Assembly: GCA_010093605.1 (NCBI GenBank)
Contig: MU004199.1
Span: 565,609-629,608, forward strand
DNA length: 64,000 nucleotides
DNA from: Lophium mytilinum
Lineage: Eukaryota; Ascomycota; Dothideomycetes; Mytilinidiales; Mytilinidiaceae
Direction: 5' to 3'
The position numbers and the translations under genes are program-made. This document shows, in pieces, positions 1 to 64,000 of this stretch. Each line of letters opens with the position of its first letter. Within the stretch, counting starts at the first letter, position 1. Under the pieces are notes generated by a model. The model was given only the letters and a program-made list of their open reading frames with translations, was not told the origin of the DNA and searched no databases.

Positions 1-612
1 ATCGACGCGCTTGTCAACGAGTGCCTCATTGGACCAGTGCTCACCATGGGAGCAACCTTCATCGCATACGCATGCGCGCTTCTCGCCTACTGTTACCTCA
101 TTTTCACGTCGCCGGCGTACAACAGCAAGGGAGAATACACGCCGGTCGTGGTGGCGTTCGCCTTTCTGATCGGACTGCAGATTTGCAACATCTTCACTAC
201 TCCTCTTATGGCGGGAATTGAGACGCTGTTCGTTGCGATGAGCTGGGACCCGGAAGTGCTTATGAGAGACCACCCAGAGCTCTACGGCAAGATGGTGGCT
301 GTGTACCCACATGTTCAACAGGCCATCCATGCGTGAGTGGAAAGCCGTGGTCCGGGGATTGCGGGTTAGTGGGTGGACTAGACTGGGATGCGTACTATAA
401 TGGAACGGAGGCAATAATGTAGAAAGTGTCTGCAAGACGTGCCGTACCTGATGGGGATGTCTGGCGTGTACACTTCGGTCGGCTTCCGGTTCTCGGATAC
501 CCTTCCGCCCACTACAGAATCCCAGCGTGAGGCTGATGTTCTTACCATGTACTCTAACTTGAGGCTCGAAAACGACTTTGACAAACGGGTCTATCCGCCG
601 CCACGTCGTTAG
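1..612 (+). CDS. Choline-transporter-like protein (PNS1/CTL family), 3' part
   Basis: C-terminal part of a polytopic plasma-membrane protein of the CTL/PNS1 (DUF580) family, entering the window already in frame at base 1. Two hydrophobic segments are visible (around GPVLTMGATFIAYACALLAY and VVVAFAFLIGLQICNIFTTP), followed by the family's cytoplasmic tail motif DPEVLMRDHPELYGKM and YPHVQQAIHA. A stop appears at 334-336, but it lies inside a GTGAGT donor. Splicing 333-422 (acceptor TAG) keeps the frame and adds about 63 residues beginning KCLQDVPYLMGMSGVYTSVG and ending at the TAG at 610-612. That tail lacks stops and looks coding, so I prefer exons 1-332 and 423-612. Read-through to the stop at 334-336 is the alternative. 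Family assignment is fairly sure; the transported substrate is not known from sequence, and yeast Pns1 itself is not proven to carry choline. Confidence 0.75.
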
Positions 613-825
613 ACTACCACTCGACCGCGATGCATGACGTCGGCGAGGAAGGATACAAAGACACGTTCCTTCCGAAAGACTGGCAATGATCCAATGCTTC
701 TTCACGGCGAGTCCTCCGAGTCTAAAACCGCATAGCCGTAGTCCGCAGGGCGGCGGTTTCTGGCGATGTTGGGCAGCAGCGACAGCCCGTGAAGACTGCG
801 GTATTAACGAGCCTTCGAGCCGGTC

Positions 826-833
826 TATATAAG
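826..833 (+). promoter_or_regulatory. TATA box candidate for the mannitol-1-phosphate dehydrogenase gene
   Basis: TATATAAG in an otherwise mixed-composition intergenic stretch (613-1232), about 400 bases before the ATG. The distance fits a long CT-rich 5' leader that carries an intron (next entry). The rest of 613-825 shows nothing I can name. Confidence 0.45.
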
Positions 834-1044
834 TACTTTAGATTCCGAGGATAGTTGCATCTTTGGTGTCAGACGCTCTTACTGCCTCCTCCCACGCTCT
901 TACCTGCACAGCCGCTCTTGCTTTTTAGCTGGCGTCACTGCTCCACCAGTTGAACCCCGCCATTCCCGCCTGCCTTGCTGCACGTCCTGTTCTCCTCCAC
1001 GCCTCGCAGACGCAGCTAATTCTGAAGCACACCGCACTCTCCAG

Positions 1045-1103
1045 GTGAGTACAAATTGCCCAGGCATCCTCGTGTCCATCTCCTGACCGCCTCCAGCTTG
1101 CAG
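1045..1103 (+). other. Probable 5' UTR intron of the mannitol-1-phosphate dehydrogenase gene
   Basis: A 59-base stretch with donor GTGAGT, a CTGAC branch-like site at 1083-1087 and acceptor TTGCAG, sitting in the pyrimidine-rich leader before the ATG at 1233. Size and signals match the coding introns elsewhere in the window. There is no coding evidence on either side, hence an untranslated-leader intron. Confidence 0.5.
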
Positions 1104-1232
1104 TCACTGTTCTGAGCTTTCTACGCCGTCAGACGCCCCCTCTGCACAAGCTACCCCGCTCATACCCCAGATTCAACAATCCTCACGCATCAAGCTCCAC
1201 CCTTCGTCTCCACACGTCTCCAATCAAGCACA

Positions 1233-2420
1233 ATGGCCTACGAGAAGAAGGCTGTCCACTTTGGCGGTGGCAACATCGGCCGTGGCTTCGTCGCCGAGTT
1301 CCTGCACAAGTCAGGCTATGAGGTCGTCTTCGTCGATGTGATGGAGACCATCATCGACGCCCTGCAAGCCAACAAGCACTACACCGTCACCGAGATTGGC
1401 GAGGATGGCGAGCATTCGTTCGACATCGACCACTACCGTGCCATCAACAGCAGGAACGAGATGTCCAAGGTCATCGAAGAGATCGCGACTGCCGATGTCG
1501 TCACCTGTGCCGTGGGCCCCAATGTCCTCAAGTTTGTCGCTGAGCCCGTGGCCAAAGGCATTGCGGCCCGCAAGCTCGACTACCCGCTCGCTGTCATTGC
1601 CTGTGAGAACATGATCGGCGCCACTACGAAGTGGAAGGGCTTCATCGAACAACACATCTCGGAGCTGGGCGACAAGTCCATCCTCGACAAGCTCGACACC
1701 AAGGCCCGCTTCGCCAACTCCGCCATCGACCGCATCGTTCCACACCAGGACCCCGACGCCGGTCTGAACGTTAAGATCGAGAAGTTCTACGAGTGGTGTG
1801 TTGAGAAGCACCCCTTCGACGGCGCCAAGAGACCTGCTATCGATGGCGTTCACTACGTCGGCGACCTGGAGCCGTATATTGAGCGTAAGCTGTTCACTGT
1901 CAACACCTCTCACGCGACTGCCGCCTACTACGGCTATGTTCGCGGCAAGGCTACCATCCACGATGCCATGACCGACCCTGCCATCCACGACATTGTTCGT
2001 GACACTCTAAAGGAGACTGCCCATCTCATCACCAACAAGCACGAGATCACCACCGAGGAGCAAGACGACTACGTCGAGAAGATCGTAGCCCGCATCTCAA
2101 ATCCAGCACTCGAGGACAAGGTCGAGCGTGTCGGCCGTGCTCCACTACGCAAGATGTCCCGCAACGAGCGTTTCATCGCCCCGGCTGCCCACTTGGCTGA
2201 GATGGGATCCACATACAACCACCTTCTCGGCGCTTTCGAGCAGGCTTTGCACTTCGTGAACGTCGAGGGTGACGATGAGAGCTTCGAGCTGGCCAAGATC
2301 CTGAAGGATCTGAGCGCGAAGGAGGCGACTTTGAAGATCACCGGCCTCGAGGAGACTCACAAGCTGTTTGCTGATGTGGAGAAGGTGATTGCCAAGGTGC
2401 AGAAGAGCTCGTCTCTGTAG
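1233..2420 (+). CDS. mpd1: Mannitol-1-phosphate 5-dehydrogenase
   Basis: NAD-dependent enzyme (EC 1.1.1.17) that interconverts fructose 6-phosphate and mannitol 1-phosphate in the cytosol; it feeds the fungal mannitol pool used for storage and stress protection. The 395-residue single-exon protein begins [20 protein letters not shown], with the Rossmann dinucleotide motif GGGNIGRG at residues 11-18. Also visible are [16 protein letters not shown], the family core [12 protein letters not shown], and [11 protein letters not shown] followed by HQDP and, further on, [17 protein letters not shown], all typical of polyol-phosphate dehydrogenases of the mannitol type. Length agrees with fungal orthologs (about 388 residues). 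There is no intron in the coding part. The start is the first in-frame ATG after a CT-rich leader. Very sure of the function. Confidence 0.97.
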
Positions 2421-3274
2421 GCTCATACACCTACTCGACTTACCACCCAGCTCTCTGTTATACTCAGATGACTGGCGTGTGAGGAAAATGTTTCAGGGTG
2501 ATGAGCGACATCCGATCTGACGAAGCATACGTATCGCTGGAATTTTCTACTTTTGCGCTGGCGTCGGCCCTTTGAGGTTACGAGATCGAAAAAAACCTGC
2601 ATGTTCTGTTTCTTCTCTCCGCTCTTCGATATTCCTACCTGTGTAGCCTGAATCAGGCTGTGAGCTATCGGCGAGCGAAACCGAAACGCGATACTACTTC
2701 ATGTCTCCGTATTACTTAGCTCTCAAATAGATGCGGGTAGTCAATAGATTTCCTCACATCGCGACCTTGATCTGGCAACTCGAGAGTTGGACTACTCATA
2801 CTGTGCTAGCGATACGACCACCTGAGCAAGATGTACGATCGTGAAGCGTGATAAAATTTATGGGGACAATCACGATCCCCATGCTGCCCCAATTTTTCCC
2901 GCCCGTTCCTGAACGCCAAGCCCGCCACCAAAAGCAACAGCTCGAAGCTCTGACCGCGTATTCCCATCTCACCCCAGCCATCTCGTTTCTCCGCCAACTG
3001 AACCTCCCGTCCCACCACGATACGACCGTCATCAGCCTGGAGCTTGCTCTTCACTCACTTCATTGCATCCGTCTCCAGCTTCTGCACGCTCAATTGGTCG
3101 TGGACTGCTGCTCGTCAAGCTCCGACATCCTAGCTCCACCTCACTGCTTCGCTTCCGTCTGAGCGGTTTTTGGCCAGCCTCACTCCGAATCTGCTGTCGC
3201 AACCCGTTCACCGTGATCGCACGAGTCATATACTGAGGATTCTTTGAGAGAGAACCTGAGGAGGGCTTTTTGCA
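2421..3274. other. Intergenic, nothing recognised
   Basis: 3' flank of the mannitol-1-phosphate dehydrogenase gene and 5' flank of the BTB gene. The open frames here (for example 2848-3162) overlap one another on both strands, have no family resemblance and end in the leader of the next gene, so I read them as chance. Confidence 0.5.
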
Positions 3275-4241
3275 ATGGCGGATATTGAAACAGACCCCCA
3301 GATCGCGGAGGGCACACCGGCCGAGGAGGCGCCTGTGGATGTGGATATGGATGCGGGGGAGGGAGAGGGAGAGGGAGGCGCGGGGCAGGAGGAGACGGGG
3401 CTGCCGGAGATTGAGCCTGAAGAGGAGAAGAGGGTTACTTTTTTGGAGTGAGTTGGCTGTCACATGAGGCTCGGAGCACTCAAGCTGACTATCACATAGC
3501 TACCTCAAATCCCCAATCATCGCAATTGAAGTCGGCACAGGCGAAGATCAGACGATTCTCCATGCGCATCAGGATATGCTCATCAAGTCGCCATACTTCG
3601 CAGAAAAATGCGCCGAGTTCAGCGAGGGCGAGAAGGTGGGTTCTCTTTCCTCCAATCTTCCCTAGCAGCATCCGAACTAACATGAATATAAGAATCGCCG
3701 TATTTACCTTCCCCACGACGACCTCACCGCAACTGGCTCCGTCCTCGAATACCTCTACAACAACGAATACTTCCCGCGCCGCGTCTCCCCGGGCCACAAG
3801 TCCTCTGAAGTCGAAGCCGACCCCTCGATCCCCTTCCCAGACAACGAAGGCGAATCCCTCCTCCGCCACGCGCGCGTCTACACCCTTGCGGACAAGTTCC
3901 GCTTGCCCGCGCTCAAATCCCTCGCGCACTCCAAGATTAGCAAGACGCAGAGCAATGCTAAGGGCGAGATCGCGTACGCGCGCTTCGTGTATAAGGAGAC
4001 GAGCGCCGAGGATAAGACGATCAGGAAGCCGGTCGCGGCGTTCTGGGCTCAGCGGAGTCATGTGCTGAGGCACCAGGCGGAGGAGGAGTTCAGGACGATG
4101 TGTCTCGAGTTCCCGCAGTTTGGGTTCGATGTGCTCACGATCGTGCTGGATAATAAGGAGAAGACGGGGGCGCCGAGGGGGGAGCCGAGCGTGTCTGTGC
4201 CGGCGAGTGGGAGGAAGAGGGCGAGGGTTAGTCAAGGTTGA
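3275..4241 (+). CDS. BTB/POZ domain protein
   Basis: Three exons (3275-3447, 3500-3635, 3693-4241) give 285 residues; both introns have good signals (GTGAGT with GCTGAC, and GTGGGT with CTAAC). The first 55 residues are acidic and low in complexity (runs of GEGEGEGG, EEEK). Then a BTB fold follows from about residue 60 to 150: SPIIAIEVG, the conserved LHAHQDMLIKSPYFAEKC helix pair and LPHDDLTATGSVLEYLYNNEY. The rest is helical (YTLADKFRLPALKSLAHSKI), ending in a basic GRKRARV tail that could act as a nuclear signal. BTB domains mediate dimers and often bind Cul3, but no second known domain is present, so the target is unknown. Domain call is firm; role is not known. Confidence 0.88.
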
Positions 4242-4876
4242 GGCGATGGAGATAGCTAGGAGGATGATCTAGTTTCGGGGTTTGAGGGGATCTTGTGCTT
4301 CGATCTAAGGGGAGGGGGAAGTATCGCAGATGTAAGCGAACTAAGGATTGCAGGGAAAGGTTTGTAAGGGGTTATTTCCTTCTATATCTTGAGGTCAAAA
4401 AGTGTGGCTGGATGCTGCTCTCTCCTACATATCTTCCGCTGATATGGTTCGCTTTCTGAGGTATCACGGGTCGGGGTGTCGGGGCAGTGTGGGCTGTTGC
4501 TTGTACTATACCTAGCTTTTGCCTGTAAGATAGACATATGATCTAGTGAGATGGGACGGGATCGTTCAATCGTCCCACTGGCTTCAAGTAGGTGACAGCG
4601 GGCTTATTTCCGAAGTACGATGAAAACACACATCTTCCTAACCAAAATCCGCACCCCTTCCTCCCCCCCCATCGCTCATCAAACACCGCGCAAACTCTAT
4701 TAGCATCCATACAAACATCTCACGTTACCTCCGCCTACCATCGGCCCCGACCCGCCGCGCACCTTCCCCATCCACGCGCACCCCCACCAAAACCCACCCC
4801 ACTTCGAACCTCACTTCAGACTCCGAGCTTCCTCTGTCGCCCGCAACACCTCACTCTTTCTTCTACACTAGCAACC
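4242..4876. other. Intergenic: 3' flank of the BTB gene and aminopeptidase promoter
   Basis: No gene seen. The last 200 bases are strongly C-rich with few G, the usual leader composition upstream of the next ATG. The frame open from 4592 continues into the aminopeptidase first exon but upstream of the ATG at 4877 it reads as proline/serine/threonine low-complexity leader, so I do not include it in the protein. Confidence 0.5.
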
Positions 4877-6585
4877 ATGGCCGTCCTCGAAGAAGTGTTG
4901 CGCGGGAAATACCCCGCGAAGACGCACGCGAAGAAAGTTGTGCAGTGGATGCGCGAGCAGGGCGCGGAGGTGGGCGAGGGGACGCTGTATTTGGAGGGGC
5001 AGAAGACGCGGATGATTGAGGATAATGATGAGCCGGTGCCGTTTAGGTGAGTGTTTTATTTGGGGTTTAGAGTAGAGCTAGAAGAGGAGATGGGGCTGAT
5101 GCAAAAGGTGGTTAGGCAACGACGATACTTCTTCTATCTTACGGGATGTAATCTGCCGGATTGCTACTTCACGTATGATATCAAGACGGAGAAGTCGACG
5201 CTGTTTATTCCGGGCGTCGATCCGGAGGAGGTGATTTGGTCGGGGTTGCCGATGAGTGTTGAGGAGGCGTTGGAGAGGTTAGTGGTGGTTTTCTTTTGTT
5301 TGGGGGGTTGGGGAGAGATGCTTTGTTGTGGTTTTTTTACCCTCACTTCTTCCTTTCTCATCTCTCTCGACTATTCATTTTCTTGTTGTCGTATACCTTG
5401 CTTTTGGTCGAGGTCTTCTAAGTGGTGACGACAATGCGCTATTCAACTTCTCCTTTTCTCAGCACGCTCAGTTCTCCTTTTCTCAAGGTCAATGTCGACT
5501 GCATGGTGTTACTCCCCTGACACACAGCCAGCTATGAAGTCGATGCCGTCCTCCCCTCATCCGAGTTAAATCCACATCTGGCGTCGGCTTCCAGTTCAAA
5601 ATTCACCATCTACGCCATCGCCAGCCAAATCTCCGACGACGTGACCTTCCTCTCCTACAACACGAAAAACGTCGAGCTTCTAAAACCCGCCATTGAATAT
5701 GCCCGTGTGACAAAGACACCATATGAAATCGCCCTCATCCGCCATGCCAACTCCATCTCGACGACCGCCCACATCGCCGTCATGCGCGCTGTTGCCCACG
5801 TCTCAAATGAGCAAGAACTTGAAGCTATCTTCCTCAAGAACTGTGTCGAACGCGGTGCAAAGGAGCAAGCCTACCACAGCATCGTTGCCTCCGGCACTTC
5901 CGCTGCAACCCTCCACTACGTCAAGAACGACCAGCCGCTCGACAACACGCTCAACCTTCTCCTCGATGCCGGCTGCGAATGGGACTGCTACGCCTCCGAC
6001 ATCACGCGCACATTCCCCCGCTCCGGCACCTTCTCCCCCGAATCCCTTGCCATCTACAACATCGTTCTCTCAATGCAGAAGCAGTGCACCGAAGCGCTGA
6101 AAGCGGGCGTGCTATGGGACGACGTCCACCTCCTCGCGCACAAGATCGTCATCGGCGGCCTCCTAGAACTCGGCATCCTGCGCGGCTCCGCCGACGACAT
6201 CCTCGCTGCCCGTACCTCCGTCGCGTTCTTCCCTCACGGCCTGGGACACTACCTCGGCATGGACACGCACGACACGGGCGGGAACCCGAACTACGCGGAC
6301 AAAGACCCGCTCTTCCGCTACCTGCGCGTCAGGGGGACGTTGCCGGCGGGGAGCGTGATTACGGTGGAGCCGGGCTGCTATTTCTGCCGCTTCATCATCG
6401 AGCCGTATTTGAAAGACGAGAAGCATAGCAAGTACATCGATGAGAGCGTGCTGAAGCGCTACTGGAGTGTCGGGGGTGTGCGGATTGAGGATAATATCTT
6501 GATTACGGAGAGCGGGTATGAGAACCTCACGCCGACGCCGAAGGAGGTGAAGGAGATGGGGAAGATTATCAAGGGCGAGGAATGA
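4877..6585 (+). CDS. pepP: Xaa-Pro aminopeptidase / prolidase (M24B), PEPP type
   Basis: Cytosolic metallopeptidase that releases N-terminal residues linked to proline or splits Xaa-Pro dipeptides. Three exons (4877-5046, 5116-5277, 5532-6585) give 461 residues, matching fungal PEPP proteins of about 465. The N-terminal AMP_N-type domain includes [20 protein letters not shown]. The M24 pita-bread fold carries the dinuclear metal ligands: Asp in [20 protein letters not shown] (two Asp), His in [16 protein letters not shown], Glu in TVEPGCYF and Glu in GVRIEDN. The second intron is unusually long here (254 bases, 5278-5531), with CTGAC shortly before the CCAG acceptor; a small unseen exon within it cannot be excluded but is not needed. 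The start is the ATG in a CAACCATGG context. Confidence 0.95.
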
Positions 6586-7329
6586 GAGATTGTGACATGG
6601 GAGGAGGTGATTGAGTTGACGTTGTCAGATGTTGAGTTCTGAGCGAGGTGTATAGTAGGCAGGAAAGGGAGGTGCTAGTGCCTTTCGAATCCTCGGCGGC
6701 GGGCTTGATAGAAGGAATTGAGGCCTTTGAATAGGCCGTCCTTCGTAGGGATTTTGCCTACGTTGAAATTGCTCTGAGCCACGTCCTGCGATGCCGCCCC
6801 TTTTCCAAAACCCACGAAATATCGAGGTGGTCTGGAAGCCTGGAAATGGAGTTCATTACTACAAGGCCTATAGAAAATCGTGTTTCGTACGCTTTTGCAT
6901 ACTCTCAAAGCTGTCTAGGCCACCTCTAGTCCTCCCCACCCCTTCTAAAGCCCCTAGAAAACGAAGCTAATTCAGAGCTGTAACCTACGCCCTCTCTCCC
7001 ACAGAGCCTGAATTAGCTCCATCCTCGCACGCATTGGTCTGCAAATTCGGTGCGAGCTCGTGGCGCCTCACGAGCCGTTACGTCTGGAGCACCTTAACCC
7101 GAATTTGTCAATGCTTGGCTCTATCGTTGCTTACTCGACACCACTTATGGGGTACCCGGGCTGCTGAATTGGCGAAGAGGCATGTTTAACTTACACTGCT
7201 TAAAACTCGACACTGCCCTTGCATCTTCGAAGCCCTGTAGGGGGGCAACCCAAGCAGTGGCAAACCAATACATCCAGGCCTAAACCCTATAACCAGAGAT
7301 CCCATACTCCGCTCCATTTTCCAATGTCA
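6586..7329. other. Intergenic between convergent genes
   Basis: Lies between two stop codons (6585 plus, 7330 minus). The only structure seen is an inverted copy of a dispersed repeat at about 7110-7259, listed separately. Short open frames (for example 6675-6908 minus) have no support. Confidence 0.5.
7110..7259 (-). repeat. Dispersed repeat, copy C (inverted)
   Basis: Read on the minus strand it starts CCACTGCTTGGGTTGCCCC and ends with GCCCGGGTACCCCATAAGTG then GTCGAGTAAGCAACGATAGA. Both ends line up with the copy at about 20830-20980 (ACTGCTTGGGGCACCTC; GCCGGGGCACCCCTTACAGT then GTCAAGTGAGCAAGAGTGGA). The middle is more diverged. No open reading frame. Confidence 0.5.
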
Positions 7330-8794
7330 TCATTTCCCATTCTCAGCCTTCCGCTTCTCCAGCACCATCAGCTCTTCGCAAATCTTCCACATCTCTTCTG
7401 CCTTCCTCTTCCCCTCTTCCTTGAATTCCTCCGCGCATAGTCGCCCAAACCGATCTGGATGCCACCGCAATCGCTCTTGCCGCAGCCATTCGTAGCTGTA
7501 GGATCCAGAGCCTCGGAATAGAGCTTCTACATCGTGTAAGCAAGCTCTAAGACCTAACGGGAGAGATTTGGAGGGCAGACAGGAAGGGGAGGCGCAGAAA
7601 GTCGCGGCAGACGGAATATAAGGGAACCCCTGTATGAGAGCTGGTCTTGGGGTGGTCGATGGTGAGGTTACTGGGGCGGGAGTGGGTGATCTTCGACGCG
7701 GTGCGCGGCTGGATGAGCGTCTGGGGTGGCGATAGGCGGACGCGGCAGCGAAGACGGTAGCGCATTGGGATGACCATGACTCGTAGTGAGCTTGGGAAGA
7801 AGGGGAAGGGGTGCGGCGTTGAGATGGTTTGGGCGGTGGTGGCTGTGACTGAGGCTCCCCTTGGGGAGTGCTTTTCCGGGAGGGCGGTGGTCGGCTTGGA
7901 CTGGGATTTGAAGTGTGGGAGGGTCTCTTCTCAGAGATTGGCTTTTGAGGTCGAGAGAAGTACGACGAGGCAAAGGCTTCCAGTGCATCAGTATTTGAAT
8001 CATCGATCGCACCGGCCCAGGTGCCGTCTTCCCTGATGGCAATAAACTGGTCCTCATGGATTGGATCGAAGGCAACAAATGCGAGTTCACTCCAGTCGAG
8101 ATCTTCTTCCTCCCACTCCTCCCAGGTCTCGGCTAGCGCTTCGTACTCCTCGGGAATGTCCCATGCGACCACGCCGTACTCGGAAAGGGCAAACCAGGCT
8201 CCTTCAGCTCCTAGTGCGACTGCTCGCGGGGGTCCGACTTTCCAGCCAGATGGGCTGAGCCAGCTTTGGATGGTGTCTTCGAGAGATGATGGGATGCCTG
8301 ACCAGCGGATGGATGTCTGGTCCCAAGCGAAGAAACTGGACTTGGGACCAAAGGATACGCGGAGACTCTTGTCGCGGCGGGGGCCTAGTGTGTTTGGGTC
8401 GAATAAGTACGCTTTTAATGCTTTAGGACATCCATCACCGAAGTCTGTCGCAAGCATTTAGAATCACAAACACAAAAGCAGAGGCATATTACTCGCATTA
8501 AGCAAATAGGGCACCAAACTGCAATGGAAGACACATACCAATCTTGAAAGAGCCCCCAATATCAACGTACGATATGACCCACGATTCTTCCTCTGGGCCA
8601 ATAGCAGCCCAGCAAATGGTTGAAATGGAAGCGGAAAGCAATAGTCTATGTAAAGTAGGAGGTGGGTTGCGACTAATAGTACGTCAAACTTGAAATATCT
8701 TATGATAAGAGAAAATATCGTACTGTCTCAGCCCAGTAGGCGATTTCGAGATGTATGCATCATTTGGGCCAAATGTAAAGAAATACTGATCCAT
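7330..8794 (-). CDS. Uncharacterised repeat protein with C-terminal HPD (J-domain-like) segment
   Basis: I do not recognise a named family. Three exons, 8794-8724, 8672-8539 and 8444-7330, give 439 residues; introns of 51 and 94 bases with GTACGA/TAG and GTATGT/CAG. An ATG at 8457 would start the last exon alone, but it has a stop just before it, and the upstream exons match the neighbour at 9116-10098 in sequence and intron phase. The first 230 residues hold about five motifs of one type, each near 40-50 residues: FFTFGPNDAYISKSPTG, WAAIGPEEESWVISYVD, LRVSFGPKSSFFAWD, AVALGAEGAWFALSEYG and FVAFDPIHEDQFIAIREDG. They resemble beta-propeller blades (inference). A proline/serine/arginine-rich linker follows. 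The C-terminus reads RLRWHPDRFGRLC with HPD at 397-399 between charged helices, as in J domains and NFKBIL1-like tails. Confidence 0.8.
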
Positions 8795-9115
8795 GGCATT
8801 ACGGTGTTTGACCGAAGAATGAGGCTATAACAATGGAAAGTAATTGTGCAATAGAAATTGCAACGAAACAAGGCGGAGAGATGCCATGGAGGGCTACCAG
8901 AGCAGGTGTCGCGGTGGAGTTCGGCGGAGGAGATGGCCGAGGTGGTGTTTCAAGGGGGTCCGTGATGGCTGATGTCATGGTGTTCTTCCTTGGTTGGACC
9001 CTGGCTCTCTTCCAGCCTCAACTTTCCCTCATCCATCAACAAATGTGCTTTCACCAGCACGAATGCTATGGAGCGATAGAGGAATCACTGCTTTTGAGCA
9101 GCGTCCCCCAAAAGC
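8795..9115. promoter_or_regulatory. Shared promoter region of the divergent paralog pair
   Basis: 321 bases between the two ATG codons (8794 minus, 9116 plus). Both genes must be driven from here. I see no convincing TATA box or palindromic site. Open frames through it (8833-9237, 8994-9260) run out of frame with the plus-strand first exon and are not supported. Confidence 0.45.
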
Positions 9116-10098
9116 ATGTTCCAGGACAACTTCATCACCTTCGGTCAGAGGGGGGGTTACTACTTCGGATGCGAGTCAAAACAATGCCAGTAGGTCAAGC
9201 AACCCCTTTTCTGGACTGCCTGTTGACTTCGAGTTAGTGGCTCCACGCCCAAGAAATTGAGAGACGTCCTTGAGAGTGACGATACAACTGAGGTATATCA
9301 CGTGACGCTTGGTGCGGCATCAAGCTTTTTGATAACCTACAAAGCGAAAGGTGGATCAGTTAAGATTCGTATGTCTGTTCATGTTTCTCCCGAGTATTGA
9401 ACGTTAACTCTGATTTAGAGAGTGACGGTCTTCCCATCCATCTTGAAACTTTCCTCTCGGAACGGGACCGCTACGACCGCTACGCTCGCGATCTCAGAAA
9501 CATTCGCGTGACACTGGGCCCAGAAAATTCCTCCTGGTATGCCACCGATGGCAAGTCATGGATGTGGCAAAACCTCCCCAGGAATCTTGAATCCGCTCTA
9601 CATTCTCAGAAGTCTTCAGCTGGGAGCTGGACTTCCCCACCTCGCATCGTTGCCCTCGGCGCCGACAGCGACTTTCTCCTAATCACAGAGAACAACGCAG
9701 CGTTCTGGAGCTTGAATCAATACCGGACCCTACGCAAGATGATTCAATTCTCCAAGACGCAGGTGAGCGGCATCTCCGCGATCAAAGACGTGGTGCTTCA
9801 CTCTTACCGATATCAGTGTTTTGTTGCGGAGTCAAGCAACGGAACTCTGATATCTGAGAACGTGCCTCCGCACTCGCAACGTGATATAGACGCTTTTAGA
9901 CAGGCTCTTAAGGTAGCTGCGGAGAGGAAACTGTACCGCACACCGTCACGCGCTTCGCCTCCTCTGCAAGCTACTCTCCGCCGTGAGTGGACGGACCATG
10001 CGAGGCAGACTGGAGACGACCTCGCGAGGGAGATCAAGCTGAAGATGAAGGTGAATGTCAGCATTAGTGCCGGCTCTATTGCAAGGCTGTTTGGTTGA
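9116..10098 (+). CDS. Paralog of the 7330-8794 protein, without the HPD tail
   Basis: Three exons, 9116-9189, 9238-9368 and 9419-10098, give 294 residues. Introns are 48 and 50 bases (GTAGGT..GTTGAC..TAG and GTATGT..TTAAC..TAG). Exon 1 reads MFQDNFITFGQRGGYYFGCE, matching MDQYFFTFGPNDAYISKSPT of the divergent neighbour. Exon 2 ends KGGSVKI against GGSFKI there. Exon 3 has IRVTLGPENSSWYATD, LPRNLESAL, PPRIVALGADSDFLLITENN and a last unit with CFVAESSNGTLISE. Both introns have the same phases (2, then 1) as in the neighbour, so the pair arose by duplication with inversion. The C-terminus is basic and helical (LARLFG-like end) and lacks the HPD motif. Function unknown. Confidence 0.8.
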
Positions 10099-11278
10099 AG
10101 AATCAGAGAATAAGTCTAATGTAAATGGAAAGCTCGAATGAGGTGAACGCTACCTTGGGTGGTAGTGTTTACAGAGCGTAAGGGGACAAGAGAGTAAAGA
10201 GAAGAAATGGAATCTACAGGATTCGAACTCCCAGTCGGCGGCCTTCCGGGCATAGCGGGCTCGTGACGTCGAGAACGACGGCGAGGCTATGCTCAATACA
10301 CTGTGCTCTTAGCGCCGAGGATGGCGGGAAGCATGATAAGCCCATTGGAAGGTGACGCACTTTGGTTACGAAACACCAATCTTTGTCAATCCATATACCA
10401 TCAGTATGTCGAGGAAAAGGCTCATTTCCTTCTATTCACCTAAATGACTATCAATCTGTTGCCGCAATCATCGTATTGGAACACCCCAAACCTCTCGGTT
10501 CGTCATCTTAGCTTCCTTAATCACGTGGCTTGATCGTCGCCCTATGAACATACTAAGAGAGCAAGGACGTCCGTTTACAGCGTAGACCCAATGCGTTTCA
10601 CCTACTATCAATGCTGGCGTGCAGCCCAGCTCTATTGCGAAGTCGTTTGTCCCGTTGTAGAACTCTTTCCATTACTTCGATACTGTATCTCCTCCAAACC
10701 TTACTCACGACTCAAAACATCCCTCACGTCCCAATCAATAAAAGGGTAATTTGTAGTCTGGAAGTCTATACCATTCAACACTCGCCAGACGATCCAGCTT
10801 CTTGCATCATATTAGCACACTCTACAACTGCTGGGGGCACCTGGAACGGCTTTAAATTCCGAGATACGATGTAAAGGCCAACATAGTGGAGATTGGACTA
10901 CCTTTTGACAAAGCTGATACTTGCTAGCTAGGTGCTCCTAACAGCGGTGTTGAGTGAGCAAGAATGAAGCCGAAGCAGTGATGTATTCGTGTATTCGTGT
11001 GCCTAAAGTTATTCTAAGGTCCTATGCTTTCCATTCACCGTCGCGCAACTTCATTTCAAACCCATATAAACTCCATAGCGGCATCCACCTCGCTTGCTCT
11101 ATCACCATCAGTTCCCACAACCACTCTTCTTTCGCAAACACCCACTTGCCAAACATCCCAGAAACTGTGTTTGTGCGGTACTCTTGCAATGGAGCGCAAC
11201 CGTCTCCTCCCCAGCCTCCCTCCCGTCTCACTCCCCTCTCCACTATCCAATAATGTCCAGACCTCGACAACACCCGCA
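10099..11278. other. Intergenic with a dispersed repeat copy
   Basis: Apart from the repeat copy at about 10826-10975, I find no supported gene. A minus-strand GTTCGAATC at about 10215 resembles a Pol III B box, but no tRNA can be folded around it. 10611-10874 is an open frame that overlaps the repeat and shows no protein resemblance. Confidence 0.5.
10826..10975 (+). repeat. Dispersed repeat, copy A
   Basis: Begins CTGCTGGGGGCACCTGG, has the core ACGATGTAAAGGCCAAC and ends GGTGTTGAGTGAGCAAGA then ATGAAGCC. The core differs by about two bases from the copy B core GACTCGATGTAAAGGCCAAC near 20870, and the order and spacing of all three blocks are the same. No coding capacity. Nature unknown: possibly a short non-autonomous element or a worn LTR piece. 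Confidence 0.6.
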
Positions 11279-11684
11279 ATGGACTCCTCCACTGGTCGCG
11301 ACGTAGTCAACCGCTCCAATCTCAGGAATGAATCAGAGAAGTCTTCCAACGAAGGACACGAAGATACTGCCAACCAGGGCCAAGAGCTCGAAGAGACTAT
11401 TGATGACGACAAGTGGGTCGAGCAAATGCTCGCAGAGATTGCGAAGGTAGAGGAGGTACGCATGTCTTCGGGCTACCCCATGCTATTCACCACCCGACAA
11501 TCTGCTGACGGATAATGTAGGAACTTGATCGCATCGAGAAGCTCATCCCCCAAGCTCAGGGCCCTGTTTCCTCCCACCAAGCGCAAGCCTTGTCCAAGTC
11601 CACCGCAGAGCCTCCGAAAAGCATCGACTCGGCCGCTGAACGCCTTACCCGTCTACAGGAGGAACGACTCGCTCTGGAGGTACG

Positions 11685-11689
11685 ATTCG
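11685..11689 (+). repeat. Target-site duplication, left copy
   Basis: ATTCG directly before the 5' LTR; the identical ATTCG stands directly after the 3' LTR at 20246-20250. Five bases is the normal size for copia-type elements. Confidence 0.9.
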
Positions 11690-11819
11690 TGTTGGAAGTT
11701 ATCAATCTGACGCTCTTGGTCACGTGACTTCCGGGACTGCCGGTCACGTGCAGGCCTCTCCTGTAGTATATATGGGCGATGCCCCTTAAGTTAAATATAA
11801 TTAAGGATTTACTTTAACA
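11690..11819 (+). repeat. 5' LTR of the copia-type element
   Basis: 130 bases, TG...CA termini. It contains a pair of CACGTG-like sites in a short inverted arrangement (GGTCACGTGACTTCC and CCGGTCACGTGCAGG) and a TATATATGGG segment that could be the LTR TATA box. Differs from the 3' LTR at about nine positions, all transitions. Only its inner end is AT-shifted. Confidence 0.93.
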
Positions 11820-14800
11820 GGTTATAAGCCCGGGTACTCTATACCTCTAACCTATCTTTACTATATCTAATAGTTATTTTAATAACTCCCTTATAAAAAT
11901 ATTTACTTAATATAATACTAAAGAGAAGCTAAAAGCTAAAAATTCTACTAAGTATACCTTTTCTTCTATATTCTCTTCTATATATATAAAATTCCTAGAT
12001 AACCTTACTACTATTATATAGAATATAATTTTATATAATAAGTTTAAAAAGGCTATATACTATTTTATCTATTTCTACTACTTTTCTACTTCTTATCTTC
12101 TTCTATATTAAAAATACTATCTAATTTATATATTTAACTACTAAATATAAGTGTAGCTTAAGAAAGGGCTTTAAGTATAATATAGAATATAAATATTATA
12201 ACTAAATAAAATTGCCGCTACGCTGCCAGCGCACTTCTAAATAGTAAGAATAAAACTAAGAAAAAGAAGTTAAAGAATATATATAACTTAGCTAGTATAT
12301 ATTAAAATAGCGAGGGCTTATATAGTAAGAGCTAAAAGAGTAAATAAAGCTCTAAGAAACCTACTTTAGTTATACTAGTTGCACTAGTTAATAATAATAA
12401 CTTAGATAATAATAATAATAATAATAACTTAGAAGATAACCTATATTAAAGACTAGAGACTAGTTTAGATAAAGTAGAGAAATATAACTCTAACGCACCT
12501 ATACTACTACCTACGGACGATAAAAATAACTTATTATACCTGCCTAGCAATACTAACGCGGAACCTTAGCCGCACGCTAAGAAAATAACTAGTAAGTATT
12601 AGAAATGGAAAGCGTTTAAGCTAAGCCCGCTATAGTAACTAAGTCTACGCTAGATAAGCCTACTCTAGGCGGGTCTACTCTAGTAGAGTCTACTATTATT
12701 TCCGCGCTGTTAGAGTACTCTAATTAATAAGAACTATAATATTAGTAACCTAGATCTATAGGCCCGGGCGCAGGTTATAGAGGGGAATATTAATATACCG
12801 CTGTAAGAATATACTTAATAATATTAATAATAAAATAAGTACTTCTATTTATACCTAAATAGCCCCCTTTACTTCTATCTATAATAATACTTACTAATAA
12901 TATTAAATAACTCTAACTTAGTCTTACTAGAGAAGAAATAGAACGCTGCTATAAAGCTTCTTAAAGGCTAACTAAAACTAAAAGGTTTAAATAACTTTAC
13001 TAACTAGAATCTATACTTGCAGCTCTATATAGAAATATATAAGTTTACTACTATTCTTAATAGTACTAAGCCTTAACTAACTACTAGAAATATTACTATT
13101 AATATGTAGAAATCTAAAGACTATCTTATTTAAATACTAATTCTTAACCGCGTTAAATAGAAACCGCTCTAACTAATTTATAGAGTAAAGATAGCTTTTA
13201 AAATACTATAGCGCCTATTACGCTACTATACTATTAGAAATGTAACTAAGGTAAACAACCTATAAAAAGAGTACCTAGCTATTACCTATAATACTTTAAA
13301 ATCTATAGATAACTTCTATTAATAACTTAAGGTTGCTAATACTTAACTTACCGCCCTTAATCCTGCCTATAAAATGCCTAAATAGTTCTAGAACCTATAC
13401 TTTCTTAACGGCCTATCTAACGCCTTTATAGTATAGAGAGATAACTTCTTTAGTAATAATAAAGACGTTACTAAAGTTAGTTTTAAAATAGATTTTAATA
13501 ATATTAAAAGTAAAGTAATTACCTAGAAAGTATAAATGCAAGGTAGTAATATATACATTAACTTTATTTAAGATAGTAAATAGAATAGTAAGAAGACTAT
13601 AGACTAGCTTAAGGTATAACTAAAGAAAAAGAATACCTAGTTCTAGAAGTATATTAATATAGTTAAACCCTACTTAACCTATAATATAAGTAAAGGGGGG
13701 TATAGAAGAGAAGAATATATTACTCTAGCCTATTAACTCTATAGATAATAGAGTATATAATACGGAGGCTTATAAGGTCTAGCTATCTATAGCTAAGCTA
13801 GCTTATAATTAGGAGGATAAGGCCGCGGATAAGGGGGGAATAGCTCTAAGCGCTAGCAACTAAATAATATAGAAAGTATAAACTTTATAACTACCTTTAA
13901 AACTCTACTTCTACTATATAGCTCTAACGCATTATTATATATTATATAAACTACACTAATATTTCTGTAGAAATAGAATATAAATAATAAAATACGCTCT
14001 ATACCTAATATAACTGCCTTAATCTCTATATTATAAGATACTATTACTACTACGCCTTCTCTTAATAATAATATAACCTAGGTATAGTATATTAATAATA
14101 TACTAGAGCTAGTTTTCTTTATAAAGCTAATAATACTATATAGCTAATTCTAATAGTTTATAGACTTAAGCGCTTTAAGATATTATATAGGCGATATTAA
14201 ATTATTTAAAAGCCTATAACTATTACTATACTCTATAATAGTAATAGATATAGAGGGAAGATACATCTATAGATATAGTAAAATAGTTAATCTATAAGTA
14301 GATATCTATAGAGTAAAGAAGACCCTAATACTTATAAATATACTATATATTTTAGGCATTAACTTTAGCCTAATTTCTATTAACTAACTCTGCGGCCTAG
14401 GTATCTACTCCCTTATTAAAGAAGGCATCTTTAAAATTAGATAGAATAATACTAATAAAATTATTATAGTTACTAAAAGCCTAGGTTTAAATAACTTATA
14501 TATACTATATACTATTAACTCTATAGAGTCTATCTAGGCTATATAAGTCTTCTATATAGCTATTAAAGAAGATACTACTTTTATAGACCTATAGTACTAT
14601 TATATAGAATATATAAGTCTAGCGCGGATACTATAACTATAGAAAGTTATAAAAGGCGTTAACTTAAAGTCTAGGGGCCTTAAATACTATAAAATTTATT
14701 CTTTTACTAAAATGCAGCAACGGAACTTTACTACTAAAGCTACCTGCGCGTTAGCGCTACTTATATACATCTACCTTAATATTAGCGGACTATATCTAGC

Positions 14801-17439
14801 TACCTTCTAGGGAGAACGCTACTATCTTCTCTTTATATATAACTGCTCTAGGTATATATAGATAGAAATAATAAAGATAAAAGGTAAAGTAGTAGAAAAG
14901 ATCTAAAAGTTCTATATTATAATTAAAAATTAGTATAGCTATTAGCTAAAAATACTCTATAGTAATAACAGCGGCGAATTTATTAACTTCTTAGTTAAAT
15001 AGATCTACTAGAAATATAGAATTCTTTATAAACTTACTACTTCTTATAACCTAAAATAGAACGGCACGGCAGAAATTAGAAATAAAAAGATCTAGAATAT
15101 TACGTAAGCTTTACTTAAGAACGCTAATATATTTAAACTTACTTAGTTAGAACTAGTTAAGACTACTATCTATATTCTAAACTAACTACTAATTTCTAGC
15201 CTTAATAATAATATAATACTATATAAAGCCCTCTTTAGTAAGAAACTAGACCTCTCTTATATACGCGTTATTAGCTTAACTAGTTATATACCTATTCTAT
15301 AAACTATATTACTAAAGAAAATAAATAACTACACTTATAAGTATATCCTTCTAGGCTATAGTAGTACTTACTAATACTAAGTATAGTTACTAAAACTAGA
15401 ATAAATTACTCTTATCCAGCACGCAATCTTTAATAAGAAAGAAGTATATAAACCCTATAATTTCTACCTATAGATTAATGCAAACTAAGAAGCACTAGAA
15501 CTCCGCCCTACTAAGAAACAACCCTAGTCCTAGAAGAGGCTAAGAACCTAGACGCTTACTATTAACTAGCGTCTAGATAATAAGCTATAGCTATAATAAT
15601 AAGTTAAGACTAAGCTTAAGGGGGAACTATTATATTATATATAGTTAAAATATTATATTAGGGTTCTTATAACTAATACTAGTAATATCTATAATCTAAA
15701 TATAGCTAATATATAGAAACTTATAATTAAAGAGCTTATAGCTAAGGTTAAAACTATAATTACCCGCCTATAGTAACCTAACTTTATCTATACTAATATT
15801 AGCTATACTATATAAAGCCTAATATATATAGTTAAAGTACTTTAAGCCTATACCTATAATATTATTACTACATCTACTAAAACTAATTCTATAGAACCTA
15901 CTATATATAAGTAGGCTATATAATCTAAGTAATATACTAAATAGAATACAGCTATAAAAGATAAACTAGCCTTACTAGTAGAAAATAATATATAGTCTAT
16001 AGTACCCTATCTAAGAAATATAATAAAGGTTCTATAAGGTAAATAGGTATATAAACTTAAGCAAGATACTAATAGATATATTAGCCGCTTTAAAGTATAA
16101 TAGGTAGTACGCAGTTTTAAATAACGCTATAGAATTAATTTTAATAAAACCTTTACTATAATAGTTAAACTAATAAGCTATAAAGCCCTATTCGCCCTTA
16201 CTGCCTAAAATAGTTAGTATATCTATTAAATAGACATTAAAATAGCTTTTCTCTATAGTAATATTAATAGAGATATATATATAGAATTACTAGATAGTAC
16301 TAATACTTTAGGTTAAGTCTATAAGCTAAACCGCGCACTCTATAGTCTAAAATAGTTACCGCGCATTTAGTACTAAACGCTAGCTAAATTCCTAGTAATA
16401 GTTAACTACTTACTAGCTCTAGAGAACTATAGCATCTTTATCTATAAAGAAAATAGTATAATCTTAATAGTATATATTAATAACCTGCTAATTTTTAGTC
16501 TAAATAAAAAGAATATTACTAGCCTAAAGGCAGTACTTACTATACGCTTTAGCATAACTAATATAGGTAATATTTTCTACTACCTAGGTATATAAGTTAT
16601 AAGGGATAATACTATAGTCTACCTCTACTAGTTATAATATATTAATAAAATTCTTAAAGACTTTAACTTTAAAAACCTCTCTATAGTTAAATAACTAATA
16701 GTTAGTAATAGCTATCTACTACTAGCGCTAGATAAATACCGCGCCTTAGAGGAATTTAGGGTATATTACTAGTTAGCTATTAGATTACTAATATACTTTA
16801 TACTAGGCACGCAGCCTAATATTATATATATAATTTTATAAGTTAGTTACTTCTCTACTAATCTAATAGAAGCCTATTAGAGCGCTATTAAGAAGATCTT
16901 CTACTATTTTAAAGGTATAAAGACTCTTAGACTTATTTTTAGTAAAGTAAACCTTACTAGCTTCTCTAACACTAATTAGGTAAGAGATTATAACTAATAG
17001 TCTACTAGCGGATACGTCTTTAAACTTAGAAACGCCGCTATTAGCTAGTTATCTAAGCGCTAAAATATAACTATACTATTAAGCTATAAAGCTAAATATA
17101 TTACCGCAGCTAAAGTAGCTAAGAAAGCTATCTAGCTAGAATATCTACTAGCGCGCATTAGATATAAAGGGGACCCTAAAATTATACTACGCGTTAATAA
17201 TAAGGGCGCTATTAGCCTAGCTAAGAACCCTATTAGCTATAACTAGATAAAATATATTAAACTCCGGTAGCACTTCCTCCGCAAGAAAGTTAAGAAAGAA
17301 CTAATTAATATTAAGTTTATTAGTACTAAGGAATAAACTACTAATAGACTTACTAAGCTACTATTAGAAGATATCTTTAACTAATTTATTAAAAATATAG
17401 GCCTTAAATACTACCCCTAAAGCGTAAGTAAGGGGGAGT

Positions 17440-20115
17440 ATATACTAATAAAGCACGCCCTATATTAGTTATAGCTTATATTCTTTAACTAGCGCTAGTA
17501 AGGGCCTATAATACGCTACTCTATACTAAGAATTCTTTAACCTATATTAGTTATAGTAGTTAGTACTAGTAATTCTAGTAATCTATATTAGTTAGAAACA
17601 CCCCTAGATATACAGCCGGTCTACTTCTACGCTAGAAAACTAGCTTAGAAGATATATAGATATAAGCTATAATATATAACCTAATATTATATATAATATA
17701 TATATAATATAGAAATATACTCTAGAGTATAGAAGAACTAAGATAGTATTATCTTTACGCTAATAATATTAATAGCGTCTTCTTATATAATTAAGGTAGA
17801 AAAAGAACTATAGACTTACCTACCTACTATTCTAATACTAGATACTTCCCCTAATATCTATAACATTCTAAATAAAGAGGACTACTTTTATAATAATTTT
17901 ATATAATATATATATAATAACTATAAGTAGATATATATATTTAGACGGGACTTTAAGGGTAGAATATATAATAAGTATCTCTATAAAGCCTTACTACTAG
18001 GCCTAGAGCTAAAATAAGCTATATAGATAGCTACTATTAATACTATAGAACGCTATAACTATCTAGTTAACCCCTAGCGGCTAGAAATGTAAATTACCCT
18101 GCATAAAAATAATACTAAAAACTAGATTATAATATATATTAGTACTATATAACTCTAAGTCTATAATAGTATAAATATTTCTAGCCTTCTAGTTATTACT
18201 AATATTCTCTTTACGCTAAACCTTCTATATAATAGTATATCTAAATAATAGCTACTAGACTATAGGTTCCGCATTAAACCTAATAGAGGTTACTTAACCT
18301 ATAACTAGAATAATAGAGAAGACTATATTAACTCTATTATATATAGAATACTAGAATATAAAATTACTATTATTACTAACTATAATTATTACCTTATCTA
18401 TATATAGCCTAGTAATATATACTATATATAGTCTAGTAATATATAAGAACTCTTAGGTAGTATTTTCCCCTAAGAAGCTACCTATAATAATAATAAGGTT
18501 ATTACTAGCTATAAGAATACTACTAACTGTAGGGATTCTACTAACTATAGAGATACCGCTAACTATAGGGATGCCGCTAACTCTACTAACTAGCTAGCCC
18601 CTACACGCATTATATTATATTATAATTACCTTATTATATATTATATTATATTATTATTATATTATATTATACTACTATTACTTTATCTTATATTATTCTT
18701 ATATTATTATATACTACTACGCCCCTGCGCGTTCTAATATATAACTATAGTCTCTTTCTATATTTTAGAGAATATCTACTTTACTTCTATACTCTATAAT
18801 TAGTATACTTTATATCTAGCACTAAGTAATCTCTATATAGCTTAGTCCCTGCTCTATTATAACTTCTAAGTAGCTAACTAAGTATCTTATTAACTACTTC
18901 TTAAGCTCTAAGCCCTCTTAGGCCTATTCTATAAGCCCTAAGCACTCTTAGGCCTACTCTACCTCCCCTTAGCTAAGCTATCTTTTCTTAAAGCCCTTAT
19001 ATAGAGGCTATATAAGAAGAAGATACTAGAGATACTATAGAGTAAATAGAGGGTATACTTAATACTATAGAAACTATAGGCACTATAGAGAATACTAGAT
19101 ATACTACCCCTATCTCTAGATATATACGCTAAGTTCTAGTAGCTATTATAGTAATACCTCTACTACTAGCCCTTTAAGAGGAATATTACTACTACTCTAC
19201 TAGCGTATACTACTAAGGCCTAGAACTCTATATATCTAGAAAATCTACTACTTCTATACTATTAACTTTAACTATAGTTTTAATTCTAGTAGTAGAATTT
19301 ATCTACGCCCTAGAATATATAGATAGTAACTATAAAAAGGGTAGCCTACCTCTACGCTCCCCTACTAGGCTAAGTAGATACCTAATTATCTATAGTAGAG
19401 ACTAGACTACTATTAACCTAGATATTACTAATAGCCTAATTAGAACCTATAGTAGTATCTCTCTAGTTAATAGTACTTTTAATATCTATTTATATACTAC
19501 TTCTTACTCTTATAGCTTTTATATCTTCTATACCTACTATAGACTCTAGCTCTATCTAGCTACTTAAGCCTACCTTAATAATAGAATAGATACTTTTCTT
19601 AATAACTATATTATAGTTATAGACTTAGTACTACTATACTACTATCTTAAGAAAAATAACTAATATAAATATATTATTCTAGGTACTACCTACCTAATAT
19701 ATTACTTCTAGGTAATACTTATAGTTCTTAAAGGTGTTTAGAATAATATATAGTACTATACTAACTATAAAGCTATCTATAGCTACCTTAATAATCTAGA
19801 GAATAGACTAAGATTCTATCTTACTATAGTTATATAGGGATAGTATACTACCTTTACTACTAATAACTTAGCTTAGTAAGTATAAGTTAAAAAGGGGGGA
19901 ATTAAGCTAAGTATACTATTTTTTTACCTTTTATTACTAACTATATTCTCTCTCTCTATACTTAGTCTTTTATACCTGCTTATACTAGCTCTAATAGTAG
20001 CCTTAGGTATTTAGTCTTAAAGCCTAGTATAATACTAGCTATCTTATTATTATATATATATACCTTATTCTAGTAGAAGTCCTACTAATTACTATAAGCT
20101 TTAATTAAGTGGGAG
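17440..20115 (+). other. Extra 2.7 kb in the copia-type element between RNase H and the 3' LTR
   Basis: After the RNase H trace there is a purine tract (AAGGGGGAGTA at about 17430) that looks like a polypurine tract, yet the 3' LTR begins only at 20116 after a second purine tract. The stretch between has the same RIP composition and no recognisable domain. It includes an 18-base tandem repeat of about three units at 18521-18590 and a repeated TATATTAGTTATAG word at about 17470 and 17550. It could be an additional reading frame of an unusual copia lineage, or a nested older element. Fossil; many breaks. Confidence 0.5.
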
Positions 20116-20245
20116 TGTTAGAAGTTATTAATCTAACGCTCTTGGTCACGTGACTTCCGGGACTGCCGGTCACGTGCAGGCCTCTCCTGTAGTATATATG
20201 GGCGATGCCCCTCGAGTTGAATACAATTAAGGATTCACTTCAACA
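20116..20245 (+). repeat. 3' LTR of the copia-type element
   Basis: 130 bases with TG...CA ends, matching 11690-11819. Here the left (inner) end is the AT-shifted one and the right end keeps its C and G, the mirror image of the 5' LTR. Confidence 0.93.
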
Positions 20246-20250
20246 ATTCG
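20246..20250 (+). repeat. Target-site duplication, right copy
   Basis: ATTCG after the 3' LTR, identical to 11685-11689; the host exon continues from 20251. Confidence 0.9.
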
Positions 20251-20827
20251 AGCAACTTAGTGAAGACGCTACGCAGACGCAAGACGAACTCGGCCAGCTC
20301 CAAATAGCAAATAACAAGTGGCGCGAAGAATTCGAGCTCGCGCGCTCCACGCGGGGAGACCTCTCGGACGTCGAGCAAGAGGTTGACAAGCTTGGCAAAA
20401 AGTTCAATCATATCAAGGAACGGCAACGACAGATCCTTGAGGAGTGCCGGCAGATCGTAGACAGGCTGAGGGAGCTCACGACCCTGGAGGAGGTACGTAT
20501 ACTGCACTACTTCATAGTATATACAACAAGATGTAGTGCTAAACGAGAATCTAGGAGCTTGTTCGCACCCCTTAGACAATAGCCCACCTAGGCGTAGGGA
20601 CAACAGTGTTTGCAAGTGGATGAGCTTGAAATTATGCCATGAACTCAGTGTTATGCTCTTTGGTCCGCACTTGATGGCTTAGAATAGCTCAAAAGGCTAC
20701 AAGGGTGCGCAGATCTTCTCAGGGTCGAGGCCTAATTCACGTTGTCGGGTCGACACATCCTCAAGTAGCCTGATTCAAGACTGGTTTTCATAATACAATA
20801 CCAAGACATAAGTTTGGGCACCTCTTG

Positions 20828-20980
20828 CGACTGCTTGGGGCACCTCGATAAGTGTGAAATATTCCGACTCGATGTAAAGGCCAACGCAATGGATATCAGA
20901 CTAGCTCTTGAGAAAAGCTAATTACTAGCCGGGGCACCCCTTACAGTGCCGTCAAGTGAGCAAGAGTGGAGCCTGAGGAG
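20828..20980 (+). repeat. Dispersed repeat, copy B
   Basis: Starts CGACTGCTTGGGGCACCTCG, core CTCGATGTAAAGGCCAAC, ends GCCGGGGCACCCCTTACAGT followed by GTCAAGTGAGCAAGAGTGGA. GGGGCACC stands near both ends. Same orientation as copy A; the two flank the split host gene at about 300 bases on either side. Confidence 0.6.
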
Positions 20981-21280
20981 TGCAATATCCATGTCCCGCG
21001 CGGGTCTTCTTTCCCGCGGTTTTCAAATCTTCAGGCTTGTGAAAGAGCTCCACTCTCCAAAGTTCTGTTTTCACCGTCACAGCCACCTACCGTGTCTCGA
21101 GATCCCTCAACCCTCCCCTAAACGCGCGATTCCTCCTAAGACAGGCCTTGGCCTTCAGGGCTGCAATACTAAGGACGTCTTACAGCCGCTCTGTATTATT
21201 TCTATTCTCTATGTAACTCCCTCGGCAACCTTGACCTGGCACCCTCACTATGCACCCACTGAACTGTTCCGGCTCCTTTT

Positions 21281-21800
21281 ACTTACATCTCCTACATTTC
21301 CTACATTTCTTACATTTCCTATATTCCCTACATTTTCAATACATTTCCTACATTACTCCTATTACTCCTATTACTCTTATTACTGCCTTTGCTCGCTTTG
21401 CTGCCTTTGCTCGCTTTACTGCCTTTGCTCGCTTTACTGCCTTTGCTCGCTTTGCTGCCTTTACTCGCTTTACTGCCTTTGCTCGCTTTACTGCCTTTAC
21501 TCGCTTTACTACCTTTGCTCGCTTTACTGCCTTTGCTCGCTTTACTTGCTTTACTGCTTTGCTCGCTTTACTTGCTTTACTGCTTTTACTCCCATTACTG
21601 CCTTTTCTACCTTTACTTCTTTTAATACCTTTACTTCTTTTACTACCTTTTACTGCCTTTACTAGCTTTACTGTCTTTACTCCTTTTACTACCTTTACTC
21701 GCTTTGGTGCGTTTACTACTTTTACTCCTATTACTGCTTTTACTCCCAATGCTGCTTTTACTCCTAATACTGCCTTTACTCCCATTACTCTCATTACTCC
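21281..21800 (+). repeat. Pyrimidine-rich minisatellite, 18-base core unit
   Basis: Starts as CTACATTTC-type units, passes to about ten near-perfect units of ACTGCCTTTGCTCGCTTT (with ACTCGCTTT variants) and ends in ATTACTCCT/CCCATTACT units. Units grade into each other, as in a minisatellite growing by slippage or unequal exchange. The last part shares the TTACTCC(C/T)A word with the arrays near 56.1 and 56.4 kb. Confidence 0.85.
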
Positions 21801-22343
21801 CCAACCCGCCCCAGATACCGCATCGGCCCTCCGCCCCTTTTGTCCCATCACACGCCGTATAGCCACCTAAAGCCTCACATCCACCAACCCAGCGCCAAAC
21901 CCCTCTCTATCACCTCCCCTACACCCTGCCAACCCTCTCCCCTCCGCAACTCTCGCGTGTTATGATTTTCGGACGCAAAGAAGGACCTTGAGTTGGCGGG
22001 CGGGTAGCTGTGCTGGCTTGCCATATATTTTCAATATCTGCAAGACCGTCTTAATACAGGGGTGGTTTATCTTGTTTATACTCTATCCGCACAGCATGCT
22101 GAAGAATGTTGGTCGTCTCTGTTTCTTGGTTTTCAGGTGTGTGATTAAGGAGACCTATCATTTATAGTCACGAGCTGTGAGTCTGGTAAAATAGTCTGCC
22201 ACTGTTACCCATAGGGTTCCCATAATCTAGAAGCGATGCCATGTTCCATATAGCGGAGTCTGAGCTGCCTCTTGACTAGCCAGCTATTCATCGACAGCGG
22301 CGAATAAGAGACACAAGAATTAATTAAGACCTCAGAGATGCCC

Positions 22344-23937
22344 CTATATCTTCTCCCCCTCCAAAATCCCCTTCGCCTCCTCCCCCCTCCACCAACTCAC
22401 CCCCTCCTTCCCAGGAAACTCATACGCCGCCATACTCTCCCTCTTCATCTCCACACTATACCCGGGCTCCATCGGCGTCCTATAATACCCCTCGACAATC
22501 TCCGCCGGATGCAAAAAGTGCTCATGCAGGTGATCCACATACTCCAACAAACTCTTCTTCCCCGACACAACCACATAATCAATCGTACTTAAATGCTGCG
22601 TATACTCCGGCAACCCCACACCCCCCGAATGCGGCACAATCGGGATCCCAAACTTCGCCGCTAGCAACAACACCGCCAGCACCTCGTTCACGCCGCCCAG
22701 CCGACACGCGTCGATCTGGCAGATATCGATCGCCTCGGCCTGCAGAAACTGCTTGAACATGACGCGGTTCTGGCACATCTCGCCCGTCGCGACGCCGATG
22801 CCCAGCGGGCGTAGCGCCTTACGCACAGCGGCATGGCCGAGCACGTCGTCCGGGCTCGTCGGCTCCTCGATGAACCATGGCTTGAACTCCGCGAGCTGCT
22901 GCATGTAGGTGATGGCTTCGGGGACCGACCAGACTTGGTTCGCGTCCACCATCAGCACGTTACCCGCGTCATAGCCGATGACCTCGCGCGCGATGCGGAG
23001 CCGTGTGCGGTCGGTCGCGACGTCGCTGCCGACTTTGATCTTGAAGTGGCGGAAGCCTTTCGCGAGGGTTTCTTGCAGCAGGCCGCGCATCTTGTCCTCC
23101 CCATAACCGAGCCAGCCCGCAGACGTCGTGTACGCGGGGACCGCCTTGCTTTCTTCCGCCTCCTTAACCCGCGCTGCCTTCCCCGCCTCCGCTTTCTCGA
23201 GGATCGCGAGGGCTTCTTCGGGGGTTAGCGCGTCGGTGATGTAGCGGAAGTCGATGCAGGCGACGACCTCGGCGGGCGTCATGTCGGCGACGATGCGCCA
23301 CACGGGCTTGTTGAGGGTTTTCGCCCAGAGGTCCCAGAGCGCGTTGACGACGGCGCCGAGGGCGAGGTGGATGACGCCTTTTTCGGGGCCGATCCAGCGG
23401 AGTTGCGAGTCGGAGACTAGGTAGCGCCAGGTGGCGCCCCAGTTGGAGACGAGGGAGGCGAGGGTGCGGCCGGCGAGGCGGTCGGTGAGGTAGGTTATTG
23501 CGGTGCAGACGACGTCGTTGCCGCGGCCGATTGTGAAGGTCTGGGGGGTGGGGTTAGTTTTGGGGGGAGAGAGGGGGTGGGAAGGGTAGAGAGGATGGGT
23601 TTTAGGGGTTAGGGGAATGGGGAGTTCTATATTTCTTGGTGTGACTGAAGAAGGAGGTTTGGAATCAAGCAAGAAGAGGCATTTGAGAAAAGAAAGGATT
23701 AAGGTAGTACCATTCCATGTCCAGTGTATTCAGAGTCCGTATATAGAATGCAATACGCAGATGAGTAGTCTCCCGCTGCGTTCATAGCATCCGAGCCCGT
23801 CTTGTCGAGAGAAGTCTACAAAGCTCCGTTAGCTCCCACGTAGCTTTCAGCCATTCTCAACGAGAGGCCGACGAGACGGTAGAAACACATACCGGAAACC
23901 TGACATCACGCGTCTCAGCGCGAGTAATAGTGACCAT
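22344..23937 (-). CDS. lgd1: L-galactonate dehydratase (D-galacturonate catabolism)
   Basis: Enolase-superfamily dehydratase (EC 4.2.1.146) that converts L-galactonate to 2-keto-3-deoxy-L-galactonate, the second step of fungal pectin-sugar breakdown (LGD1 of Trichoderma, GaaB of Aspergillus). Exons 23937-23893, 23815-23711 and 23540-22344 give 448 residues. The start MVTITRAETRDVRFP then TSLDKTGSDAMNAAGDYSSA and TFTIGRGND fits the family from its first residue; an in-frame ATG at 24069 would add 44 residues and is less likely. Catalytic and metal-site regions: RHFKIKVGSD (KxK), VLMVDANQVW, WFIEEPTSPDD, IGVATGEMCQNRVMFK, CQIDACRLGGVNE and PIVPHSGGVGLPEYTQHLS. Ends in GEKI as the known enzyme does, from memory. 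The neighbouring permease is not part of the gaa pathway, and the other pathway genes are not in the window. Confidence 0.95.
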
Positions 23938-24119
23938 GATGTCCCAGTTATACGTGGTGTTCCGATTCAAAATTGATGCTTTCTCCGCGTTACAGGACGT
24001 CCAAGCACGAAGTAAATCAATCGACTCGGGGTGAATTTTAGAAGTTTCTAGGTTGTCTCCTCGAATCACGTAAGTAACAGTTTCTTAGACGAAGAAAGAA
24101 ATAGCAGACACGCAGCGTC

Positions 24120-24125
24120 TTTATA
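24120..24125 (-). promoter_or_regulatory. TATA box candidate for the L-galactonate dehydratase gene
   Basis: TATAAA on the minus strand, about 183 bases before the ATG at 23937. A GC palindrome-like ACCCCGCGGCGGGGCC lies upstream at about 24165-24185 and could bind a zinc-cluster regulator (inference). The rest of 23938-24647, between this start and the stop of the next minus-strand gene, shows nothing else. Confidence 0.35.
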
Positions 24126-24647
24126 AAAGCTTATGCTCCCGTCGGGAGGCGATGTCGGATTAACTCTGGACCCCGCGGCGGGGCCTGATAGGTGGAGAAA
24201 GTCTTTCCGATGCCATCACCGGCGTAGCACCGTCCGGCTATTGCCCTATGCGGCTTTTCGTGGGGTGGGTGTCTCGTGACAGTGTAGAATGAATATTGAT
24301 GAAGTGAAGATGGAGGAGTTGAGTCTAGATGGTAGCTGGTCAGTTTTAAAGTTTAAGCTGGGGTGGTTCCGTTCACGTGGGTGGCACAGCTTAGGATGCT
24401 TCCCCCAGTTTCACAACTCCGAGCCTGCAGTGTAATGTTGACTCATTCGTTCACGGACAGAAAGGGTAGTCTCTTTAATAAAATAAAAGGGATATTGCAT
24501 TAAGCTGCGTAACTACCACACCACCCATCCTATACATCTGCATTCAACATCCAAGACATCCCAAAGATCATAAACGTAACAAATCCCTAGCACCGCCGGG
24601 GCCATCTTATCTCATCTCGGTATATACATAAGTGATACATATAGAGT

Positions 24648-26697
24648 TTACTGTGGCTTAGAAGCGGAAGCGATCTCGCCCTCGCTGCTGCCCCTCTCAG
24701 CATCGAAGTCCTTGCCCTTATGGTGGGCGATGCGGTTCCACTCTTCCTTATCCGCGTTCTCGTCGATCTCATTGGCCGTGATCTCAGGCGTCTCCTCGTC
24801 CTCGATTTCCTCAGGGAGGATGAGGTTGAGGATGAGAGTCAGGAAGGCGGTAAGCGCGAAACCGGTCTCCATGACAAGCACAATGGCGTTGTAGAAGCCG
24901 AGGAGAGCGTGGTTGTCGCCTGTGTAGGTGAAGACATAGCTGAACCAGCTGTGAGGGTGTCAGACGCCTGTTATTGAAGCAAATACGTGGCTGGGTAGAC
25001 TTACTCAGGTACCAGAGTGGCGCCGAAACCAACAGAAAGACCGCAAGTCAAGACGAAGCGGGTTCGGCGAGTGAAGGGGACGGTAGACATGATGCGAACA
25101 CCGGAAACAGCGACAGCGCTGAAGAGGAAAGTGGTCATGCCACCCAAGACTGCGCTGGGAATAGCAACAAGAGCGGCCGCGAACTTAGCGAAAATGCCCA
25201 TTATGAGTAGCCAGAAACAGCATGCATAGCCAGCCTTTCGGTTGGCGCACTTGGTAAGAGCAATGACACCGTTGTTCTGGGCGAATGTGCTCATGGGAGT
25301 GATGGTCTAAATGGAGGTTTAGAATAGAGGGTCAGGCAATGACAGAAATTGAAAACTTACGCAAAGAGCAGCGATGATACCGTTCAGTCCATCAGCTAAG
25401 ACACCTCCCTGGATACGAGAGTCGAAGAGCGGGCCATCGACTTCAAGACGAGAGACATCGCAGGTGGCGGTGATATCACCTATTGCCTCCATAGCAAGCA
25501 CAATGTAGACCGCTAATAGGGGTAACACTATAGGGCCGTATACACTTAGTTTGAACGTATGCACCCAAATGAAGGAGGCGGCCGGAGAAGAGTCAATGCT
25601 GGAGCGGTCGAAATATCCACAAGCAGCAGCAACAATGCAGCCGACCAAAAGACCAATGACAACGGCTGTGGACTTCATGATCGGGCTGCCAAATCGTTCG
25701 CAGAGAATGATAGTGAGGAAGACCAAGAAGCCAAGGCCGATGAACTGGGCGCTTCCCCAGGGAAGAGCATGGGGAGCATAGATGGTCGGGCAGAGCTGGA
25801 AGATGCCTGAGGTCGGGCGGGAAGCGCAATCGTTGGATCCTCCAGCCCAGTTCTGGAAGCCAGTCTCGATCAGATGGACGCCAATGAGTGTGACGGTAGG
25901 GCCGGTAACGAGAGGCGGGAAGAACTTCTTCAAGTACTTGGGCGAAGTGAAGGACATGAGCACTTCAAGCAGGGCACAGCAGGCCGCCGTTCCGAGAATT
26001 GCTCCATACCCGTCTGGGCAAGGTAGTTTGGTTCCATCGGCAGCAGTAGGACAAAACCCGGTAGCGTACATCTGAGCCAGAGCACCTGTCGCGACGGGAA
26101 TTGTGGCGAACGAGGTTCCGACGACTGAAATGAGACCGGTGCCAATGTAGTAGGGAGTCTTGTAAATGTGGAAGCGAGTGATTTGCACTGAGGACAGGAT
26201 TCCACAGACAATGAGCGAGGTTGAGACTAGGTATTGTTGCAGACCTCCGTCTAGATTTGCGGCATTGCCAAGAATGATGGGTGGAGTGATGATACCTGTG
26301 GGAAGTGAGAAGGGGAATTCTGGAAAGTCATGTTTGCAGAAGCCGTACCAGCCAACATAGAGAGCGCGTGCTGGAAACCTAGCAGAAGCGCGAGGAATAC
26401 GGGCATCTTGTCATTGAGGCCGAAGAAGGGGGCAGCTCGGCGCTCCCTCTTCGTGAAGGGGATGTTTGGCATGAATAGGAAGCCATAATCATATGTTCCA
26501 ATGAGGCCATCCCTATAGAGTGTTAGTTCTTGAGCTGCAAGAAAAGACGGTTTCGACGAATGAAGCAAGCAATGGTCGGTGGGCATTTCGAAGGGAGCTC
26601 ACTTGGTAGTGAAGGCCTTGAAGAACCTCCTCGCTTTTTCACCGAAGCTCCTCTTTGGTGTGGTATCAGGACCAATTTGATTTGGTGAGTCGTCCAT
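24648..26697 (-). CDS. Uric acid/xanthine permease (NAT/NCS2 family, UapA/UapC type)
   Basis: Proton-coupled purine transporter of the plasma membrane. Five exons: 26697-26603, 26512-26349, 26295-25361, 25306-25005, 24948-24648, giving 598 residues (UapA is 574). Introns have standard signals and all phases agree. Seen in order: cytoplasmic N-terminus MDDSPNQIGPDTTPKRSFGE; FLALLLGFQHALSMLAG; PPIILG; the TM8-9 region with YIVLAMEAIGDITATCDVSR; and the NAT signature QNNGVIALTKCANR, which corresponds to QNxGxxxxTxxAxR and lines the substrate site. The long acidic C-terminal tail (LPEEIEDEETPEI...) is typical for sorting and ubiquitin-dependent endocytosis. Specificity for xanthine and uric acid over other purines is inferred from the fungal subfamily. 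Confidence 0.94.
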
Positions 26698-29600
26698 GGC
26701 AGCAACAGGGAACAGACTTGGTAGTTTGGGTGATCACTTTTGAGGGTTTGGTGGAACCTTTTATGGTCGTTCAGAGCTTCATGCACTCTCGCTTATCGTG
26801 GACCGGCGGGGAGCTGTATTTGGTATGGTGCAAAGATACAGATGATTGATTGGCAGCAGATCTTGATAGCTATCAGAGCTTCGATGGCCGCAATGTCCAA
26901 TGGCAGTTGGAAGCTGGAGCTGAACTGGATCGCGGGAGCTGGAACGGATCTTGGGATCGCGACGCTGGTTTTTCGGCGCTATGCTGCTGCGGGGTCTGAC
27001 GTCTCAAAGGCGTAGAAGGCGGGAACACACTCTGGTAATTGGAGGATGCTGGCTGGATGGGAAGATCAATTCTAGCTGCACTCCCTCTGGCTTTAATACT
27101 GGAGGAGGAGAGCAGAGTTATCACGGCCAAGGACTCGCGATACACAAATTTCGCAGCTAAAGTGGTTCTCTGCATCCCGCGGGGGCTCCGCCAGGGCCTG
27201 AGGTTGGTCCAGGCAGCGCCCAGGGTGCATCGTGGGCGATGCGACTGTGGGAGCGGCCGACGAGCATCGTTATCCGCCGTAGCGCCGTCACGATGCCCTC
27301 GTTTTTGGTGGCTGCTTGGCGGCTGCTTGGCGGCTGCTGGGCGGGAGGCGGGCGATCGAGCAATGCCTTGTGGTAAAACCCTCCGGGGAGAAGGCTGATA
27401 AGACGTCCAGAGTGCTGCTAATTGGCTGACCAGCTTGTGCGGTCATGTGACCCGGGCAGCTCCGACGAATACGCCTCCGACATCGTCTTGTGGAGCATCA
27501 AGTGCCGCGATTTTTGTGGAGAAGGCCCGAAACGCGGGTGCGTCTGGAGCTTCATAGCTCGTGCAGACAGAGCTTGCAGACCGTGTAATGCCATCGAGGG
27601 CGCCGCATGCCGACACAGCTATCTTCGGGGGGCTGTTGCTACGACTCCACAGTACGACGTGTATCTTTCTTCTTCTCTTGGCTGTCTGTGTTGCGTCAGC
27701 GGAAGTGGCTCTGGATTCTGTCGTAAGGGGCATCCACTGATTTGCATGTCGTCCGGATGGCCCGGCTCTGTCATTGATGTCGTAAATCTCTCATTTTGTT
27801 AACTTTGCTTCTTGCGTCTCAGATCTAATGACCAAAGTTGTCCTCCGGGGATAGGTGCTGCTGCTTCCGTTCTCAGCAGGGGGAAAAGATGTGGAAGTGT
27901 GATAGAATAAAAGTAAGTTCTGATGTGGGATTTCTTTGCTTTCGAATGTTAAGAGTTACCCTACGAAGGCGACAATATTGGGGGGTCTAGTTGTTCTTGT
28001 ACTACTCATGGGCGCTGACACAACGTGGAGGAAGAATGCCACTACCTAGGTATTTACATAACTGTTCTACGCGGACATCCAATCATCGAGGCCGAATGCA
28101 GACGGACAAGATGCCGCCATTCTTAGCGAGTATTCCTCGATCCCGCAGGACGTGACCACCATAAGAAGCAATCAAATGGAGGCCACAGCTATGGCCCTGG
28201 TCCAAGCTTTCCATGCAACCTCAGTGGTTCTGATAGGCTCGAAGGATAAGGGTGTGGCGGATTCCAAAGACCACTTCGAAGGAGCCATTGGATATACGAC
28301 CGGAAAGATGAAGCGATGCTCCCCATCGTCTTTCGACTTCTTCAAAGCACGAAGTAGCAAAGCTGCCTGCCCTCTGGGGTCGCTCACACAGCCATAAAAG
28401 GCAGACGACGTGGAATCCTTCGCTTTCGATCGAGGCCGTGACGCTGAGAGACGATTGTTGGGACCGGTACAGGATCACGCAGAAATTCCCCAAACAGATT
28501 TGCTTGCGATAGACCTCATATATTCGACTATAATTGGATACTTTTCCTTAAGGAAGACGAAAAAGATCGAAGGATGATGTAGATGACGGCACCATCTCCT
28601 CCCGTCGATTATCGACAGAGTCAGCCAAACCGCAGTGGAGCTGTTATCGACACGGGATGCTGCACAGTAGGCAGGCAGCGAAATGTTGAGATGCAGCTGT
28701 CTATCACGGAGATGCTTCCTTGAGCTTAATAGAGCGTGTCCTCGGTGGGACATTGTGCGAGTTATCAGGCGACCGATTTGCATGTGATGCACATTACTAG
28801 GGTGCCAAATGCCGCAAAACCTCACAGGGAAACTTGTCTAGAGGGTTGGTGAAGAGTTATTTTGTGAAGTGACCAGGCTTGGCATACACGCATCTGGATG
28901 ATGCAGGTGCACTCATAGCGCTGGCAGTACACTTCCCATCATGGCATCCTCTCGCCCCAGCTGAGATATTGATACACTTCAGCAGTCCTTTAATATGGTC
29001 TGACCCTATAAGATGGCCAGCTAGATATCTGTGTAGGTTTACCGCCACGTGACTTCTCAACAGTTTCGTAGTATTTTCATGAAACAGTTAGCGTGCTGAA
29101 TCTGTAACACTAACTGCCTTTCTCAGATGACGCTCCTGCAGAACTGTGAGTGTGATGCATGCCCTAGGCGGTTAGTCTTCAAGCTCCCAGATATCAAACT
29201 TTGGGCCTGTACGGGGCCAGCAAAAGGCGATGACCACGCCAGCAACACGTGAGCATGGTGCTCCCAACGATTTGAGGAGCAGAAGTGGAAGAAAGCTGTG
29301 GGCCGAGGTCTGTCGTGCCCAGTAATCCGGCGTTCCGGGGTCGCATGAGTACCGCGTTTTCTGGGGTTGCTCCGACTTTGTGCACGGCGGCGGTTGATAA
29401 GGCTGAACTTCCGAGCTTGCAACTTGGTGGGAAAGGGTCCACAAATTCGCCGGCCCCTGTACGCCTTCGACGCCACCGCTGCCTGCGTACCACCACGAGC
29501 AAAGGTGCTTCCGGCCGCGTTGCTGGCTATTTGCAGCTTCAAAATCCGAAATCTGGCCTCGCCGCAGCCTCCTGCAGCTCTATCCCGAGCAGGCAGCGAT

Positions 29601-29978
29601 TTGCCCTCCGTCTGGCCATGGCGGAAGGTGAGAAGGCTCGTCATGCAAGGGCCCGACTCGCTTAGCCTCCTGCGTGGGGAGAGCATCGCGGCTGCTTATG
29701 ATGTTGTTGGGCTCAACATTTTGCTGATCTGGATCCGGCACAGCAATCCTTTCCTTCCGCCCACCAGCCCTTATTAACCTGCCCCGCCGCCGACTCTCTC
29801 TGCAATTACACGCATTCTCTCTGAGACTCCTCTGACCACGACATTCCTTCGCTGAGTCCCCTCGAGCACCGCCTAGAAGGTCCCCGAAGCCGACAGCTTC
29901 CCCGGCACCTTCCACGTCTGGGCTCCTCCTGCACGTCAACTTCGCTTCTTCACCTCTCCTCTTCGCGACACCACCAAA
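26698..29978. other. 3.3 kb without a recognised gene
   Basis: Between two divergently read genes (permease minus, desaturase plus). Many overlapping open frames on both strands (for example 27039-27398, 27422-27802, 29123-29686 minus) lack any family resemblance, splice partners or consistent codon pattern. A short tandem of GGCTGCTTGGC units lies at about 27308-27340. The last 250 bases are the CT-rich leader of the desaturase gene. A long non-coding transcript or an undetected species-specific gene cannot be excluded. Confidence 0.45.
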
Positions 29979-31473
29979 ATGCCTTCTCACCAACCCGTTG
30001 CCGGCATGTCCGCCGTCGACCCCGAATTCCTGTCTTCACAGCCCTCCAGCATGGCCTCCAAGTCGGAGCCAAACCGCAATCCCAACTACGACCCGAAGAA
30101 GCCTCACATTACCGACACGCCCATGACACGGAAGAACTGGTACAAGCACGTCGATTGGTTAAACGTACGCAAACCCCATGCCAATTGCGAAGAATTCTAC
30201 TAACAATCCCCAGACATTCTTCATCATCGGCATCCCAATGATGGGCCTCGTCGCCGCCTGGTGGACCCCACTACAATTCAAGACCGCTATCTGGACTGTC
30301 ATTTACTACTTCTGGACCGGTCTCGGAATCACAGCTGGCTACCACAGGCTCTGGGCACACAAGTCGTATAGCGCTACTCTGCCCCTGCAGATCTTCCTCG
30401 CTGCCGTGGGTGGTGGCGCCGTCGAGGGCTCCATCCGATGGTGGAGCCGTGGCCACCGCGCTCACCATCGCTACACCGACACCGTCAAGGACCCCTACAG
30501 CGTCCGCAAGGGCCTCATGTACAGCCACATCGGCTGGATGGTCATGAAGCAGAACCCCAAGCGAATTGGCCGCACCGACATCAGCGACCTGAACGACGAC
30601 CCCGTTGTTGTTTGGCAGCACAAGAACTACATCAAGGTCGTTCTCTTCATGGGACTGATCTTCCCGACTCTCGTTGCTGGTATCGGCTGGGGTGATTGGT
30701 GGGGTGGATATATCTACGCTGGTATCCTGCGCATTTTCTTCGTCCAACAGGCCACTTTCTGCGTCAACTCGCTTGCCCACTGGCTCGGCGACCAGCCCTT
30801 TGACGACCGCAACTCTCCCCGCGACCATCTCATCACTGCTCTCGTCACCCTCGGCGAAGGTTACCACAACTTCCACCACGAGTTCCCGTCCGACTACCGT
30901 AACGCCATTGAGTGGTTCCAGTATGACCCTACCAAGTGGTCCATCGCCATGTGGAGCAAGCTCGGCCTCGCCTACGACTTGAAGCAGTTCCGCTCCAACG
31001 AGATCGAGAAGGGCCGCGTGCAACAGAAGCAAAAGAAGCTCGACCAGCAGCGCTCCAAGCTCGACTGGGGTGTGCCCCTTGACCAGCTCCCAGTCGTCGA
31101 GTGGGAGGATTACGTCGAGCAGGTCGCCAACGGCCGCGGTCTCGTCGCCGTCGCTGGTGTCGTCCACGACGTATCTGACTTCATTCGCGAGCACCCCGGT
31201 GGAAAGGCGCTGATCAAATCCGGCCTCGGCAAGGACGCGACCGCCATGTTCAACGGCGGCGTCTACAACCACTCCAACGCCGCCCACAACCTCCTCTCCA
31301 CCATGAGAGTCGGCGTCATCCGCGGCGGCTGCGAAGTCGAGATCTGGAAGCGTGCCCAGCGGGAAAACAAAGACGTCCAGTTCGTCAAGGACGACCAAGG
31401 ACAGAAGATCATCCGGGCCGGCAACCAGATCACCAAGATCGAGCAGCCCATTGTCAGCGCTAGCGCTGCGTAG
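29979..31473 (+). CDS. ole1: Acyl-CoA delta-9 desaturase with C-terminal cytochrome b5 domain
   Basis: ER membrane enzyme that introduces the delta-9 double bond into palmitoyl- and stearoyl-CoA. Exons 29979-30164 and 30214-31473 give 481 residues; the 49-base intron has GTACGC, a perfect TACTAAC and CAG. The three histidine boxes are [15 protein letters not shown] and [12 protein letters not shown] ([16 protein letters not shown]). Four membrane spans surround them ([44 protein letters not shown] and the [11 protein letters not shown] segment). The C-terminal b5 domain is visible at [19 protein letters not shown] with haem ligand motif REHPGG and a second His in [10 protein letters not shown]. 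Fused b5 supplies the electrons, as in yeast Ole1. Next to it, convergent, is an acyl-CoA-binding protein. Confidence 0.97.
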
Positions 31474-31958
31474 GCTGGGCCTCTTCCTCTGATCTCATTT
31501 CCTTGTTGTCAATCATCATGCGGCTGAGCGTTCTGGGGCGTTTTTAGGGATTAGGGGCATTACATTTTGGGGCGGGAGCGACTGGTTATTTTCTGTTCTT
31601 GCTCTCGCTAGATGGGGACCAGCGATGACTGGTTTAGTTAGACCGCAGGACTTTTGCCCAGATTGGGCAGTGTTTTTGACGACTTTCTTGGGTCGATTGG
31701 GATGAGAAAATGGCGATTATGCCTTGCAATGAAGAAATACCTTTACCTTAACAAAACCGCATCTCATATGTCTTCGTGAAGTGAAATAACCCTGGCTACC
31801 CATCCCTCATACTCACCCAAGCCATCCCTCGTAAAACACAGTCTAGCAGTCACGCACACATACATCACTAGCAAATTCCGCATCTTCGTCCTAGTAGTTG
31901 GTAGCTCGCAATCCGTTCTTCATAAGGTCTGGTAATACACTATTCCCCCGCGAACCGT
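31474..31958. other. Intergenic between convergent genes
   Basis: 3' flanks of the desaturase (plus) and the acyl-CoA-binding protein (minus). Nothing else seen. Confidence 0.5.
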
Positions 31959-32449
31959 CTACTTCAGCTCCGCCGGCACCGTATCCTTCAGCCCGTGCTT
32001 GCTAACCAGCTCGTCCACTTTGGCGACATACGCCTTCTCCGCATCCGCGGGCTTGACGCCCTCGTTGACGTATTTTTCCCACTTGTTGCGCTTGGCTTTG
32101 CCCTGTGGAAGCTGTTAGACTCGTGCTGCTGGCGGGTGAGGGGTTTCGGAAGGAGGGGGGATGTATGTATGTTATAGGGGTGCATAGGGGGAACGGCGTA
32201 CGGCGAGGTCGAACATGCCCGGCTTCGGGGTGGAGGCGAGGTCTTTCTCGGCGCGGGCGATGACGGCGTAGGCGTAGAGCTAGAGGTGGGATGGGAGTGT
32301 CAGCTTCTACTTTCTCTTCGGATGAGGGGGCAGTTGGAGGGAAGGAAAGGGGGGGTAGTTACGTCTAGCATGTCGTCGTTGCTGGCGTTTTGCAGGTAGG
32401 TCGCTTTCTTGTACGCCTTTTCGAAGGCGGGGCCGGGGGTGCGGGCCAT
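31959..32449 (-). CDS. acb1: Acyl-CoA-binding protein
   Basis: Small cytosolic carrier of long-chain acyl-CoA esters. Exons 32449-32363, 32279-32202 and 32102-31959 give 102 residues. All three are in phase 0, with introns of 83 and 99 bases. N-terminus MARTPGPAFEKAYKKATYLQ, then LYAYAVIARAEKDL, the family signature KPGMFDLAGKAKRNKWEKYV (the acyl-CoA contact region, compare KPGMxDLKGKAKWxAW), and AYVAKVDELVSKHGLKD. The middle helix lacks the usual LYGLYKQAT sequence and reads LYAYAVIARAEKD, so this is a divergent ACBP. Sits tail to tail with the acyl-CoA desaturase, whose substrates and products it would bind. Confidence 0.88.
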
Positions 32450-33069
32450 GGTTTGTGGGTGGGTTGGGGGTTCGGAGAGGGGTCTTGGGGGAGATGGCTT
32501 GGAGGAGCTGGAGCTGGAGATGGTTCGAATTTGCGGTTTGGAGGTTTGGTGGAATAGGTGGTGATGCTCTGGGACGGAATGTGTTGGGATGGCGGGGAGG
32601 TGCGGGGCTGACGGGCGGATGTCTGGTGACGTATCTGGATTTAAGTTGGGCGTCAGGTGGCTGGGGTGTTCAGGGGGTGGGAGTAGTTTCGTGTAAGGGT
32701 TGGATTTAGTAGGGGTGATGCTTTGTGTGGTTTTGTAGTAGAATAATTAGCAAAGACAACTTGGGCTTGGAAGACGCTGCAGTTCTTGGGTTGAGCTGTT
32801 GTATTGCAGTTTGGTGAGCTTCTTGTATAATGGAAAGACTCATATTCTTAACCATCCCGAAGGTTATAGCATTTTCTTTTGGGTATCCATAAGGTTCCTC
32901 ATCTTCATGAGTTGAGTGTAGCATCTAACACGGCTATCAGATTCGGAAGCATACTCCACGCCAGCACAGCCTCCAAACATCATTACACAATCGAGTTCAC
33001 CCTTTTCGCTCAGACTATTGTTACATTAGGTTATACATGTTCGGTCTCCATGCTAGTGATCATCGTACA
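32450..33069. other. Intergenic, nothing recognised
   Basis: Promoter of the acyl-CoA-binding gene (G-rich on this strand, so C-rich on the sense strand) and the 3' flank of the Atp23 gene. Open frames 32455-32709 and 32706-32924 are unsupported. Confidence 0.5.
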
Positions 33070-33954
33070 TCATCGATATATTTCATCAAACGGTCTCGTA
33101 TCCGAGAAACAGCTATCCCAAACCTCGTTCACCACCTTCGCCGCATGCACATCGTCTTTGCATTCCGGCCGTGCCTTGATACTGAGTGTAGCTCGCCGCC
33201 GGACACACTCTTGGAGCTGCTGAGTTATGTTGAACTGGCTTTTGCCGAAGAATTCGCGGGTAAATCGGCATTCGCCGCTGAGGGTTGAGGCGCGAATCTG
33301 AGCAATCGTTAGTTTCACGATATCAGTCGAAAGAGAGAAGGGGCATATTTGATCTAGATCGGATACTCCAGTCTGAGTACGTACCTCAGTGCAGGCCTGA
33401 TGCCGCAGGTTTGTCTCGTCGATCTTGAATCTCAAGTAGTCCCACGCGTGTACCAGCTCATGCGATAACGTGTCCTCCAGATGTGAACGGCCCTTCATGT
33501 GGTTCGAACATAGCAGGATCCCGACTTTTGGATTGATTCCTCCCTTGTGCGACTCGGTGCAGCGTTTGCAGTGAATGTTTCCAGCGTGGAGGTTGCCGCC
33601 GAGTTTGGCGACTTCGGATTGGAGGAAGGTAACGGTGGGGCCTGGATAGAGTGTTAGAAGAAGCCTTCACCCTGAGCTTGAAGCGAGGGGCCTGAGTAGG
33701 TTGAGTGTGAGGATGAGAGACATACTGTACTTGAGTAGATAGTCCCGGTAGCTTTCACACTTCTTGCAATCGCGCTCCTCGTTGACGGTGTCACGTATTT
33801 GGATATACCTGTCCCTATCTCCCGGCTTTCCTCCGCCTGCTAGCAGGGTGAAGAGTGTGGACCATGTGTAAAAAGAGGGATCGAGGTCTGAAGGATTTGG
33901 GGATGCGTCCTCGGTGGTCCGCTGTGGCGGCGATGCGTTGGTGGAGTCCGTCAT
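33070..33954 (-). CDS. atp23: Mitochondrial inner-membrane protease ATP23
   Basis: M76-family metalloprotease of the intermembrane space that processes the Atp6 precursor and helps assemble the F0 part of ATP synthase. Exons 33954-33726, 33641-33385 and 33297-33070 give 237 residues, the usual length. The zinc motif HELVHAWD is at residues 137-144, preceded by SHLEDTLS. Conserved cysteines occur in [37 protein letters not shown] and CKDDVHA, matching the cysteine-rich nature of the family, which is imported by Mia40. The C-terminus has [20 protein letters not shown], close to the family consensus. It is head to head with the glutamate 5-kinase gene, 308 bases apart. Confidence 0.95.
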
Positions 33955-34140
33955 CTACGGGGCGAAGGGCGTGACTGAGGCAATTGACGACTGGCGTAAG
34001 GCAGTTGGGAAAGATTGTACGATTGTAGATTCCGGAGAGTGGGCAAAGGGCGTGCAGCTTGTCTTTTTCGCGGTCGCGAAGCCGGCGCAAGGCGCACCCG
34101 CGATTGGCTGGGGCCTCGGCGGTGAGCGGGGCAGAGAGGT

Positions 34141-34148
34141 TATATAAA
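34141..34148 (+). promoter_or_regulatory. TATA box candidate for the glutamate 5-kinase gene
   Basis: TATATAAA about 120 bases before the ATG at 34263, in the 308-base interval shared with the divergent ATP23 gene. Confidence 0.45.
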
Positions 34149-34262
34149 CAAAAAAAGTTGCCCGCGAACTTCGACTCATCCTCCCCCACCACAGAACATT
34201 GACGAACCTAATACAGCACAAAACAGTTAGACGGACAGAAAGCGAAAGAACGCAAAGCCGCA

Positions 34263-35827
34263 ATGGCAGTGCAGACAGGAAGAGGCTCGGGCCGCACCAT
34301 TGTCATCAAACTTGGTACATTGCAATTCGCAGTGGCGGCCCTTTTATGATTGTTCTAAAAAATATCTCAGGTACAAGCTCCATTGTTGACGAGAAAACCC
34401 ACGAACCTATCTTCCCAATTCTCAATGTTGTTGTCGATACTTGTTGCCAGCTCCGCAAAGATGGCTTTAACGTCGTACTCGTCTCCTCCGGCGCCATCGG
34501 GACTGGCCTACGACGAATGAATATGGACCGTAGACCGAAACACCTCCCCCAAGTTCAAGCGATCGCAGCGATTGGCCAATGTCGGCTCATGAGTCAATGG
34601 GACAGACTGTTCCATGAACGGGGACAGCCTGTAGCTCAGATCTTGCTAACCCGCAACGACATCGCGGACCGCACCCAATACCAGAATGCCCAGGCGACGT
34701 TCACCGCGCTATTCAAAATGAACGTTATCCCAATCGTCAACGAGAATGATACTCTCGCCGTCACGGAGATCAAGTTTGGCGACAACGACACCCTTTCTGC
34801 CATCACCGCTGGCATGGTCCAGGCAGACTACCTATTCCTGATGACAGACGTCGACTGCCTCTACGACAAGAATCCGCGATCAAACCCAGATGCTAAAGCC
34901 ATAGAAGTCGTGGAGAGCATCGAGGATCTCGAAGCGGACGTCTCTAGCGCTGGTTCAGCACTTGGGACTGGCGGGATGTCGACCAAGATAGTGGCTGCTC
35001 GATACGCCACCTCCGCAGGCGTCACAACAGTGATAACACGGTCCTCGAAGCCTGGGAACATTCCCGCGATCGTCTCATACATCGAGTCGCAACGATCTGC
35101 CCATCCTTCTCCGCGCCTTCATCCCACCGATGACTCGTCTCTGGCCCAGACTGCTGTGCTGAACGTCGCCCATACCACCTCTTCGAGAGTCCCCTCGCGA
35201 GCCCCATCGAGAGCCCCCTCGAGAAGTTCCTCTCCCACCCAGACAGCCGTCGCTCCCTTGCACACACGTTTCCTCCCGAACCCTCACCCAATCCGAGATC
35301 GCCACTTTTGGCTCCTCTACAGCCTCGCACCGCACGGTACCATCTACATCGACGAAGGCGCATGGGTGAAGATGTCCGGCACATCAACACGCAATCTCCT
35401 CCCTGCCGGTGTCGTTGGCGTTGATGGAAATTTCGGACAGCAAGAAGCGGTGAGGGTTGTCGTAGTCCAGAGATATCCGACCACAGACCCTGCTCCACAC
35501 GTCCACGCCCGTGCCAATGCCTCTGGGACCTCCACGCCGACATCTACACCGTCCTCCATGCCCCTCGCCCATCACTCATCCGCGAAGGCAACGGTGACGT
35601 GGGAAGAGCACAACCCGGCCCCTAAAGAGGTTGGTCGCGCGCTCGTCAACTACTCGGCTGCAGAGATTCGGAAGATCAGAGGACTCAAGAGCACGGATAT
35701 TCATGAAGCGCTGGGATATGCGGACAGCTCGTATGTTGCATTGCGGGGCAACATTGCATTCTACGAAGACAAGAAGAGTAGGCCGGCGACGCCGGCTCTG
35801 GTGGATGGCGGCGATGGGCTCGACTGA
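34263..35827 (+). CDS. pro1: Glutamate 5-kinase
   Basis: First enzyme of proline synthesis: ATP-dependent phosphorylation of glutamate (EC 2.7.2.11). Exons 34263-34314 and 34371-35827 give 502 residues; the intron falls in the nucleotide-binding motif IKLGTSSI. Amino-acid-kinase domain: VVLVSSGAIGTGLRRM, AIGQCRLMSQWD, VAQILLTRNDI, VIPIVNENDTLAV, FGDNDTLSA and GTGGMSTKIVAAR. A serine/proline/arginine-rich insert (repeats of RAPSR, around residue 300) separates it from the C-terminal PUA domain (FWLLYSLAPHGTIYIDEGAW ... LLPAGVVGVDG ... EVGRALVNYSAAEIRKIRG). A second low-complexity stretch (ASGTSTPTSTPSS) lies within the PUA part; both inserts make it longer than yeast Pro1 (428). Usually feedback-inhibited by proline. 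Confidence 0.95.
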
Positions 35828-36687
35828 AGCAGCTAGGAACAACGAGACGTGTGCTACACCTGGTAAGTGCGAATTTTTCATTTCAGTATGAGTTTTCTAT
35901 GCATTTTCCTGGCGTGTGGAGGCAAAAGGATTCGGAAACGGTGAATTTGTTGCTTATTGCCTCACGGCCAGCAAAACGGGCGAACTAATGGGTGGGAGTT
36001 TGGGCCTGGAGATGGTGGTTCTGCATGCTGCTTAAATGCCTTGAGGGGCTCTTAAAGGTTTGACACGCCGGCGACGGTCATACAAAATGGTTCGGGATTC
36101 GGGTTTTCTTCTAACTAATACAACTCTCTGCTTCAGATTGAACTCCTCTGATTGTGACATTGCGCTTGTGGAAAAGAATTTGAGGCCATCCAAGAGTTTT
36201 CATCGTTTCCGCTCCGTTGGTGTCCATTTCCGGAGGCGTCCAACTAGGTCCTTTCGAATTTGCTACAGTACTAGGCCATAAGTTCTGGCACAAGTATATC
36301 ACTGCTCTAGTGTCGCATTTGCAAGCTGGACGCCACTGTCAGGGGCAGCTCAATCGCGAGAATATCTCTCAGCCAAACAACAAATTTCGTACCGTACATA
36401 AGCGGAATGTTCTACCTCTTACCCCCTCGAAGGCTCTGTAGCTAGGAGCGACCTAACGATCCAAAATCCGTACTCCAAAGCGGGATGAAAAACGCCAAAC
36501 CCGAGCCTATGGGATGCATTGGCCGCGAAGCCAGAGAAGAGTGTTCTTTCTTTGGTACACCACCGCCTCCACCCGCCCGCCAAACGGTCATATGTACGTC
36601 TAACACGACAACATCCGCCTCCTGAGAAAACTTCCCGACGACACACACGACCGAGCTCAACCCAGCCTGCCAACCCACCTACCCGCC
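35828..36687. other. Intergenic between convergent genes
   Basis: No supported gene or repeat. Frames at 36060-36281 and 36519-36989 are antisense or chance; the latter is the antisense shadow of the Msp1 C-terminal exon. Confidence 0.5.
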
Positions 36688-38274
36688 TTACCGCAACGCC
36701 TCCGCCTCCTCCGCCTGCACATACGCCGAGTCCCGAAAGTCCTCTTCCACGCTGCTACTCGCCTCGCTCTCATCCGTCGTCGCGGTCCTCGCCTTCCGGT
36801 ACGTCGTCGGCAGCACCTCCTCGGGATCCTCCACCTCCCTCTCCCCAGGCTCCCGCCCCTTCTCCCGCCACCGCCCGAAGAAATCATCCGTCCGCAAGCC
36901 CCTCACCTCGCTCGCCCTCACCCCGCCCCGCAGCCCGCCCGCGCCCTCGGCCTTCTTGCGGCGGATGTACTCGCGCACCGGCCCCATAGCCGCGTCCCTG
37001 CACGCCTCCTTGATGTCACTGCCGCTCATGCCGGCGGACACACGGACGAGGTAGTCGAGGTCGAAGCTCGCGGCGTCGATTTTCGTGCCGCGCAGGATGA
37101 GGGTGAAGATGTTTGCGCGCTGGGAGGCGGAGGGGAGGGCGACGGGGAATTTCTTGGGCATGCGGCGGAGGATGGCGTCGTCGATGTCTTGGATGCGGTT
37201 CGTGGCGCCGAGGATGCAGATGCGTTGGGGCGTGGTGCTGCCGGGGCGGGAGGAGGAGGAGAGGCCGTCCCAGTGGGTCATGAATCTAGAGACGCGGCCG
37301 TGTTAGCTTGGTGGGGTTGGGTTTTGGGGGAAGGGGAAGAAGGTGGACGTACTCGGCCTTCACCATCCCGCTCGCTTCGTGCTCGCCGCTTCGCCGTTGG
37401 CCGAGGACCGCGTCTATTTCGTCGATGAAGACGATGCTGGGTTGGAGTTTCCGGGCTAGGCTGAAGACGGCGTTGACGAGCTTGTTGCTGTCACCGTACC
37501 ACTTTTCCGTGAGAGTTGAGATGTGCAGGTTGATAAAACAGGCGCCGGATTCGTGTGCTAGGGCTTTCGCGAGCATGGTCTTGCCGCAACCTGGGGGACC
37601 GTAGAGTAGAACGCCTGAGGGAGCGGAGAGAAGAGACGAGGAGTGTGCGTAGAGGTGGGGCATGGTGAGCGGGTATATAACGGATTCTTTAAGTTCTTCG
37701 ATTATGGAGTCGAGGCCGCCGATGTCTGTTACTTCGAGTTAGCAGATGTACAGTTTATCTTTTTCACCTCCCCCAAAACAGCTTTGCCGCTAGCAGCACA
37801 AGTGAGGGCCACCCCAAGTACCAATTCTCCTCGTCCCAAATGCTAGCAAAGTGAGGAGGAAGAAGCCAATCCATACCTTCAAATGTCACCGGTATCTCCT
37901 CCGGCGCCACAACCTCCATCGCAATCGTCTGCTCGTACGGCGTCAAGACCAGGTCCTCCTTCCGTGGCCGCCTCTGGCTGCTATCATAGTCCTCATCGTC
38001 CGAGTCGTAGTGCGCCTTGTTCTCGAGAATCGAACTGAGCTTCTGCGACGCCGCGCTGGCCTTCTCCTTCGCCTTCTCCCGCTCCTGCGCGTCCGGGTCC
38101 AGCTTTGATATTATGCCGCGCACGATGAAGTAGGCCATGATCGGCTGTTCTCAATCCATTAGTGTCTGAGCCGTGCAACTAATGCGAATGCGTGAGTGAA
38201 TGCGGACATACCGCGGCGACGACCATGAGCACATCTGGTAGGTAGGAGAGCGTAGACCGCTTATTGCTACTCAT
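36688..38274 (-). CDS. msp1: Mitochondrial outer-membrane AAA ATPase Msp1 (ATAD1)
   Basis: Extracts mislocalised tail-anchored proteins and clogged precursors from the outer membrane of mitochondria and peroxisomes. Exons 38274-38212, 38144-37877, 37725-37353 and 37285-36688 give 433 residues (yeast 362). N-terminal membrane span [20 protein letters not shown]; linker with an acidic [10 protein letters not shown] stretch; AAA core beginning [20 protein letters not shown], Walker A GPPGCGKT, pore loop KWYGDSNKL, Walker [16 protein letters not shown], sensor [17 protein letters not shown]. The C-terminal 90 residues are low-complexity and extended ([24 protein letters not shown]). The start lies 250 bases from the divergent TIM21 gene. 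Confidence 0.95.
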
Positions 38275-38524
38275 GGCGCCGGAGGTCAATACCCAGCGCG
38301 TCGAGCGAGGTGTAGAATTAAGAATAGAGAGGGCGGAGGGGAGAAACGGGCTTCATAGGTGTCGGTGGAGAGGTTGGAGTTGCTAGACCGCTGTCAACGA
38401 CGTTCGACGCCACTCCTCTGATGTGGCACCAGAAACGCAAAGCCGCGGGAAAGAAACGACTCCACTTCGAGCTCCACCACATGCTGCGACAACAACCTCC
38501 GCCAATGTGACGACTTCCAACACC
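38275..38524. promoter_or_regulatory. Shared promoter of MSP1 and TIM21
   Basis: 250 bases between two start codons of divergent genes for mitochondrial proteins. No clear TATA element. Contains the CT-rich leader of TIM21. Confidence 0.45.
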
Positions 38525-39412
38525 ATGACTGCTCTCCGCCGCCCGCCGCAGCCTATGCGCCTCGAGAATCTACGGGCCTCTTGTTTGAGACGGCCGGTTC
38601 GACGCTCTACGCTTCCCCGCGCGCTCTTCGTGCGGAGCTTCGCGGCGCAACGAAGCTTGAAAGCTGCGTCGCCCAGCTCCAGCACGCCCTCCTCCGGCCG
38701 CAAGCATGTCACAGTGGTGAACGACGACGGGCGCGTACGGTGGGGCGCGCTCAGTAAAACCGAGAAAGTAGCTAGGACGACGCAGCAGACGTTCAATCTA
38801 GGCATCGTGCTGCTGGGAGTGGTGATGACGGTATGCTTGACCCCTCGAGGTACCCCCTTGCGCATCCTGCAGGCTTGGGCTTGGAGGATTATATTTCATA
38901 AGTTAGTGAATCTAATAAGACATCCAGGGCGCCGTCTTCGCCCTCCTCTATACCGAAGTCTTCTCCCTCGACAGCAAGACCGCCCACTTCAACCGCGCCA
39001 CCGACCAGATCCGCCGCGACCGGCGCTGCGTCGAGCTGCTCGGCGACTCGAAACATATCAAGGCCTACGGCGAGCCAAGCTGGAGCCGGTGGGCGAGGAA
39101 TAGGATTATTGCGTCGTCGACGGAGAAAGATCGGTGGGGAACGGAGCATCTGCGGATGCACTTCTATGTTGAGGGCCCGAAGAACCAGGGCGTAGTCAAT
39201 ATCCATATGACGAAGAAGCCGAGTCAGGATGAGTACGAGTATAAGGTGCTGGCTGTGGATGTTAAGGGTGAGTGGAGCCTCTTTTGGGACTTAAGTCACT
39301 TGTTCTGGTTTTGTTAACGAGATTAGGGCATCAAAGGATATACTTAGAGAACGCGGATGCGAAAGACACTGGAAAAAGTTCATCTAAGTTCTTAGGGGTC
39401 CGCTGGTGGTAG
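38525..39412 (+). CDS. tim21: Mitochondrial import inner-membrane translocase subunit TIM21
   Basis: Single-span subunit of the TIM23 complex that binds Tom22 from the intermembrane space and links import to the respiratory chain. Exons 38525-38830, 38928-39267 and 39327-39412 give 243 residues. The N-terminus is an arginine-rich presequence (MTALRRPPQPMRLENLRASC ... RPVRRSTLPRALFVRSFAAQ). The membrane span NLGIVLLGVVMT + GAVFALLYTEVF is interrupted by intron 1. The C-terminal domain has HFNRATDQIRRDRRCVELLG, KAYGEPSWSRWARNR, DRWGTEHLRMHFYVEGPKNQ, the family signature HMTKKPSQDEYEYKVLAVDV and IYLEN, ending GVRWW. All phases agree; the upstream in-frame GTG at 38423 is not needed. Confidence 0.95.
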
Positions 39413-40012
39413 ATGAAATACCCTGAAAGAAGCAAAGATAGCTTTGAGGTGTCTATAGGGCATACAGTGACAGGCAGGCTATAACTCTGCACAATCATTT
39501 GCCACGTCTAGGGGTGCCCCCTTGGGGTGACCACAACGTAGGCGTCATGTCAAAGTTCAACCAGCGTGATCTGAGCTTCGATTTGCCTCAGATATTTTTG
39601 CGATCGAGTCACCCCTGAGAGTGGTGTCCAGCTTGCAAATGCACCACTCAAGCAGCGATATCCTTGTGTCCAAACTTATAGCCTAGTATGTAGCAAAGCC
39701 GAAAAACTTTCGACGGGCAACAGGCCTTGATGTCATCTTCCGGCCTCATTTAGTCAAGTAGAAAGGAGGCTTCAAGCGATCCCAGCAGCGGCGTCATGTA
39801 CTCAGAAAATAAAAATAACATTAGGTAAACCCAACCCATCTTCACTACCCTGAACGCCATGGTGCTCAGCTCGCATCCCATCCCCCGATCGGAACAACAC
39901 ATAATTCTACAGAAGCGCATGCAGAAATGCGCTCAGCAACTCACAAAGCAGCTCGCACACAATACAACCCCTCTCACCCGTTCCCAAGCCTACTCTCTCT
40001 CGGCTGAATCCT
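39413..40012. other. Intergenic between convergent genes, with a worn repeat
   Basis: Contains a diverged copy of the dispersed repeat at about 39503-39650. Nothing else is supported; the frame at 39859-40065 runs into the antisense of the PDI-like gene. Confidence 0.5.
39503..39650 (+). repeat. Dispersed repeat, copy D (worn)
   Basis: ACGTCTAGGGGTGCCCCCTT at the start, GCGTCATGTCAAAGTTCAAC in the middle (compare CTCGATGTAAAGGCCAAC) and GTCACCCCTGAGAGTGGTGT near the end (compare GGCACCCCTTACAGTGCCGT). Order and spacing agree with copies A and B, but identity is low. Confidence 0.35.
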
Positions 40013-42272
40013 TTAATCCACCTTTCCCCCAGCTCCACCACCTAATAGCCCGTCCTTCTCGTTGAGCTGGAAGTACCCGCCACTTCCCCACACCCTCCCT
40101 TTCCTGATCCGGCCGCGTCCCCACACGCCCACGGCGCCGAGGAAGCCGAGCAGCACACCGACGGCGAGCCAGGGGTGCGAGCCGAAGACGCCGCGCAGCT
40201 GGAAGAAGAAGCGCTCGATAGCGCCGGTAGTGGATTTCGGGGTGATTCTAGGCGGGGAGGTGACAATGCTCTTAAGAGTTTCGAGGATGGAGGTACGCGA
40301 AGGGCGGATTGGGTCGCCGTTGATAGTCAAGTCCCAGTATTTGCGGTTCTGGGGCAACATGTTAGTAAAAAGGGGGTAACATAATTGAAACAGGTGGAAG
40401 CCGCAGGTGGAAGCAACTCACGTCTTCGTCGTTAATAACGACTTTCTCGCCGTCCTTGACCGAGATGCCATAGGTAGTACGAATCCAACGCTCCCAGAAC
40501 ACGCCATCGACCCACGCAAAGCCGACGTTCTTGTGCTCAACCTCGTCCATGTTGATGCGGATGCTCTTCGCGGCTCGTAGCGCGCGCTGATCGTTGCGGT
40601 CTTCGGCTTCTTCGATGCGGAGTTGTTTCGCGTTGCGGAGTTCCTGGCGCTCGAGCTGGAACATCTGCGTTTGCTTGTCGATCCACTCCATAGCTGCGTT
40701 CTTGATCTCGCGCTTGGAGAGAATGAACTCGTCGGAGCGTTCGCGGGACAGAATGCCGAGGACGACGAGCTTGCCGTCCATGATTTCACGCGCGTTGGAG
40801 GAGGTCAGCTCGGGGACGATGGGGAGCCAGACGGATTTCATCCAGGTGAGGACTTTGCGGTGGTCGCGTAGGTCTTTGGGAGCGAGTGGGGTGTAGTAGC
40901 TTGGTTTGCCGTCGCGGGAGACCATGAAGCGGGGCCAGGTGGAGATCTGGAAGCGCTCGGATAGACGGGGGTCGTTGGTCTTGACGAGCTTTGCGTGGCC
41001 GATCAAGCTCAGGGTGAGGCGTTCTAGGGCCTGGAAGTCCTCGCTGGTGGTTGCATGGTCGTAGAAGTAGAGGAAGATGACTTCTTCGGTCTCCTCCATC
41101 TCCGCAAAGGAGTCGAAGTCAACGTCCGTAACACCAGATCCAATGTCAACAGCTTTGTTGACGAAATCAAGCAGGTCACCGATTCCACGGAGGCCACTGT
41201 ACTCAACGCGCTCTCCGCCCCTGAAGAAGAAAAGGGTCGGGTAGCCTTTCACCTTTGCATCCTTGCAGAGTCTTTTTTCAACATCGCAGTTGACCTCTCC
41301 GATGTTCAACCTGCCTTGCATTTCTCTGCTCATTTGTGCCCAATTAGGGGCCATAGCTTGGCAGTGATGGCACCAAGGGGCATAAAACTTAACAAACCAC
41401 GGGTCGCGTGAGTTCGTAACGAGCTTCTGGAACTTTTCAGCAGTCAGGGCAACGGATACCCCAGATGGGTTAGGTGTGGCTTTGGCCTTTGTTGGCTCTC
41501 CCTTTGAAGGTGCTGTAGGTGTGGCCAGTTCCATGTGCTTCGAGGCTGCGGCGGAACCAGCGGCAGGGTCTTTGTCTTTTTCCTCTGCAACTTTTGGCTT
41601 GGCCTCCGGGTCTACTCCCTTGGCGCCAACTTCGGGAAGGGCAGGGCCGTCCGCAGGTCGGGATCCAGGGCGGATTGTCTCGAGGGTTTCTTCCACCCAT
41701 TTGCTTAGATCCTGGAGTGTCTGTTCTCCTACGACTTTCTTGACTTCTTCGCCATCTTTATAGAGGGCAATGGTTGGGAAGTTCTCAACGTTCTTTGCAG
41801 AGCAGGTATCCCTATACGCTATACAGTCCATCCTGGCGAATTTGAAGTTGTAGTAGCGGGTGAAAGAATTGAGAGCGTCGGAGCTCTTCTGGGCACCGAG
41901 AGGTTTCGAAGTGTAATAGTATTCGTAGAGAGTTTGCCATGTTGGTTTGAACCTCATACAGTGGTGGCACTTTGGGGAGAAGTATTCAACAAGCCTAGCA
42001 CATGTCAATTACAGATCGAGACTATCTGAGGGACAAAATTACCAGTATCCCGTGGGAAGTTCCTTTTCAATGGTTCCTTGCTCGAAATCTGTCATCGGTG
42101 GGACCGTTTGGCCATTAAAAGTAGTATCTGGCGGTACTTCATTAAGGTCGTCGGAAGGCTTCGCGGCCGGCGCTGTTTGTATCTTGACCTCTTCTGCGAT
42201 TTCGGTTGGGTCCGCGGCAATGACTGAGGCCACAGTCGCCAGCGATACGAGGGCGTACGAAAGGAAACGCAT
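40013..42272 (-). CDS. Membrane-anchored protein disulfide isomerase-like protein
   Basis: ER thiol oxidoreductase of the Eps1/TMX kind. Exons 42272-42043, 41994-40422 and 40348-40013 give 712 residues. Signal peptide MRFLSYALVSLATVASVIA; thioredoxin domain 1 with active site KCHHC at residues 85-89 (LVEYFSPKCHHCMRFKPTW); a low-complexity linker rich in Ala, Lys and Pro; thioredoxin domain 2 with PWCHHC near residue 280 (FVKFYAPWCHHCQAMAPNW); two further thioredoxin-like segments without CxxC (VIFLYFYDHATTSEDFQAL; LVVLGILSRERSDEFI); and one C-terminal span WLAVGVLLGFLGAVGVWGRG near 660-678 followed by a basic stop-transfer. CHHC rather than CGHC is unusual for PDIs and should shift the redox potential. 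There is no KDEL: retention would be through the membrane segment. Which client proteins it acts on is unknown. Confidence 0.9.
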
Positions 42273-42649
42273 GGCGGAGGTGGGGAGGAGAGGTGGTCCC
42301 TGGTGGGTAGGAGGCGGCGATCCCCCGTGAGAGGAGGGCTGCTGGCGGTTGCGCACGCAGGTGGTTGAGGATCAACTAGATACTAAGCGCGGCAACGGAT
42401 GCAATGGGGGGCGCAGGGCCGCAATATGGTGAAGGACGAGGGGTAGTCGAGGAGTGAACAAGCGCAGACCTCCTTTGAAGTTGCATATGTACGCGGCGGA
42501 CTTCAACGTTTGGAGATCCAGGAGATCCTCAATTGTCGCTAGCGCACGCGCCAAGAGCCTCGACTCTGACTTCACGTCTCCAGCTCCGGCATCCATTACC
42601 GCCTCCACCCCCAATTGACCCTCGCCACACCCTCAATTAAATCGCCAGG
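42273..42649. promoter_or_regulatory. Shared promoter of the PDI-like and NDUFA5-type genes
   Basis: 377 bases between divergent starts. No clear TATA box. The open frames at 42372-42614 (minus) and 42142-42375 (minus) overlap it and are not supported. Confidence 0.45.
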
Positions 42650-43495
42650 ATGAGGGCTGCATTCCGGTTGCTAGCCAACGTTAAGAGTGCCCGCTTCCTC
42701 GAGCCCGGCGCACCCACCGGCCTCACGGGGCTCTCCACACACCCATCGCCACGGTCAACCCTCATATACCTCTACAGCTCGACACTCGACAAGCTCCAGC
42801 AGATTCCCGAGTCCTCTATATACCGCCAGTCCACCGAGGCACTCACGAAGCACCGGCTAGCCATCGTCGAAGCGCAGAAGCCAGCGGGATTCGATGCGTG
42901 GTTGGAGAAGGTACGCTCCCAGGTCGAGGAAAGCCCGCATTCATTCGAGGGTGTCAAGTTTGGGTCGAAAGGAATTCCCTATGCTGCCACTCTCCCGATA
43001 AAGGGGGAGGAGCGCGATGAGAATGAGGTGGAATGGGATGGTGAGGATCAGGAGCCGCCAATAAGGGAAGGCGCCGGAGAAGTGAATGAGAGACGGAACC
43101 AGGCAGCACGCTTCGCGGGAAAGAGGCCGTTGACTCCGGAAACAGTGGTGAAGATTGTGACGGACCCGGAACCGCAATTGACGGCGGACGAGTAGGTTTC
43201 CCTCTATCCGAGGTGTTGAGCTGTTGCAAGGGCCGTTACTGATATGTCACAGGATCTCTGATATCGAGAGCCAGATCGGAGCGGGATTGATTGAAGAGGT
43301 TATTCAGGTTGCGCACGGCGAGAACGCATTAGTAGAGAAGATCATAGAGTCAAAAGCGTAAGAACCGTCACCCTAGAAGTTATATCACGTGACTAACATA
43401 ATGATAGATGGGAAAGTCTAGTAGAGCCTTCGCCAGAGGGGCAGTGGTCATACTTCGAGCGCGGGGGAACTCACACGTCGACTCAGAAGCCGTAA
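42650..43495 (+). CDS. NADH:ubiquinone oxidoreductase 29.9 kDa subunit (NDUFA5 family)
   Basis: Accessory subunit of the peripheral arm of mitochondrial complex I (NUO-32/29.9 kDa of Neurospora). Exons 42650-43191, 43253-43357 and 43408-43495 give 244 residues; introns of 61 and 50 bases, the second with CTAAC before TAG. Basic presequence MRAAFRLLANVKSARFL; NDUFA5 core TGLTGLSTHPSPRSTLIYLY, DKLQQIPESSIYRQSTEALT, KHRLAIVEAQKPAGFDAWLE; a fungal C-terminal extension with ERRNQAARFAGKRPLTPETV, then IESQIGAGLIEEVIQVAHGE and the conserved end WESLVEPSPEGQWSYFERGG. Divergent from the PDI-like gene. Confidence 0.93.
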
Positions 43496-46400
43496 TCGGA
43501 GTGCGCTGTACTACTAGTTGTACATACATAAATTCCAGCGTGAGCAATATCAAAATTCAGTGCGCAGCGTGCAAGCATCGGGCATGACTTTGGGCGCTTT
43601 ACTTCGCCAGTGCAGTATGCCTATGAAAAACCACGTTTAGAGATTTTGAACTCCATTACATTGGCGACAGCCCTTTGAAGCACTGTGCGGTGTCAGAACG
43701 GTACCACAAATTAATACCCTAGTATAGTGTCTCGTCGTGATCCCAGATCCCCTGTTCTGCCACTACTTGTGGTGCTCTAGCATGTCCAAAGAAATTCGGA
43801 GCGGCCACAAACACAGCCATGTCTGTAGTTCCATTAGCCACTGCCTGAGGTGGCCCGAAAAGCTTACTGATTGGTCCAATTAACAAGATATAGAACCTGA
43901 GAATTGCATTGAGGAGCTTCCAACAGCGGTAGACAACTGTACACGAATCTGTGACCAGATGTTGTACTGTAAGTAGTTGAACACCTCTCATGGACTTGAT
44001 TTAGGAATGGCACACGACTTTTTCCAACACAGCTCTCGGACCCCGCCCTTATTTGCCTAGAGTGGCAAAAACGTTTCTCCAAACCTTTGCCATCTACTCT
44101 TCCAGATGAGATGCAAACAAATCCAGTGTTCTTTCAATACTAGGGTTTGTCGTTGTCGAGTCAGATATGAGAAGGTGTCGGAGCCTCGAGTCAACGAAAT
44201 ATTCAGTTCTGCTCGACTCAACACCTAGGGTTTTCTTGGTGGCCAAGGTTTGCTAAACTGGTCACTGGTGACAGAAGCAAGCTTGACAGCAATCAATCAT
44301 CTGCTAAAACAGAGACATGGCGAGGTCGCTAGGAGCTTTGGACGCTTCCTCCTTCATGTCTGGAGGGCTTTTCATCATGTTCAGATTATTAATACTGTGA
44401 TAGAGTACGCCACATAGCGGCAGGCCAGTGTGCTCAGACTTGTCTACAGGTGCTCACGCGAGGCATGAAAAAAGGTGGCAATCTAAAACTAGAACAACCT
44501 GCCGTAAAGTAAGTGTGCACGTGTATGCCACTGCTTGGGGTGCTGCAATGCGTCTTTCAAAGTATGATCGTGACAAAAGCTCTTCACTTTAGGCTGTTTA
44601 AGAAATTCTTAAAGCGCTCCAAGCATTGCCAGCCATGGGGTACATGAAAGGTCTTGTTGATGTGCCACTTTTTCCCGGCCAGCGTAACCGTCTAGAGCAG
44701 CGTTCGCCGAGGCCTACATTTAGCCTCGTGTTCCCTAAAACTCGAACGCGTCGTAAGCATCACTAAACTCAACGAAAACGAAGGAAGATTAGTTAAGAAT
44801 TCTCGATTTAGAAGCTTTGGCATTTCGATTTGGCGATCCGTCGGTTCTACTCATCAAAAAAAACCCAGGCGTCTGATGAGTTTTGGGTGCAGACTGCTCT
44901 TGACCCAAGCATGCAAGTCGCCTAGAACTGTAGGAATAGGCCATGTTCCAAGAACAGGACACCGAACGCGTTATAATTCCAACAAACTCAATAAAAGTGA
45001 CGCGGTTTAGGATTCGAGCGCAATGTTTCTGTTAGCATGATGCATGTCGCGCCGTCCGGAACAACGAAGGAAGGTTCACTGAGGTGTTTCCAGGATGCGT
45101 ATTTGTTCTAGAAGAGACCGGCTCCAAGCAGCCACGGAACGCGCTCGTTAGGCGCTGTTTGCGCAAGGCTGGGATACGCCGTCGTGAGAGCCTCACACGA
45201 AGGATGACGACGTGCTCCAAAACAGCTAGCACGTCCCGAGATCCTGGTATCATGGCCATGGTGGTGCAGGCCGCGGGACGTCCAAGAGTGGGAGCAGTGC
45301 ACAGACGTCTGTCTGTTGGTGTTGGTATCCCATTCGGCCTCGGCAGGGATGTTGTCCACGTCTCGGGGCGTTGGCGTATACGACCGGCGCATACGACGAG
45401 CACCTACGCTGAAACACGCGCACGCGGTCTACTATGAGTGCGACAGAGCAGGTAGGGCGAGCGGCCGGAGAGTTGGGAACGAGACTCGTGTTGGTGGTGT
45501 GTAGGTCTGGGAGGGATACCGGAAGAGGCGTTCCAGCCGTCACACCGCATACTCGCGGGAATAACGGATGTCTCTGCGAGGTGAAAACAAAGCCGCTGGA
45601 GCGATTAATAAATAAAATCGCTGTCAAGCCACGGCGCAGGCCGGCGCTGCTATTGGCATCAGACGCAGCACGACGAGACGGCGCTCGGCCACTCATAGGC
45701 GGCGACGGTGAATGTGCCAAGATATGCTTTCGGATTGTCTGAATCGGGTGGGCTACACGCCAGCCACGTCGGAATTCCCGGCCACGAGAGGCTGCGGCAT
45801 TCTGGGACAGCAGCCGGCCCGGGCGGCATCGCGGTCGACGCTGTGAAGCGATCGATCAGCCGGCCGAGGGTTGAAAGAGAAGACAGATGGGCGGCGCCAG
45901 GATCGCAAGCAGCACTCCGGGCGTGAAGCGAAGATGCAGGCAGGGAGCGAGGCGAGGCTGGCAGGCGCTCCCACGGTTGAGACTCGGGGGCTCTTTCCTT
46001 GCCGGTCGAGCCGAAGACCTGCATGGGATCGCTCAGCGTGCTAGGCTGCTTCACGGCTAGCACCACGGCTACGCCAGTTAGAGGGCTTCGATCCCTCGGA
46101 AGTGGCTTCGGCAGAGTTGTTCGCACCCTGGCTGCTCGCTGACACCTCATCAAAAAACTCTCACCACCACGCCCAGCATCACTCGGTGGCCGCCTCAGCC
46201 GCCTGATTGGAGACTGCGCGCGCCCCTGCATCGCCTTTTCCGGCGCGATCAACCTGGCGCCAAACCGCATCGCCAGACGTGCGCGGCACCCGGCCACAGA
46301 AAAGTGCTCGGTGCTCGCGACGTCGTCACAGGACCGCTGTCGCAGATAGGCAGGCAGCGCGTTCCCGGTCAGCGTGACGGTCGAAGAGGGCATTAGGGCA

Positions 46401-47399
46401 GAGAATCTCTTGCCCGTCACGTGCCTGGCAATCGCCGTGGGCAGTCCGCGTAGCCTCGACGTCTCGTCTCTGCTATTCCCGACCCATTATTGCTGTCGTC
46501 GCTGCACCAGTCAAGCCGTACCTTGGACGTCGCAGCATCTCGCCCATCGGACGAAAGCCCGCCCCCTCTTGATCATTGCACGCACACAAGCCTCCTCCCA
46601 AGTTCCTCACCTTCCTCCTCCCGCAGCCTTACCCACATCGGCTGCCGTCCGGTCAGCCATCAGCCTGCCTGCGAAGTTGCGCTGCAAACCGAGTCTACTC
46701 GGGGTACCAGTGGTGTGCTCAGGCCGCGTTGTCTTGCCCGCAATCGGCGCTCGTTGCCCTCCAGCCGGTTGAAATTTTCCTCTCGATCGTTGTCCCACCA
46801 GCCCACCAAGTCTGCCCCCTCACCACCATTGCCTCATATCCCGCTGGCGCTGCCATCCAAGCGTGTGTCGGCCGTGTACCTGGTAGCCTCGTGCTCAACG
46901 CTCCACTCTGCGCGGCTGAGGCTGATGCGAGTAGTGGGTCCCAGGCCTCGATCTGCACCAAATCCCTTGTCCGTCCCTCGACCCGCGTCACGGCCAGCTC
47001 GAAACTCAACACCACGGGGAGCTTGAAGCTTCTATCCACCAACCCGTCCAACACCACCAGGCCCGTACCGCTGCATCGCTAGGCACCGTCCGCGATCCGC
47101 CTGCCCCGCCACCCCTCACTGCTGCCCCCGGGCCTGACGTCGCCGCCACTCGAGCCGGCCGTCGCTGACCGTGACCCACCTGTTCCGCGCCCACCAAACT
47201 TTTTCACCAAATTCTCCGCCTCATTCACCAACCACTCTACTCCACATTTGCTAGCCTCCCGTCGTGCACATCACGACCATCTTCAGCTTCACCCCTCGCC
47301 AGCCTCGTCCCAGCACTCTCCGGCCGGGAGTAGCGGATGGTTGCCCTCACTACTCCATCTTCTCGTTGTGCGGCTCTACCCTTTCCTTGACTATCTAGC
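43496..47399. other. 3.9 kb without a recognised gene
   Basis: The left half (to about 45.0 kb) is mixed in composition, with a possible worn piece of the dispersed repeat at about 44530-44620 (CCACTGCTTGGGGTGCTGC). The right half is GC-rich with long overlapping open frames on both strands (45659-46420 minus, 46490-47026 plus and others) that lack any family resemblance. The last kilobase is C-rich with few stops and probably forms the long leader and promoter of the transcription factor that follows. Confidence 0.45.
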
Positions 47400-50300
47400 A
47401 TGGACGATCGCTTCCGTCCCAATGGCATGTCGACGCAGGGCGGACCTCAGTATCAGCCTCTGGCTCCACAGTACCACGCCCCACAAAGCCATCTCCACAC
47501 GCTGCCTCCGTTGAACGGTAACGCATCACAGTATGCTCCGTCGTACGGCCAGAACACCAACAGCAACCCCCACACGCCCATCTCTGCTCACCCGCCGTCC
47601 TCGTCGGCCGCCTCAAACCACAACTCGGCGATCCCTCCCATCGCTACGCACGCGCCGCTGAGGCCAATACAGCCGTCGCCCTCATACTCGTTGTATGGCA
47701 CCTCCCAGGCTGGCCTTCTCCCCGCCTCCGTCACACAGTCGAACCCTCATCCATTGGCGCCCGCGCCGACGCCGGGTTCCCTGCAAGACCTTCGACAGGG
47801 CGGGCTTGGCCTCAACAACCAGCTGAACCAGTACTCGCACCCTCCGCTCCTCGCGAACCAAGAAGCAGAACCTGTCCATGTCGTCGGACAGCAGGGACGT
47901 CGTGGCGTGCTGCCTACCCATCCAGGTCGACCTGCACCGGCTGTCGGGAAGGCGCCCGCCAATCCAACCAAGAATGCAGAGAACAAGTTCGAGTGCCCGC
48001 ATTGCAACAAGACGTATCTCCACTTGAAGCATCTTAAGCGCCACTTGCTTAGACGTAGGTCCTCGCTTTCATCACATACTCTTCCAATACGTCTTTTCAT
48101 GTCCGCTCTGTACTCACAAACTCACACCTTCTCCACCTTATACGTACTGCGATCACGCAGCTTGCTCTCACTCCCTATCACAGTCCTTCAATCCTGCTCA
48201 AACCCAACTCCTCCCTCATTGATAGCTACTAACTGTGTCAGATACGGGGGAGCGTCCTTACCAATGCCATCTCTGCAAAGATACGTTTTCGCGCAGTGAC
48301 ATTCTGAAACGCCACTTCCAAAAGTGCTCAATCCGCCGCGGTAACCCAACTGGTCAGAATCATCTTGCGAACTCGCAGTCTCACCTTCGTAAGAACAGGC
48401 TATCAGCGTCTGGGCAGGATGCGCAGAGCTTCCTTAACTCGGTCAATACGTCGATGCCATACAGCGATGGTACATACGGTAACGCTCTTACCGGACTGCC
48501 TTCCATGCCCTCAGAGCAGTCTTACTCGGACAATCTCGCATCGATGTCTGCGCGAACGTCAAGATCAAACAGCCTGATCCGCCCGGGAACCGGCGTCGAG
48601 GACAATCGCAGAAGCCTCTCGGGTATCGACTTTCAGAACGGACGGGTTGGTTATGACGGTAGTACTGACTACAGGACGTCGAACTTATCAGGCAATCTTG
48701 CCAACTTGCATGCTTACAACACCCAGCCAGGCCAGTCCGCGGGACAGATGCCAAATAATCCCAACGCCTTTAATTACGCGCCCGCCTCGAGCGCTGACAT
48801 GGCGCAGAACATGATCGCCAAAACTGAGTCACCAAACTCAATGTATGGCGGTCGTCCAAGCCTCCCAAACATTGACGGGTTAGCCAATGGGCAAGAGCAT
48901 GACGCGAAATGGGGAAATCAATTCCATCAGGAGGCGCAAGACGGCGGGTTTATGCTTTCTTCCAGTATGGCGAGTGGTCCAAATCCCGCCAACGCCGATA
49001 CCAATCTGACTGTAAACCAATTTCAGGCCTCCGGTGAACCTGCACACGATGCCATGTTCAACGGCCTTTACTCCAACAACTCTGGGTTCGTCGACACTAC
49101 TCCCATCTTTGATAATTGGGTAATCGGCCCGTCTGATCCGCTACAGGGTAAAGCGGACGCTTTAATAGCATTCTGCTATCCGGATCCCTCCCAAGTCGCA
49201 CCCGGCTCGACCGATCCTCAAGAGAGCTTGAAGGCGATTCTTACAGTCGACAATCTTCGCCACTTCCTCGACCAATTTCGCAACTACCAAAGTCATTGGC
49301 CCGTTATTCACGTACCTTCTTTCAATCCACATACCGCCAACAACGGCCTTCTTTTGACCATGATTACTATCGGCGCAGTGTATTCGGATAAGCTGAATGT
49401 TCCGCAAGTGCGTTGGCTGATGGAGCTTGTCAAATCCTCAGTCTACCGCTCGTCGCACATTCACGCGCTTCTTAACACAAGTCCTTCAGTGAATGCCAAC
49501 TTTGGTCCCATTTCCGACATTGAAGAGATACAATCCCTATTACTACTTCAGTCGCTGTTCACGTGGCACGGGGATAGTCAGCAACGAATGCAAGCCAGAG
49601 AAGAGTACGACAATCTTGTCGGCATTGTACGGCGTATGAACTTGCTGAACCCCATACTGAGAGACCAACCTGGTTACAGCATCCTTCATCAACCCGGGGG
49701 ACTCGATGTTCGTGAACTCAATGCATGGAGCTGGAACACTTGGGTGGAGCAAGAAAAGAGGTCCAGAGCACTGTATCTCATCTTCTTATTAGATGCTGCT
49801 CTCGTCGTATTTTTCAATTGCGCGCCAAAGTTTGATGTTTATGAAATCCGCGTGCCACTACCAGCGGACGACGCTGCCTGGGATGCAAGAACTGCCGAAG
49901 AATGTGCCAATGCCCTCGGAATCCGTGGAGCGGATAAACAGGCCAGGAACACCACCGGCAGCAGACGTCCCAAGCAGATTGCCATGCGGGACGCTTTGAA
50001 ACTCCTGCAACAACACGGCGCCGATTTCAAGCCACGAAGCACAAATGTCTATTCCAAGTTTGTCCTCATACATGCTCTGCACGTCCAGCTTGCCCAATTC
50101 AAGCGGCAAAGCTTCCAGGCGCCAACGACATCTACTTACGGCGGATACACTTCGAGTGGCGCCAGCACTCCATTATCCCATAATGATTGGGTATCCACGG
50201 ACGGCTCCAAGGGCACTTTGAGTGGCCACAACAGTGGCCACGTCACACCCGTCGACGGCGTTATGGGTCAGTTTCCACTGCCCAACCCCAATCACATGCT

Positions 50301-50661
50301 CAAAGTCGTCATGAACTCCATGGAAAAATGGAAAAGAGCCTGGGACATGGACATGGAGCTGCAATATCCGCCCTCGACGCGTCGCATCGGCTTCTGTCGC
50401 GACGGCGTGCATTTCTTTTTCCTGGGCAACATGCTTTTCCGCAGCAACGATCGCAAAGATTGGTTTGGACCGCCGGACGCGCGCTTCGCCCAAGTGTTTG
50501 CCCTGCTCCGCCATGTGCGTAAATACGTTGCCAGTGAACGGCATGCGAAGGGGATGGAGATTGGCAGTGTTACGGACGTGCATGACTCTTATGGGCTTGC
50601 AGACTTGACTCTCGATATGAAGTTGCTATTTACGCCAGTCTTGAAGGGCGAAAAGGAGTGA
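47400..50661 (+). CDS. Two-finger C2H2/C2HC transcription factor with fungal-specific domain
   Basis: Nuclear DNA-binding regulator; targets unknown. Exons 47400-48054 and 48242-50661 give 1024 residues. The 187-base intron (GTAGGT..CTACTAACTG..CAG) splits the codon of the last His of finger 1. Residues 1-190 are Gln/Pro/Ser-rich. Finger 1 has Cys199, Cys202, His215, His219 (FECPHCNKTYLHLKHLKRHL). The TGERPY linker follows, then finger 2 with Cys227, Cys230, His243 and Cys247 (YQCHLCKDTFSRSDILKRHF), so the second finger is C2HC. A Ser/Asn-rich region precedes the fungal_trans-type domain (about 545-850: LTVDNLRHFLDQFRNYQSHW PVIH, LLLTMITIGAVYSDKLN, LLLQSLFTWHGDS, LIFLLDAALVVFFNCAPKFD). The finger/fungal_trans combination is a known ascomycete class; I cannot name the ortholog. 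Length and long GC-rich leader fit a regulatory gene. Confidence 0.9.
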
Positions 50662-51771
50662 GTGGGATTGCACATTATACGTTTAATGCTGGCTACAGTC
50701 TGGCGAAATAAGGTTTGGAATACGTTTCGACACGACTACGACTCGTCTTTGACGAAATACTCTTGAGGATCAGCGAGAGTTGGACTACGACTATGGGACA
50801 GGGATATCCGGATCAGAGGGATGGGGGAATGGGAACGACACACGAGTCGGTGAGAAGCTCGTGCGTTAAGCATCATAAGGCGTCGGTGTGCTTGTTTACC
50901 AAATGCATTTGAGAAACGGTTGGGTGGGATTAGATGGTTTTCCTTTTCTGTGTCTCCTACCTTCAGGTCTCCATGTTTCGTTTCCTCGCAACGAGGAATC
51001 GACGGTCTCGGGAAGCCAAGGGCGGAGCATTACGACGAATCAAACAACAACCTGACGATCTGGAGGATCTTTTCTTCTTCTTCATTCTTCTTGTCAATGC
51101 TTTTTTCCGTTACTTGTTTGTGCTTGTCTTTCTATTCCGAGGGAGAGAAAATGGTGTTTCTTTCTATTCTGCATGGTGGTACTTTGTCCTTCAATTCGCG
51201 GAGTGGACTGTTGGGTTCGCCAGTGGCGTAGCACCCCACATGCGCAACTTTCAACACCACTTAAAAGCATTAGATTAGATTGGTCTTGGGCGCATCGGGC
51301 AGGGCGTACTTGATCTTGGGCTTTACCGAGACCCTGTCGCATGACAGATAGAGTTAGAGGTGCTCCAACTTGTGTACTGGGGAGGATACTTAAGCGAGGC
51401 AGGACACCTCGAGGACGTCTGGATTGGAGAAGTTGCGATATGGCTGGTGCGGACCGGCCCGGTCGTTATTGCAAAGGGAGCAAAATGCGGTGGTGTATAT
51501 ACGGGTAGCTGGTATCTGGTAGCTCGTCCGCAAACGCAAATAGGCAATGCCAACCCGGTATCTTCTGTTGCGAACCTCGTCTGGGATGTGTGAATGCTTA
51601 CGATGAAGCTCACCAGCACCAGACATGTCCGGTTTAACATCGAAGGTAACTAAGACTCTTCTAACTCATGTCTAGTTAATGTCATAAGACGATATATACC
51701 GCCGCACTCTACGCGCTAGCTCAGACGGACCCTTCTGAAGGAGGTGGGGAACTCCTCTGTCCGCCCAGGTA
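50662..51771. other. Intergenic, 3' flank of the transcription factor gene up to the transposon
   Basis: T-rich stretches around 51060-51190 look like 3' UTR. Open frames (50920-51231, 51323-51640 minus and others) are unsupported. Immediately before the transposon is GGACCCTTCTGAAGGAGG with a short inverted GGAACTCCTCTGTCC, probably chance. Confidence 0.45.
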
Positions 51772-51836
51772 CAGTAAACCCTGGGTATAGTAATACGCTC
51801 GGTTGCAAGGGGTCATATTACTATACCCAGGGTATT
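51772..51836. repeat. Left terminal inverted repeat with an internal palindrome
   Basis: After CAGTAAACCCTGGGTATAGT the sequence returns as its own complement: ACCCTGGGTATAGTAATA (from about 51778) pairs with TATTACTATACCCAGGGT (from about 51816), loop about 20 bases. Unlike the interior it has kept its GG and CC. Confidence 0.8.
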
Positions 51837-53795
51837 ACTATATTTAAGTTTATTAGTAATCTACCTAGTAAATTATAATTAGTTAATAATATCTTATATT
51901 CTTATATATAAAGCTAAACTATAAGTATTTTAAGCCCCTTAAGACTACTAGAAATAGTTAGAAATTAAGATTTATATAGAAAATTATATTCTCCTCCCCC
52001 TAAGGTATTACTTATAATAATAGAGAGAGGAAATTAACGCTAATTTACTATTCTTCTACTACTTCTTATATAGCCTAAGCGTTACTAGTATATTAATAGC
52101 TACTTAAAGCTTTATAGTTAGATTCTCTACTAGCGCCTTAGTATCTAACTCTTTATCTTTTAGCCTAGAATATAGGCTAGCTATAAAGGTAATAATATTT
52201 TCTAGGATTTTCTAGATCTTCTTACTATCTAGGTAAATAAAATTTAATATTTCTATATACTACTAGATTCTTTCTACTATTTCTAAGGTATCTAGCGCCT
52301 TCTATATATTATCTAATAGTAGGGGTTCTATATAGTTCTTTAGATAGTATATAGAGCCCTTTCTACTACTAAAAATAGTAGATTTAATATAGTAATTTAA
52401 TATAGTAGTAGCCTCTATCTAATTCTACGCGCTAATAGCCTATTAAATAGCCTATAATACATGGATTTCCTTTAAAGAATTCTATTTCTCTATAGTTTAA
52501 TCTACTATAAAGTGCAGCTAGAAACGCTAATAATAGGCCTTAAAATTGCGAATAATACCCTAATCTATAGGCTAATAGATAGATATATAATTAGAAGGAA
52601 AAAATACTACCTTAGTATTCTTTAATATATTATTATTATTTACTATTTCTATAGCGCTCTTATATAAGCTAAAGCTATCTAAAAGAAGTAGTACCTTTCT
52701 CCCCTCTATTCTCTTATTAAACTATACTAGATATTCTAGTATAATACTTCTAGTTATCTAGCTCTTTTTATTATACTTTTAAATAAACTCTATCCCTCTT
52801 ATATTTACTTCTTTATAGCTAAAATACTATAGATTCTTAGCTAATTTAATAATTTAAAGGGGGAGCTTATTACTACTACTACTATTTAAGTAATTAATAA
52901 TAGTAATATATACTTTCTATTTCTTTAAACTAGGTAGTTACTTAATAGCTAAGGTAATATTAAGTATAGCCTTTTAAAAGAGACTATATTTATCTATATT
53001 ATATATATTATCTAGATAATAGAGCTCTATCTTATTATATATAAGCTATATCTCTTTATTAGTATACTTAATTTAAATAGATCTAGCTTCTCTATACTAC
53101 TTTCTCTTTTATATACTATTTCTTATCTTCTAGCTATCTAGCTAGCTATTAGAAAAGCATAGTATAGGCTTATAATTTAATACTAGAATAGACTTCTATA
53201 GACGCTAAGCAGCCTCTTAAAGAAGCTCTCTAGTAATTAGAATTTATATAGTCTATATAGCTTAATACTATTTAAATAGAGCCTTATCTAAAAGAGAGTT
53301 CTTTCTAGCTTTTTTTCTCTCTCTTCTAGTATACCTATTATATAGTCTTATTCTATCTAGATACTTATATTTTTAGCTAAGGCTATAGAAGATTAATAGC
53401 TATTTAATAGTATAGTAGAATTTATTAGAAGCCTATTAAGAAAGAGCCTTTTAGTATAATTCTAGGTAGGTAGTAGTATAGTTATAAATTACTTTATAAT
53501 TAAGGTCTAAGATACTATAGTAATATTATCTATCTAGATTCTTAGCCTTAGGTATTATAGAATTAAGATTTAAATATAAAAATAATAGAAATTAATAGCT
53601 TTTTAATAGAGATATAATGTTATTTAAATAGAGAATATAAAAATATATATACCCGGCGCGGAAAAACCGCCCCTAAAGGGCCTTAAAATAGTAGTAAGCC
53701 TTCTTAGTTAAAGTAATATTAGTAAGCGGGGCCTTATAATATTTTAGTAAATAGGTTATTACTAGGCCCTATATAAATTTATATAGTAAGCCGAA

Positions 53796-53855
53796 AGATA
53801 TTACTATATAGAGGATATTACTATAACCCTATATTACTATAACTAGGGTTTACTG
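53796..53855. repeat. Right terminal inverted repeat
   Basis: TATTACTATAACCC-type words occur twice before the terminal AACTAGGGTTTACTG; inverted, this matches the left end with two differences in the first 20 bases. TA follows. Confidence 0.8.
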
Positions 53856-54636
53856 TACCTAGGTACCGTCCAGCCGCCGGATGACTAAGTCGATTGTTCG
53901 ACCAACCACTGCAACCCGACACTCAATCTAGCGTCTCCACACTCCAACATCTCCATTGCCGCGCGCTCTAAATAGAAGAGAGTTCTTCGCCGCAATACCC
54001 TTCATCGATGAGGCAGAATTCTCCTCAGTATCCACCATCAGCGGCGCAGGAGATCAAGCGATTGTCCCAAATCTCTGGAGGCTGAAACCAGGGACCAAGA
54101 GGCACAGCGTCTACCCACCTACGCGGAGAAACGGCGAACCAATGACAACATTAACATCCTACAAGTTGCATCAGAATCATGTTTACCGTGCCCCATTGAA
54201 AGGCGACATGGTTTCGAAACAACTCTATTGACGCCTCAATGCCGGCGAGGTAGCGTAAGGTTGATCGAAGGAGTGCATGAAGGCGTCTAATGCAAACACT
54301 GAGCAATCCGTGCCCCTCTCACGTGTCTTTTAATATAGTTCTTCTTGCCGCTTAGTTCGTATTAACATGCCTTATAAGGTCTTACCCCCGGATTTTAGGG
54401 CGTATCGATAACATCTCCTCATTCATCTCTCATTTTCATTCTCTGCGACCTGGTGTTTCAATCACTCGACGAACACCCTCTTCATTCCTTTGGGGCTGTT
54501 CGTACGAGCATCTTTGTCGGTCTTTATATCAGCTGTGCTGTTGCATATAACGCTCCTTGCACCCAAAAGCCCTTAGTGATTCGATATCACTTCTGAAGAA
54601 CTTTCCAAGCCTAAATTACGCATCCGGTCACCTATA
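53856..54636. other. Intergenic, transposon to CAP gene
   Basis: A frame open from 53956 to 54231 lacks an ATG at its start and has no family resemblance. It could be a remnant of a gene cut by the transposon, but I cannot support that. 54300-54636 is the promoter and leader of the CAP gene; no clear TATA box chosen. Confidence 0.4.
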
Positions 54637-55602
54637 ATGAGGGTTCAAGTCCTCAGCGTTGTCTTTGCCGCTTTGGCATCAGCTTCCCCTATCGCGCCCC
54701 GTGATCCTGGTGTTTACACCGATGTCGTGTGGTTCACTGTGGTGAGACAGCACTTCTCTTTCCCGCAGCTAGTATCAACTCACTGACACCCATTCTCTAC
54801 ACAGGAAAAAATCGTTACCGTCACCGCCGGCCAGCCCGTCCCAACGGTCGCCAATTCTCCCAGCTACAACCAACCCTCATTCAACCAAGTGATCCACCAC
54901 CCCAAAGCATCCCACCAGTCATCAAAGACCGTATCGACATCCACCACCCACGAGCCCGTCTACTCCGCCCCCGCAGCATCCGCACCCGCCTCTTCCGCCG
55001 CCGCCGCCCCACCCGCCTCCTCCCCATCCCCATCCTCCAACTCCCCCTGCAACTCCAACCCCACCACCTACCAAGCCAAAGTCCTCGACTCCCACAACTG
55101 CCACCGCGCCAACCACTCCGCGCCCGCCGTCTCCTGGGACGCCGCCCTCGCCGCCACCGCCCAAAAGATTGCCGAAACCTGCGTCTACGCACACAGCATG
55201 GACGTCGACGGCGGCGGCTACGGGCAGAACATCGCCGCGGGCACCGAAGCCGCGCGCGTCGACTGGGTCATCACGGAAGGCTTCTACAACGGCGAGGTCA
55301 ACGCGTACCCAGCCGCGGGCTACGGCGTCGCGAACCCGGATATGAGTAATTTCGAGAAGTGGGGGCATTATAGCCAGGTGGTGTGGAAGGATACGACGCA
55401 TGCGGCTTGCTATACGAAGGATTGTAGTGGGAGTGGGAAGGGGCCGAAGGGGTTGGAGGGGGTTACGGGGGATTGTGCGCCGGTTTTTACGGTGTGTAAT
55501 TATAAAGGCCCGGGAAATTTTGGGGGGGAGTATGGGAGGAATGTGGGGAGGCCGGAGGGGAGGCCGACGGTGCATGGGGTGGGGTGGAAGCCGGGGAATT
55601 GA
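54637..55602 (+). CDS. Secreted CAP-domain (SCP/PR-1-like) protein
   Basis: Exons 54637-54741 and 54805-55602 give 300 residues; the 63-base intron has GTGAGA, CTGAC and CAG. Signal peptide MRVQVLSVVFAALASASP, then a possible KEX-like APRD site. A long Ser/Ala/Pro linker (SAPAASAPASSAAAAPPASS) would be O-glycosylated. The CAP domain starts at about residue 147: LDSHNCHRANHSAPAVSWDA, YAHSMDVDGGGYGQNIAAGT, and CAP signature GHYSQVVWKDTTHAACYTKD, ending with VCNYKGPGNFGGEY. Cysteines are in the usual places. Fungal relatives (Pry1/2, Fpr1) bind sterols or fatty acids or act in virulence. The role here is inferred only from the fold. The second half switches from C-rich to G-rich codon use, as do several genes here. 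Confidence 0.93.
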
Positions 55603-56133
55603 GGGGTTTGTTGGGGTGGACTCGTGGCCAAGAAGCCGTAGACTGAGGGGTGCTCCCGTTGGACTTTGGTCGCCCTTGGTCTATAGAGACGTCATGTGAG
55701 CTGTCGCGTGGATTGACGCCTACTTTGAGGTTTAAGACGGATGTTTTGAGGTCGATGTTGGAGGTGTGAGCTGTTCGTAACTAGTGTCTTCTATTCTAAC
55801 TTCTTTCGAGAAATCGAGGTGACAACACTCAAACCAATTCATTACATTCACAGTAGCGCCGGGGACCAGTTATCAACACAAAGTCTACGCGAATTTACTT
55901 TGATGGGCGATAGGTTCTTTGTGAAGGTAGATATGGGGGTTCCGTTATGCTTAAGCAAAGTAAGCCTCCTTATGCCTTAGATCCGCCTTTCTACCCCCCT
56001 CTTGGTTCATGTTAAGGAGATGGCATAGAGGCTGCTCATATCTGTTGCAAGTTCGAGCGGAAGCTTCTACTTTTATGCCGAGAATGTAGACGAAAACCTA
56101 TATGAATAGGATTTTACAACCCCTAATACTTTT

Positions 56134-56246
56134 ATATTACTCCCATTACTCCCATTACTCCCATTACTCCCATTACTCCTACTACTCCTCTTACTCCTAT
56201 ACTCCTATTACTCCTATTACTCCCATTACTCCCAATACTCCTATTA
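56134..56246 (+). repeat. Pyrimidine minisatellite (CCCATTACT units)
   Basis: About twelve units of 9 bases, CCCATTACT or CCTATTACT with ACTACTCCT variants. Shares the unit type with the end of the array at 21281-21800. Confidence 0.85.
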
Positions 56247-56410
56247 CCACCCCAGCCTCCCGCCTACTATCTCTTACCTTAGTGGAATTAGCTTGCTTTT
56301 ACAGGGAATTGTCTAAGTGCTTAAAACCTACCTCACGAAACGCTAATTAGGAAGCTTTTTTTGGAACTAAGACATGTCGTCCTATTCGCTCTGTTCTGGT
56401 CCTCCTACTG

Positions 56411-56541
56411 CGAGTATTAGGAGTATTAGGAGTATTAGGAGTATTAGGAGTATTAGGAGTATTAGGAGTATTAGGAGTATTAGGAGTATTAGGAGTATTA
56501 GGAGAATTAGGAGTATTAGGAGAATTAGGAGTATTGGGAGA
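56411..56541 (-). repeat. Minisatellite of GTATTAGGA units
   Basis: About fourteen near-perfect 9-base units GAGTATTAG (minus strand CTAATACTC). On the minus strand the unit is close to that at 56134-56246, so the two arrays form an imperfect inverted pair with about 165 bases between them. Confidence 0.9.
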
Positions 56542-56867
56542 TAAAGGACGGAAGGCTTGCGGGCTACACCGCGAGGGTAGTATCTCGGGCGATGGCTTCA
56601 TCATGTCCGCATACAAGCCAGGCTGGCTAGTAACGTCGCTCTCCTCTTCCTCACTTCTACACCGTCAGAAATTCGAAGTTCGATGCAGCGGCGTTGGGAT
56701 AGAATAGATTAGCGGTCCTACAAAGGTATGTAATAGTAATGTACCCTATAGAACGAACTTAGCAGCAAAAAACGAGAAAGTAATTAGAACATATACGCTG
56801 GATCTATGATAACAACATGCCACCCCTTTCCATAACCACATTATCACAAACTCCAAAGCTAACCCCA

Positions 56868-58047
56868 TCAAGCCTCCCTTTCCCCATCCTCCCCCGCAAC
56901 AACCCCCCCCCCCTCCGCCCCATCCCCCTCCGAACCCGCCGAACCCAACTTCTCCACCTCCCCAGTCTTACTCATACTATACCCAAAGCACAGTCCAGGG
57001 TGGAATGCATTCAACAGCAGCGTCGCAAGCGCACACATCCTACCCACTCCCGTTAGCCTCATGCACCACAACCCCTTCCACCTCAACAGACTTGAAAAGC
57101 AGAGCGATCAACATACCCCGAATCCAACCCCAAAAACAAATCCTCATCCCGCATAATCGGGCTCGCCCACCCCTTACTCATCTCCGCAATCCTGTACACA
57201 CACCTCAACAACACCGCCAGATACGCCAGCCCCACAGCTCCCAAGAAACACCGAAACCGCACACTCTTCCGTAGTGGGGCAGTTGCGGCGTTCAGCTCCC
57301 CGCGGTGCGACCGTACCCGCGTGAAGTACTCGGCGGTCAGCGCGCCGAAGACGAGCAGCGTGAAGACTTGGAAGGAGAGGCCCGCCATCATGGTGTTGTT
57401 GCCGGACGTCATTAGCGGGCCCGGGGTGGAGGCGATGGAGGCGAGGATGCCGCCGACGCCTTGCAGGATGATGGAGACGATGTCGCAGGAGATGAAGGTG
57501 TGGGTGTAGCGGGAGGGGCGAAGGCGGGAGAAGGCGGGGCCGAAGGTGAGGACGCTGTGGGGAGGTTAGTGAGAAAGGGGGATGGTGAGAAAGGGGGATG
57601 GTGAGAAAGGGGGATGGTGAGAAAGGGGGATTTTTTGGGGGGTGGGGATTGGGGGGCGTACAGGTGCTTTAGGGTTAGGTAGATGCCGGCGGCGAAGAAG
57701 GCGGGGGCGATGGTTAGCAGGACGATTTGCAGTTTGAAGCCTGAGTCGGACCAGGGGTTGGAGTGGAGCATGAGGCGGCCGCCGTAGCCTGGTGATGGGA
57801 ATGAGCTTTGCGGTTTGGAGGGGGTTTGGAGGGGTCTTTGGGCGGGCATACCGATTGTTTCACACAGGTTTCCGACTGTCATGGCGACGAGGAAACTCCA
57901 GGTTTTGTAGCGGTAGCCTTGGATGCCGTGGACGATCATACTGAGGGCGAAGATGACGAGGAAGGCGGTGTCGGCAGCGAGTTGGGGCGCATAGCCGTAG
58001 ATGGTGGCGCTGATCGGACATGTTTCCTTCGTACATTGTTGAGGCAT
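56868..58047 (-). CDS. RTA1-like lipid-translocating/resistance membrane protein
   Basis: Seven-span membrane protein of the RTA1/RSB1 family, linked in yeast to sphingoid-base export and 7-aminocholesterol resistance. Exons 58047-57852, 57788-57662, 57554-57117 and 57039-56868 give 310 residues, the normal size. Features: N-terminus with CTKETCPISATIYGYAPQLA; spans TAFLVIFALSMIVHGIQG, FLVAMTVGNLCETIG, IVLLTIAPAFFAAGIYLTLK; the family motif FISCDIVSIILQGVGGILAS; GLSFQVFTLLVFGALTAEYF; FLGAVGLAYLAVLLRCVYRI then AEMSKGW. The last exon (MCALATLLLNAFHPGL) supplies the seventh span; the intron before it has GCTAACGGGAGTGGGTAG. Ignoring that intron gives a stop and a truncated protein. The Gly/Glu-rich end is cytosolic. 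Substrate unknown. Confidence 0.93.
57569..57632 (-). repeat. Four perfect 16-base tandem units inside an RTA1-gene intron
   Basis: GTGAGAAAGGGGGATG on the plus strand, four consecutive copies (last base differs in the fourth), filling most of intron 2 (57661-57555). On the sense strand the units are pyrimidine-rich, CATCCCCCTTTCTCAC, and lie just before the acceptor. Confidence 0.95.
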
Positions 58048-59279
58048 TGTGAGAGACTTCGACAGGGGCAGGGGGTAGGAGAGGGGTGGCAAGGAAAAGG
58101 TTAAATTTCAGATCTAAAGGATGGATCTATTGTCTAGATGGACGATATGAAAGAAGTTCAGAAGTGGAAGACACCGGGCCTAGGAATGCAGCCTCATATG
58201 AATAGAACCAGGCTGCTCGATTTATATACTTAATCTCCATGTCAGAAATACCTCACGATACCGTATACCCTGTTATTAAAGTTTGCCATCCTGACGTCGA
58301 AATCACAGGATCGAGTGCGTAGACTAAGACTATTCTACACAGTAGTACCTCGAGTATGGCGTTTACAAGGCGCAGACTTTCTTCATCTGTCGTTGGAACC
58401 GTCATATTGCGAGCTAGATCGCAGTCCGTGGTGTTTATGATGTTGTTGATTCTCGTACGTGCGTACGGGTTCGGTGTCTTACGCACGAAAGATGACTGGC
58501 GCGCTAGGATGTTTATGACATAGCTCCCTGCTTAACATGATTGGCTGCTACGTACTATCAAAGTAATACAATCATCGCTGGAGTTCTGCGTAACTCTAGA
58601 ACTGAAACCTCTGCAACTTGAGCTTCGTAGAGTGGCAAAGGCAACGCTTACCGCAATTGAAAATGAATCACATATGGGGATACTGTCTTGGTCCCCTTTA
58701 CCTCGTCAATCCGAGATCTCTCGCTCAATAAAGTCCATCGAACTTCTCAGGTTTTTGTTTCGGCGTATACCATGACCGGTAGTTTAGACTATAATGGCAT
58801 TGGCTATAGTATGATTTCCCTAGCCGCATCGAACAAGTGCAGGACATTGGAAATCAAAAGCTGCGACAAAATTACAGACGGGCGGCCCCTTAATAACTGA
58901 AGTCTCTCAATGATTTTGTCGACACTAATCGGTGGCGTCCTGCTCGTGAGTTCAGTCTTTGATAGGGAATTTGCCCCTGGATTCTGGTGTCGTCGTCCTG
59001 GAACCTGGGTGTTGAGCTGGAAGTGTCTACGATTGTTGATACACTATGGTGAGAGCTGGTAGCAGAACATGAACGGATTACGCCCAGCGGCTGAGACCGA
59101 GTTCTCTTCGACTGTACCGATCTTGCGAGGCGCCCTACGAAGGTAGTAATGGACAGTGGATCTATAGCGGCTGTGGAAGCATGACCGGATCGACTCGGCC
59201 TCAGAAGATCATGTTCGTAGCGTCACGCCAGGCAGGCCAACAGGGTGATCGCACAAGGGTAGCCTCGAAGCGAAATAAA
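58048..59279. other. Intergenic, no gene seen
   Basis: Contains the promoter of the RTA1-like gene. Short frames at 58253-58486 (minus) and 58688-58900 (plus) are unsupported. Confidence 0.45.
58221..58228 (-). promoter_or_regulatory. TATA box candidate for the RTA1-like gene
   Basis: TATATAAA on the minus strand about 175 bases before the ATG at 58047. Confidence 0.4.
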
Positions 59280-59658
59280 CTATAGAACTTCTTCAAGCAC
59301 AACTAACATTACTAGATCGTTGTAGCTATAATCACCCATAAATGGGTGGTAATCGGTCTCTCTCACAGTCCAATCATAGGTCTCTTTCACCTTCCTTTTC
59401 GTGATGAAAGGAGCAGAAGTCTCGACAAATGGCCCAGCTGACGTCTCGAGGGAATTGATGATTGTCTTTTTTTGGGGGAAGTGTAATTAGTATAATATTT
59501 GAATATGTTATTCTTTGTAAAAAGGGAAGATATAAGCCCACCCTATTAAGTACCTTGCCATCCTTGGCAAGGACGAGTCCTGGATCCCTGCGGTGGATGG
59601 CAGATGCCGATGTTAGCGCAGCGATGCTGACCGCCATGCTGAGGTTGAGGATCTTCAT
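59280..59658 (-). CDS. Possible small secreted protein
   Basis: Exon 1, 59658-59554, encodes MKILNLSMAVSIAALTSASA (a good signal peptide) then IHRRDPGLVLAKDGK. The proposed intron 59553-59466 (GTACTT..CAAAAAAAG) leads into exon 2, 59465-59280, an open 61-codon frame (TIINSLETSAGPF, then FITKRKVKETYDW) ending in TAG. Total 96 residues with a kex2-like KR pair and no cysteine. Splice donor GTACTT is weak and the acceptor unusual; unspliced, the frame stops later with a hydrophobic FLQRITYSN tail (95-residue alternative). I know no family. Small secreted proteins of this size are common in plant-associated fungi, but no function should be assumed. Confidence 0.35.
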
Positions 59659-60313
59659 GTCCTGAGCGTTGGTACGTTGAAGAGGCTGTTCCGAGGTTTA
59701 ATGGGAGAGGGGTGTACGTTATGGGTAAGCAGCACAGCTTCTAGCCCAGCGAAAGCAACAGAACCAAGGCTCGGCATAAGAAGCAGAATCTAGGTACGAG
59801 TGACCGCAAATGGTTGAGAGCTGAACGGAAAAAGCGAAAACGAGTGGATTAGGAAGAATGAGTTAGTAGCCTCGTTCTTCTCACTCAGGAGTTTACGATC
59901 GTCTGTATCGCATGAGACGGGCTGTAAAGAGATCAACGCATGATCCAGATATCTTCATTTTCTCCTCCATTTGTTCATCCTTCAGCGACGTTGCAGATGT
60001 CATGGCTGTCTAGACTTGTGGGGCGAATCGGTAGCAAAATGGCTCTAGGCTTTGAACTACTCACCAAAATACAACTGCAATGAGCATCAAAGGCCAGCCT
60101 CTCTATAATCCGCATTCACTTGTCAGAACAAACACAAAACCGTAGACACAGAATGCAACCTGAGACCTGAAAATGCCGCTCTAGAACAATCACGAACCTA
60201 CATCATCAGATCCAGCCCGCCTGTAGTAGCAATCAAGCCCGGTTCCCCTCCCCTCTGATCCAAACTCACAATCCAATATATACAAGCCCAGCTCTTGATT
60301 CCACACCACCACT
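59659..60313. other. Intergenic, nothing recognised
   Basis: Promoter of the small secreted protein candidate and 3' flank of the next minus-strand gene. No gene or repeat seen. Confidence 0.45.
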
Positions 60314-61658
60314 CTAATCCCTCTTGCCAATACCATACCCATACCCGTTATAACCACCTCCATTACTAACAGGCAACCCATAACCTCCTCCCCCACCCCC
60401 TCCATACGCCTTATCCCGCGCATACCGCCTCAGCCTTCGCGGCAGCTCCACACCCCTGAAATAGGCCACGCATATCGCCGCGCTCGCCCCAGCGCTGAGC
60501 AAGCAGTACACAATCGTGCTCGTGTACAAATGCCCGCCCATGCCTCGCCACCCGCTTGGCAAAACCGTCCCGGGGTACCAGCGTACGCTGAATTGTAATG
60601 TCAACGGATCCCCAATCGACACCCTCGCTTGCCGCGTATGCGCGGACACCGAGTACGCAGCTGCCGCGTCAATGGTGCCCGGTGCGACGGCTTTCGGGGC
60701 CGCGTGCACGAGCAGGTTGAGCGCGTTGGAGATGTGGAGATGGGAGAGTTGGAGCGTGCCTGCGAGGGCCATGATGAGGGGCGTGTAGAGGGTGGATTGG
60801 GTGCCCATGGCGCCTTTCTTCGTGGATTCGTCGGAGACGGTGTATTCGTCCACGGGAGGAGAGGTGCCGGTGCCAGTGCCGGTGCCTGAGGAGGAGGGGA
60901 GGATGGACGAGGGAAGCGGCCGCGAGGGGATGCGGCAGGTTAGGGGCGCGTCGTTGTGGACGTAGAATTCGAGGAGGTGGAAGAAGGCGTCGTCTATGAA
61001 CTCGATTGTGCAGTTGATTTCTGGGGTGGGTGGTTAGTAACTTTCGATGTCGATTCTGGGGTTCATACGAACCTTTTTCTATCCCGAAGTGCAGCTCGAG
61101 TGGTCGACCGGTTTCGTTGCAAGTTGGGAAGGGGATGTATTCCAGCTGGCCTTGCTCGTCTGTGATCTTGAGATACCCGTAATGTTAGCTTCTCTTCTTC
61201 ATGATGCTCCAGGGCCCTCATTGCGCGAGTGCTACCCTCCAAAATGTGCTTTCCTCCGTAGCCCATATCCATCCAACCATTGCTTCCTCATCTTTCACAG
61301 CATTGAAAGACCTCCAGTATTATCCTTCCGCCCATATCCTCCTCGTCCATCGCCCTCCTGCCAACGAGGTATGAAAAAGTCTTACATGTTCACCAGTATC
61401 TCTACACTCCGTTAGCAACAATCCACGCAAGGGGTGGTGGCTGGTGTCCACGTCGCGTGCAACACCACCACTGCCTCCCATAGCCTTCAAAACCTACATC
61501 GTCCGATTCAGACAGCTAACAGGAATCGCCTCGCCAGCAACATAGCTCTTCTCTATCAGCTTCAGCGGCTCCTGGCTCGAGACCGCCGCAGCAAGCGCAA
61601 TGTAGAACGTGTACGCGACGGTGAGGGCCAGCCGTGGGGAGTAGGGCGAGCGCGACAT
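60314..61658 (-). CDS. Uncharacterised secretory-pathway membrane protein, frame broken by one base
   Basis: Not a family I can name. Exons 61658-61498, 61401-61386 (a 16-base micro-exon), 61167-61073 and 61020-60314. Signal/anchor around TVAYTFYIALAAAVSS, CLNRTIDTGEH across the micro-exon, then DEQGQLE and YIPFPTCNETGRPLELHFGI, NCTIEFIDDAFFHLLEFYVH, a Ser/Gly/Thr linker, SHLHISNALNLLVHAAP, FSVRWYPGTVLP and the span TIVYCLLSAGASAAICVAYF, ending in a Gly/Tyr-rich tail. N-glycosylation sequons (NRT, NET, NCT) suit a lumenal domain. Between DEQGQLE and YIPFP the sequence has one extra A (GGAAATAC at about 61137-61144): the exon sum is 979 bases, one more than a multiple of three. This is either an assembly error, a real frameshift, or a splice boundary I have misplaced. 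Without that base the protein would be 325 residues. Confidence 0.6.
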
Positions 61659-62150
61659 CGTGGGCAAAGAGGAGGGTAGGATTGAGGTGAGAAGGATAAG
61701 TTATGGTGTGAGGGAGCACGCGATTGGGCTCGTAGACCTCATATGGAGAACATTGTTTGTGGTGTTGGCTGGCGGAATGCTAGTAAGCAAGAGGTTGGTT
61801 TGTAGAGGGCGATCCTTTTGCAAGCGTGAATTTCTTGTTCTATTCTAAGAACAAGGGAAATTGTTTAGAGGCTTCCAACACCACTCAATTCTTATAGTAA
61901 GATTGTCAGTTTAGGCTTTTGGTGTTTTTCGATCTCTACGTCCATCACTCATGTTCGTTGAGATGGTAACAACGATAGCTTTTCACGGCGAGCATTTGAG
62001 GAAGCCTTGGGTTGCACAGCGCTATTTTTTTTGTACTTATCAGTATCAATCTGAAACTATTTACTATCCGTCTAGTGACCCTCGATCATTGCGAACCAGC
62101 CCAGTCGTGACACATTAGAAACGTCATTGTCTGCCCTCTACATTCTGAAT
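61659..62150. other. Intergenic, nothing recognised
   Basis: Upstream region of the membrane-protein gene and 3' flank of glucose-6-phosphate isomerase. The frame at 61660-61848 is unsupported. Confidence 0.5.

Positions 62151-64000
<1,850 letters not shown>

Follow-up and report, generated by a model that had tools for sequence, protein, structure and literature searches.

A candidate five-bladed beta-propeller domain with varied attachments in a paralogous protein family of Lophium mytilinum

The stretch of DNA analyzed here (the window; 64,000 nucleotides of Lophium mytilinum contig MU004199.1, positions 565,609 to 629,608 of the forward strand) harbors two genes arranged head to head, gene A on the minus strand (8794-7330, 439 aa) and gene B on the plus strand (9116-10098, 294 aa), with 321 bp between their ATGs (Table 1). 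Splice sites were chosen from sequence alone; the introns of both genes have GT-AG borders and lie in phase 2 first and phase 1 second. Splicing thereby confirmed the protein sizes, the two introns with their phases and the 321-base spacing described in an earlier, sequence-only reading of the locus; the shared promoter proposed there would lie in this gap. A and B are homologous and, as proposed there, paralogs: BLASTP aligns them at 28% identity over 209 aa (E 3e-19), a similarity that at the sequence level is beyond chance. Beyond the repeats described below, gene A continues with a Pro/Ser-rich linker of 130 aa, followed by a tail of 77 aa that contains HPD at residues 397-399, in agreement with the low-complexity linker and HPD-bearing C-terminus attributed to it. 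Gene B indeed lacks an HPD tail, but it does not merely stop ahead of one, carrying a 59-aa C-terminal extension of its own.

Table 1 Features of the head-to-head genes (window positions) and genomic places of the other family members; lengths of C, D and E depend on splice sites picked by eye
Feature	Position	Strand	Remarks
Gene A exon 1 (repeat 1, first half)	8724..8794	-	Spliced translation; phase 2 intron next
Gene A exon 2 (repeat 1 end and repeat 2 first half)	8539..8672	-	Spliced translation; phase 1 intron next
Gene A exon 3 (repeat 2 end, repeats 3-5, Pro/Ser-rich linker, HPD tail, stop codon)	7330..8444	-	
Gene A C-terminal tail, residues 363-439, HPD 397-399	7333..7563	-	Helical in a low-confidence model
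Gap separating start codons of A and B	8795..9115	No strand	321 bp
Gene B exon 1 (repeat 1, first half)	9116..9189	+	Spliced translation; phase 2 intron next
Gene B exon 2 (repeat 1 end and repeat 2 first half)	9238..9368	+	Spliced translation; phase 1 intron next
Gene B exon 3 (repeat 2 end, repeats 3-5, 59-aa C-terminal extension without HPD, stop codon)	9419..10098	+	
Paralog C	Contig 1, 1.989 Mb		541 aa
Paralog D	Contig 1, 2.617 Mb		369 aa
Paralog E	Contig 11, 1.378 Mb		407 aa
Paralog F	Contig 7, 1.2285 Mb		

Elsewhere in the window, the open frames at 1116-2420 and 5521-6585 presumably correspond to a mannitol-1-phosphate 5-dehydrogenase and an Xaa-Pro dipeptidase. The regions 12001-20000 and 52001-54000 have a GC content of 26-28%, against 47-63% in the other 2-kb bins, and these low-GC blocks may be repeats hit by repeat-induced point mutation, which they resemble. 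Blocks of this kind, like the short introns, fit a filamentous fungus. On the minus strand, positions 10215-10330 look by eye like a tRNA T-arm; the tRNA-like sequence near 10220 was left unconfirmed, with ARAGORN and Rfam reporting nothing, and Rfam gave no match at gathering score anywhere within 6500-12500.

Searches of the 43.2-Mb, 24-contig genome with parts of each member in turn recovered at least six paralogs (A-F), counts from such searches being lower bounds; B additionally yielded a further weak match on contig 2 (E 2.68). The first, phase 2 intron is present in every member from A to E (F, read by eye, is without it), the second, phase 1 intron in all six members, and a third, phase 0 intron in C, D and F, with A, B and E lacking it given their open third exons. 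The intron phases are thus common to A and B, as had been pointed out, but not peculiar to this pair: with intron 1 in five and intron 2 in six of six members they are a trait of the family and reflect its descent from a common ancestor. In the genome search with B, C was matched at 6.0e-11 and A at 9.7e-10, and a separate comparison gives 80.1 bits (B and C, 26% identity) and 75.9 bits (B and A, 28% identity). By sequence score, though not by identity, B is slightly closer to C than to A. This speaks somewhat against A and B as a matched pair, and the head-to-head genes need not be mutual closest relatives. A tree of the six domains, in which no branch rises above the support mark and a group of A, B and C stands at 88/85 on long branches, does not order these three.

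Each of the two proteins contains five motifs of the type V-x-L-G / S-Y-F-A, picked by eye. Their number agrees with the sequence-only reading; the spacing of 40-50 residues given there is slightly too narrow, as successive motifs lie 39, 53, 46 and 48 residues apart in A and 40, 52, 47 and 47 in B. Cutting all six domains by eye, with each repeat starting at the first strand of its motif, gave five repeats per domain at spacings of 38-60 residues. The 12 sequences of repeats 3 and 4 were made into a profile, which was then tested on the 18 other repeats, with 200 shuffles of each. Half of these repeats (9 of 18) were recovered at a score that no shuffle reached, and two more were equaled by one or two shuffles (11 of 18 at ≤2/200). 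Four and six of 200 shuffles score as well as B5 and F1, respectively, and the remaining five (C5, D2, E2, E5 and F5) are indistinct from shuffles, 19 to 93 of which do as well. On this profile evidence the internal repetition of the shared domain is real and beyond chance; repeats 2 and 5 appear the most worn and F the least clear member.

The family had been described as unnamed, and Pfam bears this out for the repeat domain. A and B have no match at E values up to 10, the repeat domains of C-F have none over the cut-off, and below it only OmdA in C (0.32) and a cytochrome subunit in D (0.092) appear. Closest PDB sequences, all taken as chance, were at E 0.055 for A, 1.1 for the tail and 1.4 for the six-domain profile. 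Conversely, the hemopexin profile (PF00045) hits the genome once, outside the repeat family (E 5.45), and the Tachylectin profile (PF14517) matches nothing in it at E 10. Pattern searches in viral contigs gave 3 matches for the repeat domain and 10 for the tail, none of them confirmed as relatives. None of the titles and abstract openings surveyed in the literature names a five-repeat family of this kind, from which it does not follow that it is unpublished.

Structure predictions were made from the third exons and span the end of repeat 2 and repeats 3-5, that is three whole repeats of five, without repeat 1 and half of repeat 2. Exon 3 of A by itself gave a model with a mean pLDDT of 43.6. 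The better model, built from two sequences (residues 70-234 of A and, as the second row, B), has a pLDDT of 70.2 and a pTM of 0.66 in the best of five versions, and runs strand-strand-strand-helix three times; the remaining four have pLDDT values of 68.3, 59.5, 45.5 and 42.0. Foldseek against the PDB returned 359 matches at E up to 10 for the two-sequence model, none of them at ≤0.001 (best E 0.083), and TM-scores among the best 50 of these are at most 0.36 by query length and 0.42 by target length. We take 39 of the best 50 to be beta-propellers by name, from about 13 different proteins, with acylaminoacyl peptidase alone accounting for 15; the others include virginiamycin B/streptogramin lyase, AIP1, Pizza, PknD, PorZ, YCF48, hemopexin-type proteins and tachylectin-2. 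A further three are probably propellers as well (Dark, LRRK2 and a G-protein complex chain), and eight are not classifiable by title. For the weaker first model, five-bladed tachylectin-2 fragments ranked first; the best E for this model was 0.052, again not significant. Searching a viral fold library gave nothing significant, with three regulator-of-chromosome-condensation proteins among the best 50 of 424 matches. Small repeated sheets tend to match propellers anyway. The models thus support a propeller fold, short of proof: the earlier suggestion that the repeats are blades of a small beta-propeller gains from the repeat profile, from a partial model of medium confidence and from matches that are mostly propellers, but no match is significant.

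Two known propeller groups invite comparison. Tachylectin-2 (PF14517) is a five-bladed beta-propeller lectin with blades of ~47 residues, fragments of which head the matches of the first model, with one at rank 40 for the second, none significantly; in the models, however, blades of the A/B family seem to consist of three strands and a helix, not four strands. Hemopexin-like propellers (PF00045; vitronectin and pea albumin type) have blades of strands followed by a helix, four in number, and contribute three chains to the best 50 of 359 matches, again none significant.

A strand-rich unit closed by a helix also recalls the penteins, whose five units, each with three strands and one helix, are arranged around a five-fold axis. 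Five repeats of ~45 residues with three strands between successive helices would fit this unit if they form a ring, and the domain would then be an alpha/beta-propeller of the pentein kind instead of an ordinary beta-propeller. Neither pentein nor eIF6 is found by name among the best 50 matches of either model, large complexes there being taken by title, and the six-domain profile finds no sequence relative in the PDB; we consider this assignment improbable. Somewhat greater weight, though still that of an unlikely outcome, is given to the possibility that the repeats stay open as a beta-rich array or belong to another fold, for instance a PH-like one, that partial models mimic. PH-like and other small beta folds are among the matches listed for the poor first model, neither model covers repeat 1 or the first half of repeat 2, and the profile shows repeats 2 and 5 least clearly; this is countered by the predominance of propellers among the best 50 of 359 matches of the better model and by the four clearer spacings, which are regular enough for a ring. 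Taken with moderate confidence, the most likely explanation is that the five ~45-residue repeats, each of three strands and a helix, form a five-bladed beta-propeller that would serve as a binding platform.

What is attached to the repeat domain varies among members. The N-terminus of paralog F is a GTPase, matching MMR_HSR1 (5e-9), Dynamin_N (3.9e-7) and AIG1 (2.2e-6) in Pfam, all over cut-off, and no GTPase is found by Pfam in A or B. F (contig 7, near 1228500) reads in order as an AIG1/MMR_HSR1-type GTPase, a stretch that looks coiled-coil-like by eye and the five-repeat domain. It resembles AIG1/GIMAP-like GTPases in carrying such a domain N-terminally, but the part shared family-wide is the repeat domain. 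C and D have long Pro/Gln-rich tails, as judged by eye. Near the C-termini of C and E lie Gly/Ala-rich hydrophobic segments that, again by eye, resemble glycine zippers or membrane inserts. That a single domain bears so many different parts suggests that it is a recognition module, the effect of which would depend on the part attached.

The tail of A had been read as an HPD segment as in J domains. HPD would be expected about 0.04 times by chance in a protein of A's composition, and the tripeptide is, on sequence grounds, not clearly beyond chance and says little by itself; paralog C also has an HPD, at residue 195 inside repeat 5, in no J-like setting. Pattern matches to the HPD neighborhood elsewhere, RWHPEHY and WHPDQF (one each), fall in open frames of 31 and 39 aa, neither of which looked like a gene, and no copy of the tail was found in the genome at E 1. 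The J-domain profile PF00226 marks 52 places in the genome, 43 over cut-off by their own score and two more together with their neighbors, and the tail is not among them; searched alone, the tail has no Pfam match at E 10. A J profile was made from those 23 of 30 loci, drawn from the 52 places, that have HPD, no stop and at least 55 aa. Left out in turn, the 23 real J domains score 44.8-93.4 bits; the tail reaches 6.4 bits, a value attained by 81 of 1000 HPD-keeping shuffles and one of 1000 free shuffles. A profile from only 11 J domains, a set that had flaws, gave the tail 8.1 bits, the best of 500 free shuffles having 2.5. The comparison by hhalign aligns tail residues 28-72 of 77 in register with J-profile positions 22-63 of 66, which covers the profile from the end of helix II onwards, at a probability of 23%. 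An equal score is reached by 4 of 200 HPD-keeping shuffles, among which the highest probability is 72%, and six real J domains tried give 99.2-99.8%.

In the model of exon 3 (pLDDT 43.6), tail helices are predicted at 365-379, 386-395, 398-406 and 410-437, one ending just before HPD and the third starting inside it, from its proline onwards. Helices are thus predicted around HPD, which in a J domain lies in the loop between helix II and helix III, but at a mean pLDDT of only 43.6, and no J domain is found by name among the best 50 of 514 structural matches of the model holding the tail. Second-position GC is lower in the tail (0.40) than in the linker (0.75), suggesting a folded segment. The tryptophan preceding HPD is not foreign to J domains, since the string WHPDK occurs in two papers on DNAJB6. 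The tail may also resemble the C-terminus of NFKBIL1-like proteins, a putative likeness not mentioned in the titles and abstract openings surveyed. Relative to DnaJ/J-domain proteins (PF00226), the tail shares HPD amid predicted helices and a faint in-register profile match, but it scores far below the 23 tested J domains of the same genome and has no Pfam match. These observations bear on the proposal that A is a true co-chaperone adaptor, with the ring holding a client, the tail (helix II, HPD loop, helix III) recruiting Hsp70 and the tail-less B competing. The in-register match, the predicted helices and the composition of the tail speak for it, but given the profile scores we rate it as quite unlikely. 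Apart from the HPD letters and a faint in-register match the J-domain part is without support, so there is little to back either the chaperone-adaptor design or a competing role for the tail-less paralog. The tail appears to be a separate module, probably helical in view of the low-confidence model and of unrecognized kind; the probability that it represents a trimmed J domain is low. The part of interest is the repeat domain rather than the tail.

In the reading that we favor, the five-bladed propeller, A and B would be two of at least six paralogs sharing a domain of five repeats, each of three beta strands followed by a helix, that probably closes into a small ring. By analogy, this ring would probably act as an intracellular binding platform for a partner, with the effect or the place of binding set by the part that varies between paralogs: F would bring its AIG1-like GTPase, C and E their Gly/Ala-rich hydrophobic ends, C and D their Pro/Gln-rich tails, A its putatively helical HPD-bearing tail and B its short extension. 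A bolder version, to which we attach little probability, is a family of one sensor and many outputs, in which a five-blade propeller absent from Pfam is combined with a GIMAP-like GTPase, with glycine-rich ends that insert into membranes and with half of a co-chaperone domain bearing HPD, and one ligand would, according to the paralog, trigger a response at the membrane, through the GTPase or through Hsp70.

If the fold holds, these proteins would constitute a propeller family not described in the Pfam copy searched, with the same ring fused to a GTPase in a single member and to different parts in the others. Because the same ring would then occur with differing attachments, its ligand is worth seeking, and a single binding assay would inform six genes.
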